Assembly: GCA_902768985.1 (NCBI GenBank)
Contig: CACXNA010000015.1
Location: forward strand, 55,801-119,800
Direction: 5' to 3'
DNA: 64,000 nucleotides
Source: an uncultured Bacteroidia bacterium
GTDB lineage: Bacteria > Bacteroidota > Bacteroidia > Bacteroidales > UBA932
Made by a program: the position numbers and the translations under genes. This document shows, one piece after another, positions 1-64,000 of this stretch (its first letter is position 1; every line of letters begins with the position of its first letter). Below the pieces are notes generated by a model that saw only the letters and a list, made by a program, of their open reading frames with translations, was not told the DNA's origin and ran no database searches.

Positions 1-546
1 CTCATAGGAGCGGAACGCGTTGGCGAATTCCGGCTCGAGGTTGGGGCCGCTGCGCGAGATGCTGTTGCGCCAGCCGCCGTACACGCCCACGTTGGCCATG
101 ATCTTGCCGGGGTGGAAGTCCACGTGGATCTGCGCCATCGCAGGGATCTCGAAGACCTCGATCGTGCCCTGCTCGGCGCCGTCCAGCTCCTGTGAGCGCC
201 CCGTCTCGGGGTCGCGCAGGAAGCCGAAGCCTTCGTAGGTGTGCGCCACGCCGATCACGAGGCCGAACATGGGGATGTTGTCAAACATCTTGCTGTACTT
301 CGTGAAGGTGACGCTGATGTAGTTGGGCATGAACTGCCAGGCACGGTTGTGCTTGGACGGGTTGTAGTACATATTGGAGAAGGAGACGCCGTAGTTGACG
401 CCGATCATCACATAGTCGTTGATGAGCGCCTTCTTGCCCGGCTTCTCGGCGACGAGCGAGTCGACGTCGAAGGTGACTTCCTGCGCCCGGGCACCGACGG
501 CGGCCAGGACGGAGAGCAGGAGGAAGAGGGTCAGGATTCTACGCAT
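1..546 (-). CDS. Outer-membrane beta-barrel protein, 3' end outside the window
   Basis: Partial gene; 182 codons are visible and it runs off the left edge. It starts at the ATG whose complement is 544-546, giving MRRILTLFLLLSVLAAVGARAQ, a clear signal peptide ending in A-R-A-Q. The mature part has alternating aromatic and glycine-rich stretches (FVMIGVNYGVSFSNMYY-like, ANVGVYGGWR) typical of small PorT/OmpA-like outer-membrane barrels of Bacteroidetes. It is the last gene of a leftward operon, with only 4 bases between its start and the stop of the Ig-like lipoprotein gene. The exact family cannot be fixed without the C-terminus. A type 9 secretion link (PorT) is possible but is only an inference. 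Confidence 0.6.
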   Translation of the reverse strand, partial: MRRILTLFLLLSVLAAVGARAQEVTFDVDSLVAEKPGKKALINDYVMIGVNYGVSFSNMYYNPSKHNRAWQFMPNYISVTFTKYSKMFDNIPMFGLVIGVAHTYEGFGFLRDPETGRSQELDGAEQGTIEVFEIPAMAQIHVDFHPGKIMANVGVYGGWRNSISRSGPNLEPEFANAFRSYE

Positions 547-550
547 GGCA

Positions 551-2335
551 TCAGTGGAACAGGGCGCCCACGTCGACGCTCTGCGTGAGCTCGACGCTGG
601 CGGGGATCTTAATGTAGTTGCTGCCGGAGAAGTCCAGGAAGACGACCTGCTCGGGCTGGCGGTGCTCCAGCAGCGAACCGGTGTCGATGATGGAGTTCCG
701 GTTGCGGTCCTCCGTGATGCGGATGCTGTAGCGGCCGGCCTTGATGTAGGGGAAGTGCAGGGTGCCGTCGCGGTCCGTGACGAAGCTGCGGAGGACCTTG
801 TCGCGCTTCTCGCCCAGCAGGTCCACGATGAGCTTGCGGTCCACGCCGGAGAGCTCCAGGTCCAGCGAACTCAGGGTCTCGTCGCTGGGGAGGCTCACCT
901 TGACGAGGGTGCTGTCGGACCAGAAGCCGTTGATGTCGCGGAAGGCCCGGTAGGGGAGCTTCATCTGGTATTCGAAGCCCGGCATGAGCCGGTCTTTCGG
1001 GCGCAGGATGTAGCGCCGCAGGTTGAGGCTGTCCCGCTCGACGGTGAACTCGGCGGCGCTCTGCCGCTGGCGGGTGTTGATCGAGTAGAACTTCACCGAG
1101 TCGAAGTGCTCGGTGATGATCGGGTTGCGGAACTCCAGCTCGAAGCCGTTCTGCTCCACGGTCTCCGGGGTGGCCTTGAAGGTGTAGACGCAGGTGGTGT
1201 CGTCGTGCTTGAGGTCGCGGCGCGTGGTCTTGGAGTAAGTGCGCTTGTTCTGCGGCAGGGCGAGCCGGACGATCTCCTGCGTCGGCACCAGCCGGCCCAG
1301 GGAGTCCGTCTTGCGGAAATTGACAAAGATCTGCATGGTGTCCGGGGCGGCCCGGCGGCTGTTGATCCAGAGCTCCAGGCTGTCCTGCAGGATGTTGAAC
1401 TGGCTGATGACCTGGTCGGCGCGGTAGCCGCGGATCCACAGGGAGTCGATCCAGGCGCCGGGGGCCTGGAAGGTGAGGTAGGCGGAGCGCTCGGCGGTGC
1501 GCACCTTGTTCACGATGTACTGCCGGCTCGGCTTCTCGCGGAAGAGCTTCAGCTCGTACTCGCTGCGGCGCGCCAGGCAGCGCAGCGTGTCGAGCATGTC
1601 GTATTTGAGCATTTCCGGGACGGTGTCGTTGGCGATCATGACCGGCCGGACGAGCGTGTCGATGAAGGCGATGTTGTCCGTGCCGGGGTCGTAGATGTTG
1701 TCGTTGCTCGCGTCCTTGATGGCGTAGAGCCGGTAGACGGTGTCCTGGATGAAGGGCAGGGTGAAGAAGCCCCAGTCGTCGGTCTTGACCGCTGCGTAGG
1801 GGCGGTGCAGCAGGGCGGCGGAGTCCGCCAGGTCCCGGTGCAGGAGCACGGTCGCGTCCTTGACGGGCGCGAGGGTGTTGCAGTCCACGACCGTGCCCGT
1901 GATCATCATCGAATCGATCTTCGATCCGGTGGAGAAGACGTAGGTGTAGCCCGGGAACATGTTGCCCTCGTTGGCGTCCGCGATGGCGTTGGTGAACGAA
2001 AGCGTGTAGGTCGTCTCGGGCTGCAGCGGCTCCTCGAAGGAGACGACCAGGTTGCGCCCGCGCAGGCGGGACTTCGGCTGGCGCGCCAGAGGCGGCGACA
2101 GGAAGATGTTTGCGGGCGTCTTGATGGTCACGTATTCGTTGAAGGTGAACACGAAACTGGCGCCCTCCACGGGGACGTTCACGGCGCCCGGCAGGGGCTT
2201 GATGTCGATGATCAGCGGGGGAATGGTGTCCTTCTTGCCGCCGGACGGAGCCTGCGTCGTGTTGGCGCAGGAGGGGAAGAAGAGCGGCAGCAGGCAGGCG
2301 CCGACAAGAATCAGCAGGGGGAGGAATCTCTTCAT
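551..2335 (-). CDS. Ig-like domain lipoprotein (SbsA-type Ig, surface/periplasmic)
   Basis: 594 residues from MKRFLPLLILVG. The N-terminus is a lipoprotein signal with Cys at about residue 23 (FFPSC). The segment around residues 35-150 (DTIPPLIIDIKPLPGAVNVP, then TYTLSFTNAIADANEGN) matches the bacterial Ig-like domain pattern of large Bacteroidetes lipoproteins, in which a PP-rich start leads to 'features that would be needed' style strands. The rest is beta-rich, with a carboxypeptidase-regulatory-like repeat near residues 150-230 (VVDCNTLAPVKDATVLLHRD). The upstream in-frame ATG at 2362 is rejected because the signal peptide begins at 2335. It lies 4 bases downstream of the relA/spoT gene and 4 bases upstream of the barrel gene, so the three are probably co-transcribed. 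No enzymatic function is visible. Confidence 0.75.
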   Translation of the reverse strand: MKRFLPLLILVGACLLPLFFPSCANTTQAPSGGKKDTIPPLIIDIKPLPGAVNVPVEGASFVFTFNEYVTIKTPANIFLSPPLARQPKSRLRGRNLVVSFEEPLQPETTYTLSFTNAIADANEGNMFPGYTYVFSTGSKIDSMMITGTVVDCNTLAPVKDATVLLHRDLADSAALLHRPYAAVKTDDWGFFTLPFIQDTVYRLYAIKDASNDNIYDPGTDNIAFIDTLVRPVMIANDTVPEMLKYDMLDTLRCLARRSEYELKLFREKPSRQYIVNKVRTAERSAYLTFQAPGAWIDSLWIRGYRADQVISQFNILQDSLELWINSRRAAPDTMQIFVNFRKTDSLGRLVPTQEIVRLALPQNKRTYSKTTRRDLKHDDTTCVYTFKATPETVEQNGFELEFRNPIITEHFDSVKFYSINTRQRQSAAEFTVERDSLNLRRYILRPKDRLMPGFEYQMKLPYRAFRDINGFWSDSTLVKVSLPSDETLSSLDLELSGVDRKLIVDLLGEKRDKVLRSFVTDRDGTLHFPYIKAGRYSIRITEDRNRNSIIDTGSLLEHRQPEQVVFLDFSGSNYIKIPASVELTQSVDVGALFH

Positions 2336-2339
2336 GGCG

Positions 2340-4529
2340 TCAGATGTCGGTGCGGACGACATCCTGGATGCCGTCGATTTTGGAAAGGCCCTCCACCATC
2401 CGCTCGAGGTTCTTCTTGTCGCGGACGTGCAGTTCGATGAATCCTTCGAACAGGCCGCCTTCCGTGGAGAGCTGGAGCTTGCGGATGTTGATGCCGAAGG
2501 TCTGGGAGATGAGGCCGGAGATGTCGTTCAGCATGCCCACGCGGTCGATGCCGCGCAGCGAGATGCGGATCGGATATTCCTGCTGGACGGCGCCCCACTG
2601 CGGGACGACCATGCGGTTGCCGTATTTGCTGGCGAGGCTCTCCGCGACCGGGCAGGACTTCTTGTGGACGATGACCAGGTTGTCGCTCATCGAGAAGCCG
2701 ATCACCGGGTCGCCGGGGATCGGGTGGCAGCACTCGGCGATCTTGTACTCGATCGGGTGCGCGTTGTCGTCGTGGAGCGAGAACTTGCGTTTCTGGCCCG
2801 TGGAGAGGTCCTTCTCGTCGATGATGGCCTTGAATTCCTCGGGACCGAGCAGACCCAGTCCGATGCGGAAGAAGAGCTCGTCCTCGTCGTTGAGCTGGGT
2901 GTAGTCCTGGAACTTGCGCACCAGCTCGCGGGTGTTCTGCAGGCCCATCAGGCGGACGCGCTCCTCGAAGATGCGCTCGCCCTCGCGGGCGATGGTGTCG
3001 AAGTCGCGGCGGAAGTATTCGATGACGCGGTTGCGCGCATAGCGCGTGTGCAGGAAGGACACCCATTCCATCTTGGGCCGTGCGTTCTCGGCGGTGATGA
3101 TCTCCACCTGGTCGCCCGCCTTGAGGCTGTGCGAGAGGGGCACGAGCTTCATGTTCACCTTGGCGGCGATGGCGCGGTTGCCGATCTCCGTGTGGATCTG
3201 GTAGGCGAAGTCGAGGGCCGTGGCGCCGCCGCGGATGGCGCGCTGCTCGCCCTTGGGCGTGAAGACCACGATCTCGCTGCTGACGAGGTCCTTGTGGATG
3301 ATGTCCAGCAGCTCGAGGGCGCTCACGTCGTTGCTCAGCAGGATGTCCTGGACCTCGGCGAGCCACTTGTCCATCTCGGAGTCGTTCTCGGAGATGTAGC
3401 CGTCGTTCTTGTAGGCCCAGTGGGCGGCGATGCCCTTCTCGGCGATGTCGTCCATGCGGCGGGAGCGGATCTGCACCTCGACCCAGAAGCCGGAGCGGCT
3501 CATCAGGGTGCAGTGCAGGGCTTCGTAGCCGTTGCTCTTGGGCTGGGAGATCCAGTCGCGGCGCCGCGAGAGGTTCTCGCGGTAGAGGTGCGTGACCGTC
3601 GAGAAGATGAGGTAGGCCTGGCCGCGCTCGGTCTGGATGTTGCTGTCGGCCGGGTCGAAGATGATGCGGACGGCGTAGAGGTCGTAGATCTGCTCGAAGG
3701 GGACCTGTTTCGTGCGCATCTTGTACCAGATGGAGTACGGGGTCTTGATACGTTTCTTGATGGTGAACTTGTAGCCGGCCTCCTTGAGCGCCTCCTCGAT
3801 GGGGGCGATGAAGGTGTCGATGTCCTTGTCGCGCTGGGCGACGTTGCCCTTGATGCGCTCGGTGATGCGGCGGTAGTCCTCGGGTTCCTTGTAGCGGAGC
3901 CAGATGTTCTCCATCTCGGACTTGACGCTGTACAGGCCGAGCCGGTGCGCCAGCGGGATGAAGATGAACATGGTCTCGGAGAGGATCTTGTCCCGCTTGT
4001 GCTCGGGCATGTATTCGATGGTGCGGCAGTTGTGCAGCCGGTCCGCGAGCTTGATCAGCACGACGCGGACGTCGTCGTTGAGGGTCAGCAGGATGCGCTT
4101 GAAGTTCTCCGCCTGGAGGCTCTCCGTGCTGGCCGCCTCGCCCTTGCGGTCCTCGTTGTCCAGCACGGTCTTGATCTTGGTGAGGCCGTCCACCAGGGTC
4201 GCGATCTTGTCCCCGAAGAGGTTGCGGATGTCCTCGACCGTGTAGGCGGTGTCTTCGACAACATCGTGCAGCAGGGCGGCGCAGATGGACTTGCAGCCCA
4301 GGCCGATCTCCGTGACGACAATCTTGGCGACGGCGATGGGGTGGAGCATGTACGGCTCGCCCGAGCGGCGGCGGACGTTCTTATGGGCCTGGTTGGCGAA
4401 CTGGAAGGCCTTCCGGACGATCTCCACCTCCTCTTTGTCCTTGCAGCGCTTGGCGGCGACCTCCATCAGCGAGGTGTACTCCTCGTCGATCAGGCGGAAA
4501 TCATCGGGTGTGAACTGGGAAAAACTCAT
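2340..4529 (-). CDS. RelA/SpoT-family (p)ppGpp synthetase/hydrolase
   Basis: 729 residues, the usual length for a long Rel enzyme. It makes and/or degrades the stringent-response alarmone (p)ppGpp in the cytoplasm. Domains in order: an HD hydrolase domain with H63 and the HD pair at 88-89 (LLHDVVEDT), so hydrolase activity is expected; a synthetase domain at about 250-370 (RIKTPYSIWYKM, DLYAVRII, NGYEALH, VEVQIRS, AAHWAYK); a TGS domain near 410-470 (VFTPKGEQRAIRGGATALDFAYQIH); and a C-terminal ACT domain (RISLRGIDRVGMLNDISG). The stop lies 4 bases before the Ig-like lipoprotein start, and the ATG overlaps the YihY stop by one base, so it is embedded in an operon with ligA. With both domains intact it is probably bifunctional. 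Confidence 0.95.
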   Translation of the reverse strand: MSFSQFTPDDFRLIDEEYTSLMEVAAKRCKDKEEVEIVRKAFQFANQAHKNVRRRSGEPYMLHPIAVAKIVVTEIGLGCKSICAALLHDVVEDTAYTVEDIRNLFGDKIATLVDGLTKIKTVLDNEDRKGEAASTESLQAENFKRILLTLNDDVRVVLIKLADRLHNCRTIEYMPEHKRDKILSETMFIFIPLAHRLGLYSVKSEMENIWLRYKEPEDYRRITERIKGNVAQRDKDIDTFIAPIEEALKEAGYKFTIKKRIKTPYSIWYKMRTKQVPFEQIYDLYAVRIIFDPADSNIQTERGQAYLIFSTVTHLYRENLSRRRDWISQPKSNGYEALHCTLMSRSGFWVEVQIRSRRMDDIAEKGIAAHWAYKNDGYISENDSEMDKWLAEVQDILLSNDVSALELLDIIHKDLVSSEIVVFTPKGEQRAIRGGATALDFAYQIHTEIGNRAIAAKVNMKLVPLSHSLKAGDQVEIITAENARPKMEWVSFLHTRYARNRVIEYFRRDFDTIAREGERIFEERVRLMGLQNTRELVRKFQDYTQLNDEDELFFRIGLGLLGPEEFKAIIDEKDLSTGQKRKFSLHDDNAHPIEYKIAECCHPIPGDPVIGFSMSDNLVIVHKKSCPVAESLASKYGNRMVVPQWGAVQQEYPIRISLRGIDRVGMLNDISGLISQTFGINIRKLQLSTEGGLFEGFIELHVRDKKNLERMVEGLSKIDGIQDVVRTDI

Positions 4530-5464
4530 TATCTGGCTTCAGTGTCCCACGCGGAGACATTATATTTATCGACATTCTGGAAACTATAGGTAAGCTGCGC
4601 CCCGTAGATGATGATCTGCCAGCTGAAGTTCAGCCAGATCAGGAAGAGGGGGATGGCGGCGAGGAGTCCGTATGCCTGGTTGAGGCGCCCCACAAACATC
4701 TGCGTGTGCAGGTAGAGGTGCTGGAACAGCATGAAGATCAGGCCGGCGATCAGGGCGGCCCAGAAGGCGTACTTGGGCCGGACGTAGGTGGCCGGGATGT
4801 ATTTGTACATGACCCAGAGGGTGCCCACGAGGATGGCGTAGAAGATGAGGTTGCCCAGCCACTTGAACAGCGTGCGCACTTCCTTTAGGTCCAGGCCGAA
4901 GAGGTCCGTCATGTTGGTGGCGTAGATGATGCCGGTACCGAAGATGATCATGATGAAGGGCGCCAGGATGAGCACCAGGAAGTAGAAACCGAAGCGCTTG
5001 TAGAGCTTGCGGGGGATCTTGAGGATGCCCCAGACGTTGTTGAACACGCGCTCCACCTGGAACATCATCCAGAGGATGGCCCAGAGGAACATCAGCGCGG
5101 AGATGAGTCCCAGTCCGCCGCCCTGCGCGCCGGTGAGGATGTTGCCGGCCTTCTCGGAGAGCATGCTGACGATCTCCGGGTGGGAGGGGATGAGCATCTG
5201 CAGGCCCTCGGTGATCTTGCTGTCCAGGCCCAGGCCGCCCGTGACCGCGAAGGCGAAGGCGAGCATGGGGACGAGGGCCAGGGTGATGAAGTAGCTCAGC
5301 GACACGCACTGGAAGCCCATCCGGTTCTCCGTGAAGGTCTTGAAGGTGATGCGGATGATCTTCCAGGTGCGGACCAGCCAGGCGTATAACCTGGAACTCC
5401 CGCTGGTGTCGAGGGTCCAGATCCGGTCGCTGAGAAGGTCCGTTATTTTGCTGGTTATCTTCAT
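4529..5464 (-). CDS. YihY/BrkB-family inner-membrane protein
   Basis: 311 residues. The family (historically called BrkB, or wrongly RNase BN) is a six-helix inner-membrane protein of uncertain function. Visible hallmarks are the first helix with YFITLALVPMLAFAFAV, the segment FLWAILWMMFQVERVFNNVWGI, the helix YFLVLILAPFIMIIFGTGII, and the C-terminal LAAIPLFLIWLNFSWQIIIYGAQLTYSFQN, which is strongly conserved in the family. Its stop overlaps the relA start (TAATG), and it begins 9 bases after the ligA stop, so it is translated within the ligA operon. Confidence 0.9.
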   Translation of the reverse strand: MKITSKITDLLSDRIWTLDTSGSSRLYAWLVRTWKIIRITFKTFTENRMGFQCVSLSYFITLALVPMLAFAFAVTGGLGLDSKITEGLQMLIPSHPEIVSMLSEKAGNILTGAQGGGLGLISALMFLWAILWMMFQVERVFNNVWGILKIPRKLYKRFGFYFLVLILAPFIMIIFGTGIIYATNMTDLFGLDLKEVRTLFKWLGNLIFYAILVGTLWVMYKYIPATYVRPKYAFWAALIAGLIFMLFQHLYLHTQMFVGRLNQAYGLLAAIPLFLIWLNFSWQIIIYGAQLTYSFQNVDKYNVSAWDTEAR

Positions 5465-5472
5465 TTTATCTT

Positions 5473-7761
<2,289 letters not shown>

Positions 7762-7975
7762 GTATTTATCGCAACATCCGTTGCGATTCGGAGCCTGGCG
7801 ACTCAGGGGGTTCGGGGGGAACGCCCCCCGTCATAGGGCGAAGCGAGCAGTATTTATCGCAACATCCGTTGCGATTCGGAGCCTGGCGACGCAGGGGGTT
7901 CGGGGGGAACGCCCCCCGTCATAGGGCGAAGCGAGCAGTATTTATCGCAACATCCGTTGCGATAAATACTGCTCG
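7762..7975. repeat. 88-bp tandem repeat ending in a 36-base palindrome at the LytTR gene stop
   Basis: Direct copies start at 7762, 7850 and 7938 (period 88). The first two units differ by one visible base, and the third is cut off after about 26 bases. Each unit holds a stem-loop ATCGCAAC-atcc-GTTGCGAT and a G/C run hairpin (CGGGGGG-aacg-CCCCCCG). The last, partial copy is extended to a perfect palindrome with CAGTATTTATCGCAAC arms (7936-7971). This palindrome contains the last codons and the stop of the adjacent regulator gene and could act as its terminator. Confidence 0.8.
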
Positions 7976-8688
7976 AAGGCAGGCCTGTACGCGTCAGAGA
8001 CGTGGATGAGGGCGCCGCCGATGGAGATGTCGTAGGAGCCGCCGATGGACTCGATCTGGTCCAGGGCGACGATGTAGGAGCGGTGGACCCGCATGAAACG
8101 GCTGGCGGGCAGCAGCTCCTCGACGGCCTTCATCGTGATGTGGGTGACGAGCGGCCGCTTCTCGGAGCAGAGGTACAGCAGGACGTAGTCCTTCATGCCC
8201 TCGACGTAGCGGATATCGGAGAAGGCCACCTTGTGCAGCTGGCCTTCGGATTTGACGAAGATGGAATCCTGCTGGGTTGAGGCGCTGCCGGTGCCGGGCT
8301 CGGCGGCCGTCTCGGCGCTCTCCAGCAGCTCGAACCACTGGCGGGCCTTCTCGGCCGCCTCGAGGAACTTCTGGTAGCGGATGGGCTTGAGCAGGAAGTC
8401 CAGCGCGGACACCTCGTAGCTGTCGAAGGCGTAGTCCTTGAAAGCCGTGGTGAAGATGACGCGCGTCCCGTCCGGGACCATGCGCGAGAGCTCCATGCCG
8501 TTCAGGTCCGGCATCTGGATATCCAGGAAGACCAGTTGGGGCCGCTGGGTGCGAATGGCCTCCAGCGCCGCCACGGGGTCGGTGAAGGACGCTTCCAGCG
8601 ACAGGAAGGAAGTCTTGGAGATGAAGTTCTCCAACATCTTGACGGCCAGCGGCTCGTCGTCGACGACAATGCAGCTCAGTGCTTTCAT
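7942..8688 (-). CDS. LytTR-family two-component response regulator
   Basis: 248 residues. Receiver domain at 1-120 with acidic pocket VVDDEP (D10, D11), phosphoacceptor D56 (VFLDIQMPD) and K102 region (FLLKPI). A linker is followed by a LytTR DNA-binding domain at about 145-245 (IFVKSEGQLHKV, IRYVEGMKDYVLLYL, FMRVHRSYIVAL). Its start overlaps the stop of the kinase gene (ATGA), so the two are co-translated. The last codons (QYLSQRMLR) lie inside the tandem-repeat palindrome. Family members bind direct 9-bp repeats about 21 bp apart; such repeats occur upstream of the receptor gene next to this pair (12330-12400), the likely target. Confidence 0.95.
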   Translation of the reverse strand: MKALSCIVVDDEPLAVKMLENFISKTSFLSLEASFTDPVAALEAIRTQRPQLVFLDIQMPDLNGMELSRMVPDGTRVIFTTAFKDYAFDSYEVSALDFLLKPIRYQKFLEAAEKARQWFELLESAETAAEPGTGSASTQQDSIFVKSEGQLHKVAFSDIRYVEGMKDYVLLYLCSEKRPLVTHITMKAVEELLPASRFMRVHRSYIVALDQIESIGGSYDISIGGALIHVSDAYRPAFEQYLSQRMLR

Positions 8689-9737
8689 GCGAGCAGGTTT
8701 TTCAGGACGATCCGGACGTGGTAGGCGCCGTCCTTCTCGTCGTGTTCGTAGCTATAGGCATCCGGGTAGATGAGCTCCAGGCGGCGCTTGAGGTTCTCCA
8801 TGCCGATGCCGGAGCCGATATGGTCCTCGCCGGTCTTCTCGAAGAGGGAATTCTCGCAGGTGAAGACGAGGTCCTTCCCCTCCGGGTGCAGGCCGATGTG
8901 CACGAACGACTTCATGCGGGCGTTGACGCCGTGCTTGAAGGCGTTCTCGATCGGGGAGATGAACAGCAGCGGGGCGATCTTCACGTCGGCGGCAGGCAGC
9001 TGCCAGTCCGTCGTGACCTCCGTGAGTTCATTGCAGCGGAGCTGCATCAGGTGGATATAATTGTCCATAAAGGCCACCTCGCCCGAGAGCGGCACCTTGT
9101 CCACGTCGGTGTCGTAGAGGGCGTAGCGCAGCGTGTCGCTGAGCTGCCCGATGCTCTCCTGCGCCTTGTCGGGATCGATCTGCGTCAGCGAGGAGATGTT
9201 GTTCAGCGTATTGAAGAGGAAATGCGGGTTCAGCTGATGCTTGAGCCAGGTGAGCTCGGCCTCGGCCGTCTTGCGCTTCTCCTCCTGCAGCTGGAACTGG
9301 ATGTCGTTGGAACGGATGATGGAACGCGCGCCGATGGCGAGGAAGATGAACACCAGCTGGAAGAAGCCCGCGGAGATGAGGGTCGGAATGCGGAACGCCA
9401 GGATATCGCGCCGCTGAATATGCTCCCGCAAGGGCTCCGGAATCTCCCCGCGCGGCACGAAGCTCGGAAGATTGAGCAAGGTCAGCAGCACCAGATTCAA
9501 CACGACGAACCAGACGATCTGCTTGCGGAACAGGAGCTTCGGGACCAGCAGGAAATAGTTGATCAGGTACACCAGGCAAATCGGCATCAGCATGTGGAAG
9601 GAAGACCAGAAAGTCATCGCGGAACGGGTGCTGTCGCCCGATATCAGCCAGGTCACACCGGCGGGCAGCAACATCGCGCAACCCCAGATCAGGATTTGCG
9701 CGATGTTGAGTATGAGACGATTGTGTTGTCTGTTCAT
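8685..9737 (-). CDS. LytS-type membrane sensor histidine kinase
   Basis: 350 residues, partner of the LytTR regulator. Four hydrophobic helices occupy about residues 10-140. Then come a short coiled coil (FQLQEEKRKTAEAELTWLKHQ), the His_kinase (PF06580-type) motif LNPHFLFNTLNN with H172, and an HATPase domain with N box (PIENAFKHG) and G box (GSGIGMENLKRRL). There is no large periplasmic sensor domain, so the stimulus is probably sensed in or near the membrane. The minus-strand -7 box TATCTTTG (complement of 9754-9761) lies 16 bases before the ATG; no good -33 is seen. It sits directly downstream of the receptor gene, which ends at 9774. Confidence 0.93.
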   Translation of the reverse strand: MNRQHNRLILNIAQILIWGCAMLLPAGVTWLISGDSTRSAMTFWSSFHMLMPICLVYLINYFLLVPKLLFRKQIVWFVVLNLVLLTLLNLPSFVPRGEIPEPLREHIQRRDILAFRIPTLISAGFFQLVFIFLAIGARSIIRSNDIQFQLQEEKRKTAEAELTWLKHQLNPHFLFNTLNNISSLTQIDPDKAQESIGQLSDTLRYALYDTDVDKVPLSGEVAFMDNYIHLMQLRCNELTEVTTDWQLPAADVKIAPLLFISPIENAFKHGVNARMKSFVHIGLHPEGKDLVFTCENSLFEKTGEDHIGSGIGMENLKRRLELIYPDAYSYEHDEKDGAYHVRIVLKNLLA

Positions 9738-9773
9738 CTACGGGACATTTTCACAAAGATAGCAAATTATCCA

Positions 9774-12266
9774 TTACATCATACCCATGCCGCCACCCAT
9801 CATGCTGGTACCCAGGCTCTCGGTCGTGCTCTCGGTGTTCATCACGTCGTCGTTCTTGATGGTCTTGCGGGCGCTCTTGACGCGGGCGTTGCCCTGCTTT
9901 CCGAAGCTCCAGCTGATGCTGAAGTTGAGCTGCTGCATCGGGATCGTGTTCACGCTCACGGAGCGGAAATCCTTGCCCTCGCTGACGCTGCGCATCTCCA
10001 TGCCCTTGCCGCCGGTGAGCGGGAGCGTGTAGTTGATGCTGATGCCGAGGCGGTCGTCGAGGAAGCTCTTGGTCACGCCGACCATGGCCATGCTCATGCC
10101 GGAGCTCCAGCCCTGCAGGGAGTAGTTTTTGCCCATGGCGATGACGTTGGCGCTCAGGCTGAAGTCGAGCGGCAGGGCCTGCTGGAAGCCGAGCATCGCG
10201 TTGTAGCTCAGGCCGCTGTTGGACTGGCCGAGGACCTCGCTGCGCAGGTCGGTGTAGTTCAGGCCGCCATTCAGGAAGATGCGGGTGGTCGGGCTGGCGT
10301 TCCAGTTGATGAAGGCGTTCAGGCCGGTCACGCTGCTGCGGACGATGTTGCCGTAGGTCGTGTTCAGGAGCTTGTTCGCGTCGTAGAAGCTATAAGAGGA
10401 TATGCCGTTGGCGACCAACTGCTCGCGCAGGGTGAGGTTCACGATCCACTTCGGGCTGTAGAGGTTGTAGACGAGGCTGATGTTGTGGCCGCGCTCGACT
10501 TCGAGGTCGCTGTTACCGTAGCTGCGGGCGGTCGGATCGGAGGTGTCCACATAGGGGTTGAGGTAGCTGATGCCCGGACGGCTGATGCGCATGTTGTAGG
10601 ACAGGCCGATGTTCTGGGTCTGGCTGATGTTGAACTGGAGGCTGGCCGTCGGCACGAGGCTGCCGTACTGGGTGCTGAAGTTGTTGCCCTGGCCGGCGGC
10701 GTAGGTAACGTTCTGCCAGGTGTGCTCGTAGCGGACGCCGCCGAGCAGGCTCACGGAGCCGAAGGAGACCTTATATTCGGTATAGAGGGCGCCGATGCGG
10801 TTGTAGAAGTCGTAGTCCAGGCTGCCGAGCTGGTTGAGGTCCCAGTTCGCACCGTCCCACAGGTAGGAGAGCTGGTCGGAGCTGTTGTGGCGGCTGATGA
10901 ACTTGGCGCCGGCGCTGAGGTTGCCGGAGATGCCGAGCGGCGTGGTGAAGTCCACCTGGAAGGTGTGGTCGGTGGAGCCCTGCTTGCCGTCCGTCTTTCG
11001 GTTGGTCAGGTCGAGGCCGCCCAGCAGCTTGTTGGCGAACGTGTTCTCGCTCAGCGTGTTGACCGGCGTGCCGGAGAACTGGTAGGAGAAGACCAGGCTG
11101 CGGCCGGGGTTGTCGTTCCAGAGGTGCTGGTAGTCGATGCTGGCGGTGATGGCATTGGAGGTCATCTTAGTCAGGGAGGTGCCGTCGTAGGTGAAGCCGG
11201 TTCCGTAGATGCCGCCGTTCATCGTAGTGGAAGTCACGCCGTTCATCGAGCTGCCCATGTGCATCAGGCCCGCGGTGGCGGAGATGAGGTTCTGGTCGTC
11301 GATCTCGTAGCTGGCGCTCAGGTTGCCCATCACCATCGGCATCTTCATCGCGGACTCGCTGTGGGTCGCGGTCGTGCCGCCGGTGACGCCGAGCATCTCG
11401 CGGGTCACGTCGGTCGTGGTGCCGGGCATGCTCATGTACATGCCGTTGCTGTTGAGGCTCCAGGTGAACTTGCCGGCCTGCTGGGTCAGGAAGAGGCCGC
11501 CACCGCCGCCGCGGGTGCTGCCCATCGCACGGACGGAGCCGTAGAAGGCGTCCGCCATGCTCTGGCCGCCCGTGGCCTCGCGGTTGGTCACCAGGTTGAG
11601 CACGCCGCCCACGCCCTCGGCGTCATACTTTACGCCCGGGTTGGTGATGACCTGGATGTCCTTGACATAGCTGGCAGGCATCATCTTGAAGATCTGGGAA
11701 GGGTTGCCCGAGAACATCTGGCTGGGCTTGCCGTCCACGGTGACCTGGAAGCTGGAGGAACCGTTCACGGTGATGTTGTCCTGGCCGTCCACGGTCACCA
11801 TCGGGACCTTGCGGAGCATGTCGAGGACCGTGGCGGTCTTCGAATCCACGTCGTCGGCCACGTTGTAGCTCATGCGGTCGACCTCCATTTTCACGAGCGG
11901 GCGCTGTGCGGTCACGGACGCCTCTGCGAGGGCCTCGATGTCGTCCTCGATGAGGATGTCGCCGAGATCCAGCTTCTCCTCGCCGTCGAGGGTGAAGGGA
12001 ACGAGGCGGTCCTGGCGGCCGATGCCGGAGAAGAGGAGCGTGTAGCTGCCCTTGCCGGAGAGGACCTGGGAGAAGAAGCCGTCCATGTCGGTCGTCGTGT
12101 AGGCGATGGGGGTGGTGTCGTCCCCGCTGAAGAACTGCAGGACGGCCGCCGGTTCGCCTTGGCGGGTGAGCGCGTCGAGGATGTCGCCCGTGACGGTGGT
12201 GCGCTGTGCGGAAAGGGCCGTGCAGAAGATCACGGCGGTGAGGATGGAGGTGAGGATTCGTTTCAT
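9774..12266 (-). CDS. Outer-membrane beta-barrel receptor, TonB-dependent-receptor-like
   Basis: 830 residues from MKRILTSILTAVIFCTALSAQ; the longer upstream frame back to 12542 is rejected because it crosses the promoter. After the signal peptide comes a carboxypeptidase-regulatory-like domain (about 22-110, TTVTGDILDALTRQGEPA). A plug-like domain follows (SVTAQRPLVKMEVDRMSYNV, ATVLDMLRKVPMVTVDG, YVKDIQVITNPGVKYDAEG). The rest is a long barrel (outer membrane protein beta-barrel family, PF14905-like) with many aromatic strand ends. The C-terminus is Met/Gly-rich (SMMGGGMGMM), which could indicate metal binding. No SusD partner follows, so it is not a classical SusCD pair. Regulation by the adjacent LytS/LytTR pair is suggested by its promoter. 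Confidence 0.88.
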   Translation of the reverse strand: MKRILTSILTAVIFCTALSAQRTTVTGDILDALTRQGEPAAVLQFFSGDDTTPIAYTTTDMDGFFSQVLSGKGSYTLLFSGIGRQDRLVPFTLDGEEKLDLGDILIEDDIEALAEASVTAQRPLVKMEVDRMSYNVADDVDSKTATVLDMLRKVPMVTVDGQDNITVNGSSSFQVTVDGKPSQMFSGNPSQIFKMMPASYVKDIQVITNPGVKYDAEGVGGVLNLVTNREATGGQSMADAFYGSVRAMGSTRGGGGGLFLTQQAGKFTWSLNSNGMYMSMPGTTTDVTREMLGVTGGTTATHSESAMKMPMVMGNLSASYEIDDQNLISATAGLMHMGSSMNGVTSTTMNGGIYGTGFTYDGTSLTKMTSNAITASIDYQHLWNDNPGRSLVFSYQFSGTPVNTLSENTFANKLLGGLDLTNRKTDGKQGSTDHTFQVDFTTPLGISGNLSAGAKFISRHNSSDQLSYLWDGANWDLNQLGSLDYDFYNRIGALYTEYKVSFGSVSLLGGVRYEHTWQNVTYAAGQGNNFSTQYGSLVPTASLQFNISQTQNIGLSYNMRISRPGISYLNPYVDTSDPTARSYGNSDLEVERGHNISLVYNLYSPKWIVNLTLREQLVANGISSYSFYDANKLLNTTYGNIVRSSVTGLNAFINWNASPTTRIFLNGGLNYTDLRSEVLGQSNSGLSYNAMLGFQQALPLDFSLSANVIAMGKNYSLQGWSSGMSMAMVGVTKSFLDDRLGISINYTLPLTGGKGMEMRSVSEGKDFRSVSVNTIPMQQLNFSISWSFGKQGNARVKSARKTIKNDDVMNTESTTESLGTSMMGGGMGMM

Positions 12267-12292
12267 ATCGCGTTGTTTTTTGTTTTCTGCTG

Positions 12293-12400
12293 CAAAATTA
12301 CCCCGCGTAATACCTTGAATCAATGAACTTTCGACAAACGCCCCTTTCCCTTCGACGAAAAATCGGCCCTTTCGACGAAGCGCCGTTTCGCTTCGACGAA
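12293..12400 (-). promoter_or_regulatory. Receptor promoter with four phased 9-bp direct repeats (candidate LytTR sites)
   Basis: Minus strand: -7 TAATTTTG (complement of 12293-12300), 20-base spacer, -33 TTG (complement of 12321-12323). Immediately upstream are TTCGACAAA (12330-12338) and three TTCGACGAA copies (12351-12359, 12371-12379, 12392-12400), at intervals of 21, 20 and 21 bp, so on one DNA face. Known LytTR regulators bind pairs of 9-bp direct repeats with about 12-bp spacers; binding here is an inference. Confidence 0.65.
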
Positions 12401-12419
12401 CGGCGCTAAGGATAGTGTT

Positions 12420-12455
12420 TGCCGGGCACAAAACAGGCCCCTGGTGTGCCCGGCA
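12420..12455. repeat. 36-bp nested palindrome
   Basis: Perfect 11-base arms TGCCGGGCACA and TGTGCCCGGCA separated by 14 bases that themselves contain CAGG-cc-CCTG. No gene ends here and no T-tract follows, so it could be an operator or RNA hairpin rather than an ordinary terminator. Confidence 0.6.
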
Positions 12456-12624
12456 ATTATATAAATCAAGGAGGAATTCGCTTAAAACGAATGATTCTTT
12501 CCTGTCGCGCCCGGGATGAGATGAATTGGAAATCAAGATCATAGAAGAGAAACAAAGAATTAAACGATTAATCGGGAAAGAAATTGGCTAATGCATTGCA
12601 CCTTTGCGGTCATGAAAACACCAA

Positions 12625-12732
12625 ATGGAATTCGCCAGAATGCTTCATTACGATTACAAGGCTTCTGACAAGCAGATACAAAGAATGCTCCGCATCGACG
12701 AGCGCAAACTTGTCGTGCTATTTGGGAAATAG
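12625..12732 (+). CDS. Possible small ORF, 35 codons
   Basis: Starts MEFARMLHYDY and ends RKLVVLFGK. It is rich in Lys, Arg and Asp and could form a helix-turn-helix-like pair, but no family is recognised. It is 60 bases upstream of the secreted-protein gene. It may be a leader ORF, a gene remnant or chance; no clear ribosome-binding site is seen. Confidence 0.2.
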   Translation: MEFARMLHYDYKASDKQIQRMLRIDERKLVVLFGK

Positions 12733-12793
12733 CCCCGAGCCGCTGGCGCGCTTTTTGGAGAAATGGCGGGCCGTAGTGAAATCTTTACTTTAT

Positions 12794-13450
12794 ATGAAGT
12801 GTAAACGTATTCTGCTTGTCGCCCTTCTGGCGATGGCATCGGTCTGCGCCTCGGCCCAGATGCGGGACACCTACGTTGGCGTAGGACTTTATCAGCCACT
12901 CTACAACGGGACCAAGGGCGGTTTTGTGACGACTGTCGGGTACGGGCAGTTCTATTCGTCCGGTTTGGGCTTCCGGGCTGGTCTGCAGTGGACCTCCAGA
13001 ATTGCTGATGTGGATCATGCTTTTGGGGTTCCTCTGGCCGTGGCCTGGCGGAGCCCTTCCCGCACACCCTCGGAGCGGGCCTACTCAGGCGCTGCCGGAG
13101 CGATGCGCGGATATGGATATTCTACGCTGGATGGAGCCGTGAGCAGTCTGCTGGCTGGTTTCCTGATGAATCTCTTCAGTGATGTGGAGTTCTATGGAGG
13201 CGTGACGCCGGGATGGATTGCCGGGACTCCTGCGCCGGGCTCAAAGACAAACCTGCGAAGCCCGTTCTCCTTGACGCTGGATGCCGGTATGTGCATCAAT
13301 TACAGCATCTGGCGCTTCGACATCAAGTTGATGCCCGCCATCCACTTCGATCCATTTGCATCGCTGGTCCAAACGACGGGTACAGGCGGAGCGGAAACGC
13401 CGATGCGCTGGTACTTCTCGTTCGCGGGAGGCTTGGCTTTCCGCTTCTAG
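12794..13450 (+). CDS. Small secreted protein, probably outer-membrane barrel
   Basis: 218 residues from MKCKRILLVALLAMASVCASAQ, a clean signal peptide cleaved after ASA. The mature protein has short amphipathic strands (TYVGVGLYQPLY, GLGFRAGLQWTSRI, FYGGVTPGWI) and ends in ...YFSFAGGLAFRF, the C-terminal aromatic residue typical of outer-membrane barrels. The longer frame from 12584 is rejected because the signal peptide starts here. I do not recognise a named family. It ends 17 bases from the convergent stop of the membrane LytTR gene. Confidence 0.6.
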   Translation: MKCKRILLVALLAMASVCASAQMRDTYVGVGLYQPLYNGTKGGFVTTVGYGQFYSSGLGFRAGLQWTSRIADVDHAFGVPLAVAWRSPSRTPSERAYSGAAGAMRGYGYSTLDGAVSSLLAGFLMNLFSDVEFYGGVTPGWIAGTPAPGSKTNLRSPFSLTLDAGMCINYSIWRFDIKLMPAIHFDPFASLVQTTGTGGAETPMRWYFSFAGGLAFRF

Positions 13451-13467
13451 GCTGTCTCAGCGGCAAC

Positions 13468-14199
13468 CTATTTCACGTTGTCCCGGTACTTCCGGGACAG
13501 GGGGAGGGATTGGCCAGCGAGGAAGACGGCGTCGGGGGTGGTGCGCTCGATGCGGGCGGCGTTGACCAGATAGGCGCGGTGGATGCGGAGGAAGCCGCTG
13601 CCGAGGATGGATTCCCAGCGGGAGATGGGCGTCTTGTTGCGGTAGGCGGTCCCGTCGGCGAGGTGGATGTAGACTTCCGTGTCGCGCGATTCAATATAGA
13701 GGATGCTGGCGACGGGGACGGAGACCTTCTGGCGGTCGGAGACGAAGTCGATGGTCGGCTCCTTCTCCGGGAGCCAATGCTTCCGGCCCCATTCCATCAG
13801 CAGGCCCCAGCCGTAGCCCGCGCCCAGGATGATGAGGGCGAGGACCGGGTTGTACAGGAGGACGGGGGAGGAGACGGCCAGCGGGTACTCCGGCGGTGCC
13901 AGGACCAGCAGGTGGGCCAGCAGCACGAGCAGCGTCTCCAGGAGAATGAGGGCCAGGAAGAAGCCGGCGCAGGAAAGCCATTTCCGCCGGGTCAGCGGCC
14001 CCTCGTCCTCGTCCCATTCGGACTCGGCCGTCGTCCGGGCGGGCAGCTGCGGGATCCATTGCCGCAGCAGGAAGATGCCTGGCAAATACAGGGTCGCGAT
14101 GAAGAGCGCCTCCCCGAACGTATAGGAAAGGCTCAGGAACAGGCAGGCAAGCACGAGGATGAAGGCCGCCCACCACGATATTTGCCACAGGGCTTTCAT
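13468..14199 (-). CDS. Membrane-anchored LytTR DNA-binding regulator
   Basis: 243 residues from MKALWQISWWAAF. Four hydrophobic helices (about 8-27, 30-46, 73-95, 110-130) are separated by a short acidic loop (ESEWDEDEG). A LytTR domain follows at about 148-243 (VSVPVASILYIESRDTEVYIHL, FLRIHRAYLVNAARIE). There is no receiver domain and no neighbouring kinase, so it is probably a one-component regulator sensing a membrane signal. The -7 box TATCTTTG is at the complement of 14206-14213. It is divergent from the propeller lipoprotein operon, whose promoter carries two 21-bp-spaced repeats; a matching pair precedes the receptor at 21681. These are its likely targets, by inference. Confidence 0.88.
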   Translation of the reverse strand: MKALWQISWWAAFILVLACLFLSLSYTFGEALFIATLYLPGIFLLRQWIPQLPARTTAESEWDEDEGPLTRRKWLSCAGFFLALILLETLLVLLAHLLVLAPPEYPLAVSSPVLLYNPVLALIILGAGYGWGLLMEWGRKHWLPEKEPTIDFVSDRQKVSVPVASILYIESRDTEVYIHLADGTAYRNKTPISRWESILGSGFLRIHRAYLVNAARIERTTPDAVFLAGQSLPLSRKYRDNVK

Positions 14200-14259
14200 C
14201 GAGACCAAAGATAGGCAGAATTCCCGAGACCGAAAACCCCTGAAAACCGTAAATATCCC

Positions 14260-14329
14260 TTTGAAGGGGATATGACGCCGTTTGAGGGGGATAATAATTT
14301 GGTGTTTCGCCCCGCGCTCCCTACTTTTG
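14260..14329 (+). promoter_or_regulatory. Promoter of the propeller lipoprotein with paired GGGGAT repeats
   Basis: Direct repeats TTTGAAGGGGAT (14260-14271) and TTTGAGGGGGAT (14281-14292) are 21 bp apart. They are followed by -33 TTTG (14298-14301), a 20-base spacer and -7 TACTTTTG (14322-14329). The repeats abut the -33 element, as expected for an activator. A similar arrangement precedes the receptor gene at 21681. Confidence 0.65.
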
Positions 14330-14351
14330 CGATGGATCAAAACCCAACGCC

Positions 14352-15299
14352 ATGAAAAAAACGATAACCATTTTGACCTGCCTGCTCCTCATGATTGCCT
14401 GCACCCCTTACGGCATCACGAAGGTGAATCTCCGCAAAGCCTTCCGGCAGAAGACCGCCGCGAAGGATCTGTACTCCCGCGTCGACGTACTCCCGCTCCG
14501 CCTGCCGGCTACGGTCGCGCTCCCGGAGAACCCGCGCCTCGACGTCGCAGACAATTTGCTGTTCCTGCCGGACGCCTCCGGCGAACAGATCGTCGTGCTG
14601 GACACGGACGGCGCGTTCGTGACGACGGTCAGCGCCGGCGCGCCGATCACGGACTTCTCGGCCTGGGGGCAAACCCTGGATATCCTGTGCGGGAATGAGC
14701 TAAAAGAATACAACTTGCAGGATTTCTCCCTGACGCGCACCCTCTCCCTGTCCAAGGACGACATCACGCTGACTGGGATGCATCGGGTGGATGAAGATAC
14801 CTTGTGGCTCTATGGGAACAAGGAAGGCAAATCCTATGAAGGCGCTTACCTCTTTGCGCGGGACTATTACTTCATGACGCGTGATAATGTTTTCCACACA
14901 CCGGACCAACACGGGGATTTCTTCCGCTGCAACGACACCACCTTCTTCTTCCTGACGACGGGGCAGATCTTCGTCTACGACGCGCCGAGCGATTTCGTCT
15001 TCGTGCCGTTCACGCCCGATTTCGGGAAACATGAACCCGAGGTCACCGGCATGCAGATGACCTCGGACCACCTGTACATGCAGATGCGCCTGCGGGAGCA
15101 GGACCTGCTCCTGGTCTACGACCGGGCAGGGGAGCGGAACCGCCTCTTCCGGACGACCACGGAAGGCTTTGTCTTCCCGCTCGGCGTCATCCGGGACGGC
15201 GTCAATTACTACTGCTGCCCGGCGCAGAAGTTGAAGGATTTCGTGAGCGCGGACGCGCCTGAAACTGCTGATTACTACTTATTGAAATACACCCTTTAA
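14352..15299 (+). CDS. Lipoprotein with probable six-bladed beta-propeller
   Basis: 315 residues. Lipoprotein signal MKKTITILTCLLLMIAC with lipidated Cys17. The remainder resembles the '6-bladed beta-propeller' lipoproteins common in Bacteroidetes: repeated strands such as LLFLPDASGEQIVVLDTDGAFVTTV, then LKEYNLQDFSLTRTLSL, DDITLTGMHRVDEDTLWLY and LLLVYDRAGERNRLF, each ending in turn-forming Gly/Asp. No catalytic motif is visible; such proteins are thought to bind ligands in the periplasm or at the surface. The ExbB-like gene starts 12 bases downstream. The promoter suggests control by the divergent membrane LytTR protein. Confidence 0.7.
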   Translation: MKKTITILTCLLLMIACTPYGITKVNLRKAFRQKTAAKDLYSRVDVLPLRLPATVALPENPRLDVADNLLFLPDASGEQIVVLDTDGAFVTTVSAGAPITDFSAWGQTLDILCGNELKEYNLQDFSLTRTLSLSKDDITLTGMHRVDEDTLWLYGNKEGKSYEGAYLFARDYYFMTRDNVFHTPDQHGDFFRCNDTTFFFLTTGQIFVYDAPSDFVFVPFTPDFGKHEPEVTGMQMTSDHLYMQMRLREQDLLLVYDRAGERNRLFRTTTEGFVFPLGVIRDGVNYYCCPAQKLKDFVSADAPETADYYLLKYTL

Positions 15300-15311
15300 A
15301 ACCCTTTTGCC

Positions 15312-15623
15312 ATGTTCCAATTGTTCTACGACGGCGGTATCTTCGCCATGACGGTCATCACCGTCCTCTTTGTCGCCCTGCTGATTGCAGCCTGGAAGGC
15401 CCCGCGCTGGGTGCGCGAGATCGGCCACCTGGCCCTGGCCTTCGCCGGCATCATGACGCTCGTCCCCCTGCACAATGCCGCCAGTGCGGTCATGCAGGCC
15501 GGGGACATCTCCCCGATGCTGATCTGGGGCGGCGTCAAGTGCCTGACGATCGCGCCGATCTACGCCCTCATCGTCTACATCGTCTCGCTGATCATCCGGA
15601 TCGTCCAGAAACCCCGGATTTAG
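15312..15623 (+). CDS. Small ExbB/TolQ-like inner-membrane protein
   Basis: 103 residues with three hydrophobic helices (about 12-28, 38-55, 68-95). The last part, LIWGGVKCLTIAPIYALIVYIVSLIIRI, resembles the C-terminal helix region of MotA/TolQ/ExbB proton-channel proteins, where a 'GGLK..L.TT.YGL..'-like stretch is typical. It is much shorter than true ExbB (200 or more residues), so it may be a diverged relative without channel activity. Directly follows the propeller lipoprotein gene. Family assignment is tentative. Confidence 0.45.
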   Translation: MFQLFYDGGIFAMTVITVLFVALLIAAWKAPRWVREIGHLALAFAGIMTLVPLHNAASAVMQAGDISPMLIWGGVKCLTIAPIYALIVYIVSLIIRIVQKPRI

Positions 15624-15683
15624 CTGATTGGCCGGCCGCCTGCGCGTTGGCGTTGTGGAGGACGGAGCAGAAATGGCGGCCGG

Positions 15684-15715
15684 TTTGTATTTCCCGCTGG
15701 AATTGTGTAAATTTG
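15684..15715 (+). promoter_or_regulatory. Promoter of the phosphofructokinase gene
   Basis: -33 TTTG (15684-15687), a 20-base spacer and -7 TAAATTTG (15708-15715), a close match to the Bacteroidetes consensus, 45 bases before the ATG. Confidence 0.65.
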
Positions 15716-15760
15716 CGAGATTTCAGAAATAATCAAAAAAACAGTTAGTATACTACGCAA

Positions 15761-16990
15761 ATGAAAGATTCCATCATCATCCTCTGCGGTGGCGGCCCGG
15801 CTCCGGGCATGAACACCGTCGTCTGCTCCGTGGCCAAGACCTTCCTGGCCGGCGGTTACCGTGTCATCGGCCTTCATGGCGGCTACAGCGGCCTCTTCAG
15901 CCAGAACCCGCGCACCGAAGACCTCGATTTCTTCAAGGCTGACGCCTACTTCAACCGCGGTGGCTCCTACCTCCAGATGAGCCGTTTCAAACCCACGGAC
16001 AAGGATTTTGAAGAGAACTTCAACCTCTCCCTGTTCACCGAGAACAACATCAAGCTCCTCGTGACCGTCGGCGGCGACGACACCGCTTCCACCGCCAACC
16101 GCATCGCGAAGTTCCTTGAGGCGAAGAAATATCCCATCGCCAACATCCACGTGCCCAAGACGATCGACAACGACCTTCCGCTGCCGAACAACGCCCCGAC
16201 CTTCGGCTTCAACTCCGCCAAGGACGAAGGCGCCCACATCGCCCGCACCGTGTACGAGGATGCCCGCACCTCCGGCAACTGGCTGCTCATCAGCGCCATG
16301 GGCCGCAGCGCTGGTCACCTCGCCCTGGGTATCGGCGAGGCCACGCACGCTCCGATGACCATCATCCCGGAGATGTTCAACAAGACGGACATCACCATCG
16401 ACAAGATCATCAAGCTGACCCTCTCCACCATCATCAAGCGCAACATCCTCGGCATCGGCTACGGTACCGTGGTGGTCGCCGAAGGCGTGTTCCACGACCT
16501 GAAGGACGAGGACATCAAGGCCGCCGGCGTGCACATGACCTACGACGAGCACGGCCACCCCGAGCTCGGCAAGATCTCCAAGGCGGTGCTCTTCAACGAG
16601 CTGCTTGAGAAGGAGATGAAGAAGACCAACATCAAGGCCAAGACCCGTCCGATCGAGATCGGTTACGACGTCCGCTGCCAGGATCCGATCGGCTTCGACC
16701 TGACCTACTGCTCCGAGCTGGCCATGGGCGTGTACGAGCTCTTCAAGAAGGGCGAGACCGGCTGCATGGTGTACGTCGACGCGTTCGGCAACGCCAAGCC
16801 GCTCTACCTGCACGACCTGCAGAATGAAGAAGGCAAGATCCCGCCGCGCCGCGTCGAGATCGAGGGCGGCATCGCCCAGAACTACTACAACTTCATCTGC
16901 CACTTCGTGACCCCGGCAGACTACGAGGCTGCGAAGAAGTACGTCTCCGATCCGGAGGCCTACGACTTCAAGAAGATCCTGAACTGGTAA
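15761..16990 (+). CDS. 6-phosphofructokinase, probably pyrophosphate-dependent
   Basis: 409 residues. Phosphorylates fructose 6-phosphate to the 1,6-bisphosphate in glycolysis (cytoplasm). The N-terminal nucleotide site reads GGGPAPGMN. The key diagnostic is GGDDTAS at 104-110: the second Asp replaces the Gly of ATP-dependent enzymes (GGDGS) and is characteristic of PPi-dependent forms. The catalytic motif is PKTIDND (132-138), and AMGRSAGHLALGIG binds the sugar phosphate. If PPi-dependent, the reaction is reversible and saves ATP, common in anaerobes. It has its own promoter and terminator, so it is monocistronic. Confidence 0.92.
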   Translation: MKDSIIILCGGGPAPGMNTVVCSVAKTFLAGGYRVIGLHGGYSGLFSQNPRTEDLDFFKADAYFNRGGSYLQMSRFKPTDKDFEENFNLSLFTENNIKLLVTVGGDDTASTANRIAKFLEAKKYPIANIHVPKTIDNDLPLPNNAPTFGFNSAKDEGAHIARTVYEDARTSGNWLLISAMGRSAGHLALGIGEATHAPMTIIPEMFNKTDITIDKIIKLTLSTIIKRNILGIGYGTVVVAEGVFHDLKDEDIKAAGVHMTYDEHGHPELGKISKAVLFNELLEKEMKKTNIKAKTRPIEIGYDVRCQDPIGFDLTYCSELAMGVYELFKKGETGCMVYVDAFGNAKPLYLHDLQNEEGKIPPRRVEIEGGIAQNYYNFICHFVTPADYEAAKKYVSDPEAYDFKKILNW

Positions 16991-16993
16991 GAG

Positions 16994-17054
16994 ATTCCGG
17001 ATCAAGTCCGGAATGACTATAGGAATAGGGCTCTGCGAATTGCGGAGCCCTTTT
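16994..17054 (+). terminator. Terminator after phosphofructokinase
   Basis: Two hairpins. A perfect ATTCCGGA-tcaag-TCCGGAAT (16994-17014) is followed by gggctctgc-gaatt-gcggagccc (17028-17050) and a TTTT run. The second is a standard intrinsic terminator and lies 17 bases from the convergent 5'-nucleotidase stop. Confidence 0.75.
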
Positions 17055-17070
17055 CGTTGTATTCAAATAG

Positions 17071-18510
17071 CTATTTCGCGGAAACGCTCTGCTTCACGCG
17101 GCAGACGCCCGTGTAGTCGATGGTCTTCTGGTGCTCCAGGTACTCCTGGATGAGGGAGGCGGTGGTGCGGTTGAGGGCGCGGCCCTGGTCCTTGCGCGGG
17201 GAGTTCGCGATGGCGGCCGTGTAACTGTTGGTCGTGACCTTATAGGTCTTCTTGAGGTCGAATTTCCCGCCGTCAGGCAGGGTGATCTTCAGGTCCTTGA
17301 TCTTCTCGGGATTCTTCTTGTCGAAGATGACCTCGCAATTGACGCCGCTGACCTTCGGGAAGCCGTACTCGCTGTCCGCGTAGGTGGTCGCGATCAGCAT
17401 GTCCTTGAATTCCTGGCCGGTGAGCTCCATCTGGACGGAGTCGTTGCCGAACGGGTCGAGGCGCAGCACGTCGCTGACCGTGAACGGGCCGGCGGGGAGG
17501 TAGTCGTAGCGGACGCCGCCGGTGTTGGTGAAGGCGAGGTCGGCGCCCGTCTCCACGCGCCAGGCGTCGGTCATCATGCAGCCGAGCTCCTCGTAGGAGG
17601 TCATCGGGGCGGTGAGCGTCGCGAGCACGCGCTTGAAGGCGGGGTTGTCGCTGAAGAAGCGAAGCAGCTCGGCGACGGCGGTATTCTTCTTGGGATAGCC
17701 TTCCACCTTGATGTTCTCGGCCTTGCGGTCGACGACCTTGCCGTCCTGGACGGTGAGGGTGATGAAGGTGACGTTGTCCAGGCGGTTCACGACCTGGGTG
17801 ATCATCACGCCGTTGTGCACCTCGCCGCCGTTCACCTGCGTGTGGGAGTGGCCGCCGATAATGAGGTCGGCCCAACGCACGTACTGGGAGAGCTCCACGT
17901 CCTCCTCATAGCCGATGTGGGTCAGGAGGATGACGACGTCGTTCTCGTCGGCAAGCCACTTGTACTCCTGGAGGGTCTCCTCGACGGGGGTGAAGAGGAT
18001 ATCGGTGACGTTGTCCGGGTGGGAGTCGGGATGGCCGGCCTTGCCCACCTGCACGGCGCCGATCACGGCGATGCGCACGTCGTCAATCACGAACACCTTA
18101 TAAGGAATGGTATTGATGCCCCACTTCGGGTCCGGATGGATGTTGCAGCAGATGTACGGGAAGTTGGACAGGTGGGTGACCGTCGCGAGGCCGGTCTGGC
18201 CGCCGTCGAACTCGTGGTTGCCCAGGGTGGAGCAGTCGAAGCCGATCTGGTTCATCAGGGCCACCATCGGGTAGGTCGGGACCTCATAGAGGTCGTTCAG
18301 CGGCTCGCCGGTGCGGTTGTCGCCCGCGGACATGACGAGCATGTCGGGATAGATGGCGCGCAGGCTGTCCACGATGGCGGCCAGCTGCGGCATGTTCTCA
18401 ATCTTGGCGTGGATGTCGTTGACGGAGAGGATGCGGATCTCCTTCTTCTCTGCGAAGGCCGCGGAGGCGAGCAGGAAGACCGCGGCAACGGTCAGAAACA
18501 GTTTTTTCAT
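17071..18510 (-). CDS. Secreted metallophosphoesterase / 5'-nucleotidase
   Basis: 479 residues with signal peptide MKKLFLTVAAVFLLASAAFA. Hydrolyses nucleotides or other phosphoesters in the periplasm. The N-terminal metallophosphatase domain has the expected metal ligands: SVNDIHAK, SAGDNRTG, LGNHEFDGG, LLTHIGYEED and IIGGHSHT. The C-terminal 5'-nucleotidase domain (about 290-470) includes NTGGVRYDYLPAGPFTVSDVLRLDPFGN, the substrate-binding region of the family. It is the second gene of a two-gene unit behind a 65-codon gene that ends one base upstream of its ATG. The promoter is described at 18732-18762. Confidence 0.93.
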   Translation of the reverse strand: MKKLFLTVAAVFLLASAAFAEKKEIRILSVNDIHAKIENMPQLAAIVDSLRAIYPDMLVMSAGDNRTGEPLNDLYEVPTYPMVALMNQIGFDCSTLGNHEFDGGQTGLATVTHLSNFPYICCNIHPDPKWGINTIPYKVFVIDDVRIAVIGAVQVGKAGHPDSHPDNVTDILFTPVEETLQEYKWLADENDVVILLTHIGYEEDVELSQYVRWADLIIGGHSHTQVNGGEVHNGVMITQVVNRLDNVTFITLTVQDGKVVDRKAENIKVEGYPKKNTAVAELLRFFSDNPAFKRVLATLTAPMTSYEELGCMMTDAWRVETGADLAFTNTGGVRYDYLPAGPFTVSDVLRLDPFGNDSVQMELTGQEFKDMLIATTYADSEYGFPKVSGVNCEVIFDKKNPEKIKDLKITLPDGGKFDLKKTYKVTTNSYTAAIANSPRKDQGRALNRTTASLIQEYLEHQKTIDYTGVCRVKQSVSAK

Positions 18511-18511
18511 G

Positions 18512-18709
18512 TTATACCTTGAATTTGATGATTTGTCCTTCGTGCAGCGGGGCGTCCAGGCCGATCTCGTGCCCGTAGGCGTCCTGGATACGGCCCTGCT
18601 TAAGGAGCGCCTGCGACAGGCGCCGGTGGACGAGGTAGCGCAGCACCGCGTGCTGCGCCCTGGCTCCGTCGAAGATGTCGACGACCGTCCGGTTGACTTG
18701 TACCTTCAT
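18512..18709 (-). CDS. Small conserved-type protein upstream of 5'-nucleotidase, possibly beta-grasp
   Basis: 65 residues: MKVQVNRTVVDIFDGARAQ at the start and APLHEGQIIKFKV at the end. The pattern (short beta hairpin, helix, then LDAPLHEGQIIKF) looks like a ThiS/ubiquitin-like beta-grasp fold, but the C-terminal Gly-Gly needed for sulfur transfer is missing. From memory, similar small proteins precede 5'-nucleotidase genes in other Bacteroidetes; this could not be checked. It is followed after one base by the nucleotidase gene, so the two are translationally linked. Confidence 0.6.
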   Translation of the reverse strand: MKVQVNRTVVDIFDGARAQHAVLRYLVHRRLSQALLKQGRIQDAYGHEIGLDAPLHEGQIIKFKV

Positions 18710-18731
18710 AAGGTTATTGGTTTCAGGCGTA

Positions 18732-18762
18732 CAAATCTAACCTTTTTCGGCCGAAAATGCAA
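18732..18762 (-). promoter_or_regulatory. 5'-nucleotidase operon promoter with 14-bp palindrome in the spacer
   Basis: Minus strand: -33 TTG (complement of 18760-18762), 20-base spacer, -7 TAGATTTG (complement of 18732-18739). The spacer contains the perfect palindrome TTTTCGGCCGAAAA (18744-18757), a plausible repressor site. Confidence 0.6.
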
Positions 18763-21681
18763 CTATAACATGTTGTACATGGCGTTCTGGATGCGCGCGT
18801 TCTTGGCGGGGTTCATCTTGCCGAAGTTCCACTTCACGGAGAACATCGCGTAGCGGCCGATGATGAGGCTCTGGGTGTCTTCGACGAACTCGGCGCTGAT
18901 GTTGCGCCGGACGGAGCGCTCCTGGTTCAGGATGTCCGAGATGCCGAGGCTCAGGGTGAACGCCTTGAGATTCTTGCTGACGGACAGGTTCCAGAGGCAG
19001 TAAGGATCGTTGTAGCCGGGGGTATAGCCCCGGTAGGAGTAATGGTACGCCTCCGTCTTGAACTCCCAGCCGTGGAGGGTCTCGTAAAGCAATCTGAGAC
19101 TCTGCACAAAGGTCCAGTAATTCGTGTTCGCCGTGGGATCCAGGCTGTAGCGGCTCTGCTCGTTTGACGCCGAGGAAGAGACCTCGACGGAGAAACGGTC
19201 CAGTCTGTACGTGGCGTTCAGACCGACATAATAATAAAGTTGACGGGTCCGGCTCTCCGCGAAGCCGCTCTGTCCGCTGTAGAAGCGGCTGCCGCTTGCG
19301 TCGCCCCAGAAATCAGCCATGAAGGCGTTGTAGTCGAAGGTCAGCAGGTCCATCCCCGCCCGCCGGGCGGTCGCCTGGTAACTGGTGCCGGCGGACAGGC
19401 TGGCGTCGGCCGAGATACTGAGGGTCAGGCGCTTCTGCTTGCCGACCGGCTGGCGGTAGGTGAAGTACGCGCTGATGTCGTAGGACGGTTTGCGGGAGTT
19501 GACCGGCAGGGAGTAGCGGACGCCGTCCGTGTCGAACCAGGAAGCCGTCTGGACGCCGCGCTGGATCATCGACCCGAGGAAATAGAGGTCCAGGTAGGAG
19601 AAGGTCTTCTTGTCGTTGTACTGCCAGTCCAGGTAGGCGCGGTGCCTGAAGGATGGGCGCAGGTAGATGTTGCCCGTGGAGATCTGGAGCGGGTTGGAGA
19701 TGTCCAGCACCGGCGCGATCCGGCTGCCGGATACCTGGCTGGAGTTCCCCTGACCCTGGTAGGAGACGGACAGGGAGTGGCCGCTCTGGGTGTTGTGGCG
19801 GATGTTGATGTAGGGTGACCAGTCGGATAGCCATTCGCCGATGCCGGTCTGGGTGTCCTTGCCCAGCGAGCGGGCGCGGACTTCGTTGCGCGTCTGGAGG
19901 AACTGGACGCCGAAGTAGAACTGGTCGCGCTCCTTGCGCCACTGCATCTGGACGCTCTCGCGCAGCGCCAGGTAGTCGCTCCGGGAGGTGGAGGAGTAGT
20001 AGTCGTTGGCGGAGCCGTCGGCATTGAAGGCCGCTTTCCCGCTGCCGCGCTGCCGCCATAACGGGTTCAGGATGACCGCCAGGCCCCAGTATTTCCCGAA
20101 GGGCTCCAGGTAGCTCAGGTTGCCGGACAGCGTCTTGTTGTTGCCGCTGTTGTCGTAGCGGAGGTCGCGCGGGGTGACGGTGGTGCCGTACCAGGTCCGG
20201 GAGACCTCCCCGCTTTTGCCCGTGTTCCGGGTGAAATCATAATTGAAGGTCAGCGTCAGGCTGCGCCGGTCTTTGCCGAAGTCCTTGACGCCGCCCGAGA
20301 GGCGGCCCTCGGCGTGGAAGCTGCGCGAATTCGACGTCTTGTCGGCGTCGGTGCCGTTGACCTCGGCGCCGCCCGTGTCGGTGGTGACGGAATGGTTGCT
20401 GGTCGAGCCGTTGCTGTCGCTGAATCGGAAGCCGGGCGAGAAGTTGAAATTGAACTTCTTGGTGTCCTTCCGGTTCAGCTCGAAGTTCACGGTGACCCGC
20501 TGGCTGCGGCTGGTGCCGGAGGACCGGCTGTTCGTGAAGAGAGGGTCTTCACCCACCAGCGTGGACTGGCGCGTGGAGCGGGAGCCCGAGAGCTGGTCGG
20601 AGAAATTATAGCTGACGCTGGCAGTGGACTCCATGCCCTGGATGCGGTCGGAGTTGAGGTTGACGCCCGCCAGCGCGGAGGTCTTTAGCCCGCCGATCAG
20701 GGACATGAGGTCCAGGTCCTCCAGGTCGTCATCCGAGGAAACCAGGATAAGGCCACCGCCATTGCCCGGTTCCGAGGCATTCTGCCCGTTGGCCATGATG
20801 GTCAGCTGGTCCTGCTCATTGTAGCCGCTGAGCATGAAGTTGCCGTTGAACAACGCGTGGCGGTTGTCGCCCAGGCCTTCCGGGTCGCTTCCCGGGCGGT
20901 AGCCGCCACCCAGCTTGGCGTTGCCGAACCAGCCCTGCTTGTATTCCTCTTTCAACTGAAGGTCCATGACCGTCTCCCGGCTGTCCTCCGAGGCGATGCC
21001 GGAGAAGGCCGCTTCCTTGTTCTCCTGGTCCACGACCTTAATCTTGTCCACGATCTTGGCGGGCATGCTCTTCAGGGCGGCCGACGGGTCGTTGAAGAAG
21101 AAGGTCTTGCCGCCGACGGTGATCTTGTCCACCTCCTTGCCGTTGACCTTGACCTTGCCGTCCGCGCCGACCTCCATGCCCGGCATCTTCTTGATCAGGT
21201 CTTCGAGCATGGCGTTGTCGCCCACATGGAAGGCCGCGGCGTTGTAGATCAGCGTGTCCTGCTTGACCTCGATGGCGTTGCCGACCGCCGTGATGGACGC
21301 TGCGTCAATGATCTCCGGGTTCTCCTCCAGCTTGATCACGCCGAGGTTCTCCTCGTAGTTGCGGAAGTTGCAGTCCTTGGTGAAGGGGGTGTAGCCGATC
21401 AGCTCCACGTTCAGCCGGTAACGGCCCACGGGCACGTCCGTAAGCTCCACTTTACCCTCCGTGTCGGACAGGGCGAAATGGGTGATGGTCGTGTCACCCT
21501 GCGGGTTGAGGTAGACCGTCGCGAAGGGCAGGGGTTCTTCGCTCTTGGCGTCCTTGAGCGACAGCAGCACTTTGATGTTGCGGTTTTTCTCGAACATGTC
21601 GTAGTCCATCAGGATCACCTGGGCATGGAGGGCGCCGGAAACCAACAGTCCGGCCAGGAGGATAATGAATCTTCTAAACAT
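18763..21681 (-). CDS. Outer-membrane beta-barrel receptor, TonB-dependent-receptor-like
   Basis: 972 residues from MFRRFIILLAGLLVSGALHAQ; the frame upstream to 21807 lacks a signal peptide and overlaps the promoter. Residues about 45-130 form a carboxypeptidase-regulatory-like domain (LPFATVYLNPQGDTTITHFALSDTEGKVEL). Next is a plug-like region (LIYNAAAFHVGDNAMLEDLIKKMPGMEV, MPAKIVDKIKVVDQ), then a long barrel ending ...YAMFSVKWNFGKMNPAKNARIQNAMYNML. Similar in architecture to the receptor at 9774, but the barrels differ. No SusD gene follows. The downstream M56/TonB and BlaI genes are on the same strand but upstream of it. The promoter carries paired repeats like those at 14260. Confidence 0.87.
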   Translation of the reverse strand: MFRRFIILLAGLLVSGALHAQVILMDYDMFEKNRNIKVLLSLKDAKSEEPLPFATVYLNPQGDTTITHFALSDTEGKVELTDVPVGRYRLNVELIGYTPFTKDCNFRNYEENLGVIKLEENPEIIDAASITAVGNAIEVKQDTLIYNAAAFHVGDNAMLEDLIKKMPGMEVGADGKVKVNGKEVDKITVGGKTFFFNDPSAALKSMPAKIVDKIKVVDQENKEAAFSGIASEDSRETVMDLQLKEEYKQGWFGNAKLGGGYRPGSDPEGLGDNRHALFNGNFMLSGYNEQDQLTIMANGQNASEPGNGGGLILVSSDDDLEDLDLMSLIGGLKTSALAGVNLNSDRIQGMESTASVSYNFSDQLSGSRSTRQSTLVGEDPLFTNSRSSGTSRSQRVTVNFELNRKDTKKFNFNFSPGFRFSDSNGSTSNHSVTTDTGGAEVNGTDADKTSNSRSFHAEGRLSGGVKDFGKDRRSLTLTFNYDFTRNTGKSGEVSRTWYGTTVTPRDLRYDNSGNNKTLSGNLSYLEPFGKYWGLAVILNPLWRQRGSGKAAFNADGSANDYYSSTSRSDYLALRESVQMQWRKERDQFYFGVQFLQTRNEVRARSLGKDTQTGIGEWLSDWSPYINIRHNTQSGHSLSVSYQGQGNSSQVSGSRIAPVLDISNPLQISTGNIYLRPSFRHRAYLDWQYNDKKTFSYLDLYFLGSMIQRGVQTASWFDTDGVRYSLPVNSRKPSYDISAYFTYRQPVGKQKRLTLSISADASLSAGTSYQATARRAGMDLLTFDYNAFMADFWGDASGSRFYSGQSGFAESRTRQLYYYVGLNATYRLDRFSVEVSSSASNEQSRYSLDPTANTNYWTFVQSLRLLYETLHGWEFKTEAYHYSYRGYTPGYNDPYCLWNLSVSKNLKAFTLSLGISDILNQERSVRRNISAEFVEDTQSLIIGRYAMFSVKWNFGKMNPAKNARIQNAMYNML

Positions 21682-21701
21682 ACCTACTAAACGTTTCTTC
21701 A

Positions 21702-21773
21702 CAAAAGTAAAGACACTCGGACAGAAATTCAAGGCAAAAACCCCTTGAACGGCTGTCAAATCCCCTTTTTGAA
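21702..21773 (-). promoter_or_regulatory. Promoter of the second receptor with paired GGGG repeats
   Basis: Minus strand: -7 TACTTTTG (complement of 21702-21709), 20-base spacer, -33 TTG (complement of 21730-21732). Upstream are two repeats, TTCAAGGGGTT and AAAAAGGGGAT (GGGG at complement of 21741-21744 and 21762-21765), exactly 21 bp apart. Layout and core match those at 14260-14292. Confidence 0.6.
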
Positions 21774-21825
21774 AGAAAATACCGGGAGCGAAGCGGGGAA
21801 TCTTCACTCCCGGTAATCAGTCTGG

Positions 21826-22524
21826 CTACTTCCGAGGGGTGCGGACCTGGAAGATGATCGGGATTCTCAGATTCGTGTCGATGGGCTTTCCGTCCTTCGT
21901 GGTGCCCGGCTCCCATTTCGGGGATTGCTTGATGGTGTCAGTCACCAGCGCATCCAGCTCAGGGCATACGCTTTCCATGACCTCAACGTCCCCGACGGTC
22001 CCGTCGGCGTAGACCTCAAACGAGACCCGCATCCTTCCGGCGTGCGCGCAGTCCTTCGGCACATCGATCCGCTGACAAAGCCACTTGCTGAATTCATTCA
22101 GGCCGCCGCCCTGGAAACTGGGCATCTTGTCGGGGATGAGGCGGAACGGAACGAGCTCCTGCTCGCTTTCGTCCCGGTAGCTGACCACGACGATCTCTTC
22201 CATTTCCATCGGAGCCTTCAGGTTGACGACGATGACGCCGTGCGCCGCTTTGTCGCCGTACTTCTTGAAGGCGGCCTCGTCCGTGAGCATCTGGACGGAA
22301 TTAATCCGTCCCGTGCCCATCGCATCATACTCCGCCTTGGTGATTTCTTTCTCCTCGCCCCACGCTTCCCGTAAGATAATCAACGGATTCTGAAAATTTT
22401 CACTACCTTTGTCCGTCGGGACATAGACAGTCTTGGCCTGCAGGCCGATGCCCAGGCACACGAGCGGGAGCAGATACAGCACCCGCAGCCCTCTGCGAAG
22501 AGGGGATTTGGATTTTGACATCAT
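21826..22524 (-). pseudogene. TonB-like C-terminal half of a frame-broken M56-TonB gene
   Basis: 232 residues if read from the ATGATG at 22524. A membrane helix (RGLRVLYLLPLVCLGIGL) is followed by a linker and a TonB C-terminal domain (about 150-230: CAHAGRMRVSFEVYADGTVGDVEVMESVCPELDALV, KWEPGTTKDGKPIDTNLRIPIIFQ). The same frame continues upstream as KSGYSVANSFNHSILKNRITMM, which in Bacteroidetes is the usual continuation of BlaR1-like M56 proteins. The original gene was therefore probably one fused protein. The peptidase frame ends in a TGA that overlaps this ATG (ATGA), so separate translation by coupling is also possible. Confidence 0.6.
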
Positions 22525-23279
22525 AGTAATACGATTTTTAAGGATACTGTGATTAAAGCTGTTAGCAACTGAGTAGCCGCTCTTGCTGACAGCTTTTCGC
22601 GAAGATTGGCGCCGCCGCGCAGCACGGCGTCGTCCGCCTCGTATTCGTGCAATTCCTGCAGGTCCGCGCGGAGCATCCAGATGGCCGGGTTGAACCACTG
22701 GAACATCGACAGGACATCCACCAGCAGCAGCTCGACGGAGTGGCCGTAGGCGATGTGCGCCTTCTCGTGCGCGAGGATGGGGGCGTGCGGGCCGTTCCAG
22801 TCCTCGCGGGACAGCACGATGTAACGCATCCAGCTGAAGGGATCGATGTCCCGCTCCGTGACGATGATGCGGCAGCCGTCTTCCTCGCGGACGCATTCGC
22901 CCTGCCGGACGATGCGCGCGATGCTGAGGATGGACACGGCCACGCGCAGGAGCACGAAGGCCGCGCCGGCGAGGAACACGACCGTCAGCGCCACGGGCCA
23001 CCAGGGGGTCGCGGCGGCGGATTCGGCGACAGCCTCCGCCTCGGCGGCGAGTTCGCCGCCCGCGCCAACCGGCTCGATCGGGCCGGCGACGACCGGATCC
23101 AGGGGTTTGCGGATGGTGACGATGCACAGCGGCAGCAGGAAGCTCATCGCCGCCGTTCCCACCAGGACGAAGCGGTTGAAACGGTGGAAGGTCTCCTTCT
23201 TCAGGAGGAAACGGTAGAAGAGGTAGAAGACCAGCAGCGCCACCGCCACCTTGGCTGTATATATAAGGAACGCAAACAT
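22521..23279 (-). pseudogene. M56 (BlaR1-type) metallopeptidase half, frameshifted
   Basis: 252 residues in this frame. N-terminal helices (FLIYTAKVAVALLVFYLFYRF), a third helix near 95-120, then the M56 zinc motif HEKAH (171-175) and the downstream acidic ligand region ELHEYEADDAVL. BlaR1/MecR1-type proteins sense an external signal and cleave the BlaI repressor. After GANLREK the frame diverges from the family and ends with LSARAATQLLTALITVSLKIVLL. One extra A in the run at 22594-22597 (T on the plus strand) would join it to the TonB-like half. Possible causes are a real mutation, slippage-based variation or a sequencing error. Ends 2 bases from the BlaI gene. Confidence 0.7.
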
Positions 23280-23281
23280 GT

Positions 23282-23641
23282 TTATTTCTCTTTTTCGATC
23301 AGGTCGATCAGTTCTTTGAGTTCGTCCACGGAAATCTTCTCCTCCTTCACGAGGGCCGAAACTGCGCTCAGGTAGGAATTGTCGAAGTACTTGTCGATCA
23401 GGCCGATGAGCGAGCGCTGCTTATACTCTTCGCGCGATACTTTCGCGAAATACTGATACGTCGGGCCGTAGGCCTTGTGGTCGATGAAGCCGTCCTCCTG
23501 GAGGGTCCGCACCTGCGTGCTCAGCGTGCTGAAGTGGGGTTGCGGCTCGGGATACAGCTCCCGCAGCTCCCGGATGAACAGGGCGCCCCGCTCCCAGAAG
23601 TGGTTCATGATGATCTCTTCCTTGTTGGTCAGTCGTCTCAT
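23282..23641 (-). CDS. BlaI/MecI/CopY-family transcriptional repressor
   Basis: 119 residues from MRRLTNKEEIIMNHFWERG. Winged-helix DNA-binding domain at about 1-70 (LTNKEEIIMNHFWERGALFIRELRELYP, HFSTLSTQVRTLQEDGFIDHKAYGPTYQYFAKVS) and a C-terminal dimerisation helix pair. The family represses its own operon until cleaved by a BlaR1-like M56 protease, here encoded 2 bases downstream. An imperfect palindrome overlapping the promoter (23668-23688) is the likely operator. The ATG at 23665 is rejected because the family starts at LTNKEE. Confidence 0.93.
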   Translation of the reverse strand: MRRLTNKEEIIMNHFWERGALFIRELRELYPEPQPHFSTLSTQVRTLQEDGFIDHKAYGPTYQYFAKVSREEYKQRSLIGLIDKYFDNSYLSAVSALVKEEKISVDELKELIDLIEKEK

Positions 23642-23662
23642 AAGCGTAGCTAATCTTTTTGG

Positions 23663-23692
23663 CAAATATAGCTAAAAAATTTAACTATGCAA
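23663..23692 (-). promoter_or_regulatory. BlaI operon promoter and operator
   Basis: Minus strand: -33 TTG (complement of 23690-23692), 19-base spacer, -7 TATATTTG (complement of 23663-23670). The spacer is a 21-bp inverted repeat (23668-23688; arms ATAGTTAAA and TTTAGCTAT, one mismatch) that covers the -7 box, as expected for an autorepressed BlaI gene. Confidence 0.7.
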
Positions 23693-23729
23693 CTATTTCG
23701 TTTAAAAATTCACCACTGGGCACAAAATA

Positions 23730-23752
23730 GGGTCCCGTTGTAGGCGGGACCC
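23730..23752 (-). terminator. Hairpin after the trpB2 gene
   Basis: GGGTCCCG-7 bases-CGGGACCC, a perfect 8-bp stem. Read on the minus strand it is followed by a T-rich stretch (TATTTTG), consistent with a terminator for the TrpB2 gene ending at 23768. Confidence 0.6.
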
Positions 23753-23767
23753 TGAAGGCGTTACGGC

Positions 23768-25081
23768 TTAGTCGCCGGTGTTGGCGAGGGTGCCGGAGAT
23801 GTACTGGTCGTAGGCGGTCATGTCCACGAGGCCGTGGCCGGAGAGGTTGAAGAGGATGACCTTCTCTTCGCCGGTCTCTTTGCACTTCCTGGCTTCGTTG
23901 ATCGCGGCGGCGATGGCGTGGCAGGACTCCGGGGCGGGGATGATGCCCTCCGCGCGGGCGAAGAGCGTGCCGGCGGCGAAGGAGTCGAGCTGGCGGATGT
24001 CCGTGGCCTCGATGAGGCCGTCCTTGAGGAGCTGCGAGACGATGGCGCCGGCGCCGTGGTAGCGGAGGCCGCCCGCGTGGATGTTGGCCGGACGGAAGTC
24101 GTGGCCGAGGGAGAACATCGGGATGAGCGGGGTGAGGCCCGTCTCGTCGCCGAAGTCATACTTGAATTCGCCCTTGGTGAGCTTCGGGCAGGAGGCCGGC
24201 TCGGCCGCGATGAAGCGCGTCTTCTTGCCGTCCAGCAGGTTGTGGCGCAGGAACGGGAAGGAGATGCCGCTGAAGTTGGAGCCGCCGCCGAAGCAGCCGA
24301 TCACGATGTCGGGGTATTCGCCGGCCATGGCCATCTGCTTCTCGGCCTCGAGGCCGATGACGGTCTGGTGCAGGCAGACGTGGCTGAGCACGGAGCCCAG
24401 GAGGTACTTGCAGTTCGGGGTGCTCATCGCGAGCTCGACCGCCTCGGAGATGGCGGTGCCGAGGGAGCCCTGGTGGTTCGGGTCGGCGGTGAGGATGTCC
24501 TTGCCGGCGCGGGTGGACATCGACGGCGACGGGGTCACCAGCGCGTCGAAGACCTGCATGATGCTGCGGCGGTAGGGCTTCTGCTCATAGCTGATCTTGA
24601 CCTGGTAGACGGCGCAGTCGAGGCCGTAGAGCTTGGCGGCGTAGGAGAGGGCCGCGCCCCACTGGCCGGCGCCCGTCTCCGTGGTGACGTTGGTCACGCC
24701 CTGCTGCTTGCAGTAGTAGGCCTGCGGGATGGCGGAGTTGAGCTTGTGGGAGCCGAGCGGGTTCACGCTCTCGTTCTTGAAATAGATGTGGGCCGGGGTG
24801 CCGAGGGCCTCCTCGAGGCCGTAGGCGCGCACGAGCGGGGTGCAGCGGTAGTAGGCGTACTTCTCGCGCACGTCTTCGGGGATGTCGATCCAGCGGTCGG
24901 TCTGGTTGACCTCCTGGTTGGCGCACTCCTGGGCGAAGAGGGGATAGAGGTCTTCGGCCTTGATGGGCTGCTTGGTGCCCGGGTGGATCATCGGCTGCGG
25001 CTTGTTAGTCATGTCAGCCTGGATGTTGTACCATTGGGTAGGAATCTCGGACTCCGGGAGAATGAATCTCTTCTGTTTCAT
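23768..25081 (-). CDS. TrpB2-type tryptophan synthase beta subunit-like PLP enzyme
   Basis: 437 residues, longer than classical TrpB (about 395) and matching the TrpB2 subgroup. Catalyses condensation of indole (or a related nucleophile) with serine using PLP. The PLP lysine is in NPLGSHKLNSA. TETGAGQWGAALSYAAKLYGLDC contains the catalytic Glu region, and the phosphate-binding loop is GCFGGGSNFSG. TrpB2 often acts without TrpA and can use phosphoserine. No other trp gene is nearby, so this may be a stand-alone indole-salvage enzyme. Start chosen at MKQKRFILPE, which fits the family N-terminus. The aldolase gene upstream ends 15 bases before its start. Confidence 0.92.
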   Translation of the reverse strand: MKQKRFILPESEIPTQWYNIQADMTNKPQPMIHPGTKQPIKAEDLYPLFAQECANQEVNQTDRWIDIPEDVREKYAYYRCTPLVRAYGLEEALGTPAHIYFKNESVNPLGSHKLNSAIPQAYYCKQQGVTNVTTETGAGQWGAALSYAAKLYGLDCAVYQVKISYEQKPYRRSIMQVFDALVTPSPSMSTRAGKDILTADPNHQGSLGTAISEAVELAMSTPNCKYLLGSVLSHVCLHQTVIGLEAEKQMAMAGEYPDIVIGCFGGGSNFSGISFPFLRHNLLDGKKTRFIAAEPASCPKLTKGEFKYDFGDETGLTPLIPMFSLGHDFRPANIHAGGLRYHGAGAIVSQLLKDGLIEATDIRQLDSFAAGTLFARAEGIIPAPESCHAIAAAINEARKCKETGEEKVILFNLSGHGLVDMTAYDQYISGTLANTGD

Positions 25082-25096
25082 AACGGGTTATAGCGT

Positions 25097-26134
25097 TTAT
25101 AAATTAAATTCGATGAAGGCTTCCAGCTCGTCGACCGCGCTCTGGGGCGTGGCCCAGCTGGTGCAGAAGCGCACGGCCGTGTGGTTCTCGTCCACGACCT
25201 GCCAGCGCTCGAAGCCGAAGGCCTCTTCCAGGCGGGGCAGGACGTCGTTGGCGAGCACGGGGAAGACCTGGTTGGTGGTGTTTTCCACGAGGAAGGGGAT
25301 GCGCTTGCGCCGGAAAGCGGCGCGGACGTCGTCGGCCAGGCGGTCGGCGTGGCGCGCGAGCTTGAAGTAGAGCCCCTCGTTCATCAGCGTTTCGAACTGG
25401 ATGCCGAGCAGGCGCCCCTTGGCGAGCATGCCGCCGTTCTGCTTGATGAAGTAGCGGAAGTCCTCGGAGAGGTGCGTGTCGGAGAAGACGACGGCTTCGC
25501 CGAACAGGGCCCCCTGCTTCGTGCCGCCGATGTAGAAGACGTCGCACAGGCGCGGCAGGTCCTTGGGGAGGATGTTGCAGCCGGAGGCCTCCAGGCCGTA
25601 GCCGAGGCGGGCGCCGTCGATGAAGAGGGGAATCTCCCAGTCCTGGCAGACCTGGTGCAACTCTTCGAGCTCCCGCTTGGTGTAGATGGTCCCGAGCTCC
25701 GTCGGGAAAGAGATATAGACCATGCCCGGCTGGGCCATGTGCTCGCGGCTGAAGTCGCTGTGGTGCGCCTGGAGCGCGTCGCGCACCTGCGCCGCGGTGA
25801 TCTTGCCCGCGGGCGCGGGGAGGGCGAGCGCCTTGTGGCCGCTGTGCTCCACGGCGCCGGTCTCGTGGACGTTGATGTGGGCGCTCTCCGCGCAGAGCAC
25901 GCCCTGGTGCGGGCGGAGGAGGGCGGAGATGACCGTGACGTTGGTTTGCGTGCCGCCCACCAGGAAGTGCACGTCGGCGTCGGGGCAGTCGAAGACGTAG
26001 CGGATGCGCCGGGCGGCCTCCGCGCAGTGCGGATCCTCTCCGTAGCCCAGGGTCTGCTCCAGGTTTGTGGCCTGCAGCGCCTCCAGGATCTGCGGACAGC
26101 ATCCTTCCAGATAATCGCTTTCGAAGTGGAACAT
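25097..26134 (-). CDS. Low-specificity L-threonine aldolase-type PLP enzyme
   Basis: 345 residues from MFHFESDYLEGCCPQILEAL. Cleaves threonine or allo-threonine to glycine and acetaldehyde in the cytoplasm (beta-eliminating lyase fold). Visible features: GYGEDPHCAEAARRI, the PLP-stacking region FLVGGTQTNVTVI, ESAHINVHETGAVEHSGHKAL, FIDGARLGYGLEA and the PLP lysine in YIGGTKQGALFGEAVVF. The upstream ATG at 26146 adds only four residues and is less likely. The gene precedes trpB2 by 15 bases; both act on or produce small amino acids, so they may be one transcription unit. Confidence 0.9.
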   Translation of the reverse strand: MFHFESDYLEGCCPQILEALQATNLEQTLGYGEDPHCAEAARRIRYVFDCPDADVHFLVGGTQTNVTVISALLRPHQGVLCAESAHINVHETGAVEHSGHKALALPAPAGKITAAQVRDALQAHHSDFSREHMAQPGMVYISFPTELGTIYTKRELEELHQVCQDWEIPLFIDGARLGYGLEASGCNILPKDLPRLCDVFYIGGTKQGALFGEAVVFSDTHLSEDFRYFIKQNGGMLAKGRLLGIQFETLMNEGLYFKLARHADRLADDVRAAFRRKRIPFLVENTTNQVFPVLANDVLPRLEEAFGFERWQVVDENHTAVRFCTSWATPQSAVDELEAFIEFNL

Positions 26135-26183
26135 GTACGCTACCAACTAATCGTATCAGTTGTGCAAGGTAAGAAAAAAATCC

Positions 26184-26357
26184 TTTGGATATACCTGGGG
26201 ATTGATTATTTTTGTGACAATCGCGCATGAAACGAAAAAGGCCGCGATTCACATCGCAGCCCTTTCGCAATTCTAACCAAAATTATTAACCAATGAAAAT
26301 CTATTCGACCGTACTAATAACAAGCACCGTGCCAAAACAAAAAAATATTTTAAAAAA
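26184..26357 (+). ncRNA. Structured leader or small RNA upstream of ybaK
   Basis: A near-consensus promoter (-33 TTTG 26184-26187, 19 bases, -7 TATTTTTG 26207-26214) lies about 145 bases before the ybaK ATG, so the transcript has a long leader. It starts with a hairpin (GGCcGCGAT-tcac-ATCGCaGCC, about 26240-26261). An AT-rich tail with two ATTATTAACCAA-like words follows. Two tiny ORFs are present: 20 codons from 26227, and 23 codons from 26293 whose TAA overlaps the ybaK ATG. It resembles leaders I recall from other Bacteroidales, but this is unverified. An independent small RNA or an attenuator are alternatives. Confidence 0.4.
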
Positions 26358-26822
26358 ATGTTAAAAACTAACGCTGCCCGCCTGCTGGATGCTGCCGGAA
26401 TCCAGTATGAACTAATTCCTTACGACTATACGGAGGAGGATTTGAGCGCGCAGCACGTGGCTGCGGAGCTGGGGGAGGACATCGACCGGGTGTTCAAGAC
26501 CCTGGTGCTGCGCGGCGACCGCACGGGCTTTTTCGTGTGCGTGATCCCTGGCGACTTCGAGGTGGACCTCAAGGTCGCCGCCCGGATCTCCGGCAACAAG
26601 AGCTGCGAGATGCTCCACCTCAAGGAGCTGCTCCCGACCACGGGCTACATCCGCGGCGGCTGCAGCCCGATTGGGATGAAGAAGCCGTTCCCGACGTACA
26701 TACACGAATCCGCGCTGCTCTACGACTTCATCTACATCAGTGCAGGGCAGCGCGGGCTTCAGTTCAAGATCGCGCCGCAGGATCTGATCGACTTCGTCGG
26801 CGCGGAGATGTATCCTATCTAG
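26358..26822 (+). CDS. ybaK: YbaK/EbsC-type Cys-tRNA(Pro) deacylase
   Basis: 154 residues, full length. Removes cysteine mischarged on tRNA-Pro, a translation quality-control step. Family motifs: NAARLLDAAGIQYELIPY at the N-terminus, VAAELGEDIDRVFKTLVLRGD with the catalytic lysine (VFKTL), FFVCVIPGDFEVDLKVAARISGNKSCEM and GYIRGGCSPIGMKKPFPTYI, which includes the conserved GGCSPIG loop. It follows a long structured leader. Its stop overlaps the convergent GH43 gene by 4 bases. Confidence 0.94.
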   Translation: MLKTNAARLLDAAGIQYELIPYDYTEEDLSAQHVAAELGEDIDRVFKTLVLRGDRTGFFVCVIPGDFEVDLKVAARISGNKSCEMLHLKELLPTTGYIRGGCSPIGMKKPFPTYIHESALLYDFIYISAGQRGLQFKIAPQDLIDFVGAEMYPI

Positions 26823-28150
26823 AGGGGCTTGTATTCAAAGCTGACCAGCTTCGCGTCGCCCTTGAGCCAGTAGCCCGGGCGCAGGGCGAAGAAGCCGTTG
26901 TAGTTGTTGTGATGCCAGCTCGAGAGGTCAAGGCCTTCCTTGATCAGTTCCCATTCGCCGTCTTCTCCCAATCTCCAGATGCTGACGATGTTGCGCTCGT
27001 TCCGGATGCGCTGGGTCCCTCCGGTCAAGTCCCCGGAGTTGGCTTGCTCATTGTAGAAGAGGAAGAGACCGGCGGAGTTTTTCTCCGTTGTTTCGAAGGT
27101 CGCCGTGATCTCGTAGGACTCGTCCACGGCGGTCGTGAGCCAGAGCGTGCCGTCGAAGTAGCCCGGCTGCCACTTGGACCAGAGGAGGGGATTCTGGACG
27201 TCGCGCAGGTAGCTGTAATCGCCCTGCAGGCCGCCTTGTTCCCATTTCGCGCCGTCCTTCTCCGTAAGGACGGGCCAGCCGTCCTCGGTCCACTCGACGC
27301 TCTCGATGATGGTGCTGCGGCCCAGGGTGTGGAAGCCGTTGCGGTAGGCGTGGTAGACGACGTACCAGTTGCCGTCGGCGTCGTCGATCAGGGTGCCGTG
27401 GCCCTTGGACCACCAGGCCTCGTCGGCGCTGTAGGTGTGGACCATCGGGTTGTGCGGGCTGTTCTCCCACGGGCCGAGCGCGCTCTTGCTGCGCGCCACG
27501 ACGACCATGTGGCTCGTGACGGGGCCGGCGGTGCCGCCCTCGGCGCTCACGAGGTAGTAGAAGTCGCCGCGCTTGAAGAGCTTCGGGGACTCCAGCCACA
27601 TGCCTTCGGTCTCCCATTCGGCGGGGTACTCCCAGCCGTCATAGACCTTCTGCGGCTTGCCCGCGGCGGCGAGGCCGTCCGGGGTCAGGGGCGTGACCCA
27701 GCCGTTGTTCGTGTAGAGGTAGCGCTGCCCGTCCTCGGCCACGACGTGGCCCGGGTCGATGCCGCCCACGTCCAGCTTGACCGGCTTGCTCCAGGGGCCC
27801 TCCGGCCGGTCGGCCGTGACGACGTAGTTCTCGCCGCGGCTGGTCGGGTAGTAGATGTAGAACTTGTCACCGACCTTGCAGAGCTCGGGGGCGTAGATGG
27901 AGTAGTCACCGTCCTCGACGGCGCGTGCAATCGGCTCCCAGTGGATCAGGTCCGTGGAGTGCCAGACGAGCAGGGCGGGGAAGTAGGTGAAGGACGAGTG
28001 GGTGATGTAGAAGTCCTTGCCGTCGCGCACGATGCTCGGATCCGGGTAGTCGCCCGGGAAGATGCAGGTCTTGAGCGGCGCCGCCTGGGGCGCGCAGGAG
28101 GCCAGGACGGCGATCGCCGCCAGGGCCGTGAGGAGGGAACGCATTTTCAT
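26819..28150 (-). CDS. Glycoside hydrolase family 43 lipoprotein
   Basis: 443 residues from MKMRSLLTALAAIAVLASC with lipobox Cys19, so it is probably anchored in the outer membrane or periplasm. GH43 enzymes are beta-xylosidases, arabinofuranosidases or arabinanases. Catalytic features: the base Asp in GDYPDPSIVRDG, the pKa-modulating Asp in GGIDPGHV and the acid Glu in GMWLESPKLFK. The five-bladed propeller spans about 25-320. A C-terminal beta-sandwich follows (LWLTTAVDESYEITATFETTEKNSAGLFLFYN), typical of a GH43 accessory domain. The -7 box TATCTTTG is at the complement of 28175-28182. With GH10-CE1 and GH3 in the window it supports hemicellulose use. Confidence 0.92.
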   Translation of the reverse strand: MKMRSLLTALAAIAVLASCAPQAAPLKTCIFPGDYPDPSIVRDGKDFYITHSSFTYFPALLVWHSTDLIHWEPIARAVEDGDYSIYAPELCKVGDKFYIYYPTSRGENYVVTADRPEGPWSKPVKLDVGGIDPGHVVAEDGQRYLYTNNGWVTPLTPDGLAAAGKPQKVYDGWEYPAEWETEGMWLESPKLFKRGDFYYLVSAEGGTAGPVTSHMVVVARSKSALGPWENSPHNPMVHTYSADEAWWSKGHGTLIDDADGNWYVVYHAYRNGFHTLGRSTIIESVEWTEDGWPVLTEKDGAKWEQGGLQGDYSYLRDVQNPLLWSKWQPGYFDGTLWLTTAVDESYEITATFETTEKNSAGLFLFYNEQANSGDLTGGTQRIRNERNIVSIWRLGEDGEWELIKEGLDLSSWHHNNYNGFFALRPGYWLKGDAKLVSFEYKPL

Positions 28151-28307
28151 CCAGATAACGAATTTGTATGAAAACAAAGATACTGATTTTTTGCAGAATA
28201 CGTCGTCATCTGATGGGTTGTCGGGTTGAAATCGTGAATTCAACAACCATGCGAACAGCCTCCAGCCCGTCGCCGGACTCTCCCTGCGGGTCAGCTTCTA
28301 GGCTTCA

Positions 28308-28688
28308 TCACTGTTTCCAGGTATAAACCGTACTGGTTCCCTTGGCATTCGTCTTGGTCACTACATAGACGAACGAGCCAGGAATGGCTTTCTCCTTAAG
28401 CACCGCTGCGGCTTTTTCGCAGGCGGCTTTCACCTTGTCGTCGCCACCGTTGTAGATAAAGTAGCCATTTCCCGGAGTTACTCCCAGTTCCTGCTTGAAG
28501 GCATTCTTGAACGTGTTGTCAATGAGGGTAATGTCAGCGAGGAAGGTGTTGGATGCGGATGAATAGCTGTCAAAACCGAAATTGTACGTGGTGTCACCGA
28601 TTACTTCTTCCTTGGTGCAGGCGCTGAAAAGGGACATCAGGGTGGCGCAGCAAAGGACGGCTGCGAGCGTCATGAGGATCTTTTTCAT
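28308..28688 (-). CDS. Small lipoprotein of the AraC-controlled module
   Basis: 126 residues. Lipoprotein signal MKKILMTLAAVLCCATLMSLFSAC with Cys24. The body is short and polar (YNFGFDSYSSASNTFLADITLI, FKNAFKQELGVTPGNGYFIY, VYVVTKTNAKGTSTVYTWK). The signal region resembles that of the lipoprotein at 34137 (both contain LVTLAA/LMTLAA and LCC), suggesting paralogues. Second gene behind the promoter copy at 30088. No known family recognised. Confidence 0.65.
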   Translation of the reverse strand: MKKILMTLAAVLCCATLMSLFSACTKEEVIGDTTYNFGFDSYSSASNTFLADITLIDNTFKNAFKQELGVTPGNGYFIYNGGDDKVKAACEKAAAVLKEKAIPGSFVYVVTKTNAKGTSTVYTWKQ

Positions 28689-28722
28689 TTGTTTGATTAT
28701 TAATATATTTAATTGATAGGGA

Positions 28723-30090
28723 TCACTTGTTGTTTGGTTCGAAGATGACGTACCAATAGCCATCGACGTCGGGCCTTGCGTAGGCGACCGTCTTCCCGTC
28801 CGAAGAGATGAATCGGTCGAAGATGTTCTCGTCTCCAGGGCGTTGTGCGGTACCTTGATATTGGAATCCCAGTCTGAGCAGCCAGTTCTTGGCGACATCG
28901 TAGGGTAAATCCTCACACCAGTTTTGACAGTAGACATACCGCAGGTTCTTCCCGTCCTCCGTCTCGAAGAGGTACTGCTCCGTGAGCTCCGGGGCCACAT
29001 AGTAATATCGGTGCCAGCTGGCATAGACTTCTTCCCAGTAATCAAGCCCGTCGTTCCCGGCCCGCCACCACGGCTTGGCCTGGATGTGCTTTTCCACATC
29101 GGCAATACTGCAGCCCCAGTCCAATAAGGGATCGGTGACGAGGACGCCGTTTTCGCCGTCATTTATCCATTGGTTTACTTCCCAGTTCGCGCCGCAGAAA
29201 GGAGGTTGCCACTTGCGGGTCTGGTAGTTCAGGTAGATGGTGAAATTGTCTCCCGCTTCCAGCCGAAGGGGCTCCAGGGTACTGAGGAGGTCGTCATCGG
29301 CTCCGTCTTTGCGTTCACCCCAAAACTCCAGGGTCAGATCGTCGCTATGCGCCAGGGTGAAAAAGGTATATCCGTATTTCGGGTGACAATAGGCAACGCA
29401 GTCGTACAGGTCCGGGTCCGTGTTCTCAACATAACGATCTTCTTCGTCCAGGGCGGGGTTGAGGCGAAGTCCGGGGTGGAGCTGTTTCGCCTCGGATCCC
29501 TGTAGCGTGACTTTGTTATAGGCCGGTTCGTCGGGGAGGTTGATGACGGAGAGATGGATGTTGCTGCCCATGGCCTTGGGTGTGAGGCTGACGTCGGCCG
29601 CGCCATTCTGAATCGTCAGCGTCGTAGCATCGTACCCCAATGCATAAATATAAGATACAGGGTTTGCGTTGGCCATGATGCTGACCGTGGAGAGCTCGGA
29701 TTCGTCGACGACATGCCATCCCCGCAGGTCTTTTCCGTTGAGATGAGCAACGATCGTCTGCCAGGCTACAAGTGTGTAAGTGCCGACGGGCAGGTCGTCT
29801 GCCTCGATGGTCATCGGGTTCAGAAACATGGATGTCTCTGCGCCCAGTTTGTTCACCAGATGTCCCTCCTGATTGTATATGAGCACACTGTCGACGACCG
29901 TGATTTTTTTCTGCATAAACAGTAAGTCTATTCCTTCCATGCCCAGTTCGACGTAAAGGGGTTCGGGATTCACCGTGATGGTGGCGTCGAAACGACCTTC
30001 GGAATTGTCTTTCATGCAGGCCGTGAACACCGGCAGGGCCATCAGCAGCGTCAAGGCCACAAATGCAGTAAAAGAATGTTTCATATACAT
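28723..30090 (-). CDS. Lipoprotein, possibly FimB/Mfa2-like beta-sandwich
   Basis: 455 residues from MYMKHSF; this ATG is chosen because it lies at the same position in the 95-bp promoter repeat as the ATG of the gene at 34874. Lipoprotein signal with Cys25 (VFTAC). The stretch VVDSVLIYNQEGHLVNKL followed by LPVGTYTLVAWQT resembles the first beta-sandwich of FimB/Mfa2 fimbrial-anchor proteins, but the long C-terminal part rich in Trp and Tyr (WWRAGNDGLDYWEEVYASWHRYYYV) is not typical. A surface or periplasmic binding role is likely; the family is uncertain. First gene behind promoter copy A. Confidence 0.6.
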   Translation of the reverse strand: MYMKHSFTAFVALTLLMALPVFTACMKDNSEGRFDATITVNPEPLYVELGMEGIDLLFMQKKITVVDSVLIYNQEGHLVNKLGAETSMFLNPMTIEADDLPVGTYTLVAWQTIVAHLNGKDLRGWHVVDESELSTVSIMANANPVSYIYALGYDATTLTIQNGAADVSLTPKAMGSNIHLSVINLPDEPAYNKVTLQGSEAKQLHPGLRLNPALDEEDRYVENTDPDLYDCVAYCHPKYGYTFFTLAHSDDLTLEFWGERKDGADDDLLSTLEPLRLEAGDNFTIYLNYQTRKWQPPFCGANWEVNQWINDGENGVLVTDPLLDWGCSIADVEKHIQAKPWWRAGNDGLDYWEEVYASWHRYYYVAPELTEQYLFETEDGKNLRYVYCQNWCEDLPYDVAKNWLLRLGFQYQGTAQRPGDENIFDRFISSDGKTVAYARPDVDGYWYVIFEPNNK

Positions 30091-30182
30091 ACGCTTTGCT
30101 CGTTAAATCCGGGAGCAAAGGTATACAAAGCGGGGTGGCCTGTTGTGCCACCCCTGCAAATCATTGTGCCAATTCTGCAAAA
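30088..30182 (-). promoter_or_regulatory. Promoter repeat copy A with two 21-bp direct repeats (candidate AraC sites)
   Basis: 95 bp that match 34872-34966 except at about 6 positions, and include the start codon of the downstream gene. Minus strand: -7 TACCTTTG (complement of 30116-30123); no good -33. A palindrome CTTTGCTC/GAGCAAAG (30094-30120) spans the presumed start of transcription. Upstream, a 21-bp unit is repeated: TTGTGCCA at 30143 and 30164, CTGCAAA at 30154 and 30175. A weak -33 with adjacent tandem sites suggests an activator-dependent promoter. It ends one base before the regulator gene's stop codon. Confidence 0.65.
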
Positions 30183-30183
30183 T

Positions 30184-31866
30184 CTACTTTTTGGCCGCTT
30201 TCCGGTAGTCTGAAGGAGACATGGAATAAGCTTCGTCGAAGAGGCGGTAGAAGGTGCGGCGGGTAAGGCCGCAGAGTTCGGCGATAAGTGCCACGGAATC
30301 AGAAGTGGTGGCCAGCAGGCGGGCGGCGTAGCGCAGGCGGTAGCCGTTGATGAAGTCGGTAGGCGTCACGCCGGCGCACTCGCGCAGGGCATCATAGATA
30401 TAGGTGCGGTTGGTGCCGGCCAGGCTGGCCAGCGTGTCCTGGTTGGTGTCGGGATCGGTGAAGACATCGGGGTTGCCCATCAGTTTGCACAGGCGGCGGT
30501 AGAGCAGCTGGCTCTGCGTAAGCGTCTCGGCCGGCCTTTCCTGCAGGGCTTCGCGCTCTTCGGCTTCGGCTTTCTCCTGCTGCTGGATCTCCTGGTAGAG
30601 GCTGCGGTTCTTCTCCTCCAGCGCCTTGTTGTACTTGCGGGCGCGTACAAGGAGATAGCCCACGAGCAGGAGGATGATGATGGCCGAGAGGAGACCGATG
30701 CGGTGCATGGCCAGCGAATGGCGGCGGCTGGTAATCTCGGCCTCTTTCTGGCGGATGACCTCCTGCTGCTCCATGTCCATCTTCCGCTCCTCCACGTGGA
30801 TGGAATCGCTCAGGTGGCGCATGCGGTCGGCGTATGCCATGGCCTCGCCCGTGCGCCCGGCCTTTTGCAAGGCCTTGTACTGGCTCATCATGTAGTTGTC
30901 GATGTAGGAGTTGTTGATGGAGCTGCCCCGGGCCAGATAGAGGGAATCGCTCTTGCGGAACAGGCGGAGGGCCTCGTCATAGCGGCCGACTATCGTCAGG
31001 TAGCGGGCTTCGGCCACCAGGTCATAGGGCGACGGATTGGGAGCCTGCCGGTGCTTCAGGTAGAGCGCCTCGGCCTTGTCGAAAAGGCCGTTGGCGGCAT
31101 AGTTGAGGGCCTGGTTGATGGTCAGGATGCTGCTGCGTGCGTTCAGGATATTCTCCGGCATGTCGGGACAGCGGGTCATGCGGGCCCGGGCCGTATCGCC
31201 TTTGGCGATCAAAGGGAGCGCTTTTTGGGGCAGGTCCTGCTCGAGGTAGAACTCCGTGGTCTCTACGACGGCTACAACCAGGGCGTCTGCAATCCAGTAA
31301 TCTTTGGGCTCTGTTACACCCATCATCAGGTCGATGCCATCCAGATAATAGCGTTCGGCCTCTTCCGGATGCCCCATATTTTTCTCACAATCACCTTTGA
31401 CGGTGAGTGCGCGGCTCTTTATCCGCAGGGCCATCTGCCCGTCCATGCCACCCTTGTCCGCGTCGGCAATCAACTCGTCGGCCAGGTGGATGGCCTTCCC
31501 CCAATCGCCATTCTTGGTCAGCAGGGAGGTGAGCTGGAGCAGAGCCGAATAATAGTTGACGTCTTTGCTCCGGAGTTCGGGACTGTGCTTGATCTGCTCA
31601 CCGTAGTAAACAGCCAGTCGCGTCTTGCCCATTACCCCGTAGACGTTGGAACGGATCAGGTTGGCCGTGGTTTCCGTGAACACGCCTGCGCGCTCGGCGC
31701 TGTCTACCCGCACCAGTACTTGTTCCGGGTTCGAGTATAAGAGATCCTGGAGCTCGTATTTTAGTTGGGTCGCCTCCTCGCTGCGGTCGGGCTTGGCACA
31801 GCCCACCAACAACGACAAAGCCGCTAAAACGACAGTCAACAAGATGGAATATCTGCGTTTTTTCAT
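30184..31866 (-). CDS. Membrane-spanning lipoprotein/TPR/AraC regulator
   Basis: 560 residues from MKKRRYSILLTVVL. Lipoprotein-type signal with Cys23 (LSLLVGC). A TPR-like helical region at about 30-355 (DWGKAIHLADELIADADKGG, GHPEEAERYYLDGIDLM, YDEALRLFRKSDSLYL) is followed by a coiled coil. A membrane helix lies at about 389-407 (GLLSAIIILLLVGYLLVRA), then a second coiled coil, and an AraC-type double HTH at about 472-556 (DTLASLAGTNRTYIYDALREC, VALIAELCGLTRRTFYRLFDEAYSMSPSDYR). This arrangement predicts a periplasmic TPR sensor and a cytoplasmic DNA-binding domain in one protein. It sits between two target-like promoters with 21-bp direct repeats, typical of AraC binding sites. Confidence 0.85.
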   Translation of the reverse strand: MKKRRYSILLTVVLAALSLLVGCAKPDRSEEATQLKYELQDLLYSNPEQVLVRVDSAERAGVFTETTANLIRSNVYGVMGKTRLAVYYGEQIKHSPELRSKDVNYYSALLQLTSLLTKNGDWGKAIHLADELIADADKGGMDGQMALRIKSRALTVKGDCEKNMGHPEEAERYYLDGIDLMMGVTEPKDYWIADALVVAVVETTEFYLEQDLPQKALPLIAKGDTARARMTRCPDMPENILNARSSILTINQALNYAANGLFDKAEALYLKHRQAPNPSPYDLVAEARYLTIVGRYDEALRLFRKSDSLYLARGSSINNSYIDNYMMSQYKALQKAGRTGEAMAYADRMRHLSDSIHVEERKMDMEQQEVIRQKEAEITSRRHSLAMHRIGLLSAIIILLLVGYLLVRARKYNKALEEKNRSLYQEIQQQEKAEAEEREALQERPAETLTQSQLLYRRLCKLMGNPDVFTDPDTNQDTLASLAGTNRTYIYDALRECAGVTPTDFINGYRLRYAARLLATTSDSVALIAELCGLTRRTFYRLFDEAYSMSPSDYRKAAKK

Positions 31867-31916
31867 GTAATGCACTTAAACCGCGCAAAGATAGGCAGAT
31901 TTTTCCAATTTAGGGA

Positions 31917-33449
31917 TTATTCTCCCGTTCGGATGTACTGCAGGGCCCGCTCCAGTTGGTTGTCACGGCCGGTGGCCTCGAAAAGGTTTGCATCCAGGGC
32001 GATGGGGATGTCAGGGGTGACTCCCACGCCTTCCAGGATGCCCAGTTCGTCACTGATGGTACTGCTGGTGGGGATATAGGCATAGAACGGAGTCTCTCCT
32101 CTGACCCCAATGCTGCTGGCGTATGCAAAAGAGTAGTATTCCGGATCGGACAACAGAAGGCTCAATCCTCCCCAGGTGTTGCCGCCCATCACCACGGCGT
32201 TGTCCATAGCCTTGGCTCCCAGACAGGTAAGTTCGGCCATACTCACAGTATTGCTGTTGGCCAGCACCACCACGGGTTCCGTAATGACGGCGTGTTCTGC
32301 TTGCATGGTCGGGAAGTGATTTGGCGTGAGAGGAGAGTAGTCCAGCCGTCCCACCCCGCTTTTGAACCGGGCCGAGGAGACGTTGTGACCTCCGCTGGGA
32401 AGAAGAGCCCCCAGTACATAGGCATAATCGGACGAATAACCGCCGGTGTTGCCGCGGAGGTCAATCACTACGCCTTTGAGTTTTCCTTCCTTGTGCAGGT
32501 CCTGGATGGCCGAGAACCACTCGTTCCAGACAGCGGAAACCCTTTGGGTCATTATTTTCTGGCATTCGCTGGCCATAAGCTTCCCTTCCAAATACTGGCC
32601 CAGATAGAAGCCGGTACAGTGAAAATATGCGATTCCGGGGTCAAAGAGCATAAATTGTATGTCGATCCAGGAAGTGGAGTCGCTGAGGTCAAAGGGTTCA
32701 AACGCAATGCCAATGTTCTGGTACTTGGTGGTAAGGACCTGATTGAAATAGTCCAGATCCTGGATGGATTCCAGTTTGTAAGCGGCCAGTTCCCGATAGG
32801 CTGCCCTGTATTGCACCAGGAAATACAGATCCAGGTCTGTAAGGTCCGCTCTTTTGGCTTCAAGCGCTTTAATGGCCGCATCCAAGGCCTGGAGGGCCGC
32901 TTGCACCTGACCTTCAATGAAGCTGGCGGGTCGGGTGTTTGTCAGATGAAAACGCAAAGCCTGGTTTTCACCGGCCTGGGGAGTGAGATAATAGCCCTTG
33001 TGAGGTGGCCTTCCTTCGTTTATGTCGGGCCGGGAAGCGTTGCGCAATTTGGCAGGATAGATGGCGATATTGTTGCCGGAATCCAGGTTTTTGACTTCCA
33101 CCATGAGATGTCCGTCGTGAAGCGGGGACAGGATGGCGGTGTAAAGGGCTTCCAGCTCTTCGTCGCTCACCGGATTCTCTTCTTCGTCCCGCTGGTCCAG
33201 TTCTTCCATCAGGGGAAGATACTCTCTGTACACGGCGTCCCAGTCCAGCCCGTGCTGCATCTCGTAATCCCAGATTCCGTAATTGCAGTTGAGGCCGGTC
33301 CAAAGCGCCTGGAACTGCGCTGTGAAAGACTGAGATGCCTCTGAAAAAGTAAGAGCGTCCTTTTTGCCATAAGAAAAAATGACGTCGCTTTCCTTACGGC
33401 AGCCGACCGTAGCCAGGACTAATGCCAGAATGACTCCAATCTTTTTCAT
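31917..33449 (-). CDS. S41-family (C-terminal processing) peptidase, lipoprotein
   Basis: 510 residues. Lipoprotein signal MKKIGVILALVLATVGC with Cys17. S41 (tail-specific protease) features are in the second half: KLKGVVIDLRGNTGGYSSD, then VVVLANSNTVSMAELTCLGAKAMDNAVVMGGNTWGG, where the catalytic Ser lies in TVSMAE, and finally the terminal GVGVTPDIPIALDANLF. The N-terminal half is helical and not recognisable. No PDZ domain is evident. Part of the operon 34874-31917, 3 bases after the barrel gene. It may process or degrade a surface protein of the module. Confidence 0.82.
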   Translation of the reverse strand: MKKIGVILALVLATVGCRKESDVIFSYGKKDALTFSEASQSFTAQFQALWTGLNCNYGIWDYEMQHGLDWDAVYREYLPLMEELDQRDEEENPVSDEELEALYTAILSPLHDGHLMVEVKNLDSGNNIAIYPAKLRNASRPDINEGRPPHKGYYLTPQAGENQALRFHLTNTRPASFIEGQVQAALQALDAAIKALEAKRADLTDLDLYFLVQYRAAYRELAAYKLESIQDLDYFNQVLTTKYQNIGIAFEPFDLSDSTSWIDIQFMLFDPGIAYFHCTGFYLGQYLEGKLMASECQKIMTQRVSAVWNEWFSAIQDLHKEGKLKGVVIDLRGNTGGYSSDYAYVLGALLPSGGHNVSSARFKSGVGRLDYSPLTPNHFPTMQAEHAVITEPVVVLANSNTVSMAELTCLGAKAMDNAVVMGGNTWGGLSLLLSDPEYYSFAYASSIGVRGETPFYAYIPTSSTISDELGILEGVGVTPDIPIALDANLFEATGRDNQLERALQYIRTGE

Positions 33450-33452
33450 AGG

Positions 33453-34121
33453 CTAGAAAATATAAAAGACGCCTGCCTGCAGGCCGATGGTTGTATTATA
33501 ACGAGGGTCCTGGATAATCATATAGTCTTTCTGGGTGCTGGTGAGGCCGTAGTAGCAGCGGGCCTCGGCCTGAACGGCCCAGTGGGAGAGAAAACGCCAT
33601 TCCACCCCGACACCGCCGGCAAGGCCCCACTCCGTGCGGTTGTCCCGGGTGGAATCAAAAACAAAGTCTTCGTCCACATCCGTTACCTGATCAGACGTTA
33701 CGTTAATATACTTTCCTTTCAGATGGGAGGAGCACCACCAGGCTCCATAACCGCCCAGGTTCAAGAACCCCCTTACGAAGGAACCTCCAAAACTGAAGGA
33801 AGCCATCACAGGTAACTGCAGATAACTGTTGGCAGTGACGTAGTCGGTTCCCGATAAAGACTCGAAGGTCCTTTGCTGACGGTAATTCTTGGCCGTCATA
33901 TTGAGTTCGGCCCGCACACCCAGCCAGTCGGCAAAATTGTACTGGCCCGCAATACCGGCACTGGGGCCCCACTGTCCCCGGTATTTGAGGTCTGCCATAT
34001 AGTGCGTGTCAATGGAATAATGGTTCCAGACGGCGCCTCCAAAGACGCCCGCGCGCCACTGGGCCTGGGCCGAATAACTCAGCAATAAGAGCGCGGTCAG
34101 GAGCAGGGTGGTTTTTTTCAT
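33453..34121 (-). CDS. PorT/OmpA-like outer-membrane beta-barrel protein
   Basis: 222 residues with signal peptide MKKTTLLLTALLLLSYSAQAQ. Predicted eight-stranded barrel: WRAGVFGGAVWNHYS, GPSAGIAGQYNFADWLGVRAELNMTAKNY, LQLPVMASFSFG, RGFLNLGGYGAWWCSS, WGLAGGVGVEWRFLSHWAVQAEARCYYGL, TIGLQAGVFYIF, ending in the terminal aromatic residue needed for barrel assembly. It matches the 'porin family / outer membrane beta-barrel' (PF13568-like) pattern. The lipoprotein gene upstream ends 15 bases before its start. Confidence 0.82.
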   Translation of the reverse strand: MKKTTLLLTALLLLSYSAQAQWRAGVFGGAVWNHYSIDTHYMADLKYRGQWGPSAGIAGQYNFADWLGVRAELNMTAKNYRQQRTFESLSGTDYVTANSYLQLPVMASFSFGGSFVRGFLNLGGYGAWWCSSHLKGKYINVTSDQVTDVDEDFVFDSTRDNRTEWGLAGGVGVEWRFLSHWAVQAEARCYYGLTSTQKDYMIIQDPRYNTTIGLQAGVFYIF

Positions 34122-34136
34122 GCAAATATAGATTGT

Positions 34137-34697
34137 TTACTCCCAGCTGCCGCTGGTGGCGGTGCCGTCGGCGGCGAAGTTGAAGAGATATTTCATGATG
34201 GGTTTTTCGAGATACCTTTCGGCATAGGCGGGAACCTTGTCATACTGCATGCTGGTGCCGCCGCTCACTCCCCTGGAAACAGTCTCTCCCAGCTTCTCAT
34301 TGCTTTTGTTGACGACATAGTACTCGTAGTTGTAAGTGTACTTGGCATTGAACACGCCCATTTGGGCGGGATCGAAACCGCTCTTCAGCTTGATCATCAC
34401 GCGGGCGCCCAGGGTGGCGGGCAGCTGGTTGGCCTTGACGGATTTGGTCCACGTTTTCGAAGTCATGGTCTCGCTCTTTACCGCACCGGTGGCATCGTAG
34501 TACTCCATAGTCAGGGTGAACGCATTGAAGAGGTCATCGGTGACCGAAAAACTGTAGTCCATCACGGCGGCAACGGGGGTGGTGTCTTTCGTCGTCGGGG
34601 TCTCAGGCTGGTCGGGAAGGGTTTTTTCGCAGGATGTAAACAGGGTGGTGCAGCAAAGCATGGCTGCAAGCGTCACAAGAATCATTTTCGTTTTCAT
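34137..34697 (-). CDS. Lipoprotein of the AraC-controlled module
   Basis: 186 residues. Lipoprotein signal MKTKMILVTLAAMLCCTTLFTSC with Cys23, then a Pro/Thr linker (PDQPETPTTKDTTP). A compact beta-rich domain follows (AAVMDYSFSVTDDLFNAFTLTMEYYDATG, LPATLGARVMIKLKSGFD, YTYNYEYYVVNKSNEK, IMKYLFNFAADGTATSGSWE). No named family recognised. The signal resembles that of the lipoprotein at 28308. Starts 3 bases after the small membrane-protein gene. Confidence 0.65.
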   Translation of the reverse strand: MKTKMILVTLAAMLCCTTLFTSCEKTLPDQPETPTTKDTTPVAAVMDYSFSVTDDLFNAFTLTMEYYDATGAVKSETMTSKTWTKSVKANQLPATLGARVMIKLKSGFDPAQMGVFNAKYTYNYEYYVVNKSNEKLGETVSRGVSGGTSMQYDKVPAYAERYLEKPIMKYLFNFAADGTATSGSWE

Positions 34698-34700
34698 AAA

Positions 34701-34874
34701 TTATTTGTTATTGAATTTGTCTGACAGTTCGAGATTCTCCTGGATAAACCTGGCCAGGGCGGCGTTTTTATCTCCAATCCGCCACTGTTGGTACACGATG
34801 ATGGCCACCAGCAACAGGACGATGACGATGATGGCGGCTGCCAGGGCTACGGTGATGATCAGGGTGAAATCCAT
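34701..34874 (-). CDS. 57-residue single-pass membrane protein
   Basis: MDFTLIITVALAAA at the start, then a continuous hydrophobic stretch to about residue 28 (IIVIVLLLVAIIVYQQW) and a polar cytoplasmic-type tail (RIGDKNAALARFIQENLEL). Its ATG lies at the same place in promoter copy B as the start of the lipoprotein gene in copy A. First gene of the operon 34874-31917. No known family. The exact match of its start to the repeat and the 3-base spacing to the next gene support it as real. Confidence 0.6.
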   Translation of the reverse strand: MDFTLIITVALAAAIIVIVLLLVAIIVYQQWRIGDKNAALARFIQENLELSDKFNNK

Positions 34875-34966
34875 ACGCTTTGCTCGCTAAATCCGGGAGC
34901 AAAGGTATGCAAAGTGGGATGGACTGTTGTGCCACCCGTGCAAATCATTGTGCCAATTCTGCAAAA
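34872..34966 (-). promoter_or_regulatory. Promoter repeat copy B with two 21-bp direct repeats
   Basis: Near-identical to 30088-30182 (offset 4784). -7 TACCTTTG is the complement of 34900-34907. TTGTGCCA repeats are at 34927 and 34948, 21 bp apart. The palindrome CTTTGCTC/GAGCAAAG is at 34878-34904. The upstream repeat lies inside the last codons and stop of mutT, unlike copy A, where it lies just beyond the regulator stop. Confidence 0.65.
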
Positions 34967-35346
34967 CCTGCCTCGATGAGGGGAAGGAGCTCCTCGTCGG
35001 CCGGGAGCCACCGGACGCTGTGCAGGTCCGTGGCTCCCAGCCAGCGGGCGGCTTCGTGCTCGTTGAGGTGCAGGGCCTCGCTTGCGAGCGAGCACAGATA
35101 GCAGTGCATCGTGAGGTGGAACTGCGGGTAGTCGTAATCCACCGTGTGCAGGAAGGCGTCCACGCGGATCTCGGCCGAGAGTTCCTCCCGGATCTCCCGG
35201 ACGAGCGCCGCCTCCGGCGTCTCGCCGGGCTCCATTTTCCCGCCCGGGAATTCCCACCAGTCCTTCCAGTCGCCATAGCCCCGCTGGGTGGCAAAGATCT
35301 TGTCCCCCTTGCGGATGATGGCTGCGACGACTTCGATGGTTTTCAC
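34945..35346 (-). CDS. MutT-type Nudix hydrolase
   Basis: 133 residues from a GTG start (VKTIEVVAAIIRKGDKIFATQRG). Hydrolyses oxidised nucleotides such as 8-oxo-dGTP. The Nudix box is complete: GGKMEPGETPEAALVREI followed by REELSAEI. WWEFPGGK and the C-terminal LGATDLHSVRWLPADEELL also fit MutT. No ATG exists near the expected start; the longer frame to 35610 is antisense to the nucleoside hydrolase. It begins 14 bases after that gene, so it is probably the last gene of the nucleoside hydrolase unit. Its 3' end overlaps promoter copy B. Confidence 0.88.
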   Translation of the reverse strand: MKTIEVVAAIIRKGDKIFATQRGYGDWKDWWEFPGGKMEPGETPEAALVREIREELSAEIRVDAFLHTVDYDYPQFHLTMHCYLCSLASEALHLNEHEAARWLGATDLHSVRWLPADEELLPLIEAGFAELAQ

Positions 35347-35360
35347 GGGCAGGTGACAGG

Positions 35361-36728
35361 CTAGTGCTGGATGGACATCAGGCGGATATACTTCAGGACG
35401 TAGTCCGACCAGCCCTCGGGGCCGGGGTACTGGTAGCGGGCGTTGCCGTTCGGGTCCTCCCGGAAGATGGTCTCGCCGGTGGGGGTCAGCGTGACCCAGC
35501 CGCGCGGGGAGAGCTTGTAGAAGATGTCGTCGCCCTCGACCGCGTTGATGACGGCGAGCGGGTCCCACATCTTCTGGAACTTGTCCTCGGTGAGGAACTG
35601 GTAGATCCACTTGATCGGGTGGGCGTCGGTCCAGTCCATGTCTTCGATGATTTGGGCGGCGCTGTAGTACAACGGATCGCCGACCTCGCCCGGGGAGAAG
35701 ACGATGTCGATGTCCTTGGGCAGGAGTTCGAAGAACTTGAGGGAGAAGTCGATGGCGGCCGTGAAGTTGTAGTCGTGCTCGAAGGAATCGCCGAACACGC
35801 CGCCCATCGCATAGATGTTCTTGACCTTGCGCTGCACGAGCTCCACGCCGCTGAGCGGGGAGTACTCGTCCGGACCGGACTCGAGCAGGCGGGCGAGGGA
35901 CGTCACGAAGCCGATGGAAGCGATGGTGACGGACTTGTCCGGCTGCGCGGCCAGGAGCTTGCGGTAGAGCTTGTAGCCGTCCATGTAGTCCCCGTCGTCG
36001 CCGATGCTGCGCTTGAAGAGCGGCTCGGCGTCGGTCGAGCGGGCGTAAGCCATGTTGTGGTAGGGGATATAGACGTGCGGATCTGCGACGCCGGCCCGCT
36101 CCAGGGCGATGGGGATGTCGGGATAGCCGTAGTAGTTGTTCAGCACGTCGACGGCGTCGGCGTTGGCCCGGTTCATGCGGTCCACGACCACGCCGAGCAG
36201 GGTGCAGCGCTTCATGTCCATGTAGCGGTAGAGCATCATCAGGGCGAAGAGGTCGTCGGTGGAGGATCCCATGTCACAGTCGAGGATGATGCGGAGATCC
36301 TCCTGCTCATAGTCGGACCTGACGTTGATGTTCAGGGAGGTCACGTGCAGCGAGAGTTGGGCGTTCTCGCGGGCGAAAGCCATCGCGGCGGCGAGGCTGT
36401 CCTCCGGGAAGGAACGGGAGCTGTCGAAGTAAAAGCGGTCGTCGTCGGCGTTGTACCAGCCGCCCACGAGGTTCTCGTGGGCATGGGCGTGCTTGATGAC
36501 GGCAGGAAGGCTCTTGCGGTCGAAGCTGTTCTGGGTGGCCTCATAGGCGACGATCAGGCCTTCCTTCGGGTAGCTCATGGTGTTGAGGTCGAGCGTGAAG
36601 CCCTCGGGCATCGTCTGGCTCATCACCCACAGGGCCGTCGCCAGATCCTTGTCGGAGACGGTCTGCTGCCCGAATCCGGGCACCGACAAGATCAGCAGCG
36701 TGACGGCTATCAATAGAATACGTTTCAT
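35361..36728 (-). CDS. Secreted nucleoside hydrolase with extra N-terminal domain (second copy)
   Basis: 455 residues from MKRILLIAVTLLILSVPGFGQ. The inosine-uridine nucleoside hydrolase part begins at about residue 145 (LRIILDCDMGSSTDDLFALMMLYRYMD), with the DxDxxxxDD calcium site in a slightly altered form (DCDMGSSTDD), and TIASIGFVTSLARLL and YAMGGVFG further on. Residues 22-135 form a separate domain (EGFTLDLNTMSYPKEGLIVAYE, VGGWYNADDDRFYFDSSRSFPEDSLAAAMAFARENAQ) resembling one I recall from phage and mobile-element proteins. Likely periplasmic nucleoside salvage. Paralogue of the gene just upstream. Confidence 0.82.
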   Translation of the reverse strand: MKRILLIAVTLLILSVPGFGQQTVSDKDLATALWVMSQTMPEGFTLDLNTMSYPKEGLIVAYEATQNSFDRKSLPAVIKHAHAHENLVGGWYNADDDRFYFDSSRSFPEDSLAAAMAFARENAQLSLHVTSLNINVRSDYEQEDLRIILDCDMGSSTDDLFALMMLYRYMDMKRCTLLGVVVDRMNRANADAVDVLNNYYGYPDIPIALERAGVADPHVYIPYHNMAYARSTDAEPLFKRSIGDDGDYMDGYKLYRKLLAAQPDKSVTIASIGFVTSLARLLESGPDEYSPLSGVELVQRKVKNIYAMGGVFGDSFEHDYNFTAAIDFSLKFFELLPKDIDIVFSPGEVGDPLYYSAAQIIEDMDWTDAHPIKWIYQFLTEDKFQKMWDPLAVINAVEGDDIFYKLSPRGWVTLTPTGETIFREDPNGNARYQYPGPEGWSDYVLKYIRLMSIQH

Positions 36729-36754
36729 GTTGCTTGGTTTGCAAAAATCATAAG

Positions 36755-36775
36755 GCACTGACAGCACGTCAGTGC
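36755..36775 (-). terminator. Perfect stem-loop between the tandem nucleoside hydrolase genes
   Basis: GCACTGAC-agcac-GTCAGTGC, overlapping the stop codon of the upstream gene. No T-run follows directly, so it may attenuate transcription or protect the upstream mRNA rather than fully terminate. Confidence 0.45.
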
Positions 36776-38130
36776 TGAATCGCCATCAGACGGATGTACT
36801 TAAGCACCATGTCGCACCAGACGGGGTCGCCGACATACTGGTAGCGGGCGTTGCCGTTCGGATCCTCCTTGAAGAGGGTCTCGCCGTTCGGGGTGAGGGT
36901 CACCCAGCCGCGCGGGGAGAGCTTGTAGAAGCCGTCGCCCTCGACGGCGTTGATGACCGCCTGCGGGTCCCACATCTTCTGGCCGGTGTCGCAGTTGAGG
37001 AACTGGTAGGTCCACTTGATCGGGTGCAGGTCCGTCCAGGACATGTCGGAGATGACGGTCTCGGGACGGTAGTCCAGCGGGTCGCCGACCTCGCCCGGGG
37101 AGAAGACGATGTCGATTTCCTTCGGCAGGAGCTCGAAGAACTTCAGGGAGAAGTCGATGGCAGCCTTGAAGTTGTAGTCGGGCTCGACGGCGTCGCCGAA
37201 CACGCCGCCCATCGCGTAGATGTCCTTGACCTTGCGGCGCATCAGCTCGACGCCATTGAGCGGGGAGTACTCGTCCGGGCCGGACTCGAGCAGGCGGGCG
37301 AGGGACGTCACGAAGCCGATGGAGGCGATGGTGACGGACTTGTCCGGGGACTCCGCGAGGAGCTTGCGGTAGAGCTTGTAGCTCTCCATGTAGGTGCCGT
37401 TGTCACCGACGCTGCGCTTGAACATGGGCACGGCGTCCGTGGAACGGGCGTAGGGGAGGTTATGGTAGGTGATGAACACGTGCGGGGTGGGAATGCCCTG
37501 GGTCTCCAGGCCGATGGGGATGTCGGGATAGCCGTAGAAGTTGTTCAGCACGTCCACAATGTCGGCGTTGGCCTTGCCCATGCGGTCCACGATCACGCCG
37601 ATGAGGTTGCAGCGCTTCATGTCCATGTAGCGGTAGAGCATCATCAGGGCGAAGAGGTCGTCGGTGGAGGAACCCATGTCGCAGTCGAGGATCACGCGGA
37701 TGTCCTTCTGCTCGTAGTTCGTCCAGATGTTGATGTCCTTGGAGGCGCAGTAGATCGTGTGCTGGCCGTTGTCACGGGCGAACTGCACCGCGGCGGCGAG
37801 GCTGTCCTCCGGGAACATCCGGGTGCTGTCGAAGTAGTAGTGGCCGTCCTCTTCGTTGTACCAGCCGCCCACAAGGTTCTGATGGGCGTGGGCATGCTTG
37901 ATGACGGCGGGGAGGCTCTTGCGGTCGAAACTGTTCTGCGTCTCCTTGTACGAGACCATCAGACCTTCGGTCGGCTGACGCATCGTGTCGAGGTCCAGGG
38001 TGAATCCGTCCGGGTACATCTGCCCCATGGCATAAATGACATTGACCAAATCCTTGTCGGAGATCTTTTCCTGGGCGTAGACCGGCAGGAATGCGCAGCA
38101 GAGTGCAAGCGCAAACAGTACTTTTTTCAT
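36769..38130 (-). CDS. Secreted nucleoside hydrolase with extra N-terminal domain (first copy)
   Basis: 453 residues, signal peptide MKKVLFALALCCAFLPVYAQ. Same two-part structure as the neighbour: N-terminal domain (DGFTLDLDTMRQPTEGLMVSYKETQ, LVGGWYNEEDGHYYFDSTRMFPEDSLAAAVQFARDNGQ), then the nucleoside hydrolase fold from about 143 (VILDCDMGSSTDDLFALMMLYRYMD, PDIPIGLETQ, VTIASIGFVTSLARLL, YAMGGVFGD). The two proteins share most motifs along their length, so they arose by tandem duplication; both keep the active-site Asp residues. The gene diverges from lpdA, with the promoters in the 104-bp gap. Confidence 0.83.
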   Translation of the reverse strand: MKKVLFALALCCAFLPVYAQEKISDKDLVNVIYAMGQMYPDGFTLDLDTMRQPTEGLMVSYKETQNSFDRKSLPAVIKHAHAHQNLVGGWYNEEDGHYYFDSTRMFPEDSLAAAVQFARDNGQHTIYCASKDINIWTNYEQKDIRVILDCDMGSSTDDLFALMMLYRYMDMKRCNLIGVIVDRMGKANADIVDVLNNFYGYPDIPIGLETQGIPTPHVFITYHNLPYARSTDAVPMFKRSVGDNGTYMESYKLYRKLLAESPDKSVTIASIGFVTSLARLLESGPDEYSPLNGVELMRRKVKDIYAMGGVFGDAVEPDYNFKAAIDFSLKFFELLPKEIDIVFSPGEVGDPLDYRPETVISDMSWTDLHPIKWTYQFLNCDTGQKMWDPQAVINAVEGDGFYKLSPRGWVTLTPNGETLFKEDPNGNARYQYVGDPVWCDMVLKYIRLMAIQH

Positions 38131-38203
38131 TCTATAAGGTTGTTAGTTAAAATATGCGCAGACGAAGATACTCTTTTTAGCAGAAAATGTCAAAAATTCG
38201 CAG

Positions 38204-38211
38204 TAAATTTG
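38204..38211 (+). promoter_or_regulatory. -7 element of the lipoamide dehydrogenase gene
   Basis: TAAATTTG, 23 bases before the ATG. A T-rich TTTTAG stretch about 23 bases upstream is a poor -33. It favours the ATG at 38235 over the one at 38187, which lies upstream of this element. Confidence 0.5.
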
Positions 38212-38234
38212 CAGAAGACCACAATGCCTTTTTT

Positions 38235-39611
38235 ATGCACGATTTAGCCATTATCGGGGGAGGCCCCGGCGGATACGTGGCCGCGGGCCGCGCCGCCACC
38301 GCCGGACTCTCCGTCATCCTGTTCGAGAAGAATAACCTGGGAGGCGTCTGCCTCAATGAGGGTTGCATCCCCACCAAGACCTTATTATACAGCGCCAAAG
38401 TGTATGATTACGCGCAGCACGCCGACCGCTACGGCGTGAGCGTGGAGGCGCCCTCCGTCGACTTCGGCGCCATCTTCAAGCGCAAGGAGAAGGTGGTCCG
38501 CAAGCTCGTCGCCGGCGTGAAGGCGCAGATGAAGGCGGCGGGCGTGGATGTGGTCGCCGCCGGGGCGGAGATCCGCGGCCGCAGCGGGGAAGGATTCGCC
38601 GTCGTGGCCGACGGCGAAGAATACATCGCCCGCAAGCTGCTGATCTGCAGCGGCTCCGAGGCGGTCGTGCCGCCCATCCCCGGCCTTCGCGAGAGCGCGG
38701 CCGTCGTGACCAACCGCGAGATCCTCGCGCTCGAGGAGCAGCCCGCGGAACTGGTCGTCATCGGCGGCGGCGTGATCGGGATGGAATTCGCCAGCTTCTT
38801 CAACTCCATCGGCACGAAGGTGACGGTGGTGGAGATGCTCCCGAAGATCCTCGGCCCGATGGACGCCGAGATCAGCGCGATGCTGCAGGCGCAGTACGCC
38901 AAGAAGGGCGTCGACTTCCAGCTGGGCTGCAAGGTCGTGGCGGTCGAGGGCGACACGGTGGTCTATGAGACCCCGGCAGGGGAGACCTGCCGCGTGCGCG
39001 GCGATAAGATCCTCGTGTCCGTGGGGCGCCGGGCGAAGCTCGATGGCTTCGGCCTGGAGAGCCTTGGCGTGGAGCTGGCCCTGAATCCCGCCGGCAAGCC
39101 GTACGGCATCAAGGTCGATGAACACATGCGCACGAGCGTGCCGGGCGTGTACGCCGCGGGCGACGTGACGGGCTTCTCGCTGCTGGCGCACACCGCGTCC
39201 CGCGAGGGTGAGGTGGCTGTGAACGACATCCTCGGCAAGGCCGACCGGATGCGCTACGACGCCATCCCCGGCGTGGTCTACACCAACCCGGAAGTCGCCG
39301 GGGTGGGCCTGACCGAAGCCGAGGCTGCCGCCCGGGGGCTGGACGTGCTCGTCCAGAAGCTCCCGATGGCCTTCTCCGGCCGCTTCGTGGCCGAGAACGA
39401 GCGGGGCGAGGGCGTCTGCAAGGTCCTCGTGGACAAGGCCTCCCGCACGGTGCTGGGCGTCCACATGCTGGGCAACCCCTGCTCCGAACTCATCCACGGC
39501 GCCTGCCTCGCCATCGAGCACAAGCTGACCGTGGAGCAGCTCCAGGAGACGGTCTTCCCACACCCGACCGTGTCCGAAATCCTGAAGGAAACCGTCGGCC
39601 GGATGGGATAG
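38235..39611 (+). CDS. lpdA: Dihydrolipoyl dehydrogenase
   Basis: 458 residues from MHDLAIIGGGPGGYVAAG. Reoxidises dihydrolipoamide with NAD+ as the E3 subunit of 2-oxoacid dehydrogenase or glycine cleavage complexes. FAD-binding GGGPGG near the start; redox disulfide motif GGVCLNEGCIP; NAD-binding VVIGGGVIGMEFASFF; second FAD motif VPGVYAAGDVTG; C-terminal active-site HPTVSEIL region (AIEHKLT...FPHPTVSE) with the catalytic His-Glu pair. No E1, E2 or glycine cleavage genes are adjacent, so its complex partner is encoded elsewhere. Confidence 0.95.
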   Translation: MHDLAIIGGGPGGYVAAGRAATAGLSVILFEKNNLGGVCLNEGCIPTKTLLYSAKVYDYAQHADRYGVSVEAPSVDFGAIFKRKEKVVRKLVAGVKAQMKAAGVDVVAAGAEIRGRSGEGFAVVADGEEYIARKLLICSGSEAVVPPIPGLRESAAVVTNREILALEEQPAELVVIGGGVIGMEFASFFNSIGTKVTVVEMLPKILGPMDAEISAMLQAQYAKKGVDFQLGCKVVAVEGDTVVYETPAGETCRVRGDKILVSVGRRAKLDGFGLESLGVELALNPAGKPYGIKVDEHMRTSVPGVYAAGDVTGFSLLAHTASREGEVAVNDILGKADRMRYDAIPGVVYTNPEVAGVGLTEAEAAARGLDVLVQKLPMAFSGRFVAENERGEGVCKVLVDKASRTVLGVHMLGNPCSELIHGACLAIEHKLTVEQLQETVFPHPTVSEILKETVGRMG

Positions 39612-39682
39612 CTTTTGCACGCTTTTGAACAAACAGAACAGTTTATGGACGGCAGGATGCCATGAAAGTCTGCCCGAATCCC

Positions 39683-39690
39683 TACTTTTG
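39683..39690 (+). promoter_or_regulatory. -7 element of the GH3 operon
   Basis: TACTTTTG, 33 bases before the ATG of the first GH3 gene; no convincing -33 element is seen at the usual distance. Confidence 0.5.
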
Positions 39691-39722
39691 TACCACTAGT
39701 AAATAACACCAACAATACCGAT

Positions 39723-42059
39723 ATGAAGAAATCCTTTATCATTGCCTCGCTGCTGCTGACGGGCGTCTCCGCCCTGGCGCAGCCGCAGCTCCGCAAGGAC
39801 AACATCGACGAGGTCCTTGCCGCCATGACCCTTGAAGAAAAAGCCACCCTCCTGGTGGGTGGCGCCCGCGCCCAGATCGTGAACGGCGTCACCTCCGGCG
39901 TCGCCGCCCAGGTGCCCGGTGCGGCCGGCAACACCCGCCCGATCGAGCGCCTCGGCATCCCCGGGACGGTGCTCGCCGACGGCCCTGCCGGCCTGCGCAT
40001 CCAGCCGACCCGTCAGGGGACGGACCAGACCTTCTACTGCACCGGTTTCCCCGTGGGCACGCTGCTCGCCAGCTCCTGGGACACCGCGCTCGTGGAGAAG
40101 GTGACCACCGCGATGGGTCAGGAAGTGCACGAGTATGGCGTGGACGTGCTCCTCGCCCCGGGCATGAACATCCACCGCAACCCGCTCTGCGGCCGTAACT
40201 TCGAGTACTTCTCCGAGGATCCGCTCCTGTCCGGCAAGATGGCCGCCGCCTATGTGCGCGGCATCCAGAAGAACAACGTGGGTACCTCCATCAAGCACTA
40301 CGCCGTCAACAACCAGGAGACCAACCGCAACGAGGATGACGCCCGCGTGAGCGAGCGCGCCCTGCGCGAGATCTACCTCAAGAACTTCGAGATCGCTGTC
40401 AAGGAGTCCGACCCCTGGACCGTGATGTCCTCCTACAACCAGCTCAACGGCGAGTACACCCAGCAGAAGAAAGACCTGCTCACCACCATCCTCCGCGAGG
40501 AGTGGGGCTACAAGGGCATCGTCATGACCGACTGGGGCAGCAAGGCCGGCACCGTCAAGTCCGCCTGGTCCGGCAACGACCTCATGGAGCCGGGCAACCA
40601 GACCGAGATCGACCGCATCGTCGCGGCCGTCAAGGACGGCAGCCTCGCCATCGAGGATGTGGACCGCAATGTCCGCAACATGCTGAACTACATCGTGAAG
40701 ACCCCGTCTTTCGCGAAATATAAGTATTCCAACAAGCCCGACCTCAAGGCCCACGCCCAGGTGGCCCGCCAGGCCGCCGGCGAGTCCATCGTGCTCCTCC
40801 GCAACGAGGGCGTGCTGCCGCTCAAGGGCAATGAGAAAGTGGCCCTCTACGGCATCTCCGCCATCGACTTCGTGGCCGGCGGCACCGGCTCCGGCGACGT
40901 CAACAAGGCTTATGTCGTGAACATGGAAGACGCGATGGTGAACGCCGGCTTCCAGCTGGACAAGAACCTCGCCGACTACTACAAGGCCTTCATCGCCTAC
41001 GACAAGGCGCAGACCTCGCTCAACGGCACGGTCTTCTCCTGGTTCAACAGCCGCAAGCTGGGCGAGATCGCCATCCCCGCCACGGCCATCACCAATGAGG
41101 CGAAGGCCAACGACGTGGCCGTCGTGGTCCTCGGCCGCAACGCCGGCGAAGGCGCCGACCGCAAGCAGATCGACGACTTCGAGCTCACCAATGTCGAGCG
41201 TGAGCTGCTCCGTGACGTCAGCACCGCCTACCACGCCGTCGGCAAGAAGGTCGTCGTCGTGCTGAACATCGGCGGCGTGATTGAGACCAACTCCTGGAAG
41301 AACCTCGTGGACGCCATCGTCCTGCCCTGGTCCCCGGGCCAGGAGGGCGCCAATGCTGTCGCCGACGTGCTGACCGGCAAGGTGAATCCTTCCGGCAAGC
41401 TCCCGATGACCTTCCCGGTCAACTTCATGGACCACCCGTCCTCCGCCAACTTCCCGTTCAACTACACGCGCAACAACAACCAGTACGGCGGTTTCGGCGG
41501 CTTCGGCGGCCAGCGTCAGCTCCAGAAGGACGTGGACTATACCAATTATGAGGAGGGCATCTGGGTCGGCTACCGCTACTTCAGCACCGCCAAGGTGGGC
41601 GTCTCCTATCCGTTCGGCTTCGGCCTGAGCTACACCAGCTTCGCTTACAGCAAGCCGGTCGTGAAGGCTACCGCCGATGGCTTCGAGGCCAGCATCACCG
41701 TGACCAACACCGGCAAGGTGGCCGGCAAGGAAGTCGTCGAGCTCTACGTGACCGCCCCCGAGGCCGGTCTCGTCAAGCCTGCCTGCGAGCTCAAGGCCTT
41801 CGCCAAGACCCGCGAGCTGAAGCCGGGTGAGAGCCAGACCCTGAAGATGGTCGTGGACAACTACGGCATCGCCTCCTTCAACGATGCGAACTCCGCCTGG
41901 GAGGCTCCCGCCGGCACCTATAAGATCTCCTTCGGCGCCAGCGTCGAGGACATCCGCGCCACGGGCGAATACAAGGTGAAGAAGACGGTGAGCTGGCCGG
42001 TCAACGACCTGTTCGAGCTCAACGTCCCCCTGAACGAAATCACTGTAACTCGCAAATAA
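39723..42059 (+). CDS. Glycoside hydrolase family 3 (beta-glucosidase/xylosidase-type), first copy
   Basis: 778 residues, signal peptide MKKSFIIASLLLTGVSALAQ. Releases terminal sugars from oligosaccharides in the periplasm. The N-terminal TIM barrel includes ADGPAGLRI, LAPGMNIHRNPLCGRNFEYFSEDP, IKHYAVNNQETNR and the nucleophile Asp270 in VMTDWGS. The second alpha/beta domain contains VLLRNEGVLPL and GGTGSGDVN. A C-terminal fibronectin type III-like domain ends the protein (EASITVTNTGKVAGKEVVELYV). A Gly-rich insertion (YGGFGGFGGQRQ) lies at about 590. The second GH3 gene begins 8 bases downstream and is clearly paralogous. Confidence 0.93.
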   Translation: MKKSFIIASLLLTGVSALAQPQLRKDNIDEVLAAMTLEEKATLLVGGARAQIVNGVTSGVAAQVPGAAGNTRPIERLGIPGTVLADGPAGLRIQPTRQGTDQTFYCTGFPVGTLLASSWDTALVEKVTTAMGQEVHEYGVDVLLAPGMNIHRNPLCGRNFEYFSEDPLLSGKMAAAYVRGIQKNNVGTSIKHYAVNNQETNRNEDDARVSERALREIYLKNFEIAVKESDPWTVMSSYNQLNGEYTQQKKDLLTTILREEWGYKGIVMTDWGSKAGTVKSAWSGNDLMEPGNQTEIDRIVAAVKDGSLAIEDVDRNVRNMLNYIVKTPSFAKYKYSNKPDLKAHAQVARQAAGESIVLLRNEGVLPLKGNEKVALYGISAIDFVAGGTGSGDVNKAYVVNMEDAMVNAGFQLDKNLADYYKAFIAYDKAQTSLNGTVFSWFNSRKLGEIAIPATAITNEAKANDVAVVVLGRNAGEGADRKQIDDFELTNVERELLRDVSTAYHAVGKKVVVVLNIGGVIETNSWKNLVDAIVLPWSPGQEGANAVADVLTGKVNPSGKLPMTFPVNFMDHPSSANFPFNYTRNNNQYGGFGGFGGQRQLQKDVDYTNYEEGIWVGYRYFSTAKVGVSYPFGFGLSYTSFAYSKPVVKATADGFEASITVTNTGKVAGKEVVELYVTAPEAGLVKPACELKAFAKTRELKPGESQTLKMVVDNYGIASFNDANSAWEAPAGTYKISFGASVEDIRATGEYKVKKTVSWPVNDLFELNVPLNEITVTRK

Positions 42060-42067
42060 CCAACTGC

Positions 42068-44404
42068 ATGAAGAAAGCATTGATTCTTGCTTCTTCCGCA
42101 CTGCTGGTCGCCGCCTGCTCGGGTGGCGATCCGCAGTTGGGGAAGGCTTCCATCGACAAGGTCCTCGCTGCGATGACGCTCGAGGAGAAGGTCCATTTCG
42201 TGATCGGCACCGGCATGACCGGTCTCGGCACTGACGAAGGCGTGGCCGCCACCATCGGCGCCACCAAGAACATTGTGCCCGGCGCCGCCGGCACGACCTA
42301 CCCGATCGAGCGCCTCGGCATCCCGGCCATCGTCCTGGCGGACGGCCCTGCCGGCCTGCGCATCGACCCGACCCGCGAGGGGGAGGACCGCACCTATTAT
42401 TGTACGCATTTCCCGATCGGGACGCTGCTCGCTTCCACCTGGAACCAGGAGCTCGTGGAGCAGGTCGGTACCGCGATGGGCGAGGAGGTGCATGAGTACG
42501 GCGCCGACGTCTACCTGGCCCCGGCCCTGAACATCCACCGCAACCCGCTGAACGGCCGTAACTTTGAATATTATTCCGAGGATCCCGTGGTGGCCGGCAA
42601 GACGGCCGCCGCTTATGTCCGCGGCGTCCAGAAGAACGACGTGGGTACCTCCATCAAGCATTTCGCCTATAACAACCAGGAGACCAACCGCACGGGCAAC
42701 GACGCCGTCATCAGCCAGCGCGCCCAGCGCGAGATCTACCTCAAGGGCTTCGAGATCACCGTCAAGGAGGCCGATCCCTGGACGATCATGACGTCCTACA
42801 ACAAGATCAACGGCACCTACACCTCCCAGAGCCGCGAGCTCGTCACCACCGTCCTGCGCGACGAGTGGGGCTACAAGGGTACGGTGATGACCGACTGGTA
42901 CGGCGGTGACGACGGCGCTGCGCAGATGCGCGCCGGCAACGACATGCTCCAGCCGGGCACCAACCTGCAGTACGAGCAGATCATGGCCGCCATCCAGGAC
43001 GGCTCGCTCAGCGAGGCCGAGCTGGATGTCTGCGTGCGCCGCACCCTGGAACTCGTGGCCCGCAGCCCGAAGGCCAAGGGATATGCCTACAGCAACGAGC
43101 CCGACCTTACGGCCCATGCCGCCGTCACGCGCCAGAGCGCGCTCGAGGGCATGGTCCTGCTGGAGAACAAGGGTGGTGTCCTGCCCCTCAAGAACGTCAA
43201 GAACGTGGCCGTGTTCGGCTGCACCTCCTATGACTTCGTGGCGGGCGGCACCGGTTCCGGCAACGTGAACCGCGCCTACACCGTGTCCCTGCTGGACGGC
43301 CTGAAGAATGCCGGTTTCAACGTGGACGACAGCAAAAAGGACGTCTACCTCAAGCACATCGCCGACGAACTGGCGGCCTTCCAGGCCTCCCTCCCGAACG
43401 ACGGCACGTCCGCCTTCTATCCGACCCCGCGCCCGTCCGAACTTATCCCGTCCGCGTCCGAGCTGGCCGCTTCGGCCAAGGCCAACGACGTGGCCATCAT
43501 CACCTTCGGCCGCAACTCCGGAGAATTCTTCGACCGCTCCGCGGCCGACTTCGCCCTCTCCGCCAAGGAGCGCAAGCTCCTGCAGGACGTGACCGCCGCC
43601 TTCCACAAGGCCGGCAAGAAGGTCGTCGTGGTACTGAACATCGGCGGCGTGATCGAGACCGCTTCCTGGAAGAACATCCCCGACGCCATCCTGCTGGCCT
43701 GGCAGGCCGGACAGGAGGGTGGCAACTCCGTGACCGATATCCTCACCGGCAAGCAGAGCCCGTCCGGCCGCCTGCCGATGACCTTCCCGGTGAATCTGCG
43801 TGACGCTGGTTCCTCCGCCAACTTCCCGATTGACGCCGACACGGGCATCTACTTCATCAACCGCCGCGAGGACGTGGGCCAGAAGGATGTGGACCGCACG
43901 GTCTACGCCGAGGATATCTACGTGGGCTACCGCTGGTTCGACAAGAAGAACATGGCCGTATCCTATCCTTTCGGTTACGGTCTGAGCTACACCAGCTTCG
44001 CCTATGCCGAGCCTTCCGTGAAGGCTGCCGGCGACGGCTTCGAGGCCAGCGTCAAGGTGACCAACACCGGCTCCGTGGCCGGTAAGGAAGTCGTCCAGCT
44101 CTACGTGAGCGCCCCTGCGGGCGGCCTGGACAAGCCGGTGCGTGAGCTCAAGGCTTACGCCAAGACGCGCGAGCTCCAGCCGGGCGAGAGCGAGGTGGTG
44201 ACCCTGAAGGTCGACGCCTACGGCCTCGCTTCCTTCAATGAAGCCGCCTCCGCCTGGGAGGCCGCCGCGGGCGACTACACGCTCGCTTTTGGCGCCAGCT
44301 CCCGCGACCTGCGTCAGACGGCCGCCTTCACCCTCGCCGAGGGTAAGTCCTGGCCCGTGAACAATGTATTGGCCCCTCAGCAGCCGATTCAGAAGCTGCT
44401 GTAA
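42068..44404 (+). CDS. Glycoside hydrolase family 3 lipoprotein, second copy
   Basis: 778 residues. Unlike its neighbour it has a lipobox (MKKALILASSALLVAAC, Cys17), so it is membrane-anchored. Same domain order: ADGPAGLRIDPTREG, LAPALNIHRNPLNGRNFEYYSEDP, IKHFAYNNQETNRTGND, nucleophile in VMTDWYGGDDG, then GGTGSGNVN, RLPMTFPVNL, and a fibronectin III-like end (EASVKVTNTGSVAGKEVVQLYV). The TDWYGGDDG acceptor loop differs from the first copy's TDWGSKAG, which may change substrate preference. Ends before a strong terminator. Confidence 0.93.
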   Translation: MKKALILASSALLVAACSGGDPQLGKASIDKVLAAMTLEEKVHFVIGTGMTGLGTDEGVAATIGATKNIVPGAAGTTYPIERLGIPAIVLADGPAGLRIDPTREGEDRTYYCTHFPIGTLLASTWNQELVEQVGTAMGEEVHEYGADVYLAPALNIHRNPLNGRNFEYYSEDPVVAGKTAAAYVRGVQKNDVGTSIKHFAYNNQETNRTGNDAVISQRAQREIYLKGFEITVKEADPWTIMTSYNKINGTYTSQSRELVTTVLRDEWGYKGTVMTDWYGGDDGAAQMRAGNDMLQPGTNLQYEQIMAAIQDGSLSEAELDVCVRRTLELVARSPKAKGYAYSNEPDLTAHAAVTRQSALEGMVLLENKGGVLPLKNVKNVAVFGCTSYDFVAGGTGSGNVNRAYTVSLLDGLKNAGFNVDDSKKDVYLKHIADELAAFQASLPNDGTSAFYPTPRPSELIPSASELAASAKANDVAIITFGRNSGEFFDRSAADFALSAKERKLLQDVTAAFHKAGKKVVVVLNIGGVIETASWKNIPDAILLAWQAGQEGGNSVTDILTGKQSPSGRLPMTFPVNLRDAGSSANFPIDADTGIYFINRREDVGQKDVDRTVYAEDIYVGYRWFDKKNMAVSYPFGYGLSYTSFAYAEPSVKAAGDGFEASVKVTNTGSVAGKEVVQLYVSAPAGGLDKPVRELKAYAKTRELQPGESEVVTLKVDAYGLASFNEAASAWEAAAGDYTLAFGASSRDLRQTAAFTLAEGKSWPVNNVLAPQQPIQKLL

Positions 44405-44420
44405 TATTGGTTATTCGTTG

Positions 44421-44448
44421 AAAAGGCCGCCCCTCGGGTGGCCTTTTC
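44421..44448 (+). terminator. Terminator of the GH3 operon
   Basis: AAAAGGCC and GGCCTTTT arms around a GC-rich loop, followed by CTT; a bidirectional-looking intrinsic terminator. Confidence 0.8.
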
Positions 44449-44476
44449 TTATTTGGAGCGACCCCCGAAGGGGGTA

Positions 44477-44508
44477 TTTGCGTTTGGCGAAGATATTTTC
44501 TACTTTTG
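44477..44508 (+). promoter_or_regulatory. Promoter of the aromatic amino acid operon
   Basis: -33 TTTG (44477-44480), 20-base spacer, -7 TACTTTTG (44501-44508), 22 bases before the pheA ATG. A small hairpin ACCCCC-gaa-GGGGGT (44461-44475) lies immediately upstream. No tryptophan- or phenylalanine-rich leader peptide is present, so classical attenuation is not evident. Confidence 0.6.
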
Positions 44509-44529
44509 TAGGTTAGTTAGTTTTATCCG

Positions 44530-45621
44530 ATGGACAACCTCGAAGAAATCAGAAAGAAGATAGACGCCGTGGACGCGCAGATCGCGCCGCTCTTTGAGCA
44601 GCGCATGCAGCTCGTCCGCGAAGTCACCGCATACAAGACCGCCCACGGGCTGGCCACGTGCGATCCGTCCCGCGAGGACGAGATCCTGCGGCGTGGCGCC
44701 GAGCGGGTGCAGGACCGCGATATCCGCGAGTATTACGTCGGCTTCCAGAAGGAAGTGCTCTCTCTCTCGCGCGACTGGCAGCGCCGCCTGAGCAGCGGCC
44801 TGAAGGTCGCCTACAGCGGCGTACCGGGCGCCTTCGCCTACATCGCCGCCTCGCGCCTCTATCCCGGCGCGGAGCTCGTCTCCTTCGACAATTTCGAGCA
44901 GGCCTACCGCGCCTGCGAGACGGGGGACTGCGACGTGGCGGTGCTCCCGTTCGAGAACAGCTTCGCCGGCGAGGTCTCGTCCGTGACGGACCTGATGTTC
45001 TCCGGCTCGCTCTACGTGAACCAGGTGCTGGAGCTCGAGATCGAGCAGAACCTGCTGGGCATCCCCGGCGCCGACAAGTCGAAGGTCCGCAAGGTCTACA
45101 GCCATCCCCAGGCCCTGGCGCAATGCGCCGACTACATCCAGCGCAACAAGCTGATTACCCGGGAGCTGTCCAATACGGCCGTCGCGGCGCAGCGCGTCTC
45201 CCAGAAGCAGGACCCGACCTGCGCGGCCATCGGCACGGCCGAGGCGGCGGCGCTCTACGGACTCGAGGTCCTCGAGCCCCGCATCAACACCAGCCGCACG
45301 AACACGACGCGCTTTGCGGCGTTCTCGCGGATGCTCCGCCTGGACAAGGAGAACAAGCGCAAGATGGACAAGCACTTCATCCTGATGTACACCGTCAAGA
45401 ATGAGGCCGGCGCCCTGGCGCAGACGCTGAACATCATCGGCGCCCACAATTTCAACATGTGCAACCTCCACAGCCGTCCGATGAAGGAGCTGCTGTGGAA
45501 CTATTATTTCTTCGTCGAGCTGGACGGCGACGTGGCGACGGAGGAGGGAAGCAGCCTGCTGCACGAACTCGGCCCGTTGTGCGACCGCCTCAAGCTCGTC
45601 GGCTCATTCTTTACGCGTTAG
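44530..45621 (+). CDS. pheA: Bifunctional chorismate mutase / prephenate dehydratase
   Basis: 363 residues. Converts chorismate to prephenate and then to phenylpyruvate for phenylalanine. Chorismate mutase domain at about 1-85 (MDNLEEIRKKIDAVDAQIAPLFEQRMQLVREV with the conserved Arg/Lys pattern). Prephenate dehydratase domain at about 92-270 (VAYSGVPGAFAYIAASRLYP, VLPFENSFAGEVSSV, YSHPQALAQC, NTTRFAAFSR with the Thr-Arg-Phe motif). C-terminal ACT domain with the phenylalanine-binding ALAQTLNIIGAHNFNMCNLHSRP (ESRP variant HSRP). First gene of a four-gene operon. No aspartate-type aminotransferase lies in the operon. Confidence 0.95.
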   Translation: MDNLEEIRKKIDAVDAQIAPLFEQRMQLVREVTAYKTAHGLATCDPSREDEILRRGAERVQDRDIREYYVGFQKEVLSLSRDWQRRLSSGLKVAYSGVPGAFAYIAASRLYPGAELVSFDNFEQAYRACETGDCDVAVLPFENSFAGEVSSVTDLMFSGSLYVNQVLELEIEQNLLGIPGADKSKVRKVYSHPQALAQCADYIQRNKLITRELSNTAVAAQRVSQKQDPTCAAIGTAEAAALYGLEVLEPRINTSRTNTTRFAAFSRMLRLDKENKRKMDKHFILMYTVKNEAGALAQTLNIIGAHNFNMCNLHSRPMKELLWNYYFFVELDGDVATEEGSSLLHELGPLCDRLKLVGSFFTR

Positions 45622-45624
45622 CCT

Positions 45625-46716
45625 ATGAAGAATTCCATCGGAAACAGCGTCATCCTGACGGTCTTCGGCGAGAGCCACGGACCGGCCGTCGGCGTCGTGC
45701 TGGACGGCCTGGCCCCCGGACTGCCCGTGGATGAGGCCTACATCGCCGAGCAGCTCGCGCGCCGCCGCCCCTCCGGGGCCACCGATACGGCCCGCGTGGA
45801 GCCGGACCGCTTCCAGCTGGTCAGCGGCGTGTACCAGGGCCGTACCACCGGTACGCCCCTGACGATCCTGATTCCCAACGAGAACGTGCGCAGCACGGAC
45901 TACGACGCCGTGCAGACGGTGGCGCGCCCCGCGCACGCGGACTATACGGCCGAGTGCAAGTACCACGGCTGGCAGGACCCGCGCGGCGGGGGCCATTTCT
46001 CCGGCCGCGTGACGGCCGGAATCGTCGCGGCCGGTGCCATTTGCCGGCAGGCGCTTGAGGCCAAAGGCATCCGCCTGGGCACGCACATCCTGCGCTGCGC
46101 CGGGGTGGAGGATGCCCCGTTCACGGACGTGGCGTCCGAGATTGCGCGCATCGAAGCGAAGCGCTTCCCGCTCATCCTCGACCGCGAGGAGGAGGTGGAG
46201 GCGGCCATCCTGGCCGCGAAATCGGAACAGGACTCCGTCGGCGGCGTGGTCCAGACCGGCATCTGCGGCCTGCCCGCCGGGCTGGGGGAGCCGTGGTTCG
46301 ATTCGCTGGAAGGCGTGCTCGCCCGGGCGATGTTCGCCGTGGGCGGCGTCAAGGGCATCGAGTTCGGCGACGGCTTCGGCCTCGCGGGGCTGCGCGGCTC
46401 ACAGGCCAACGACCCCTTCCGCATGCAGGACGGGCGCGTGGTCACGGAAAGCAACCGCAACGGCGGCATCAACGGGGGGATCACCAACGGGATGCCTGTC
46501 GTGTTCAATCTCGCCGTCAAGCCGACGCCGTCCATCGCGCGGCCGCAGCGGACGGTGGATTATAAGGAAGGAAAAGATGTGGAACTGGCCCTGACCGGGC
46601 GGCATGATCCGGCGATCATCCGGCGGATCTGCCCCGTGGTGACGGCCCTGGTGTCCGTGGTGCTGTGCGACCAGCTCGCGCTGCGCTTCGGCACCGATTA
46701 CCTGGCAGCGAAATGA
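45625..46716 (+). CDS. aroC: Chorismate synthase
   Basis: 363 residues. Forms chorismate from EPSP with reduced FMN. Family motifs: NSVILTVFGESHGPAVGVVLDGLAPGLPVD (FMN site), RVEPDRFQLVSGVYQGRTTGTPL, the loop HADYTAECKYHGWQDPRGGGHFSGRVT and the C-terminal ALTGRHDPAIIRRICPV. Starts 3 bases after pheA. Its TGA overlaps the tyrA ATG, indicating coupled translation. Confidence 0.97.
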   Translation: MKNSIGNSVILTVFGESHGPAVGVVLDGLAPGLPVDEAYIAEQLARRRPSGATDTARVEPDRFQLVSGVYQGRTTGTPLTILIPNENVRSTDYDAVQTVARPAHADYTAECKYHGWQDPRGGGHFSGRVTAGIVAAGAICRQALEAKGIRLGTHILRCAGVEDAPFTDVASEIARIEAKRFPLILDREEEVEAAILAAKSEQDSVGGVVQTGICGLPAGLGEPWFDSLEGVLARAMFAVGGVKGIEFGDGFGLAGLRGSQANDPFRMQDGRVVTESNRNGGINGGITNGMPVVFNLAVKPTPSIARPQRTVDYKEGKDVELALTGRHDPAIIRRICPVVTALVSVVLCDQLALRFGTDYLAAK

Positions 46717-47576
46717 AGAACAGCTTCATCAATTACCGGAAGGTCCTGATTGTCGGCCTCGGCATGATCGGCGGCTCCTACGCCGAGAAGCTCAGCGCGC
46801 TGGGCTTCGAGGTGGGCGCCATCGTGCGCCGCCCGGAGGTGCTGGACTATGCGCTGGAGCGCGGGCTCATCGCCCACGGGCGGATCGAGGTGACGCGCGA
46901 GTACGTCTCGCAGTTCGACCTGGTGATCTCCGCCCTGTATCCCAAGGCTTTCGTCGAATGGGTGCGGAAGTACCAGGACTTCTTCAAGTCCGGCGCCGTG
47001 ATTACCGACGTGACCGGCGTGAAGCGGGCGGTGGTGCCGGCGGTGCAGAGTATTCTGCGGGAAGACGTCGAATTCGTCCCCTCGCACCCGATGGCCGGCC
47101 GCGAGCGCTCCGGTGTGGAATTCGCTGACAGCAAGGTCTTTGCGGGTGCCAACTTCATCATCACGCCCACGGAGCGCAACACCCCGGAGGGGATCGAACT
47201 GGTGCGGTCGCTGGCCTGCATCCTGGGCTTCCGGCACATTGCCGTGCTGAGCCCCGAGGCGCACGACGAGATGATCGGCTTCCTCTCGCAGCTGACGCAC
47301 TGCATCGCCGTGGCGCTGATGGACTGCAAGGAGTCCGAGCACCTGGTGGAGTACACGGGCGACTCCTTCCGCGACCTGACGCGGATCGCCCGGATCAATG
47401 AGAACATGTGGACGGAGCTGTTCCTGGAGAACCGGGACGAGCTCCTGAAGCAGATGGACCTCTTCCTGGAGAAGTTCACGCAACTGCGGGACGCCCTGGC
47501 GAAGGGGGACGAAGATACCATGAAGGAAATGATGCGCCTGTCGTCGTACCGGCGTTCGTTCTTTGATAAAAAGTGA
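46713..47576 (+). CDS. tyrA: Prephenate dehydrogenase
   Basis: 287 residues from MKNSFINYRKVLIVGLGMIGGSYAEKL. Oxidises prephenate to 4-hydroxyphenylpyruvate for tyrosine with NAD(P)+. Rossmann motif VGLGMIGGSYA; substrate-binding VPSHPMAGRERSGVEFA with the catalytic His region; FLSQLTHCIAVALM; and DLTRIARINENMWTELFLENRDELL typical of TyrA. No fused chorismate mutase or ACT domain. Start chosen at the ATG overlapping the aroC stop; the frame further upstream is internal to aroC. Confidence 0.94.
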   Translation: MKNSFINYRKVLIVGLGMIGGSYAEKLSALGFEVGAIVRRPEVLDYALERGLIAHGRIEVTREYVSQFDLVISALYPKAFVEWVRKYQDFFKSGAVITDVTGVKRAVVPAVQSILREDVEFVPSHPMAGRERSGVEFADSKVFAGANFIITPTERNTPEGIELVRSLACILGFRHIAVLSPEAHDEMIGFLSQLTHCIAVALMDCKESEHLVEYTGDSFRDLTRIARINENMWTELFLENRDELLKQMDLFLEKFTQLRDALAKGDEDTMKEMMRLSSYRRSFFDKK

Positions 47577-47583
47577 TAAGCGT

Positions 47584-48615
47584 ATGAATATGGTTTTCAA
47601 GCGCAAGCTGCTGATCCCCAAGGAGATCAAGGAGATGTACCCGATCTCCCCGGAGGGGGCGGCCGCCAAGCGCAGCAATGACGAAAGCATCCGTGACATC
47701 CTCACCGGCGCGAGCAGCAAGTTGCTGCTCGTCATCGGCCCCTGCTCGGCCGACCGGGAGGATGCCGTAATCGAATATATTTCCCGCCTGCGCCCCCTGC
47801 AGGAGCGGGTGGCCGACAAGATCGTGATCGTGCCGCGCATCTATACCAACAAGCCGCGCACGACCGGCATCGGCTACAAGGGCATGCTGCACCAGCCCAA
47901 TCCGCAGGCGCAGTCCGACATGCTCCGCGGCCTGATTTCCATCCGCAAGCTGCACATGCGCGCCCTGGCGGAGACCGGTTTCTCCTGCGCGGACGAGATG
48001 CTCTATCCGGAGAACCACCGCTTCCTGGACGACCTGCTGTCGTACGTGGCTGTGGGTGCACGCTCCGTGGAGGACCAGCAGCACCGCATGACCGCGAGCG
48101 GCCTGGACATCCCCGTGGGCATGAAGAACCCGACGGGCGGCGACCTGTCCGTGATGATGAATGCGCTGAAGGCCGCCCAGAGCGGGCATACCTTCATCTA
48201 CCGCAACTGGGAGGTCGAGACCGCCGGCAATCCGCTGGCGCACGCCATCCTGCGCGGCTACGTGGATTCGCACGGGATCACGCATCCGAACTATCATTTC
48301 GAGGATCTGGCACGCCTGAGCAGCCTGTACGCCCTGAGCGGCCTGCAGAATCCGGGCGTGGTCGTGGACACGAACCACTGCAATTCCGGCAAGAAGTTCG
48401 AGGAGCAGATCCGCATCGCCAAGGAGGTGCTGCACAGCACCCGCCACAGCGAGGAGATCCGCACCCTGGTCAAGGGCCTGATGATCGAGTCCTACCTCGA
48501 GGACGGCTGCCAGAAGCCTGACGGCGGCGTCTACGGCAAGTCCATCACCGATCCCTGCCTCGGCTGGGAGAAGACCGAGCGCCTGGTGTTGGACCTCGCC
48601 GACCTCTGGGTATAG
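47584..48615 (+). CDS. 3-deoxy-7-phosphoheptulonate (DAHP) synthase, AroFGH type
   Basis: 343 residues. First step of the shikimate pathway: phosphoenolpyruvate plus erythrose 4-phosphate. Type I-alpha features: LLLVIGPCSADREDAVIEY, IVPRIYTNKPRTTGIGYKGM (the KPRTT loop binds PEP), ARSVEDQQHRMTASGLDIPVGMKNPTGG, NPGVVVDTNHCNSGKK with metal ligand His, and SYLEDGCQK and YGKSITDPCLGWE. The first ATG after the tyrA stop (7 bases) is used. Feedback specificity cannot be read from the sequence. The gene ends directly against the convergent ALDH stop. Confidence 0.95.
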   Translation: MNMVFKRKLLIPKEIKEMYPISPEGAAAKRSNDESIRDILTGASSKLLLVIGPCSADREDAVIEYISRLRPLQERVADKIVIVPRIYTNKPRTTGIGYKGMLHQPNPQAQSDMLRGLISIRKLHMRALAETGFSCADEMLYPENHRFLDDLLSYVAVGARSVEDQQHRMTASGLDIPVGMKNPTGGDLSVMMNALKAAQSGHTFIYRNWEVETAGNPLAHAILRGYVDSHGITHPNYHFEDLARLSSLYALSGLQNPGVVVDTNHCNSGKKFEEQIRIAKEVLHSTRHSEEIRTLVKGLMIESYLEDGCQKPDGGVYGKSITDPCLGWEKTERLVLDLADLWV

Positions 48616-50004
48616 TTACCCTAAGATTATCCGGAAGAGCTTGTAGAGCTTGTAGGGCATGTAGCGGAACGGGAGGTCGAGGCGGCGCGGAGTGATGATG
48701 ACCGCGCGCTCGTGCGTGAAGGCGTCGAAGCTCAACTTGCCGTGATAGTGGCCCATGCCCGAATTGCCGACTCCGCCGAAGGGGACCTTCTCGTTGACGA
48801 TGTGCATGATGGTGTCGTTGATGCAGGCGCCGCCGGAGGAAGTGCGCCGCACGACGGACTTACCGTCACTCAATTTTCCGAAGAAATACAGCGCCAGCGG
48901 CTTCTCACGGCCGTTCACGAAGGTGACGGCCTCGTCCAGCGTCTCGAACGTGCACATCGGCAGGACCGGGCCGAAGATCTCGGTGGTCATCACCGCGGAG
49001 TCCGGCGCCGGGTCGAGGATGACCGTGGGCTCGATGTAGCGCGTGGCCGGGTCGGTCTTGCCGCCGCGCACGGTGCCGGAGGCCTCCGGACCGGAGATGT
49101 AGGAGGCGACGCGCGCGAAGGCCTTGTCTCTGACCAGGCGCACGAAGTGCTCCGTCTCCTGCGGATTCTCGCCTAGCAGGGCGTGGACCTGGCGGAAATA
49201 CTCGTCCACGAAGGCGCTCCTTATCTTTTTATCAATCAGCACGTAATCCGGTGCAATGCAGGTCTGGCCGGCATTCAGGGCCTTGCCCCAGGCGAGGCGC
49301 TTCGCGGCCAGCTTGAGGTCGGCGTCGGCCGTGATGATGCAGGGGCTCTTGCCGCCCAGCTCCAGCACCACGGGGGTCAGGTACTTGGCGGCGGCTTCCA
49401 TCACGAGGTGCCCGAGGGCCGGGCTGCCGGTGAAGAAGATGATGTCCCAGCGCTCCGCAAGCAGTTGCGTATTCACGTCCCGGTTACCTTGCACGACGGC
49501 GATGTAGCGCTCGTCGAAGGTCTGGGAGATCATTTCCTCGATCACGCGCGAGACGTTCGGCACGTAGGGCGAAGGCTTCAGCACGGCCGTGCAGCCGGCG
49601 GAGATGGCGCCCACGAGCGGGTTGACCAGCAGCTGGAAGGGATAATTCCACGGCGCGATGATGAGCGCGCTGCCCAGCGGCTCCGTAACGATGCGGCTGC
49701 GTGAGGGCAGCATCTGCATCGGCGTGGGCTTGCACTTCGTGCGGGCCCAGCCGGACAGGTGGCGCAGGTGGTTGCGGATTTCGCCGGTCACGAGGCTGAC
49801 TTCCGTCAGGAAGGCCTCCGGTTCGGACTTGTGGAGATCGGTCCAGAGGGCCTCGTAGAGGGGTTTCTCCCATTTCTGGATGGCGCCGAGCAGCTTGCGG
49901 AGCATCTCCTTGCGGAAACGCAGGTCGCGGGTGGCGCCGGAGGCGAAATACTGACGCTGGAGCTCGTTCAGAGCGTGAATGCGCGTGGAATCGGTGTTGG
50001 TCAT
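48616..50004 (-). CDS. Aldehyde dehydrogenase, ALDH3 (fatty-aldehyde) type
   Basis: 462 residues from MTNTDSTRIHALNELQRQYF. Oxidises aldehydes to acids with NAD(P)+. The size and the motifs NAGQTCIAPDYVLID (catalytic Cys), VLELGGKSPCI (general-base Glu), FFTGSPALGHLV and NDTIMHIVNEKVPFGGVGNSGMGHYHGK identify ALDH3, whose members act on medium- or long-chain aldehydes. The hydrophobic C-terminus (RYMPYKLYKLFRIIL) could associate with membranes, as in fatty-aldehyde dehydrogenases. Follows the SDR gene by 2 bases and probably shares its promoter. Confidence 0.93.
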   Translation of the reverse strand: MTNTDSTRIHALNELQRQYFASGATRDLRFRKEMLRKLLGAIQKWEKPLYEALWTDLHKSEPEAFLTEVSLVTGEIRNHLRHLSGWARTKCKPTPMQMLPSRSRIVTEPLGSALIIAPWNYPFQLLVNPLVGAISAGCTAVLKPSPYVPNVSRVIEEMISQTFDERYIAVVQGNRDVNTQLLAERWDIIFFTGSPALGHLVMEAAAKYLTPVVLELGGKSPCIITADADLKLAAKRLAWGKALNAGQTCIAPDYVLIDKKIRSAFVDEYFRQVHALLGENPQETEHFVRLVRDKAFARVASYISGPEASGTVRGGKTDPATRYIEPTVILDPAPDSAVMTTEIFGPVLPMCTFETLDEAVTFVNGREKPLALYFFGKLSDGKSVVRRTSSGGACINDTIMHIVNEKVPFGGVGNSGMGHYHGKLSFDAFTHERAVIITPRRLDLPFRYMPYKLYKLFRIILG

Positions 50005-50006
50005 AA

Positions 50007-50840
50007 CTATCTGGTTGCGTGTGTGGTGTCGTGGTGTGCCTGACGGCCGGTGAAATGGTTCATGACGGTGTACAGGCCGCAGATGTCGCCGAAGACGAAG
50101 TCGAAGAGGCGCTGCGGGAAGATGCCCTGCATCAGGCGGATGAAATGCTCGGAGAAGGGAATGCCCTTGTACCATTTATCGATCTCGATGGCGCGCAGCG
50201 TCTTGCGGGCCACGACCTCCGGCTCCTGGATCTTGAAGAAGGAGTGGATGCCGTCGAACATGCCGGTGTTGATGAAATACGGGGCGATGGTCGTGAGCTT
50301 CACGGGGCTCTTCTCGCGTGTCAGCTCGATGCGGACGGACTCGGACCAGCCGATGGCCGCCCACTTGGAAGAGGCGTAGAGGGCCATCTTCGGCAGGGCA
50401 AGCATGCCGGCCGAGGAGGTGACGTTGCAGATGTGGCCGCGGCCGCGGGCCTTCATGTCCTTGATATAGCGCAGGGCGACGAACATCGCGCCCTTGGTGT
50501 TGATGTCGATCGTGCGGATGATATCCTGGTCGGTCTGCTCCGCGAAGGGCAGGTTGTTGGTGATGATGCCGGCGTTGTTGATGAGGATGTCCACGTCGCC
50601 GCAGGCGGCCTTCGTGGCCTGGTAGGCGGCTTCGACGGAAGCGGGGTCGGAGATGTCGGCCCGGAAACCGGCGACCTTGCCGAGGGCGGAGAGCTCCGAC
50701 ACGGTGGCCCCGATGGCCGCTTCGTTGATATCCCAGATGATGACCTGGCGCGCGCCTTTCTCCAGGCTCCTGCGTGCCATGATTTTGCCGATCCCGGAGC
50801 ATCCTCCGGTGATCAGGACGGTATTGCCTTGAATTTTCAT
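50007..50840 (-). CDS. Short-chain dehydrogenase/reductase
   Basis: 277 residues from MKIQGNTVLITGGCSGIGK. Classical SDR: cofactor motif TGGCSGIG, NNAG motif (DILINNAGIITN), catalytic Ser in NVTSSAGMLALPKM, and YASSKWA with the Tyr-x-x-x-Lys pair. The C-terminal 60 residues (IDKWYKGIPFSEHFIRLMQGIFPQRLFDFVFGD) resemble human DHRS/HSD17B11-like lipid SDRs. Together with the ALDH3 gene this suggests oxidation of a fatty or lipid alcohol to an acid. Own promoter with 21-bp direct repeats upstream. Confidence 0.9.
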   Translation of the reverse strand: MKIQGNTVLITGGCSGIGKIMARRSLEKGARQVIIWDINEAAIGATVSELSALGKVAGFRADISDPASVEAAYQATKAACGDVDILINNAGIITNNLPFAEQTDQDIIRTIDINTKGAMFVALRYIKDMKARGRGHICNVTSSAGMLALPKMALYASSKWAAIGWSESVRIELTREKSPVKLTTIAPYFINTGMFDGIHSFFKIQEPEVVARKTLRAIEIDKWYKGIPFSEHFIRLMQGIFPQRLFDFVFGDICGLYTVMNHFTGRQAHHDTTHATR

Positions 50841-50845
50841 GGCAG

Positions 50846-50911
50846 CAAAAATACGCAATCTACGCGCGCGCTGCGCGCAAATGTGGCGAATTCCCCCGGG
50901 AATGTGGCGAA
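50846..50911 (-). promoter_or_regulatory. SDR-ALDH promoter with two 21-bp-spaced direct repeats
   Basis: Minus strand: -7 TATTTTTG (complement of 50846-50853), -33 TTTG (complement of 50878-50881; spacer 24, rather long). Directly upstream, the 10-mer ATGTGGCGAA occurs at 50881-50890 and 50902-50911, exactly 21 bp apart. Between the boxes is a GCGCGC-rich inverted repeat (about 50862-50878). Confidence 0.5.
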
Positions 50912-50915
50912 ATGA

Positions 50916-52532
50916 CTACTGCTTCTTCTCGTAGAGGAAGCGGCGGATCTTGTGGGTGGCCGTTTTGCTGAAGGGCTCCTTCTGGATCTCGACGTCCTTG
51001 ATCTTGGAGAAGCGGCTGACCTTGTCGTTGACGAAGTCCAGGACGGCCTGACGCTTCTTCTCGACTTCCTCGATGAAGCGGTCCTGGCCCTCCAGGTTCC
51101 AGTCCAGCACGTTGTCCTCGAACTTGACGAGGGCGATGAGCTGGCCGTTGCGCTGGATGACGAGGGACTCGCCGATGCCGTCGAAGCTGTTGATCACGTG
51201 CTCGATCTCCTCGGGATAGATGTTCTCGCCGGAGGCGCCCACGATCATGTTGCGCAGGCGGCCGCGGATGGAGAAGCGGCCCTTGGCGTCCATCGCGGCG
51301 AGGTCGCCGGTGCGGAACCAGCCGTCCTGGCTGAGGACGGACTGCGTGCGCTCGTAGTCCTTATAATAACCCATCATCACGTTCGGGCCCTTGACGATGA
51401 TCTCGCCCAGGCCGGTCTCCGGATTGACGTCCGCCAGGCGCACTTCGGCGCCGTGGGTGGCGCGGCCGGTGGAGCCGACGTGGGTCTTGAACGGCGGGGC
51501 CGCGCAGACGAGCGGCGCGCACTCCGTGAGGCCGAAGCCGATGCCGTAGGGGAATCCGGCGCGGTGCAGGAAGGTCTCCACCTCGGGGTCGAGCTTGGCG
51601 CCGCCGATGCCGAAGAAATGCAGGCGGCCGCCGAAGGTGCTCTTCAGCTTGATGCCGACCAGCCACGCCAGCGTGCGCGGGGCGTGCTTCTCCAGGTGGG
51701 AGAGGAACTTGCTGCCGCGGATGGTGGGGATGATGCTGGTCTTGTACATCTTCTCGATGATGAGCGGAACGGAGAGCATCGTCGTGGGGCGGATCTCCTT
51801 GAGGGTCTGCTTGAGGATGGTCGGGGTGGGGACGCGCCGCAGGTAGCAGACGCGTGCGCCGACGGAATAGGGGTACAGCAGGCCGAGGGTCATTTCGTAG
51901 GTGTGCGCCATCGGGAGGATGGACAGGAAGACGGAATGCTTGTTCTCGTGCTGGGCGTACCAGGAGTCAAGCACCGACGCGCAGAAGTTGCGGTGGTTGA
52001 GCATCACGCCCTTCGGCGAACCGGTGGTGCCAGAGGTGTAGATGAGGGCGGCCATGTCCATGGGGTTGGGCGTGGCCACGCGGCCGTCGCAGGTGAACGC
52101 GGCGTCATCGTGCTTGATGAATTCGAAGGTGTCGATGTCGATCACCAGGCTGAGCTTGGCCATCGCCGCGTCGCTCACTTTCTTGAGCTGGCGGCGGGAG
52201 ACGAAGAGGGCCTTGGACTCGGAGTGGTCCAGGATGCTCTCCACCTCGCTGGACGACAGTTCGTTCAGCATCGGCACGGCCACGCGCCCGTAGGCGGTGG
52301 TGGCGAAGAAGGCGATGCCCCAGTGGGGGCCGTTCTCGGAGAGGATGGCCACCTTGTCGGAGGCGCTGATGCCGAAGTTGGAAAGGATGCGCGACAGGTT
52401 GTCGCAGGTCTCCCGGTAACGGGCGTAGGTGTAAGACTGCTGTCCGTCAGTATATTCGGCCGCAGTCCGGTTCGCGTACTTCGCAGAAGCGTAGTCGTAC
52501 AGATCGGAGAGGGTCTTGAAGTCGTGTCGCAT
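50916..52532 (-). CDS. Long-chain acyl-CoA synthetase-like AMP-forming ligase
   Basis: 538 residues. Activates a carboxylic acid as acyl-AMP and then CoA thioester. ANL motifs: AALIYTSGTTGSPKGVMLNHRNF (P-loop-like A3), YGIGFGLTECAPLV (A5), GWFRTGDLAAMD (A7), RGRLRNMIVGASGENIYPEEIE (A8), and the C-terminal KEPFSKTATHKIRR with the catalytic Lys. No signal or carrier domain. The acyltransferase gene start codon overlaps its neighbours closely (1-bp overlap at 52532), so the three genes 54299-50916 form an operon. Confidence 0.93.
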   Translation of the reverse strand: MRHDFKTLSDLYDYASAKYANRTAAEYTDGQQSYTYARYRETCDNLSRILSNFGISASDKVAILSENGPHWGIAFFATTAYGRVAVPMLNELSSSEVESILDHSESKALFVSRRQLKKVSDAAMAKLSLVIDIDTFEFIKHDDAAFTCDGRVATPNPMDMAALIYTSGTTGSPKGVMLNHRNFCASVLDSWYAQHENKHSVFLSILPMAHTYEMTLGLLYPYSVGARVCYLRRVPTPTILKQTLKEIRPTTMLSVPLIIEKMYKTSIIPTIRGSKFLSHLEKHAPRTLAWLVGIKLKSTFGGRLHFFGIGGAKLDPEVETFLHRAGFPYGIGFGLTECAPLVCAAPPFKTHVGSTGRATHGAEVRLADVNPETGLGEIIVKGPNVMMGYYKDYERTQSVLSQDGWFRTGDLAAMDAKGRFSIRGRLRNMIVGASGENIYPEEIEHVINSFDGIGESLVIQRNGQLIALVKFEDNVLDWNLEGQDRFIEEVEKKRQAVLDFVNDKVSRFSKIKDVEIQKEPFSKTATHKIRRFLYEKKQ

Positions 52533-53089
52533 TAATGAGTAATGTAATTTTCAGGGTAACGGGCGCCCAGGTCCATCTTCTCGTAGATCTCCTGGATGCG
52601 CTTGGTGTCTGCCGCGGCGTCGTCCGTGAGCTCGACCTTCTGGCCGCGGCCCACGCGCTTGCGCTTCCAGTCGAAGTAGCCCAGGTAGACGGGCACGTTG
52701 GCTTCGCGGGCGATCAGGTGATAGCCGCTCTTCCAGCGCTTGACGGGCTTGCGGGTGCCTTCGGGGGCGATGGCGAGGTGGAAATGCTCGCGGCTGTTCA
52801 TCTGCTCGATGAGGCTGCGCACCAGTGCGGCGGAGTTGCTCCGGTCGACGGGGATGCCGCCCATGGCCTTCAGGATCCAGCCCAGGGGCGGGAAGAACAT
52901 CTCCTTCTTGACCATGCAGAGCGCCTTGCCGCCGATGGATTCATAATAAAGGTAGGCGATGAGGAAGTCCCACACGGTCGTGTGCGGAACGCCCAGCATG
53001 ATGCACTTGTCCTCCTCGGGGAGGCCTTCGACGACCGTCCAGCCGAGTTTGCGAAGCGCCCAGCCGCAGAATCTGCGCCAGTTACTCAT
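52532..53089 (-). CDS. PlsC-like acyltransferase
   Basis: 185 residues from MSNWRRFCGWALRKLGW. Lysophospholipid-acyltransferase-type motifs: catalytic H-x4-D as HTTVWD (about residues 45-50), glycine-binding GGIPVDRSNS, and the third block APEGTRKPVKRWKSG. Transfers an acyl chain to a glycerol phosphate or another lipid alcohol. It lacks an obvious N-terminal membrane anchor beyond a short amphipathic region and is short for PlsC. Its ATG lies inside the aminotransferase stop region (8-base overlap). Next to an acyl-CoA ligase, it may use that product. Confidence 0.85.
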   Translation of the reverse strand: MSNWRRFCGWALRKLGWTVVEGLPEEDKCIMLGVPHTTVWDFLIAYLYYESIGGKALCMVKKEMFFPPLGWILKAMGGIPVDRSNSAALVRSLIEQMNSREHFHLAIAPEGTRKPVKRWKSGYHLIAREANVPVYLGYFDWKRKRVGRGQKVELTDDAAADTKRIQEIYEKMDLGARYPENYITH

Positions 53090-54299
53090 TCGGGTGTAGT
53101 TTCTGATATTCGGCAAGACCCTCGGCCAGGATGGTGAGCGCCTTGCGCAGGGCGGGCACCTCGAGGACGTAGGCGATGCGGACGTGGTTCTTTCCCACGC
53201 CGGGGGTCTTGTAGAAGGACGCGGCCGGGGTCACCATGGTGGTGGCGCCGTCGCGGGAGAAGTCGGTGAGCATCCAGCGGGCGAAGTCCTCCGCGTTCGC
53301 GACCGGCAGCTCCACGACGGTGTAGAAGGCGCCGAAGGGCTTGGGGGCGAAGACGCCGGGGATGGCGTTCAGCATCTCCACGGCGCAGTCGCGCCGGCGG
53401 ATGTACTCTTCCTTGACTTCGTCGAAGTAGGACTGCGGGGTGTCGAGCGCGCCGATGGCGGCGTACTGGCCGAGCACCGGCGGGCAGAGGCGGGACTGGG
53501 CGAACTTGAGCGCCGCGGCCATCACGTCCTTGTTGTGCGAGACGATGCAGCCGATGCGCGCGCCGCAGAGGTTGTAGCGCTTGGATACGGAGTCGACCAG
53601 GATGACGTTCTGCTCGCAGCCGGGGATGTTCATCGCGGAGAAGTGCGGCTCGTCGGTGTAGCAGAACTCGCGGTAGACTTCGTCCGAGATGAGGAAGAGG
53701 TCGTGGCGGCGGCAGAAGTCGCCGATCTTGAGCATCTCCTCCTTGGTGAAGAGCTTGCCGGAAGGGTTGCACGGGTTGCTGATGAGCACGGCACGGGTCT
53801 TCGGCGTGACGAGCTTCTCGAATTCGGAGATGTCGGGGACCTTGAAGCCCTCGCGGATATCGGTCGGGACGGCCTTGAGGGTGATGCCGTTGAGGTAGGC
53901 GAAGGTCTGGTAGTTGGTGTAGAACGGCTCCACGACGATGATCTCGTCGCCGGGGTCGGCCGCCACCTGCATCGCGACGGCGAAGGCCTCGCTGCCGGCC
54001 ACGTCGACCAGCAGCTCGCTCACTTCGATGTCGATGCCGATTTTCTTGTAGTACTTCTCCACCATGCCTTCGCGGAGCTCGATCAGGCCCGCGGAGTTGG
54101 TGTAGGAGAGATGATGCATACCCTTGCACTTCTCCACGACGGCATTGAATGCGCAGTCGGGGGACTTGATGTCCGGAGCGCCTACGTTGAGGTGGTACAC
54201 ATGGATGCCCCGAGCCTTGGCGGCATCGGAGAGGGGGACCAGCTTGCGGATTGCGGAAGCCGGCATGGCCTGGGTCTTGGCGGAAATGTGCAGGGACAT
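53082..54299 (-). CDS. Class I/II (aspartate-type) aminotransferase
   Basis: 405 residues. PLP-dependent transamination of an amino acid with a 2-oxo acid. Motifs: VYHLNVGAPDIKSPD, PNNPSG variant SNPCNPSGKLF, DEVYREFCYTDE, and PLP lysine in SVSKRYNLCGARIGCIV; the C-terminal Arg is in NHVRIAYVLE. I-beta subgroup, common for aspartate or aromatic substrates, so it could serve the nearby Phe/Tyr pathway although it is in a lipid-gene operon. Divergent from the DUF3737 gene; a -7 TAAATTTG lies at the complement of 54326-54333. Confidence 0.92.
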   Translation of the reverse strand: MSLHISAKTQAMPASAIRKLVPLSDAAKARGIHVYHLNVGAPDIKSPDCAFNAVVEKCKGMHHLSYTNSAGLIELREGMVEKYYKKIGIDIEVSELLVDVAGSEAFAVAMQVAADPGDEIIVVEPFYTNYQTFAYLNGITLKAVPTDIREGFKVPDISEFEKLVTPKTRAVLISNPCNPSGKLFTKEEMLKIGDFCRRHDLFLISDEVYREFCYTDEPHFSAMNIPGCEQNVILVDSVSKRYNLCGARIGCIVSHNKDVMAAALKFAQSRLCPPVLGQYAAIGALDTPQSYFDEVKEEYIRRRDCAVEMLNAIPGVFAPKPFGAFYTVVELPVANAEDFARWMLTDFSRDGATTMVTPAASFYKTPGVGKNHVRIAYVLEVPALRKALTILAEGLAEYQKLHPNE

Positions 54300-54352
54300 A
54301 ATGCTACTAACTTTTTATATTCTCGCAAATTTACAAATTAATTACAAAATGC

Positions 54353-54360
54353 TATCTTTG
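54353..54360 (+). promoter_or_regulatory. -7 element of the DUF3737 gene
   Basis: TATCTTTG, 16 bases before the ATG. It faces, 20 bases away, the opposite-strand TAAATTTG of the aminotransferase gene, so the two promoters overlap. Confidence 0.5.
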
Positions 54361-54376
54361 TGGAGAGAGATTTTAT

Positions 54377-55219
54377 ATGGAAACCATTATTGACCGCGAA
54401 TTTGGCGGCGAACGGCCGCTCTACAACAAGCACGGGCTCCGTCTGGAGAACGTGACCATCCATGCCGGGGAGTCCTCCATCAAGGAGGGGTCCGACATTG
54501 AGGCGCATCGCTGCCGTTTCGAGGGAAAATACGTTTTCTGGTGCTGCGAGAACTTCCTCGCGGCGGACTGCCATTTCACCGAAGGTGCCCGCTCCTCGCT
54601 CTGGCACAGCCGCGGCATGGAGCTGCGCGACTGCCGCCAGGAGGCGCCGAAGATGTTCCGCGAGAGCGCGGACATCCGCCTTCGCAACGTGGTGATGCCG
54701 CACGCGCAGGAGACCTTCTGGAGCTGCGACGGCATCGATATCGAGAACGTGGAGGCCCATGAGGCCGACTATATCTTCATGCACTGCAGCAACATCAAGG
54801 TGCGGAACCTCAAGTTGTTCGGCAACTATTCCTTCCAGCACACGAAGAACGTGGAGATCCACGACAGCGACCTGCAGAGCAAGGATTCCTTTTGGGAGAC
54901 GGAGAACGTGACCGTCTATGACTCCTTCATCAACGGGGAGTACCTGGGCTGGCACTCGAAGAACCTCCGCCTGGTGCGCTGCCGCATCGGCGGCACGCAG
55001 CCGCTCTGCTACATCGACAACCTGGTGCTCGAGGACTGCACCTTCGAGCCGGACGCCGACCTGGCGTTCGAATATTCTTCCGTGCAGGCGACGGTCAAGG
55101 GGCACGTCGTGTCGATCAAGAACCCGCGCTCCGGCTCGATTCGGGTCGAGTCATGCGGGGAGCTGATCCGCGACGCGAACGCAAAAGCCCCGGACGACTG
55201 CGTCGTCAAGATCGGTTAA
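54377..55219 (+). CDS. DUF3737-family right-handed beta-helix protein
   Basis: 280 residues. Matches the DUF3737 pattern: EFGGERPLYNKHGLRLENVTI, then regular short repeats with a W or F and polar turns (RCRFEGKYVFWCCENFLAADC, RSSLWHSRGMELRDCRQ, NYSFQHTKNVEIHDSD, SKDSFWETENVTVYDS), characteristic of a parallel beta helix. Function unknown; cytoplasmic, no signal peptide. It overlaps the convergent transporter stop by 4 bases. Confidence 0.9.
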   Translation: METIIDREFGGERPLYNKHGLRLENVTIHAGESSIKEGSDIEAHRCRFEGKYVFWCCENFLAADCHFTEGARSSLWHSRGMELRDCRQEAPKMFRESADIRLRNVVMPHAQETFWSCDGIDIENVEAHEADYIFMHCSNIKVRNLKLFGNYSFQHTKNVEIHDSDLQSKDSFWETENVTVYDSFINGEYLGWHSKNLRLVRCRIGGTQPLCYIDNLVLEDCTFEPDADLAFEYSSVQATVKGHVVSIKNPRSGSIRVESCGELIRDANAKAPDDCVVKIG

Positions 55220-56901
55220 GCGATTGCAAATAAGATTAACAGCTGCGCGACGAGCACCCGCAGGAACATCGTCATCGGGTAGACCGTGGCGTAGTTGATG
55301 GAGGTGTAGTCCGTGCCGTAGGCGCCCTGCGCGAAGGCGAGGACGGCCGGGTCGGTGTTGCCGCCGGACAGCAGGCCGCAGATCTGGTAGAAGTTGAGCT
55401 TGCAGGCCAGACGGGCCACCAGGCCGGTGATCAGCACCGGGATGAGCGTGATCAGCGCGCCGTACAGGATCCACCAGAAGCCGCCGCCGAGCAGGGAGCT
55501 GACGAAGCTCTCGCCGGCACCCAGGCCGACCGCCGCGAGGAAGAAGCTGATGCCAATCTCTCGGAGCATCATGTTGGCACTGACCGTGGTATAGGTGGTG
55601 ATGCGCCACTTCGGGCCGAAGTAACCCAGCAGGATCGAAATGATGAGCGGGCCGCCGGCGAGGCCGAGGCGGACCGGCTGCGGGATGCCCGGGAAGCGGA
55701 TCGGGAGCGAACCGAAGATCACGCCGAGGGCGATGCCGAAGAAGATGGGAATCAGGTTGGGGTGGGAGAGCTTCTCGGGCTTGTTGCCGACGAGCACGGC
55801 CACCTGGTCGATGCCCTCCGGGGTGCCGACGACCAGGATGCTGTCGCCCACCTGGAGGATGAGGTTCGGGCGGGCGACGAGCTCCACGCCGGCGCGCATG
55901 ACGCGCGTCACGGACACGCCGAAGCTGGTGCGTATGTGCAGGTCGCGGATGTGTTTGCCGGTCAGGGACGGCTTGGTGATGACGAGGCGGCGCGTGACGA
56001 TGTGCTCGTCCTTCTTCTCCCAGTCTTCCAGGTGCATGGGCACTTCCTCGCCGAAGATGATGCGGACGGTCTCCACGTTGGGCTGCGAGGTAACGATGAG
56101 GACCTTGTCGCCCTTCTCCAGGACCGTCTCCGGTCCGGGGATGGTGATCTCCCCGTCCCGCATGAGGCGTGAGACCAGGAACTTGTCGCTCATGCCCCGG
56201 GTGACCTCTGCGAGGGTCTTGCCGAACACAGCGGGGTTCTCGACCTCGCAGTGCATGCGGCGGGCGGAGTCGGCCGGCTTCTCGGCCTGCTCCAGGTCCG
56301 CCTGCTCCTTCTTGAGGTCAATCTTGAAGATGCCTTTCAGCAGGATGACGACGAAAATGACGCCCAGCACGCCGAGCGGGTAGGCGACGGCGTAGGCGGA
56401 TGCGAGGCCGGAAGAGGCCGCTTCCGCGGCGGAGGCCGGCTCGCCGCCGGCAATCATGGCGTCGGAAAGGGTCTGCTGGGCGGCACCCAGGCCGGGGGTA
56501 TTGGTCACGGCGCCGGACATCACGCCCACGAGCGTAGTCAGGCTTTCGCCGGTAATCCAGTGGATGCAAACGGTCACGAGCACGGCGAGCAGGATCATCC
56601 CGGTGGCGAGCAGGTTCATGGTCACGCCACCCTTCCGGAAGGAATGGAAGAAGCCGGGGCCGACCTGCAGGCCGATGGAGAAGACGAAGAGGATGAGTCC
56701 GAAGTCCTTCATGAACGCCAGCGCGGTCGGGTTGGCCCGGAAGCCGAAATGGCTGACCAGGATGCCCAGGAAGAGGATCCAGGTGGATCCGATGGAGATA
56801 CCTTTGATCTTGACCTTGCCGAGCAGCAGGCCCGTGGCGATGACGAAAGCGAATAATAATATAGTATGGGCGATGCCCGTGCCGAAGAATAATTCTTTCA
56901 T
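55216..56901 (-). CDS. YidE/YbjL (AspT-like) membrane transporter
   Basis: 561 residues from MKELFFGTGIAHTILLF. Putative antiporter with the family layout: five N-terminal helices with LFVFSIGLQVGPGFF and TNTPGLGAAQQTL (substrate-binding type repeat); two cytoplasmic TrkA-C domains (about 200-370: LVSRLMRDGEITIPGPETVLEKGDKVLIV, RVMRAGVELVARPNLILQVGDSILVV); then six helices with the second repeat (GGNTDPAVLAFAQGAYGTDY). AspT relatives exchange aspartate and alanine; substrate here unknown. The -7 box TACCTTTG is the complement of 56906-56913. Confidence 0.9.
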   Translation of the reverse strand: MKELFFGTGIAHTILLFAFVIATGLLLGKVKIKGISIGSTWILFLGILVSHFGFRANPTALAFMKDFGLILFVFSIGLQVGPGFFHSFRKGGVTMNLLATGMILLAVLVTVCIHWITGESLTTLVGVMSGAVTNTPGLGAAQQTLSDAMIAGGEPASAAEAASSGLASAYAVAYPLGVLGVIFVVILLKGIFKIDLKKEQADLEQAEKPADSARRMHCEVENPAVFGKTLAEVTRGMSDKFLVSRLMRDGEITIPGPETVLEKGDKVLIVTSQPNVETVRIIFGEEVPMHLEDWEKKDEHIVTRRLVITKPSLTGKHIRDLHIRTSFGVSVTRVMRAGVELVARPNLILQVGDSILVVGTPEGIDQVAVLVGNKPEKLSHPNLIPIFFGIALGVIFGSLPIRFPGIPQPVRLGLAGGPLIISILLGYFGPKWRITTYTTVSANMMLREIGISFFLAAVGLGAGESFVSSLLGGGFWWILYGALITLIPVLITGLVARLACKLNFYQICGLLSGGNTDPAVLAFAQGAYGTDYTSINYATVYPMTMFLRVLVAQLLILFAIA

Positions 56902-56916
56902 GCCGCAAAGGTACAA

Positions 56917-56953
56917 AAAAAGACGGCAGCTTGGCGGCCGCCGTCTTTTTTTA
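56917..56953 (-). terminator. Terminator between the GH10-CE1 and transporter genes
   Basis: Inverted repeat with AAAGACGGC and GCCGTCTTT arms, flanked on each side by A/T runs of seven, so it can stop transcription in both directions. It ends the GH10-CE1 transcript 11 bases past its stop codon. Confidence 0.8.
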
Positions 56954-56964
56954 TGCAAATGCCG

Positions 56965-60355
<3,391 letters not shown>

Positions 60356-60356
<1 letters not shown>

Positions 60357-61825
60357 TAGCGACGGGCTTTAAGGGTAATGAAATTCAGGAGCAGGCCGAT
60401 GAGCCAGGCCAGCACGAAATAAATGATGGTAACCGCGAGCAGCGGCATGAAAGCGTCGAAGGTGCGGCTGCGGACCAGGTCACTGGCGCGCGTGACGTCA
60501 ATGACGGCGATGTAGCCTACGATGGAGGTGCCTTTCAGCAGGGAGATGCATTCGCTCTTGTAGAGCGGCAGGCCCTTGCGGACGGCCTGGGGCAGCACGA
60601 TGTTGAGGAAGGTTCGCATCTTGGTGAAGCCCAGCGCGAGGCCGGCTTCCGTCTGCCCGTGCGGCACGGACTCCACGGAGGTCTTGAAGACGCCGCCGGC
60701 GGCCGATGCGAAATTGAGTGCGAAGGCCACGATGGCGATGGTCCGGGCGTCCCAGCCGGTGCGGGCCAGCACCACGTAGAACATGATGAGGAGCAGCACC
60801 AGCATGGGGATGCCGTGCATGAAGCCGTCGTACAGGCCCACGAAGGAACGCAGCCCCTTCCGGCGGCTCAGGGCCATCATGCAGAGCAGGATGCCCAGCA
60901 GGGAGCCGAGAATGATGGACCAGAAGGTGATGAGGAGGGTGGTCGCGAGACCGTCGGTGATCATCCGCCAGCGGTTCTCCACGATGAAGTTCTGCCGGAC
61001 GGCATTCACCACGCTTACGTGCAGGGGCTCTTTTTTGGCCCTGACTGCCTGGACGTCCTTGATGAAGTAGGCGGGGTGCACGTTATAATAAGGGTCTCCG
61101 AAGGTGACCTGCTGCTGCCGCTCTTCCGTGATGAAGATCGAGCCGCCAATCATGTCGGTCTTGCCGAGCTGCAGACCCACGATCATGGAGGAGAACTCGA
61201 ACAGGTCTATCTGGAGCGGGCGCTTCAGGAAGGCGGCGAAGCGGCGGGCCAGCTCAATTTCAAAGCCGTTCCATTTCCCGCCCGCGAGGAAGGCGATGGG
61301 GGCGATGGTTTCGCAGTTGGCGTAGCGGAGCGGCTCGCCGGTCGTGTATTCTTCCACCTGCGGGAAGTCTTCGGGGCGCAGTTCTTCCGACTCGAACCAG
61401 TATTCCATCATCTGGTCCAGCGTGCCCGATTCCTTGAGCTCGTGGAGGAACTGGTTGAAGGAGTCGGCCAGGGCCGAATCTTCTTTCCTGAACGCGAAGG
61501 CGGTCGGGAAGGATTCATCCTGCCGGAACGCCTTCTTGAGGCCCGTCTGCTTCAGGCTCGCTTTCGAGAAGACCACCTCGTCTATGAGGAGGGCGTCGAC
61601 CTTGCCGGCCTTGACGGCCTCCGCGCAGTCGGAGACGGTGCTGAAAAGGGAAAGCTTGATGTCTTTGCGGGGGCTCAGCTGGATGTCATAGCAGGACCCC
61701 GCGATGGTGCCGATCCTGTGGCCGGCGACGTCGGCTTCGCCGTGGATGGCCACTTCTTCCTGCCTGCCGGCGCATGCGCTGAGCGCCAGGACGGCCAGGA
61801 TTAAGAGGTATTTGAGCTTGGTCAT
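60356..61825 (-). CDS. Fused amino-acid binding protein/permease lipoprotein, copy 2
   Basis: 489 residues. Lipobox MTKLKYLLILAVLALSAC (Cys18). Residues about 25-270 resemble periplasmic solute-binding protein family 3 (VAGHRIGTIAGSCYDIQL, AVKAGKVDALLIDEVVF, EPLRYANCETIAPIAFLAGGKWNGFEIELARRFA, LQLGKTDMIGGSIFITEERQQQVTFGDPYY). Residues about 280-489 are a GlnP/HisM-type permease (TTLLITFWSIILGSLLGILL, ESVPHGQTEAGLALGFTKM with the EAA loop, LLKGTSIVGYIAVIDVT). Fusion of both on one chain tethers the binding protein to the channel. Overlaps the upstream paralogue by 4 bases. Confidence 0.9.
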
Positions 61826-63312
61826 CGTGTTCTAGTGAGTTTGAAACAAAGATAGTAAAAAAAGTTGAGCAGGAGCCCGATGAGCCAGGCCAGGATGAAA
61901 TAGATGACCGTCACCGCCAGCAGCGGGAGGAAGGCGTCGAAGGTGCGGGCGCGGATCAGGTCGCAGGCGCGTGTGATGTCGATGACGGCGATGTAGCCGA
62001 CGATGGAGGTCCCCTTCAGGAGCGAGATGCATTCTCCCTGGAACAGCGGCAACCCGTTGCGGACGGCCTGGGGCAGGACGATGTTCAGAAATGTGTGTAA
62101 CTTACTGAAACCCAGCGCGAGGCTGGCTTCCGTCTGGCCGCGGGGGACGGACTCGATGGAGGTCTGGAACACGTCGCTGGCGGCGGACGCGAAGTTAAGG
62201 CTGAGGGCGGCGATGGCGATGGCCTTCGCGTCCCAGCCGCTCCCGGCCAGCACCACGTAGAAAAGGACGAGCAGGAGCACCAGCGGGGGAATGCCGTGCA
62301 TGAAGGCGTCATAGCCTTTGGCGAAAGCCTGCAGGGGCTTGCTGCGGCCCATGGCCATCCAGCACAGCAGGATGCCCAGCAGGGAGCCGAACAGGATGGA
62401 CCACAGCGTGAGCTGGAGGGTGGTGCGCAGGCCGTCGGTGATCATCTTCCAGCGCTGCTCCACGAAGAAATTCTGCTTGACGGCGCTCTTGACCTGCGTC
62501 CGCAGGCCGCCCCGGAACAGGAGGGCCTCGTCGTCCACGACAAAGCAGCCCGGGCGCATGTGGAAATAGGGGTCGCCGAAGTCGACCTTCATGCTCCGCT
62601 CGTCGGTGACGAAGATGCAGCCGCCGACCATGTCGGCCTTGCCCATCTGCAGGTTGAGCAGGCGGGAGGACATCTCGAAGAAGCGGATCTCGCAGGGACG
62701 CTTCAGGTAGGCCGCAAAGCGCTGGATGAGCTCGATTTCGAGGCCCCGCCACTGGCCGCGGGCGAAGAAGGCCAGCGGGGGCTGCGTCTCGGTGTTGGCA
62801 TAGCGGAGGGGTTCCCCCTCGGTGAAGGCTTCGACGACGGGATAGCCGGCCGGGTCCGGATCGTCCGGACCGAACCAGTAGGCGAGCATGCGGTCGTATT
62901 CGCCGGAGGCCTGGAGCTCCCGGAAGAAATCGTTGTAGGCGTTCACCAGGGTGGAGTCGCCCTTGCGGAAGGCGAACGCGGTGGGGTAGGCCGTCTGCAG
63001 GGTGAAGGATTTGCGTATTCTGAGGCGTCTGAGTTCGGATTCGGAGAAGGCGGTTTCGTCCGCGATGAGGGCGTCTATCTTGCCGGTTCTGAGCGCGTTG
63101 GCGCCGTCCGCCAGGCTACCGTAGATGGAGGCTTCGAGGTCCGTGCGCTCGTTCAGCTGGATCTCGTAGATGGTGCCGGTCAGGGTGCCGAGCCGGTGGC
63201 CGGCGAAGTCCGCTTCGCTTTCGATGGCGGCGCGCTCGCCGACCGCCGTGCAGGCCGAGAGAGCCAGCGCGGAGGCCGCAAGGATGCAGAGCCATCTATA
63301 TAGGGAAGCCAT
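61822..63312 (-). CDS. Fused amino-acid binding protein/permease lipoprotein, copy 1
   Basis: 496 residues from MASLYRWLCILAASALALSAC (Cys21); the frame further upstream overlaps the tRNA and is rejected. Same layout as the downstream paralogue: binding-protein domain (FAGHRLGTLTGTIYEIQLNERTD, EPLRYANTETQPPLAFFARGQWRGLEIELIQRFA, LQMGKADMVGGCIFVTDERSMKVDFGDPYF) then permease (TTLQLTLWSILFGSLLGILLC, ESVPRGQTEASLALGFSKL, LLKGTSIVGYIAVIDIT). Two copies with one ATPase suggest that the two fused proteins form a heterodimeric transporter core. Confidence 0.9.
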   Translation of the reverse strand: MASLYRWLCILAASALALSACTAVGERAAIESEADFAGHRLGTLTGTIYEIQLNERTDLEASIYGSLADGANALRTGKIDALIADETAFSESELRRLRIRKSFTLQTAYPTAFAFRKGDSTLVNAYNDFFRELQASGEYDRMLAYWFGPDDPDPAGYPVVEAFTEGEPLRYANTETQPPLAFFARGQWRGLEIELIQRFAAYLKRPCEIRFFEMSSRLLNLQMGKADMVGGCIFVTDERSMKVDFGDPYFHMRPGCFVVDDEALLFRGGLRTQVKSAVKQNFFVEQRWKMITDGLRTTLQLTLWSILFGSLLGILLCWMAMGRSKPLQAFAKGYDAFMHGIPPLVLLLVLFYVVLAGSGWDAKAIAIAALSLNFASAASDVFQTSIESVPRGQTEASLALGFSKLHTFLNIVLPQAVRNGLPLFQGECISLLKGTSIVGYIAVIDITRACDLIRARTFDAFLPLLAVTVIYFILAWLIGLLLNFFYYLCFKLTRTR

Positions 63313-63349
63313 AAGTGAACACAAAGATAGAAAATTTTCGGGGAGGCGC

Positions 63350-63379
63350 TTGCAGATTCCCAAAATATATCTATCTTTG
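63350..63379 (+). promoter_or_regulatory. tRNA-Asp promoter
   Basis: -33 TTG (63350-63352), 19-base spacer, -7 TATCTTTG (63372-63379), a perfect match to the Bacteroidetes consensus, 30 bases before the tRNA. Confidence 0.7.
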
Positions 63380-63408
63380 CATCCGCATTCGAACAACGAA
63401 AGCACAAT

Positions 63409-63483
63409 GGTGTGGTAGTTCAGTTTGGTTAGAATGCCGGCCTGTCACGCCGGAGGTCGCGAGTTCGAGCCTCGTCCGCACCG
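63409..63483 (+). tRNA. tRNA-Asp(GTC)
   Basis: 75 bases. Acceptor stem GGTGTGG pairs with CCGCACC (one G-U). D arm TAGTTCAGTTTGGTTAGAA region, anticodon stem CCGGC/GCCGG with anticodon GTC at 63444-63446, T arm with GTTCGAGCC. The discriminator is G. CCA is not encoded. Followed by a strong terminator. Confidence 0.95.
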
Positions 63484-63486
63484 CTG

Positions 63487-63523
63487 AAAGGGAGCAAAAG
63501 CCTATTGGCTTTCGCTCCCTTTC
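63487..63523 (+). terminator. tRNA-Asp terminator
   Basis: Long hairpin with AAAGGGAGC/GCTCCCTTT outer arms and AAAGCC/GGCTTT inner arms around TATT, followed by CTCTGTT. Confidence 0.85.
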
Positions 63524-63814
63524 TCTGTTACAACTCCCAGATTGCGTACCCCCATAGGAACGAGCACCATCCACAACATGAAAGAAAAAAATTTGGACCG
63601 AAATCCAATTCTTTCAAATAGCGTTAGTCCTCGATAGTTTTGAATTCTTTGAACATCCTAGAAGTCTTATTAGGGAGTCGGCAAACTCGTGGGAACCAGG
63701 CAGGTGCTATAAGGTTGAATCCAGGGACTGTTGTAGAAGAAACACGCTAGCCATTTTGTCTCAAAAATGGACTTTCTGTCATCTCCCGTGCCGTTTTGTC
63801 CACTTTTCCGGCAT

Positions 63815-63872
63815 TGGTCCCAGGTTTGCAATTCCCTTATGCGGTTCCGATAAGGAACTCCGGGAATAAGGG
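63815..63872 (+). promoter_or_regulatory. Candidate sigma-54 promoter and structured leader of hsp20
   Basis: TTGGTCCCAGGTTTGCA (63814-63830) has the sigma-54 layout: GG (63816-63817), exactly 10 bases, then GC (63828-63829). Just downstream the leader can fold as nested arms: CCCTTAT (63834-63840) with ATAAGGG (63866-63872), and GTTCC with GGAAC inside. A second inverted repeat, CTTTAAA/TTTAAAG, lies at 63886-63907, right before the start codon. Heat-controlled access to the start is possible but unproven. Confidence 0.4.
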
Positions 63873-63917
63873 TCCGCAGGAGGGCCTTTAAACCGGGACG
63901 TTTAAAGTTTTTGAACT

Positions 63918-64000
63918 ATGTTACCTGCAAGAAGAACGCATGATAGCTGGTTGCCGGACATTTTCAATGACTTTTTCGACAACAGCTGGATGGAACGGAC
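63918..64000 (+). CDS. Small heat-shock protein (Hsp20) start, 3' end outside the window
   Basis: Only 27 codons are visible: MLPARRTHDSWLPDIFNDFF then DNSWMER. This closely matches the N-terminus of Bacteroidetes Hsp20/alpha-crystallin proteins (a short RR, SWLPxIFNDFFD motif). ATP-independent chaperone that binds unfolding proteins. The call is based on this short stretch only. Confidence 0.75.
   Translation, partial: MLPARRTHDSWLPDIFNDFFDNSWMER

Follow-up and report, generated by a model that had tools for sequence, protein, structure and literature searches.

Near-identical direct-repeat promoters as probable targets of the membrane-spanning AraC-type regulator encoded between them in a Bacteroidales bacterium

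What controls two almost identical promoter sequences that stand before different genes and have the gene of an AraC-type regulator between them? The question comes from a 64,000-nucleotide stretch of DNA of an uncultured Bacteroidia bacterium, here called the window, in which a sequence-only reading had picked out two 95-bp promoter copies (P1 and P2) and linked their repeats to the AraC protein encoded nearby. We consider that P1 and P2 are probably operator-promoters of this membrane-spanning regulator, which would activate both operons, a reading drawn from the comparison of related loci. The genes and promoter copies concerned are:

28308..28688 (-), gene of a 126-aa lipoprotein, possibly in the P1 operon, from sequence
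28723..30090 (-), Mfa2/FimB-like lipoprotein gene behind P1 (Pfam Mfa2, 22.7 bits, cut-off 21.2)
30088..30182 (-), promoter copy P1, directly 3′ of the regulator stop codon and upstream of the Mfa2-like gene
30184..31866 (-), regulator, 560 aa, with lipobox Cys23, TPR-like repeats, membrane segment, coiled coil and AraC helix-turn-helix
31886..31893 (-), candidate -7 element of the regulator itself, TATCTTTG, without tandem boxes
31917..33449 (-), S41 peptidase lipoprotein behind P2 (Pfam Peptidase_S41, 4.4e-14)
33453..34121 (-), outer-membrane beta-barrel protein behind P2 (Pfam OMP_b-brl_2, 1.5e-18)
34137..34697 (-), 186-aa lipoprotein behind P2, with homologues near the same promoter in relatives
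34701..34874 (-), 57-aa protein with a single membrane segment behind P2; genes of this kind usually come first after such operators
34872..34966 (-), promoter copy P2, joined to the Nudix gene at its 3′ end
34945..35346 (-), Nudix hydrolase (Pfam NUDIX, 3e-21), its last residues encoded by box 1 of P2

P1 and P2 match without gaps over 101 bp (30085-30185 and 34869-34969) with eight mismatches (93/101 identical). Six of these fall within the 95 bp, as the sequence-only reading had estimated, and in a wider view by eye the likeness stops at the ends of the 101 bp, in keeping with the common limits it had described. The copied piece starts within the regulator stop codon and ends at the start codon of the following gene, and the upstream copy, P2, starts inside the 3′ end of the Nudix gene; the Nudix proteins of relatives have different ends. 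The copies do flank the regulator, but not the regulator alone: they enclose five genes, encoding the small membrane protein, the lipoprotein, the outer-membrane barrel, the S41 peptidase and the regulator. In the organism's own genome (2.35 Mb, 95% complete, 28 contigs) the 101 bp occur twice and no third copy is found. Many copies at unrelated genes, which had been named as evidence against a common control, are thus not seen there, although some relatives have tandem sites apart from any such regulator.

The elements within the two copies are:

30164..30181 (-), P1 box 1, TTTGCAGAATTGGCACAA, from sequence and family motif
30143..30160 (-), P1 box 2, TTTGCAGGGGTGGCACAA, from sequence
30132..30154 (-), hairpin of eight pairs in box 2 and spacer of P1, possible terminator of the regulator transcript
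30116..30123 (-), P1 -7 element TACCTTTG, 19 bp after box 2, from sequence
34948..34965 (-), P2 box 1, from sequence
34927..34944 (-), P2 box 2, from sequence
34900..34907 (-), P2 -7 element TACCTTTG, from sequence

Each copy has two boxes of the form TTTGCA-N4-TGGCACAA, 21 bp apart, followed after 19 bp by the Bacteroidota -7 element. All four boxes fit this form exactly, so that the two 21-bp direct repeats noticed in each copy are real, and the -33 element is rightly called weak because TTTG is absent at -33 and the end of box 2 occupies its place. The genome holds four exact boxes, all at P1 and P2, where simple arithmetic for 14 fixed bases gives an expectation of about 0.02; when up to two mismatches are allowed, 10 matches are listed, against 4 for a reversed control pattern. 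TTTGCA and TGGCAC were also considered as a sigma-54 site and rejected because their order is wrong or their spacing 1 bp too long. A scan of positions 28000-38000 against Rfam at gathering scores found nothing.

The regulator ends in the double helix-turn-helix of AraC/XylS proteins (HTH_18 at 479-556, 56 bits, cut-off 33.6), and this binding domain aligns with SoxS (7w5w_J). Inspection places the lipobox cysteine at residue 23 and a single hydrophobic segment at about 390-407, while the TPR-like repeats score below the Pfam cut-offs. A TAnnTTTG motif lies no more than 150 bp upstream of the regulator gene in 9 of 10 orthologues examined.

Is the association of boxes and regulator a general one? 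Tandem boxes of the form TTTSY-N5-TGRNACAW with a period of 21 (score at least 19 of 24) follow the regulator stop codon at no more than 138 bp in 47 of 54 homologous loci, and at no more than 12 bp in 27; the consensus was derived from the same loci that were later scored, and these are related, some coming from nearly the same genome. Each of the 47 scores exceeds those of all 200 letter shuffles of its locus, and the mean score at period 21 is 10.3 compared with at most 5.46 at every other period from 14 to 31. The -7 element, which does not count in the box score, is present as TAnnTTTG at a distance of exactly 19 bp from box 2 in 42 of the 47 loci. It also stands at 19 bp in all 16 further tandem sites examined elsewhere in these loci, namely those scoring at least 21 (21 sites beyond the 300 bp score at least 20); one of the 16 is P2 of the nearest relative found (G080), and two pairs are orthologous. 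An araI1-I2-type operator has the same layout, with a pair of direct-repeat half-sites spaced by about 21 bp beside a promoter. Seven of the 54 loci lack boxes within 300 bp of the regulator: four of them (L117, L123, L133 and L145) have boxes elsewhere on the contig and the genome of a fifth (L113) has them on another contig, while no tandem boxes were seen for L136 and L153.

The boxes vary with the protein that lies next to them. Operator distance follows binding-domain distance (r 0.842; partial r 0.834 given the sensor; reached in 0 of 300 permutations) and not sensor distance (partial r -0.078); since the boxes lie right beside the sequence for the binding domain, linkage rather than contact accounts for part of this correlation. 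Within the second recognition helix, residue 537 varies with one base of the box: Arg with C (16/16), Val with A (5/5), Pro with G (2/2), Ala with G or T (17/17) and Thr with A in three of four cases (one Thr with G), the three Ser537 being mixed. Of 11 changes at operator position 34, eight fall on branches where residue 537 changes too (13 changes, 92 branches, p 1.9e-6), one of these eight shared branches, the ancestor of L141 and L116, being doubtful in that Pro is paired there with A through an arbitrary tie. At position 13, residue 540 fits slightly better than 537. In three groups of relatives the binding domains have been swapped, and the boxes match the domain. Comparison across loci thus shows linkage, a fixed geometry and boxes that match the binding domain; position (47/54), domain-following operators, residue-base covariation and domain swaps support the proposed tie between the repeats and the neighbouring AraC protein, and suggest that it recognises the paired boxes.

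The boxes could also be bound by another regulator of the cell, be it an AraC protein or a hybrid two-component system, with the neighbour adjacent by chance or binding elsewhere. There are 10 matches to AraC domains in the own genome, the regulator included, and AraC-type hybrid two-component systems of Bacteroides have predicted direct repeats with a period of 20-21 bp (excerpts of PMC3878776). Moreover, for 8 of the 18 site loci examined, in six genomes of relatives (G126, G154, G319, G347, G401 and G402), the 1.9-3 kb retrieved contain no regulator of this type, which means that such boxes also serve regulators that are distant or of another kind. Against this stand the agreement of boxes with the adjacent binding domain over 47 loci, swapped ones included, and the finding, at E 1e-20, of a single regulator of this family in the own genome; we regard it as quite unlikely that another protein takes the place of the neighbour.

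The origin of the two copies raises a further question, since they might be left-overs of a duplication, alike through recency or gene conversion and with no common regulatory role. The copied piece is indeed exactly an intergenic one, and the gene order resembles that of a rearranged tandem duplication. Seven close relatives have a single tandem copy. The cultured relative Xylanibacter ruminicola D31d (L124) likewise carries one copy linked to its regulator. Between the own genome and G080, P1 and its counterpart differ at one position and P2 and its counterpart at eight, as do P1 and P2 themselves; this comparison shows that the duplication is older than the split of the two genomes. Across 14 aligned promoters the core (22/24 columns) and the -7 element (8/8) are nearly invariant whereas the spacer drifts (8/19; inner box 7/12, leader 12/28), and similar boxes stand behind regulators with as little as 28% identity, which makes mere left-overs very improbable. 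Of the alternatives first offered for the likeness, selection or recent copying, recency does not stand: the copies were already separate before the split from G080, and therefore both copying and selection are involved.

The locus may have been rearranged in such a way that the old cargo moved with a promoter copy upstream of the regulator and new cargo took its place behind it. A member of the small membrane protein family is encoded no more than 6 kb downstream in 43 of 55 loci and within 250 bp of the regulator stop codon in 36 of 55. At E 1e-20 the Mfa2-like gene is matched in 4 of 400 genomes of the genus, with a close match outside the own genome in G080 only. A paralogue elsewhere in the genome, with 31% identity (G000:C11), lies in a 4.3-kb locus without tandem boxes (best score 16), and the Mfa2 gene was therefore probably recruited to the locus.

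A hairpin is often embedded in the second box across loci, mostly where a separate terminator is absent. That of P1 has an eight-pair stem and the tail GCTTTGTATA, and a scan for terminator-like sites gives 6 such sites compared with 5.5 in shuffles; the accompanying promoter scan is for sigma-70, which does not cover Bacteroidota promoters, and the terminator half alone was used. The element could be mainly an RNA device, with the repeats as part of an RNA whose hairpin ends or attenuates transcription. Where a separate terminator is absent, the stem shows covariation (149 of 192 cells paired in type B, 89 of 108 in type A; 0 of 500 shuffles reach either). The hairpin is at least as stable as -14 kcal/mol in 22 of the 27 loci whose boxes lie no more than 12 bp from the stop codon and in 0 of 8 with a separate terminator, the cut and the terminator rule having been chosen after the sequences were viewed and the rule not counting the long separate hairpins of L115 and L142. 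Six box-bearing loci that by this rule lack a separate terminator (L137, L139, L146, L151, L152 and L155) nevertheless have hairpins weaker than -5 kcal/mol, that of P2 (-11.1) is weaker than that of P1 (-19.5), and an RNA device leaves the 21-bp period and the constant spacing to the -7 element unexplained, so that we give it very little credence.

Returning to the regulator as the protein that acts on the boxes, we infer binding, activation rather than repression, the two operons and a signal. Two DNA-binding domains would lie side by side on the tandem boxes and, with box 2 occupying the position of the absent -33 element, the bound regulator would, we propose, bring RNA polymerase to the -7 element located 19 bp further on. 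The TPR-like sensor would read a signal outside the inner membrane, which would pass through one membrane helix and turn on both operons together: that of P2, with the small membrane protein, the lipoprotein, the outer-membrane barrel, the peptidase and possibly, by read-through, the regulator, and that of P1, with the Mfa2-like and a second lipoprotein (the 126-aa protein, without Pfam match over the 125 residues scanned). The P1 hairpin would be the regulator's own terminator. The regulator might instead be a repressor that sits over the -33 region and keeps both operons off until a signal releases it, and a box 2 at that place fits either mode. However, P1 and P2 lack a TTTG at -33 that could function unaided, and AraC proteins bound to direct repeats beside a promoter are usually activators; repression therefore seems unlikely.

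In E. coli, AraC binds araI1-I2, direct-repeat half-sites about 21 bp apart of which the inner one overlaps the promoter's upstream element; the protein is soluble, senses a sugar and also loops DNA. The locus described here has the same type of binding domain and the same arrangement of half-sites and promoter, whereas its regulator spans the membrane and has its boxes behind its own stop codon. Direct-repeat operators for AraC-type regulators are already known. AraC-type hybrid two-component systems of Bacteroides similarly join a periplasmic sensor, a membrane segment and an AraC-type output in one polypeptide and have predicted direct-repeat sites (16+5, 12+9 and 14+6 bp; excerpts of PMC3878776 and PMC11253607). 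In contrast, the present regulator has no histidine kinase or receiver domain among its Pfam matches up to E 0.01, its sensor is TPR-like, and the cargo seen consists of surface lipoproteins, peptidases and secreted peptides. SusR-like regulators are also membrane-spanning one-component activators with predicted direct-repeat sites, but their DNA-binding end is described as without significant similarity to other known factors (excerpts of PMC3878776), a description that sets them apart from the HTH_18 end found here. Some operons of relatives resemble Bacteroidales peptide-secretion clusters in having a peptidase-type peptide exporter (in L137, TIGR03796, 886 bits, cut-off 853) and, by inspection, double-glycine-leader peptides; the genes following P1 and P2 showed no exporter of this type. 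Excerpts of PMC10352776 mention a helix-turn-helix gene in one such cluster and TPR genes in two, and no operator. Neither a membrane AraC/TPR regulator of this kind nor a stop-codon-adjacent, swappable operator was found in the literature searched, partly as excerpts (PMC7366714 included) and with most subscription papers outside it.

The 3′ end of the regulator gene, the embedded terminator and the operator may together form one exchangeable specificity cassette, in which recombination in or near conserved coiled-coil codons would swap the DNA-binding domain with its matching operator, and a copied operator before a second operon would be how the local regulon grows; we hold this to be an evenly balanced proposition. 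If true, a sensor can be rewired to a new DNA specificity and its cargo exchanged with the circuit unbroken. The relatives provide a natural domain-swap series of how a one-component circuit may change its DNA specificity and retain its target, the regulon seems to have gained a new operon through duplication of the promoter, and the residue-to-base table at 537 offers a predicted DNA code for membrane regulators of rumen Bacteroidales, which opens their regulon and specificity to direct tests.

A resemblance by eye between the 57-aa protein and the membrane and coiled-coil segment of the regulator was dropped (hhalign probability 6.4%, E 0.006 in a one-entry search). The source of the window is a gut bacterium, and its relatives come from ruminant stomachs.

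The locus lies on contig 15 of a 2.35-Mb genome (95% complete). Its nearest named relatives belong to Bacteroidales; most are metagenome assemblies, and those whose titles give a source point to rumen, omasum or reticulum. The genes concerned are all on the minus strand and, read along it, in the order Nudix, P2, 57-aa membrane protein, 186-aa lipoprotein, outer-membrane barrel, S41 peptidase, regulator, P1, Mfa2-like lipoprotein and 126-aa lipoprotein. The principal features are:

30088..30182, minus strand, promoter copy P1 (two boxes of period 21, then a -7 element)
30184..31866, minus strand, 560-aa membrane-spanning AraC-type regulator
34701..34874, minus strand, small membrane protein with a single membrane segment
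34872..34966, minus strand, promoter copy P2 (same layout as P1)

P1 and P2 can be aligned along 101 bp; of the 8 mismatches, 6 fall within the 95 bp that a sequence-only reading had described as duplicated promoters flanking the regulator. The pair is real. The search for further copies that this reading had called for found no third copy in the genome, and the exact box occurs four times, all in P1 and P2. At 30094-30120 in P1, and at the equivalent place in P2, the -7 element and leader are spanned by an 8-bp inverted repeat, CTTTGCTC/GAGCAAAG, which is not conserved in every relative. Each promoter is followed by a lipoprotein whose signal-peptide codons are 83% identical to those of the other (28638-28690 and 34641-34693), although the two proteins are otherwise different; the relatives' cargo repeatedly shows similar signal peptides.

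A scan of the named genomes with 14 aligned regulators as query gave 55 loci, some closely related, of which 54 had enough downstream sequence. In 47/54, tandem boxes (TTTSY-N5-TGRNACAW, period 21) follow the regulator stop codon at a distance of 2 to 138 bp, which in 27 of the 47 is no more than 12 bp. For each of these 47 loci none of 200 letter shuffles reached the real box score, and period 21 scored 10.3 compared with at most 5.46 at other periods; the consensus was derived from the very sequences scored, so independent tests carry more weight. The motif TAnnTTTG, the -7 motif known from Bacteroidota (available text of PMC7366714), stands exactly 19 bp past box 2 in 42 of the 47 loci, and does so at 16/16 further tandem sites (score at least 21) elsewhere in these loci, which include P2 of the nearest relative found, G080, and two orthologous pairs. 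When 22 whole genomes, chosen because they hold the regulator or the site, were searched with up to 2 mismatches, each had at least one tandem site and none the reversed control pattern. The box pair of the window's own kind (up to 3 mismatches) is present in 12 of 400 genomes drawn from the genus, 10 of them also with a regulator match. The remaining two, G154 and G347, carry a variant pair before lipoprotein-like genes, with no regulator found near it on the stretch fetched. Such variant operators (as TTTGCACAGATGACACAA and TTTGCGCGGGTGACACAA) also precede lipoprotein-like genes in G126 (L077, L078 and L166 for the three genomes), again with no regulator of this membrane AraC type beside them on the stretch fetched. 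Unlinked tandem operators are also found ahead of double-glycine-leader-like peptide genes in P. ruminicola KHT3 and one relative (L157, L168, L170).

Direct-repeat operators of 20-21 bp period have already been predicted for AraC-type membrane regulators of Bacteroides (available text of PMC3878776), and the window's boxes are likewise direct repeats, of period 21; its operators are therefore a variation on a known theme. In the literature searched we found no account of an operator just behind the regulator stop codon, of a hairpin built into such an operator, or of joint exchange of binding domain and operator.

Comparison of the sequences across relatives indicates that the boxes and the regulator's binding domain belong together, and so upholds the earlier proposal tying the AraC regulator to the P1 and P2 repeats. 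Across the 47 loci the correlation of operator distance is 0.842 with binding-domain distance (0.834 with sensor distance removed) and -0.078 with sensor distance once the binding domain is removed. Since the boxes adjoin the binding-domain codons, plain linkage contributes to this correlation. Positions 13 and 34 of the operator are equivalent bases of the two boxes, and the letter found there tracks residue 537. In alignment this residue corresponds to Gln86 of SoxS, which lies in the second recognition helix, a helix with a role in DNA contact. Arg is found with C (16/16), Val with A (5/5), Pro with G (2/2), Thr with A (3/4) and Ala with G or T (17/17); Ser, with three cases, is mixed. In a tree that left out the DNA-binding domain, 8/11 changes at position 34 coincide with a branch on which residue 537 changes (p 1.9e-6), the strongest result among columns 462-560 for that base; at position 13 the count is 8/16 (p 1.1e-4), residue 540 being slightly better there (1.7e-5). 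Both counts come from one parsimony reconstruction with ties arbitrary, and one shared branch, that ancestral to L141 and L116, is doubtful, since it combines Pro with A.

Several loci represent natural domain swaps. L141 and L116 are 72-77% identical in sensor and coiled coil and 46-48% in the binding domain, whereas the binding domain of L141 is 78-92% identical to that of L125, and L141 carries L125-type boxes. L137 and L102 share 11-26% identity in the sensor and 76-80% in the binding domain, and L137 has boxes of the L102 kind; L139, beside L137 on the sensor tree, has a binding domain and boxes of the same kind (judged by grouping). In L140, compared from about residue 351 onward, the membrane segment is nearest L149 and L151, but the binding domain shares 86-88% identity with L112 and L116, and the boxes are of the L116 type. 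L117, a weaker fourth case, has its boxes about 0.9 kb downstream, ahead of a small membrane protein. The crossovers map to a stretch from about residue 410 to 465. With the boxes placed behind the binding domain, a single exchange can transfer both, and such joint exchange would explain the stop-codon-adjacent layout.

The variable middle of box 2 can pair with the spacer to form a hairpin. In loci without a separate terminator, the pairing covaries, with 149/192 cells paired for type B (shuffles at most 139) and 89/108 for type A (at most 87); the 8 loci with a separate terminator show no pairing excess (type B 5/24, type A 28/45). With a cut fixed after seeing the data, folds of -14 kcal/mol or better occur in 22/27 loci with boxes no more than 12 bp from the stop codon, in 5/12 others and in 0/8 with a separate terminator before the boxes (22/27 against 0/8: Fisher p 5e-5; rank test p 7e-4). 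The hairpin probably serves to end the regulator transcript. However, six loci have boxes and neither hairpin kind (L137, L139, L146, L151, L152, L155), the tail is T-poor and, in G122, where tandem copy and regulator are on different contigs, the copy retains its hairpin although it is not placed behind a regulator. In the window the P1 hairpin is kept (-19.5) and that of P2 is weaker (-11.1), as in G080 (-19.5 and -11.5).

The regulator gene has its own candidate -7 element without tandem boxes, as in 9/10 orthologues (the window's included), which suggests that the protein is probably made independently of its boxes. Its lipobox Cys23 is invariant in 14 aligned sequences and nearly so in 40. 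The binding domain, an AraC helix-turn-helix at residues 479-556, is also preceded by TPR-like repeats, every match below the Pfam cut-off, by a hydrophobic segment that inspection places at about residues 390-407, and by a coiled coil that is conserved (KNRSLYQEI). The regulator's Pfam matches include neither a kinase nor a receiver domain, and the protein is therefore not classed among hybrid two-component systems.

A single tandem copy, behind the regulator and followed by the small membrane protein, is present in seven relatives whose regulators are similar (G073, G298, G363, G276, G319, G396, G113). Among genomes with such sites, two copies occur only in the window's own genome and G080. 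In both, the older cargo follows P2 on the upstream side of the regulator, and behind P1 lies the Mfa2-like gene, whose close matches among the 400 genomes are confined to these two. Box 1 of P2 encodes the C-terminal end of Nudix in both species; the Nudix proteins of relatives have other endings, such as LIEKELSAKED in G319. Differences number 1 between P1 and its G080 counterpart P1', 8 between P2 and P2', 8 between P1 and P2 and 13 between P1' and P2', which indicates that the duplication predates the species split and that P1 is the less changed copy. A tandem duplication followed by loss of one regulator would yield the present gene order. G276 also has a lone box, TTTGCAGGATTGGCACA (L086:7727-7742), a few bases behind its 186-aa-type lipoprotein gene, which may be left over from a further operator copy. 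In G080 the stretch behind P2 yielded only a fragment of the barrel gene (L082:7021-7410) and no S41 peptidase match, whereas P2 itself is still present, as are the small membrane protein and the regulator.

Judging from the encoded proteins, the cargo theme is cell envelope and secretion. The small membrane protein lies within 6 kb downstream in 43/55 loci; lipoproteins, S41 and M13 peptidases and barrels are among the other cargo, as are a peptide exporter (TIGR03796 in L137) and, by inspection, double-glycine-leader peptides. At L112, a 13.7-kb locus, three more tandem promoters of the window's type were found, so additional promoters around the regulator are not unique to the window. Proteins of about 57-60 aa with a single membrane segment form a family behind such promoters in many loci (L103-L156); neither of the two members scanned gave an above-cut-off match in Pfam or NCBIfam. 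In the cargo of L105, L106 and L115, large lipoprotein genes are preceded by short peptides (about 50 aa) that share a YEAPS-TI-VEVK-EGVICQSG-like pattern. In the window, neighbouring genes of 468 and 453 aa (35361-38130, minus strand) are tandem duplicates, with 81-84% DNA identity in long blocks.
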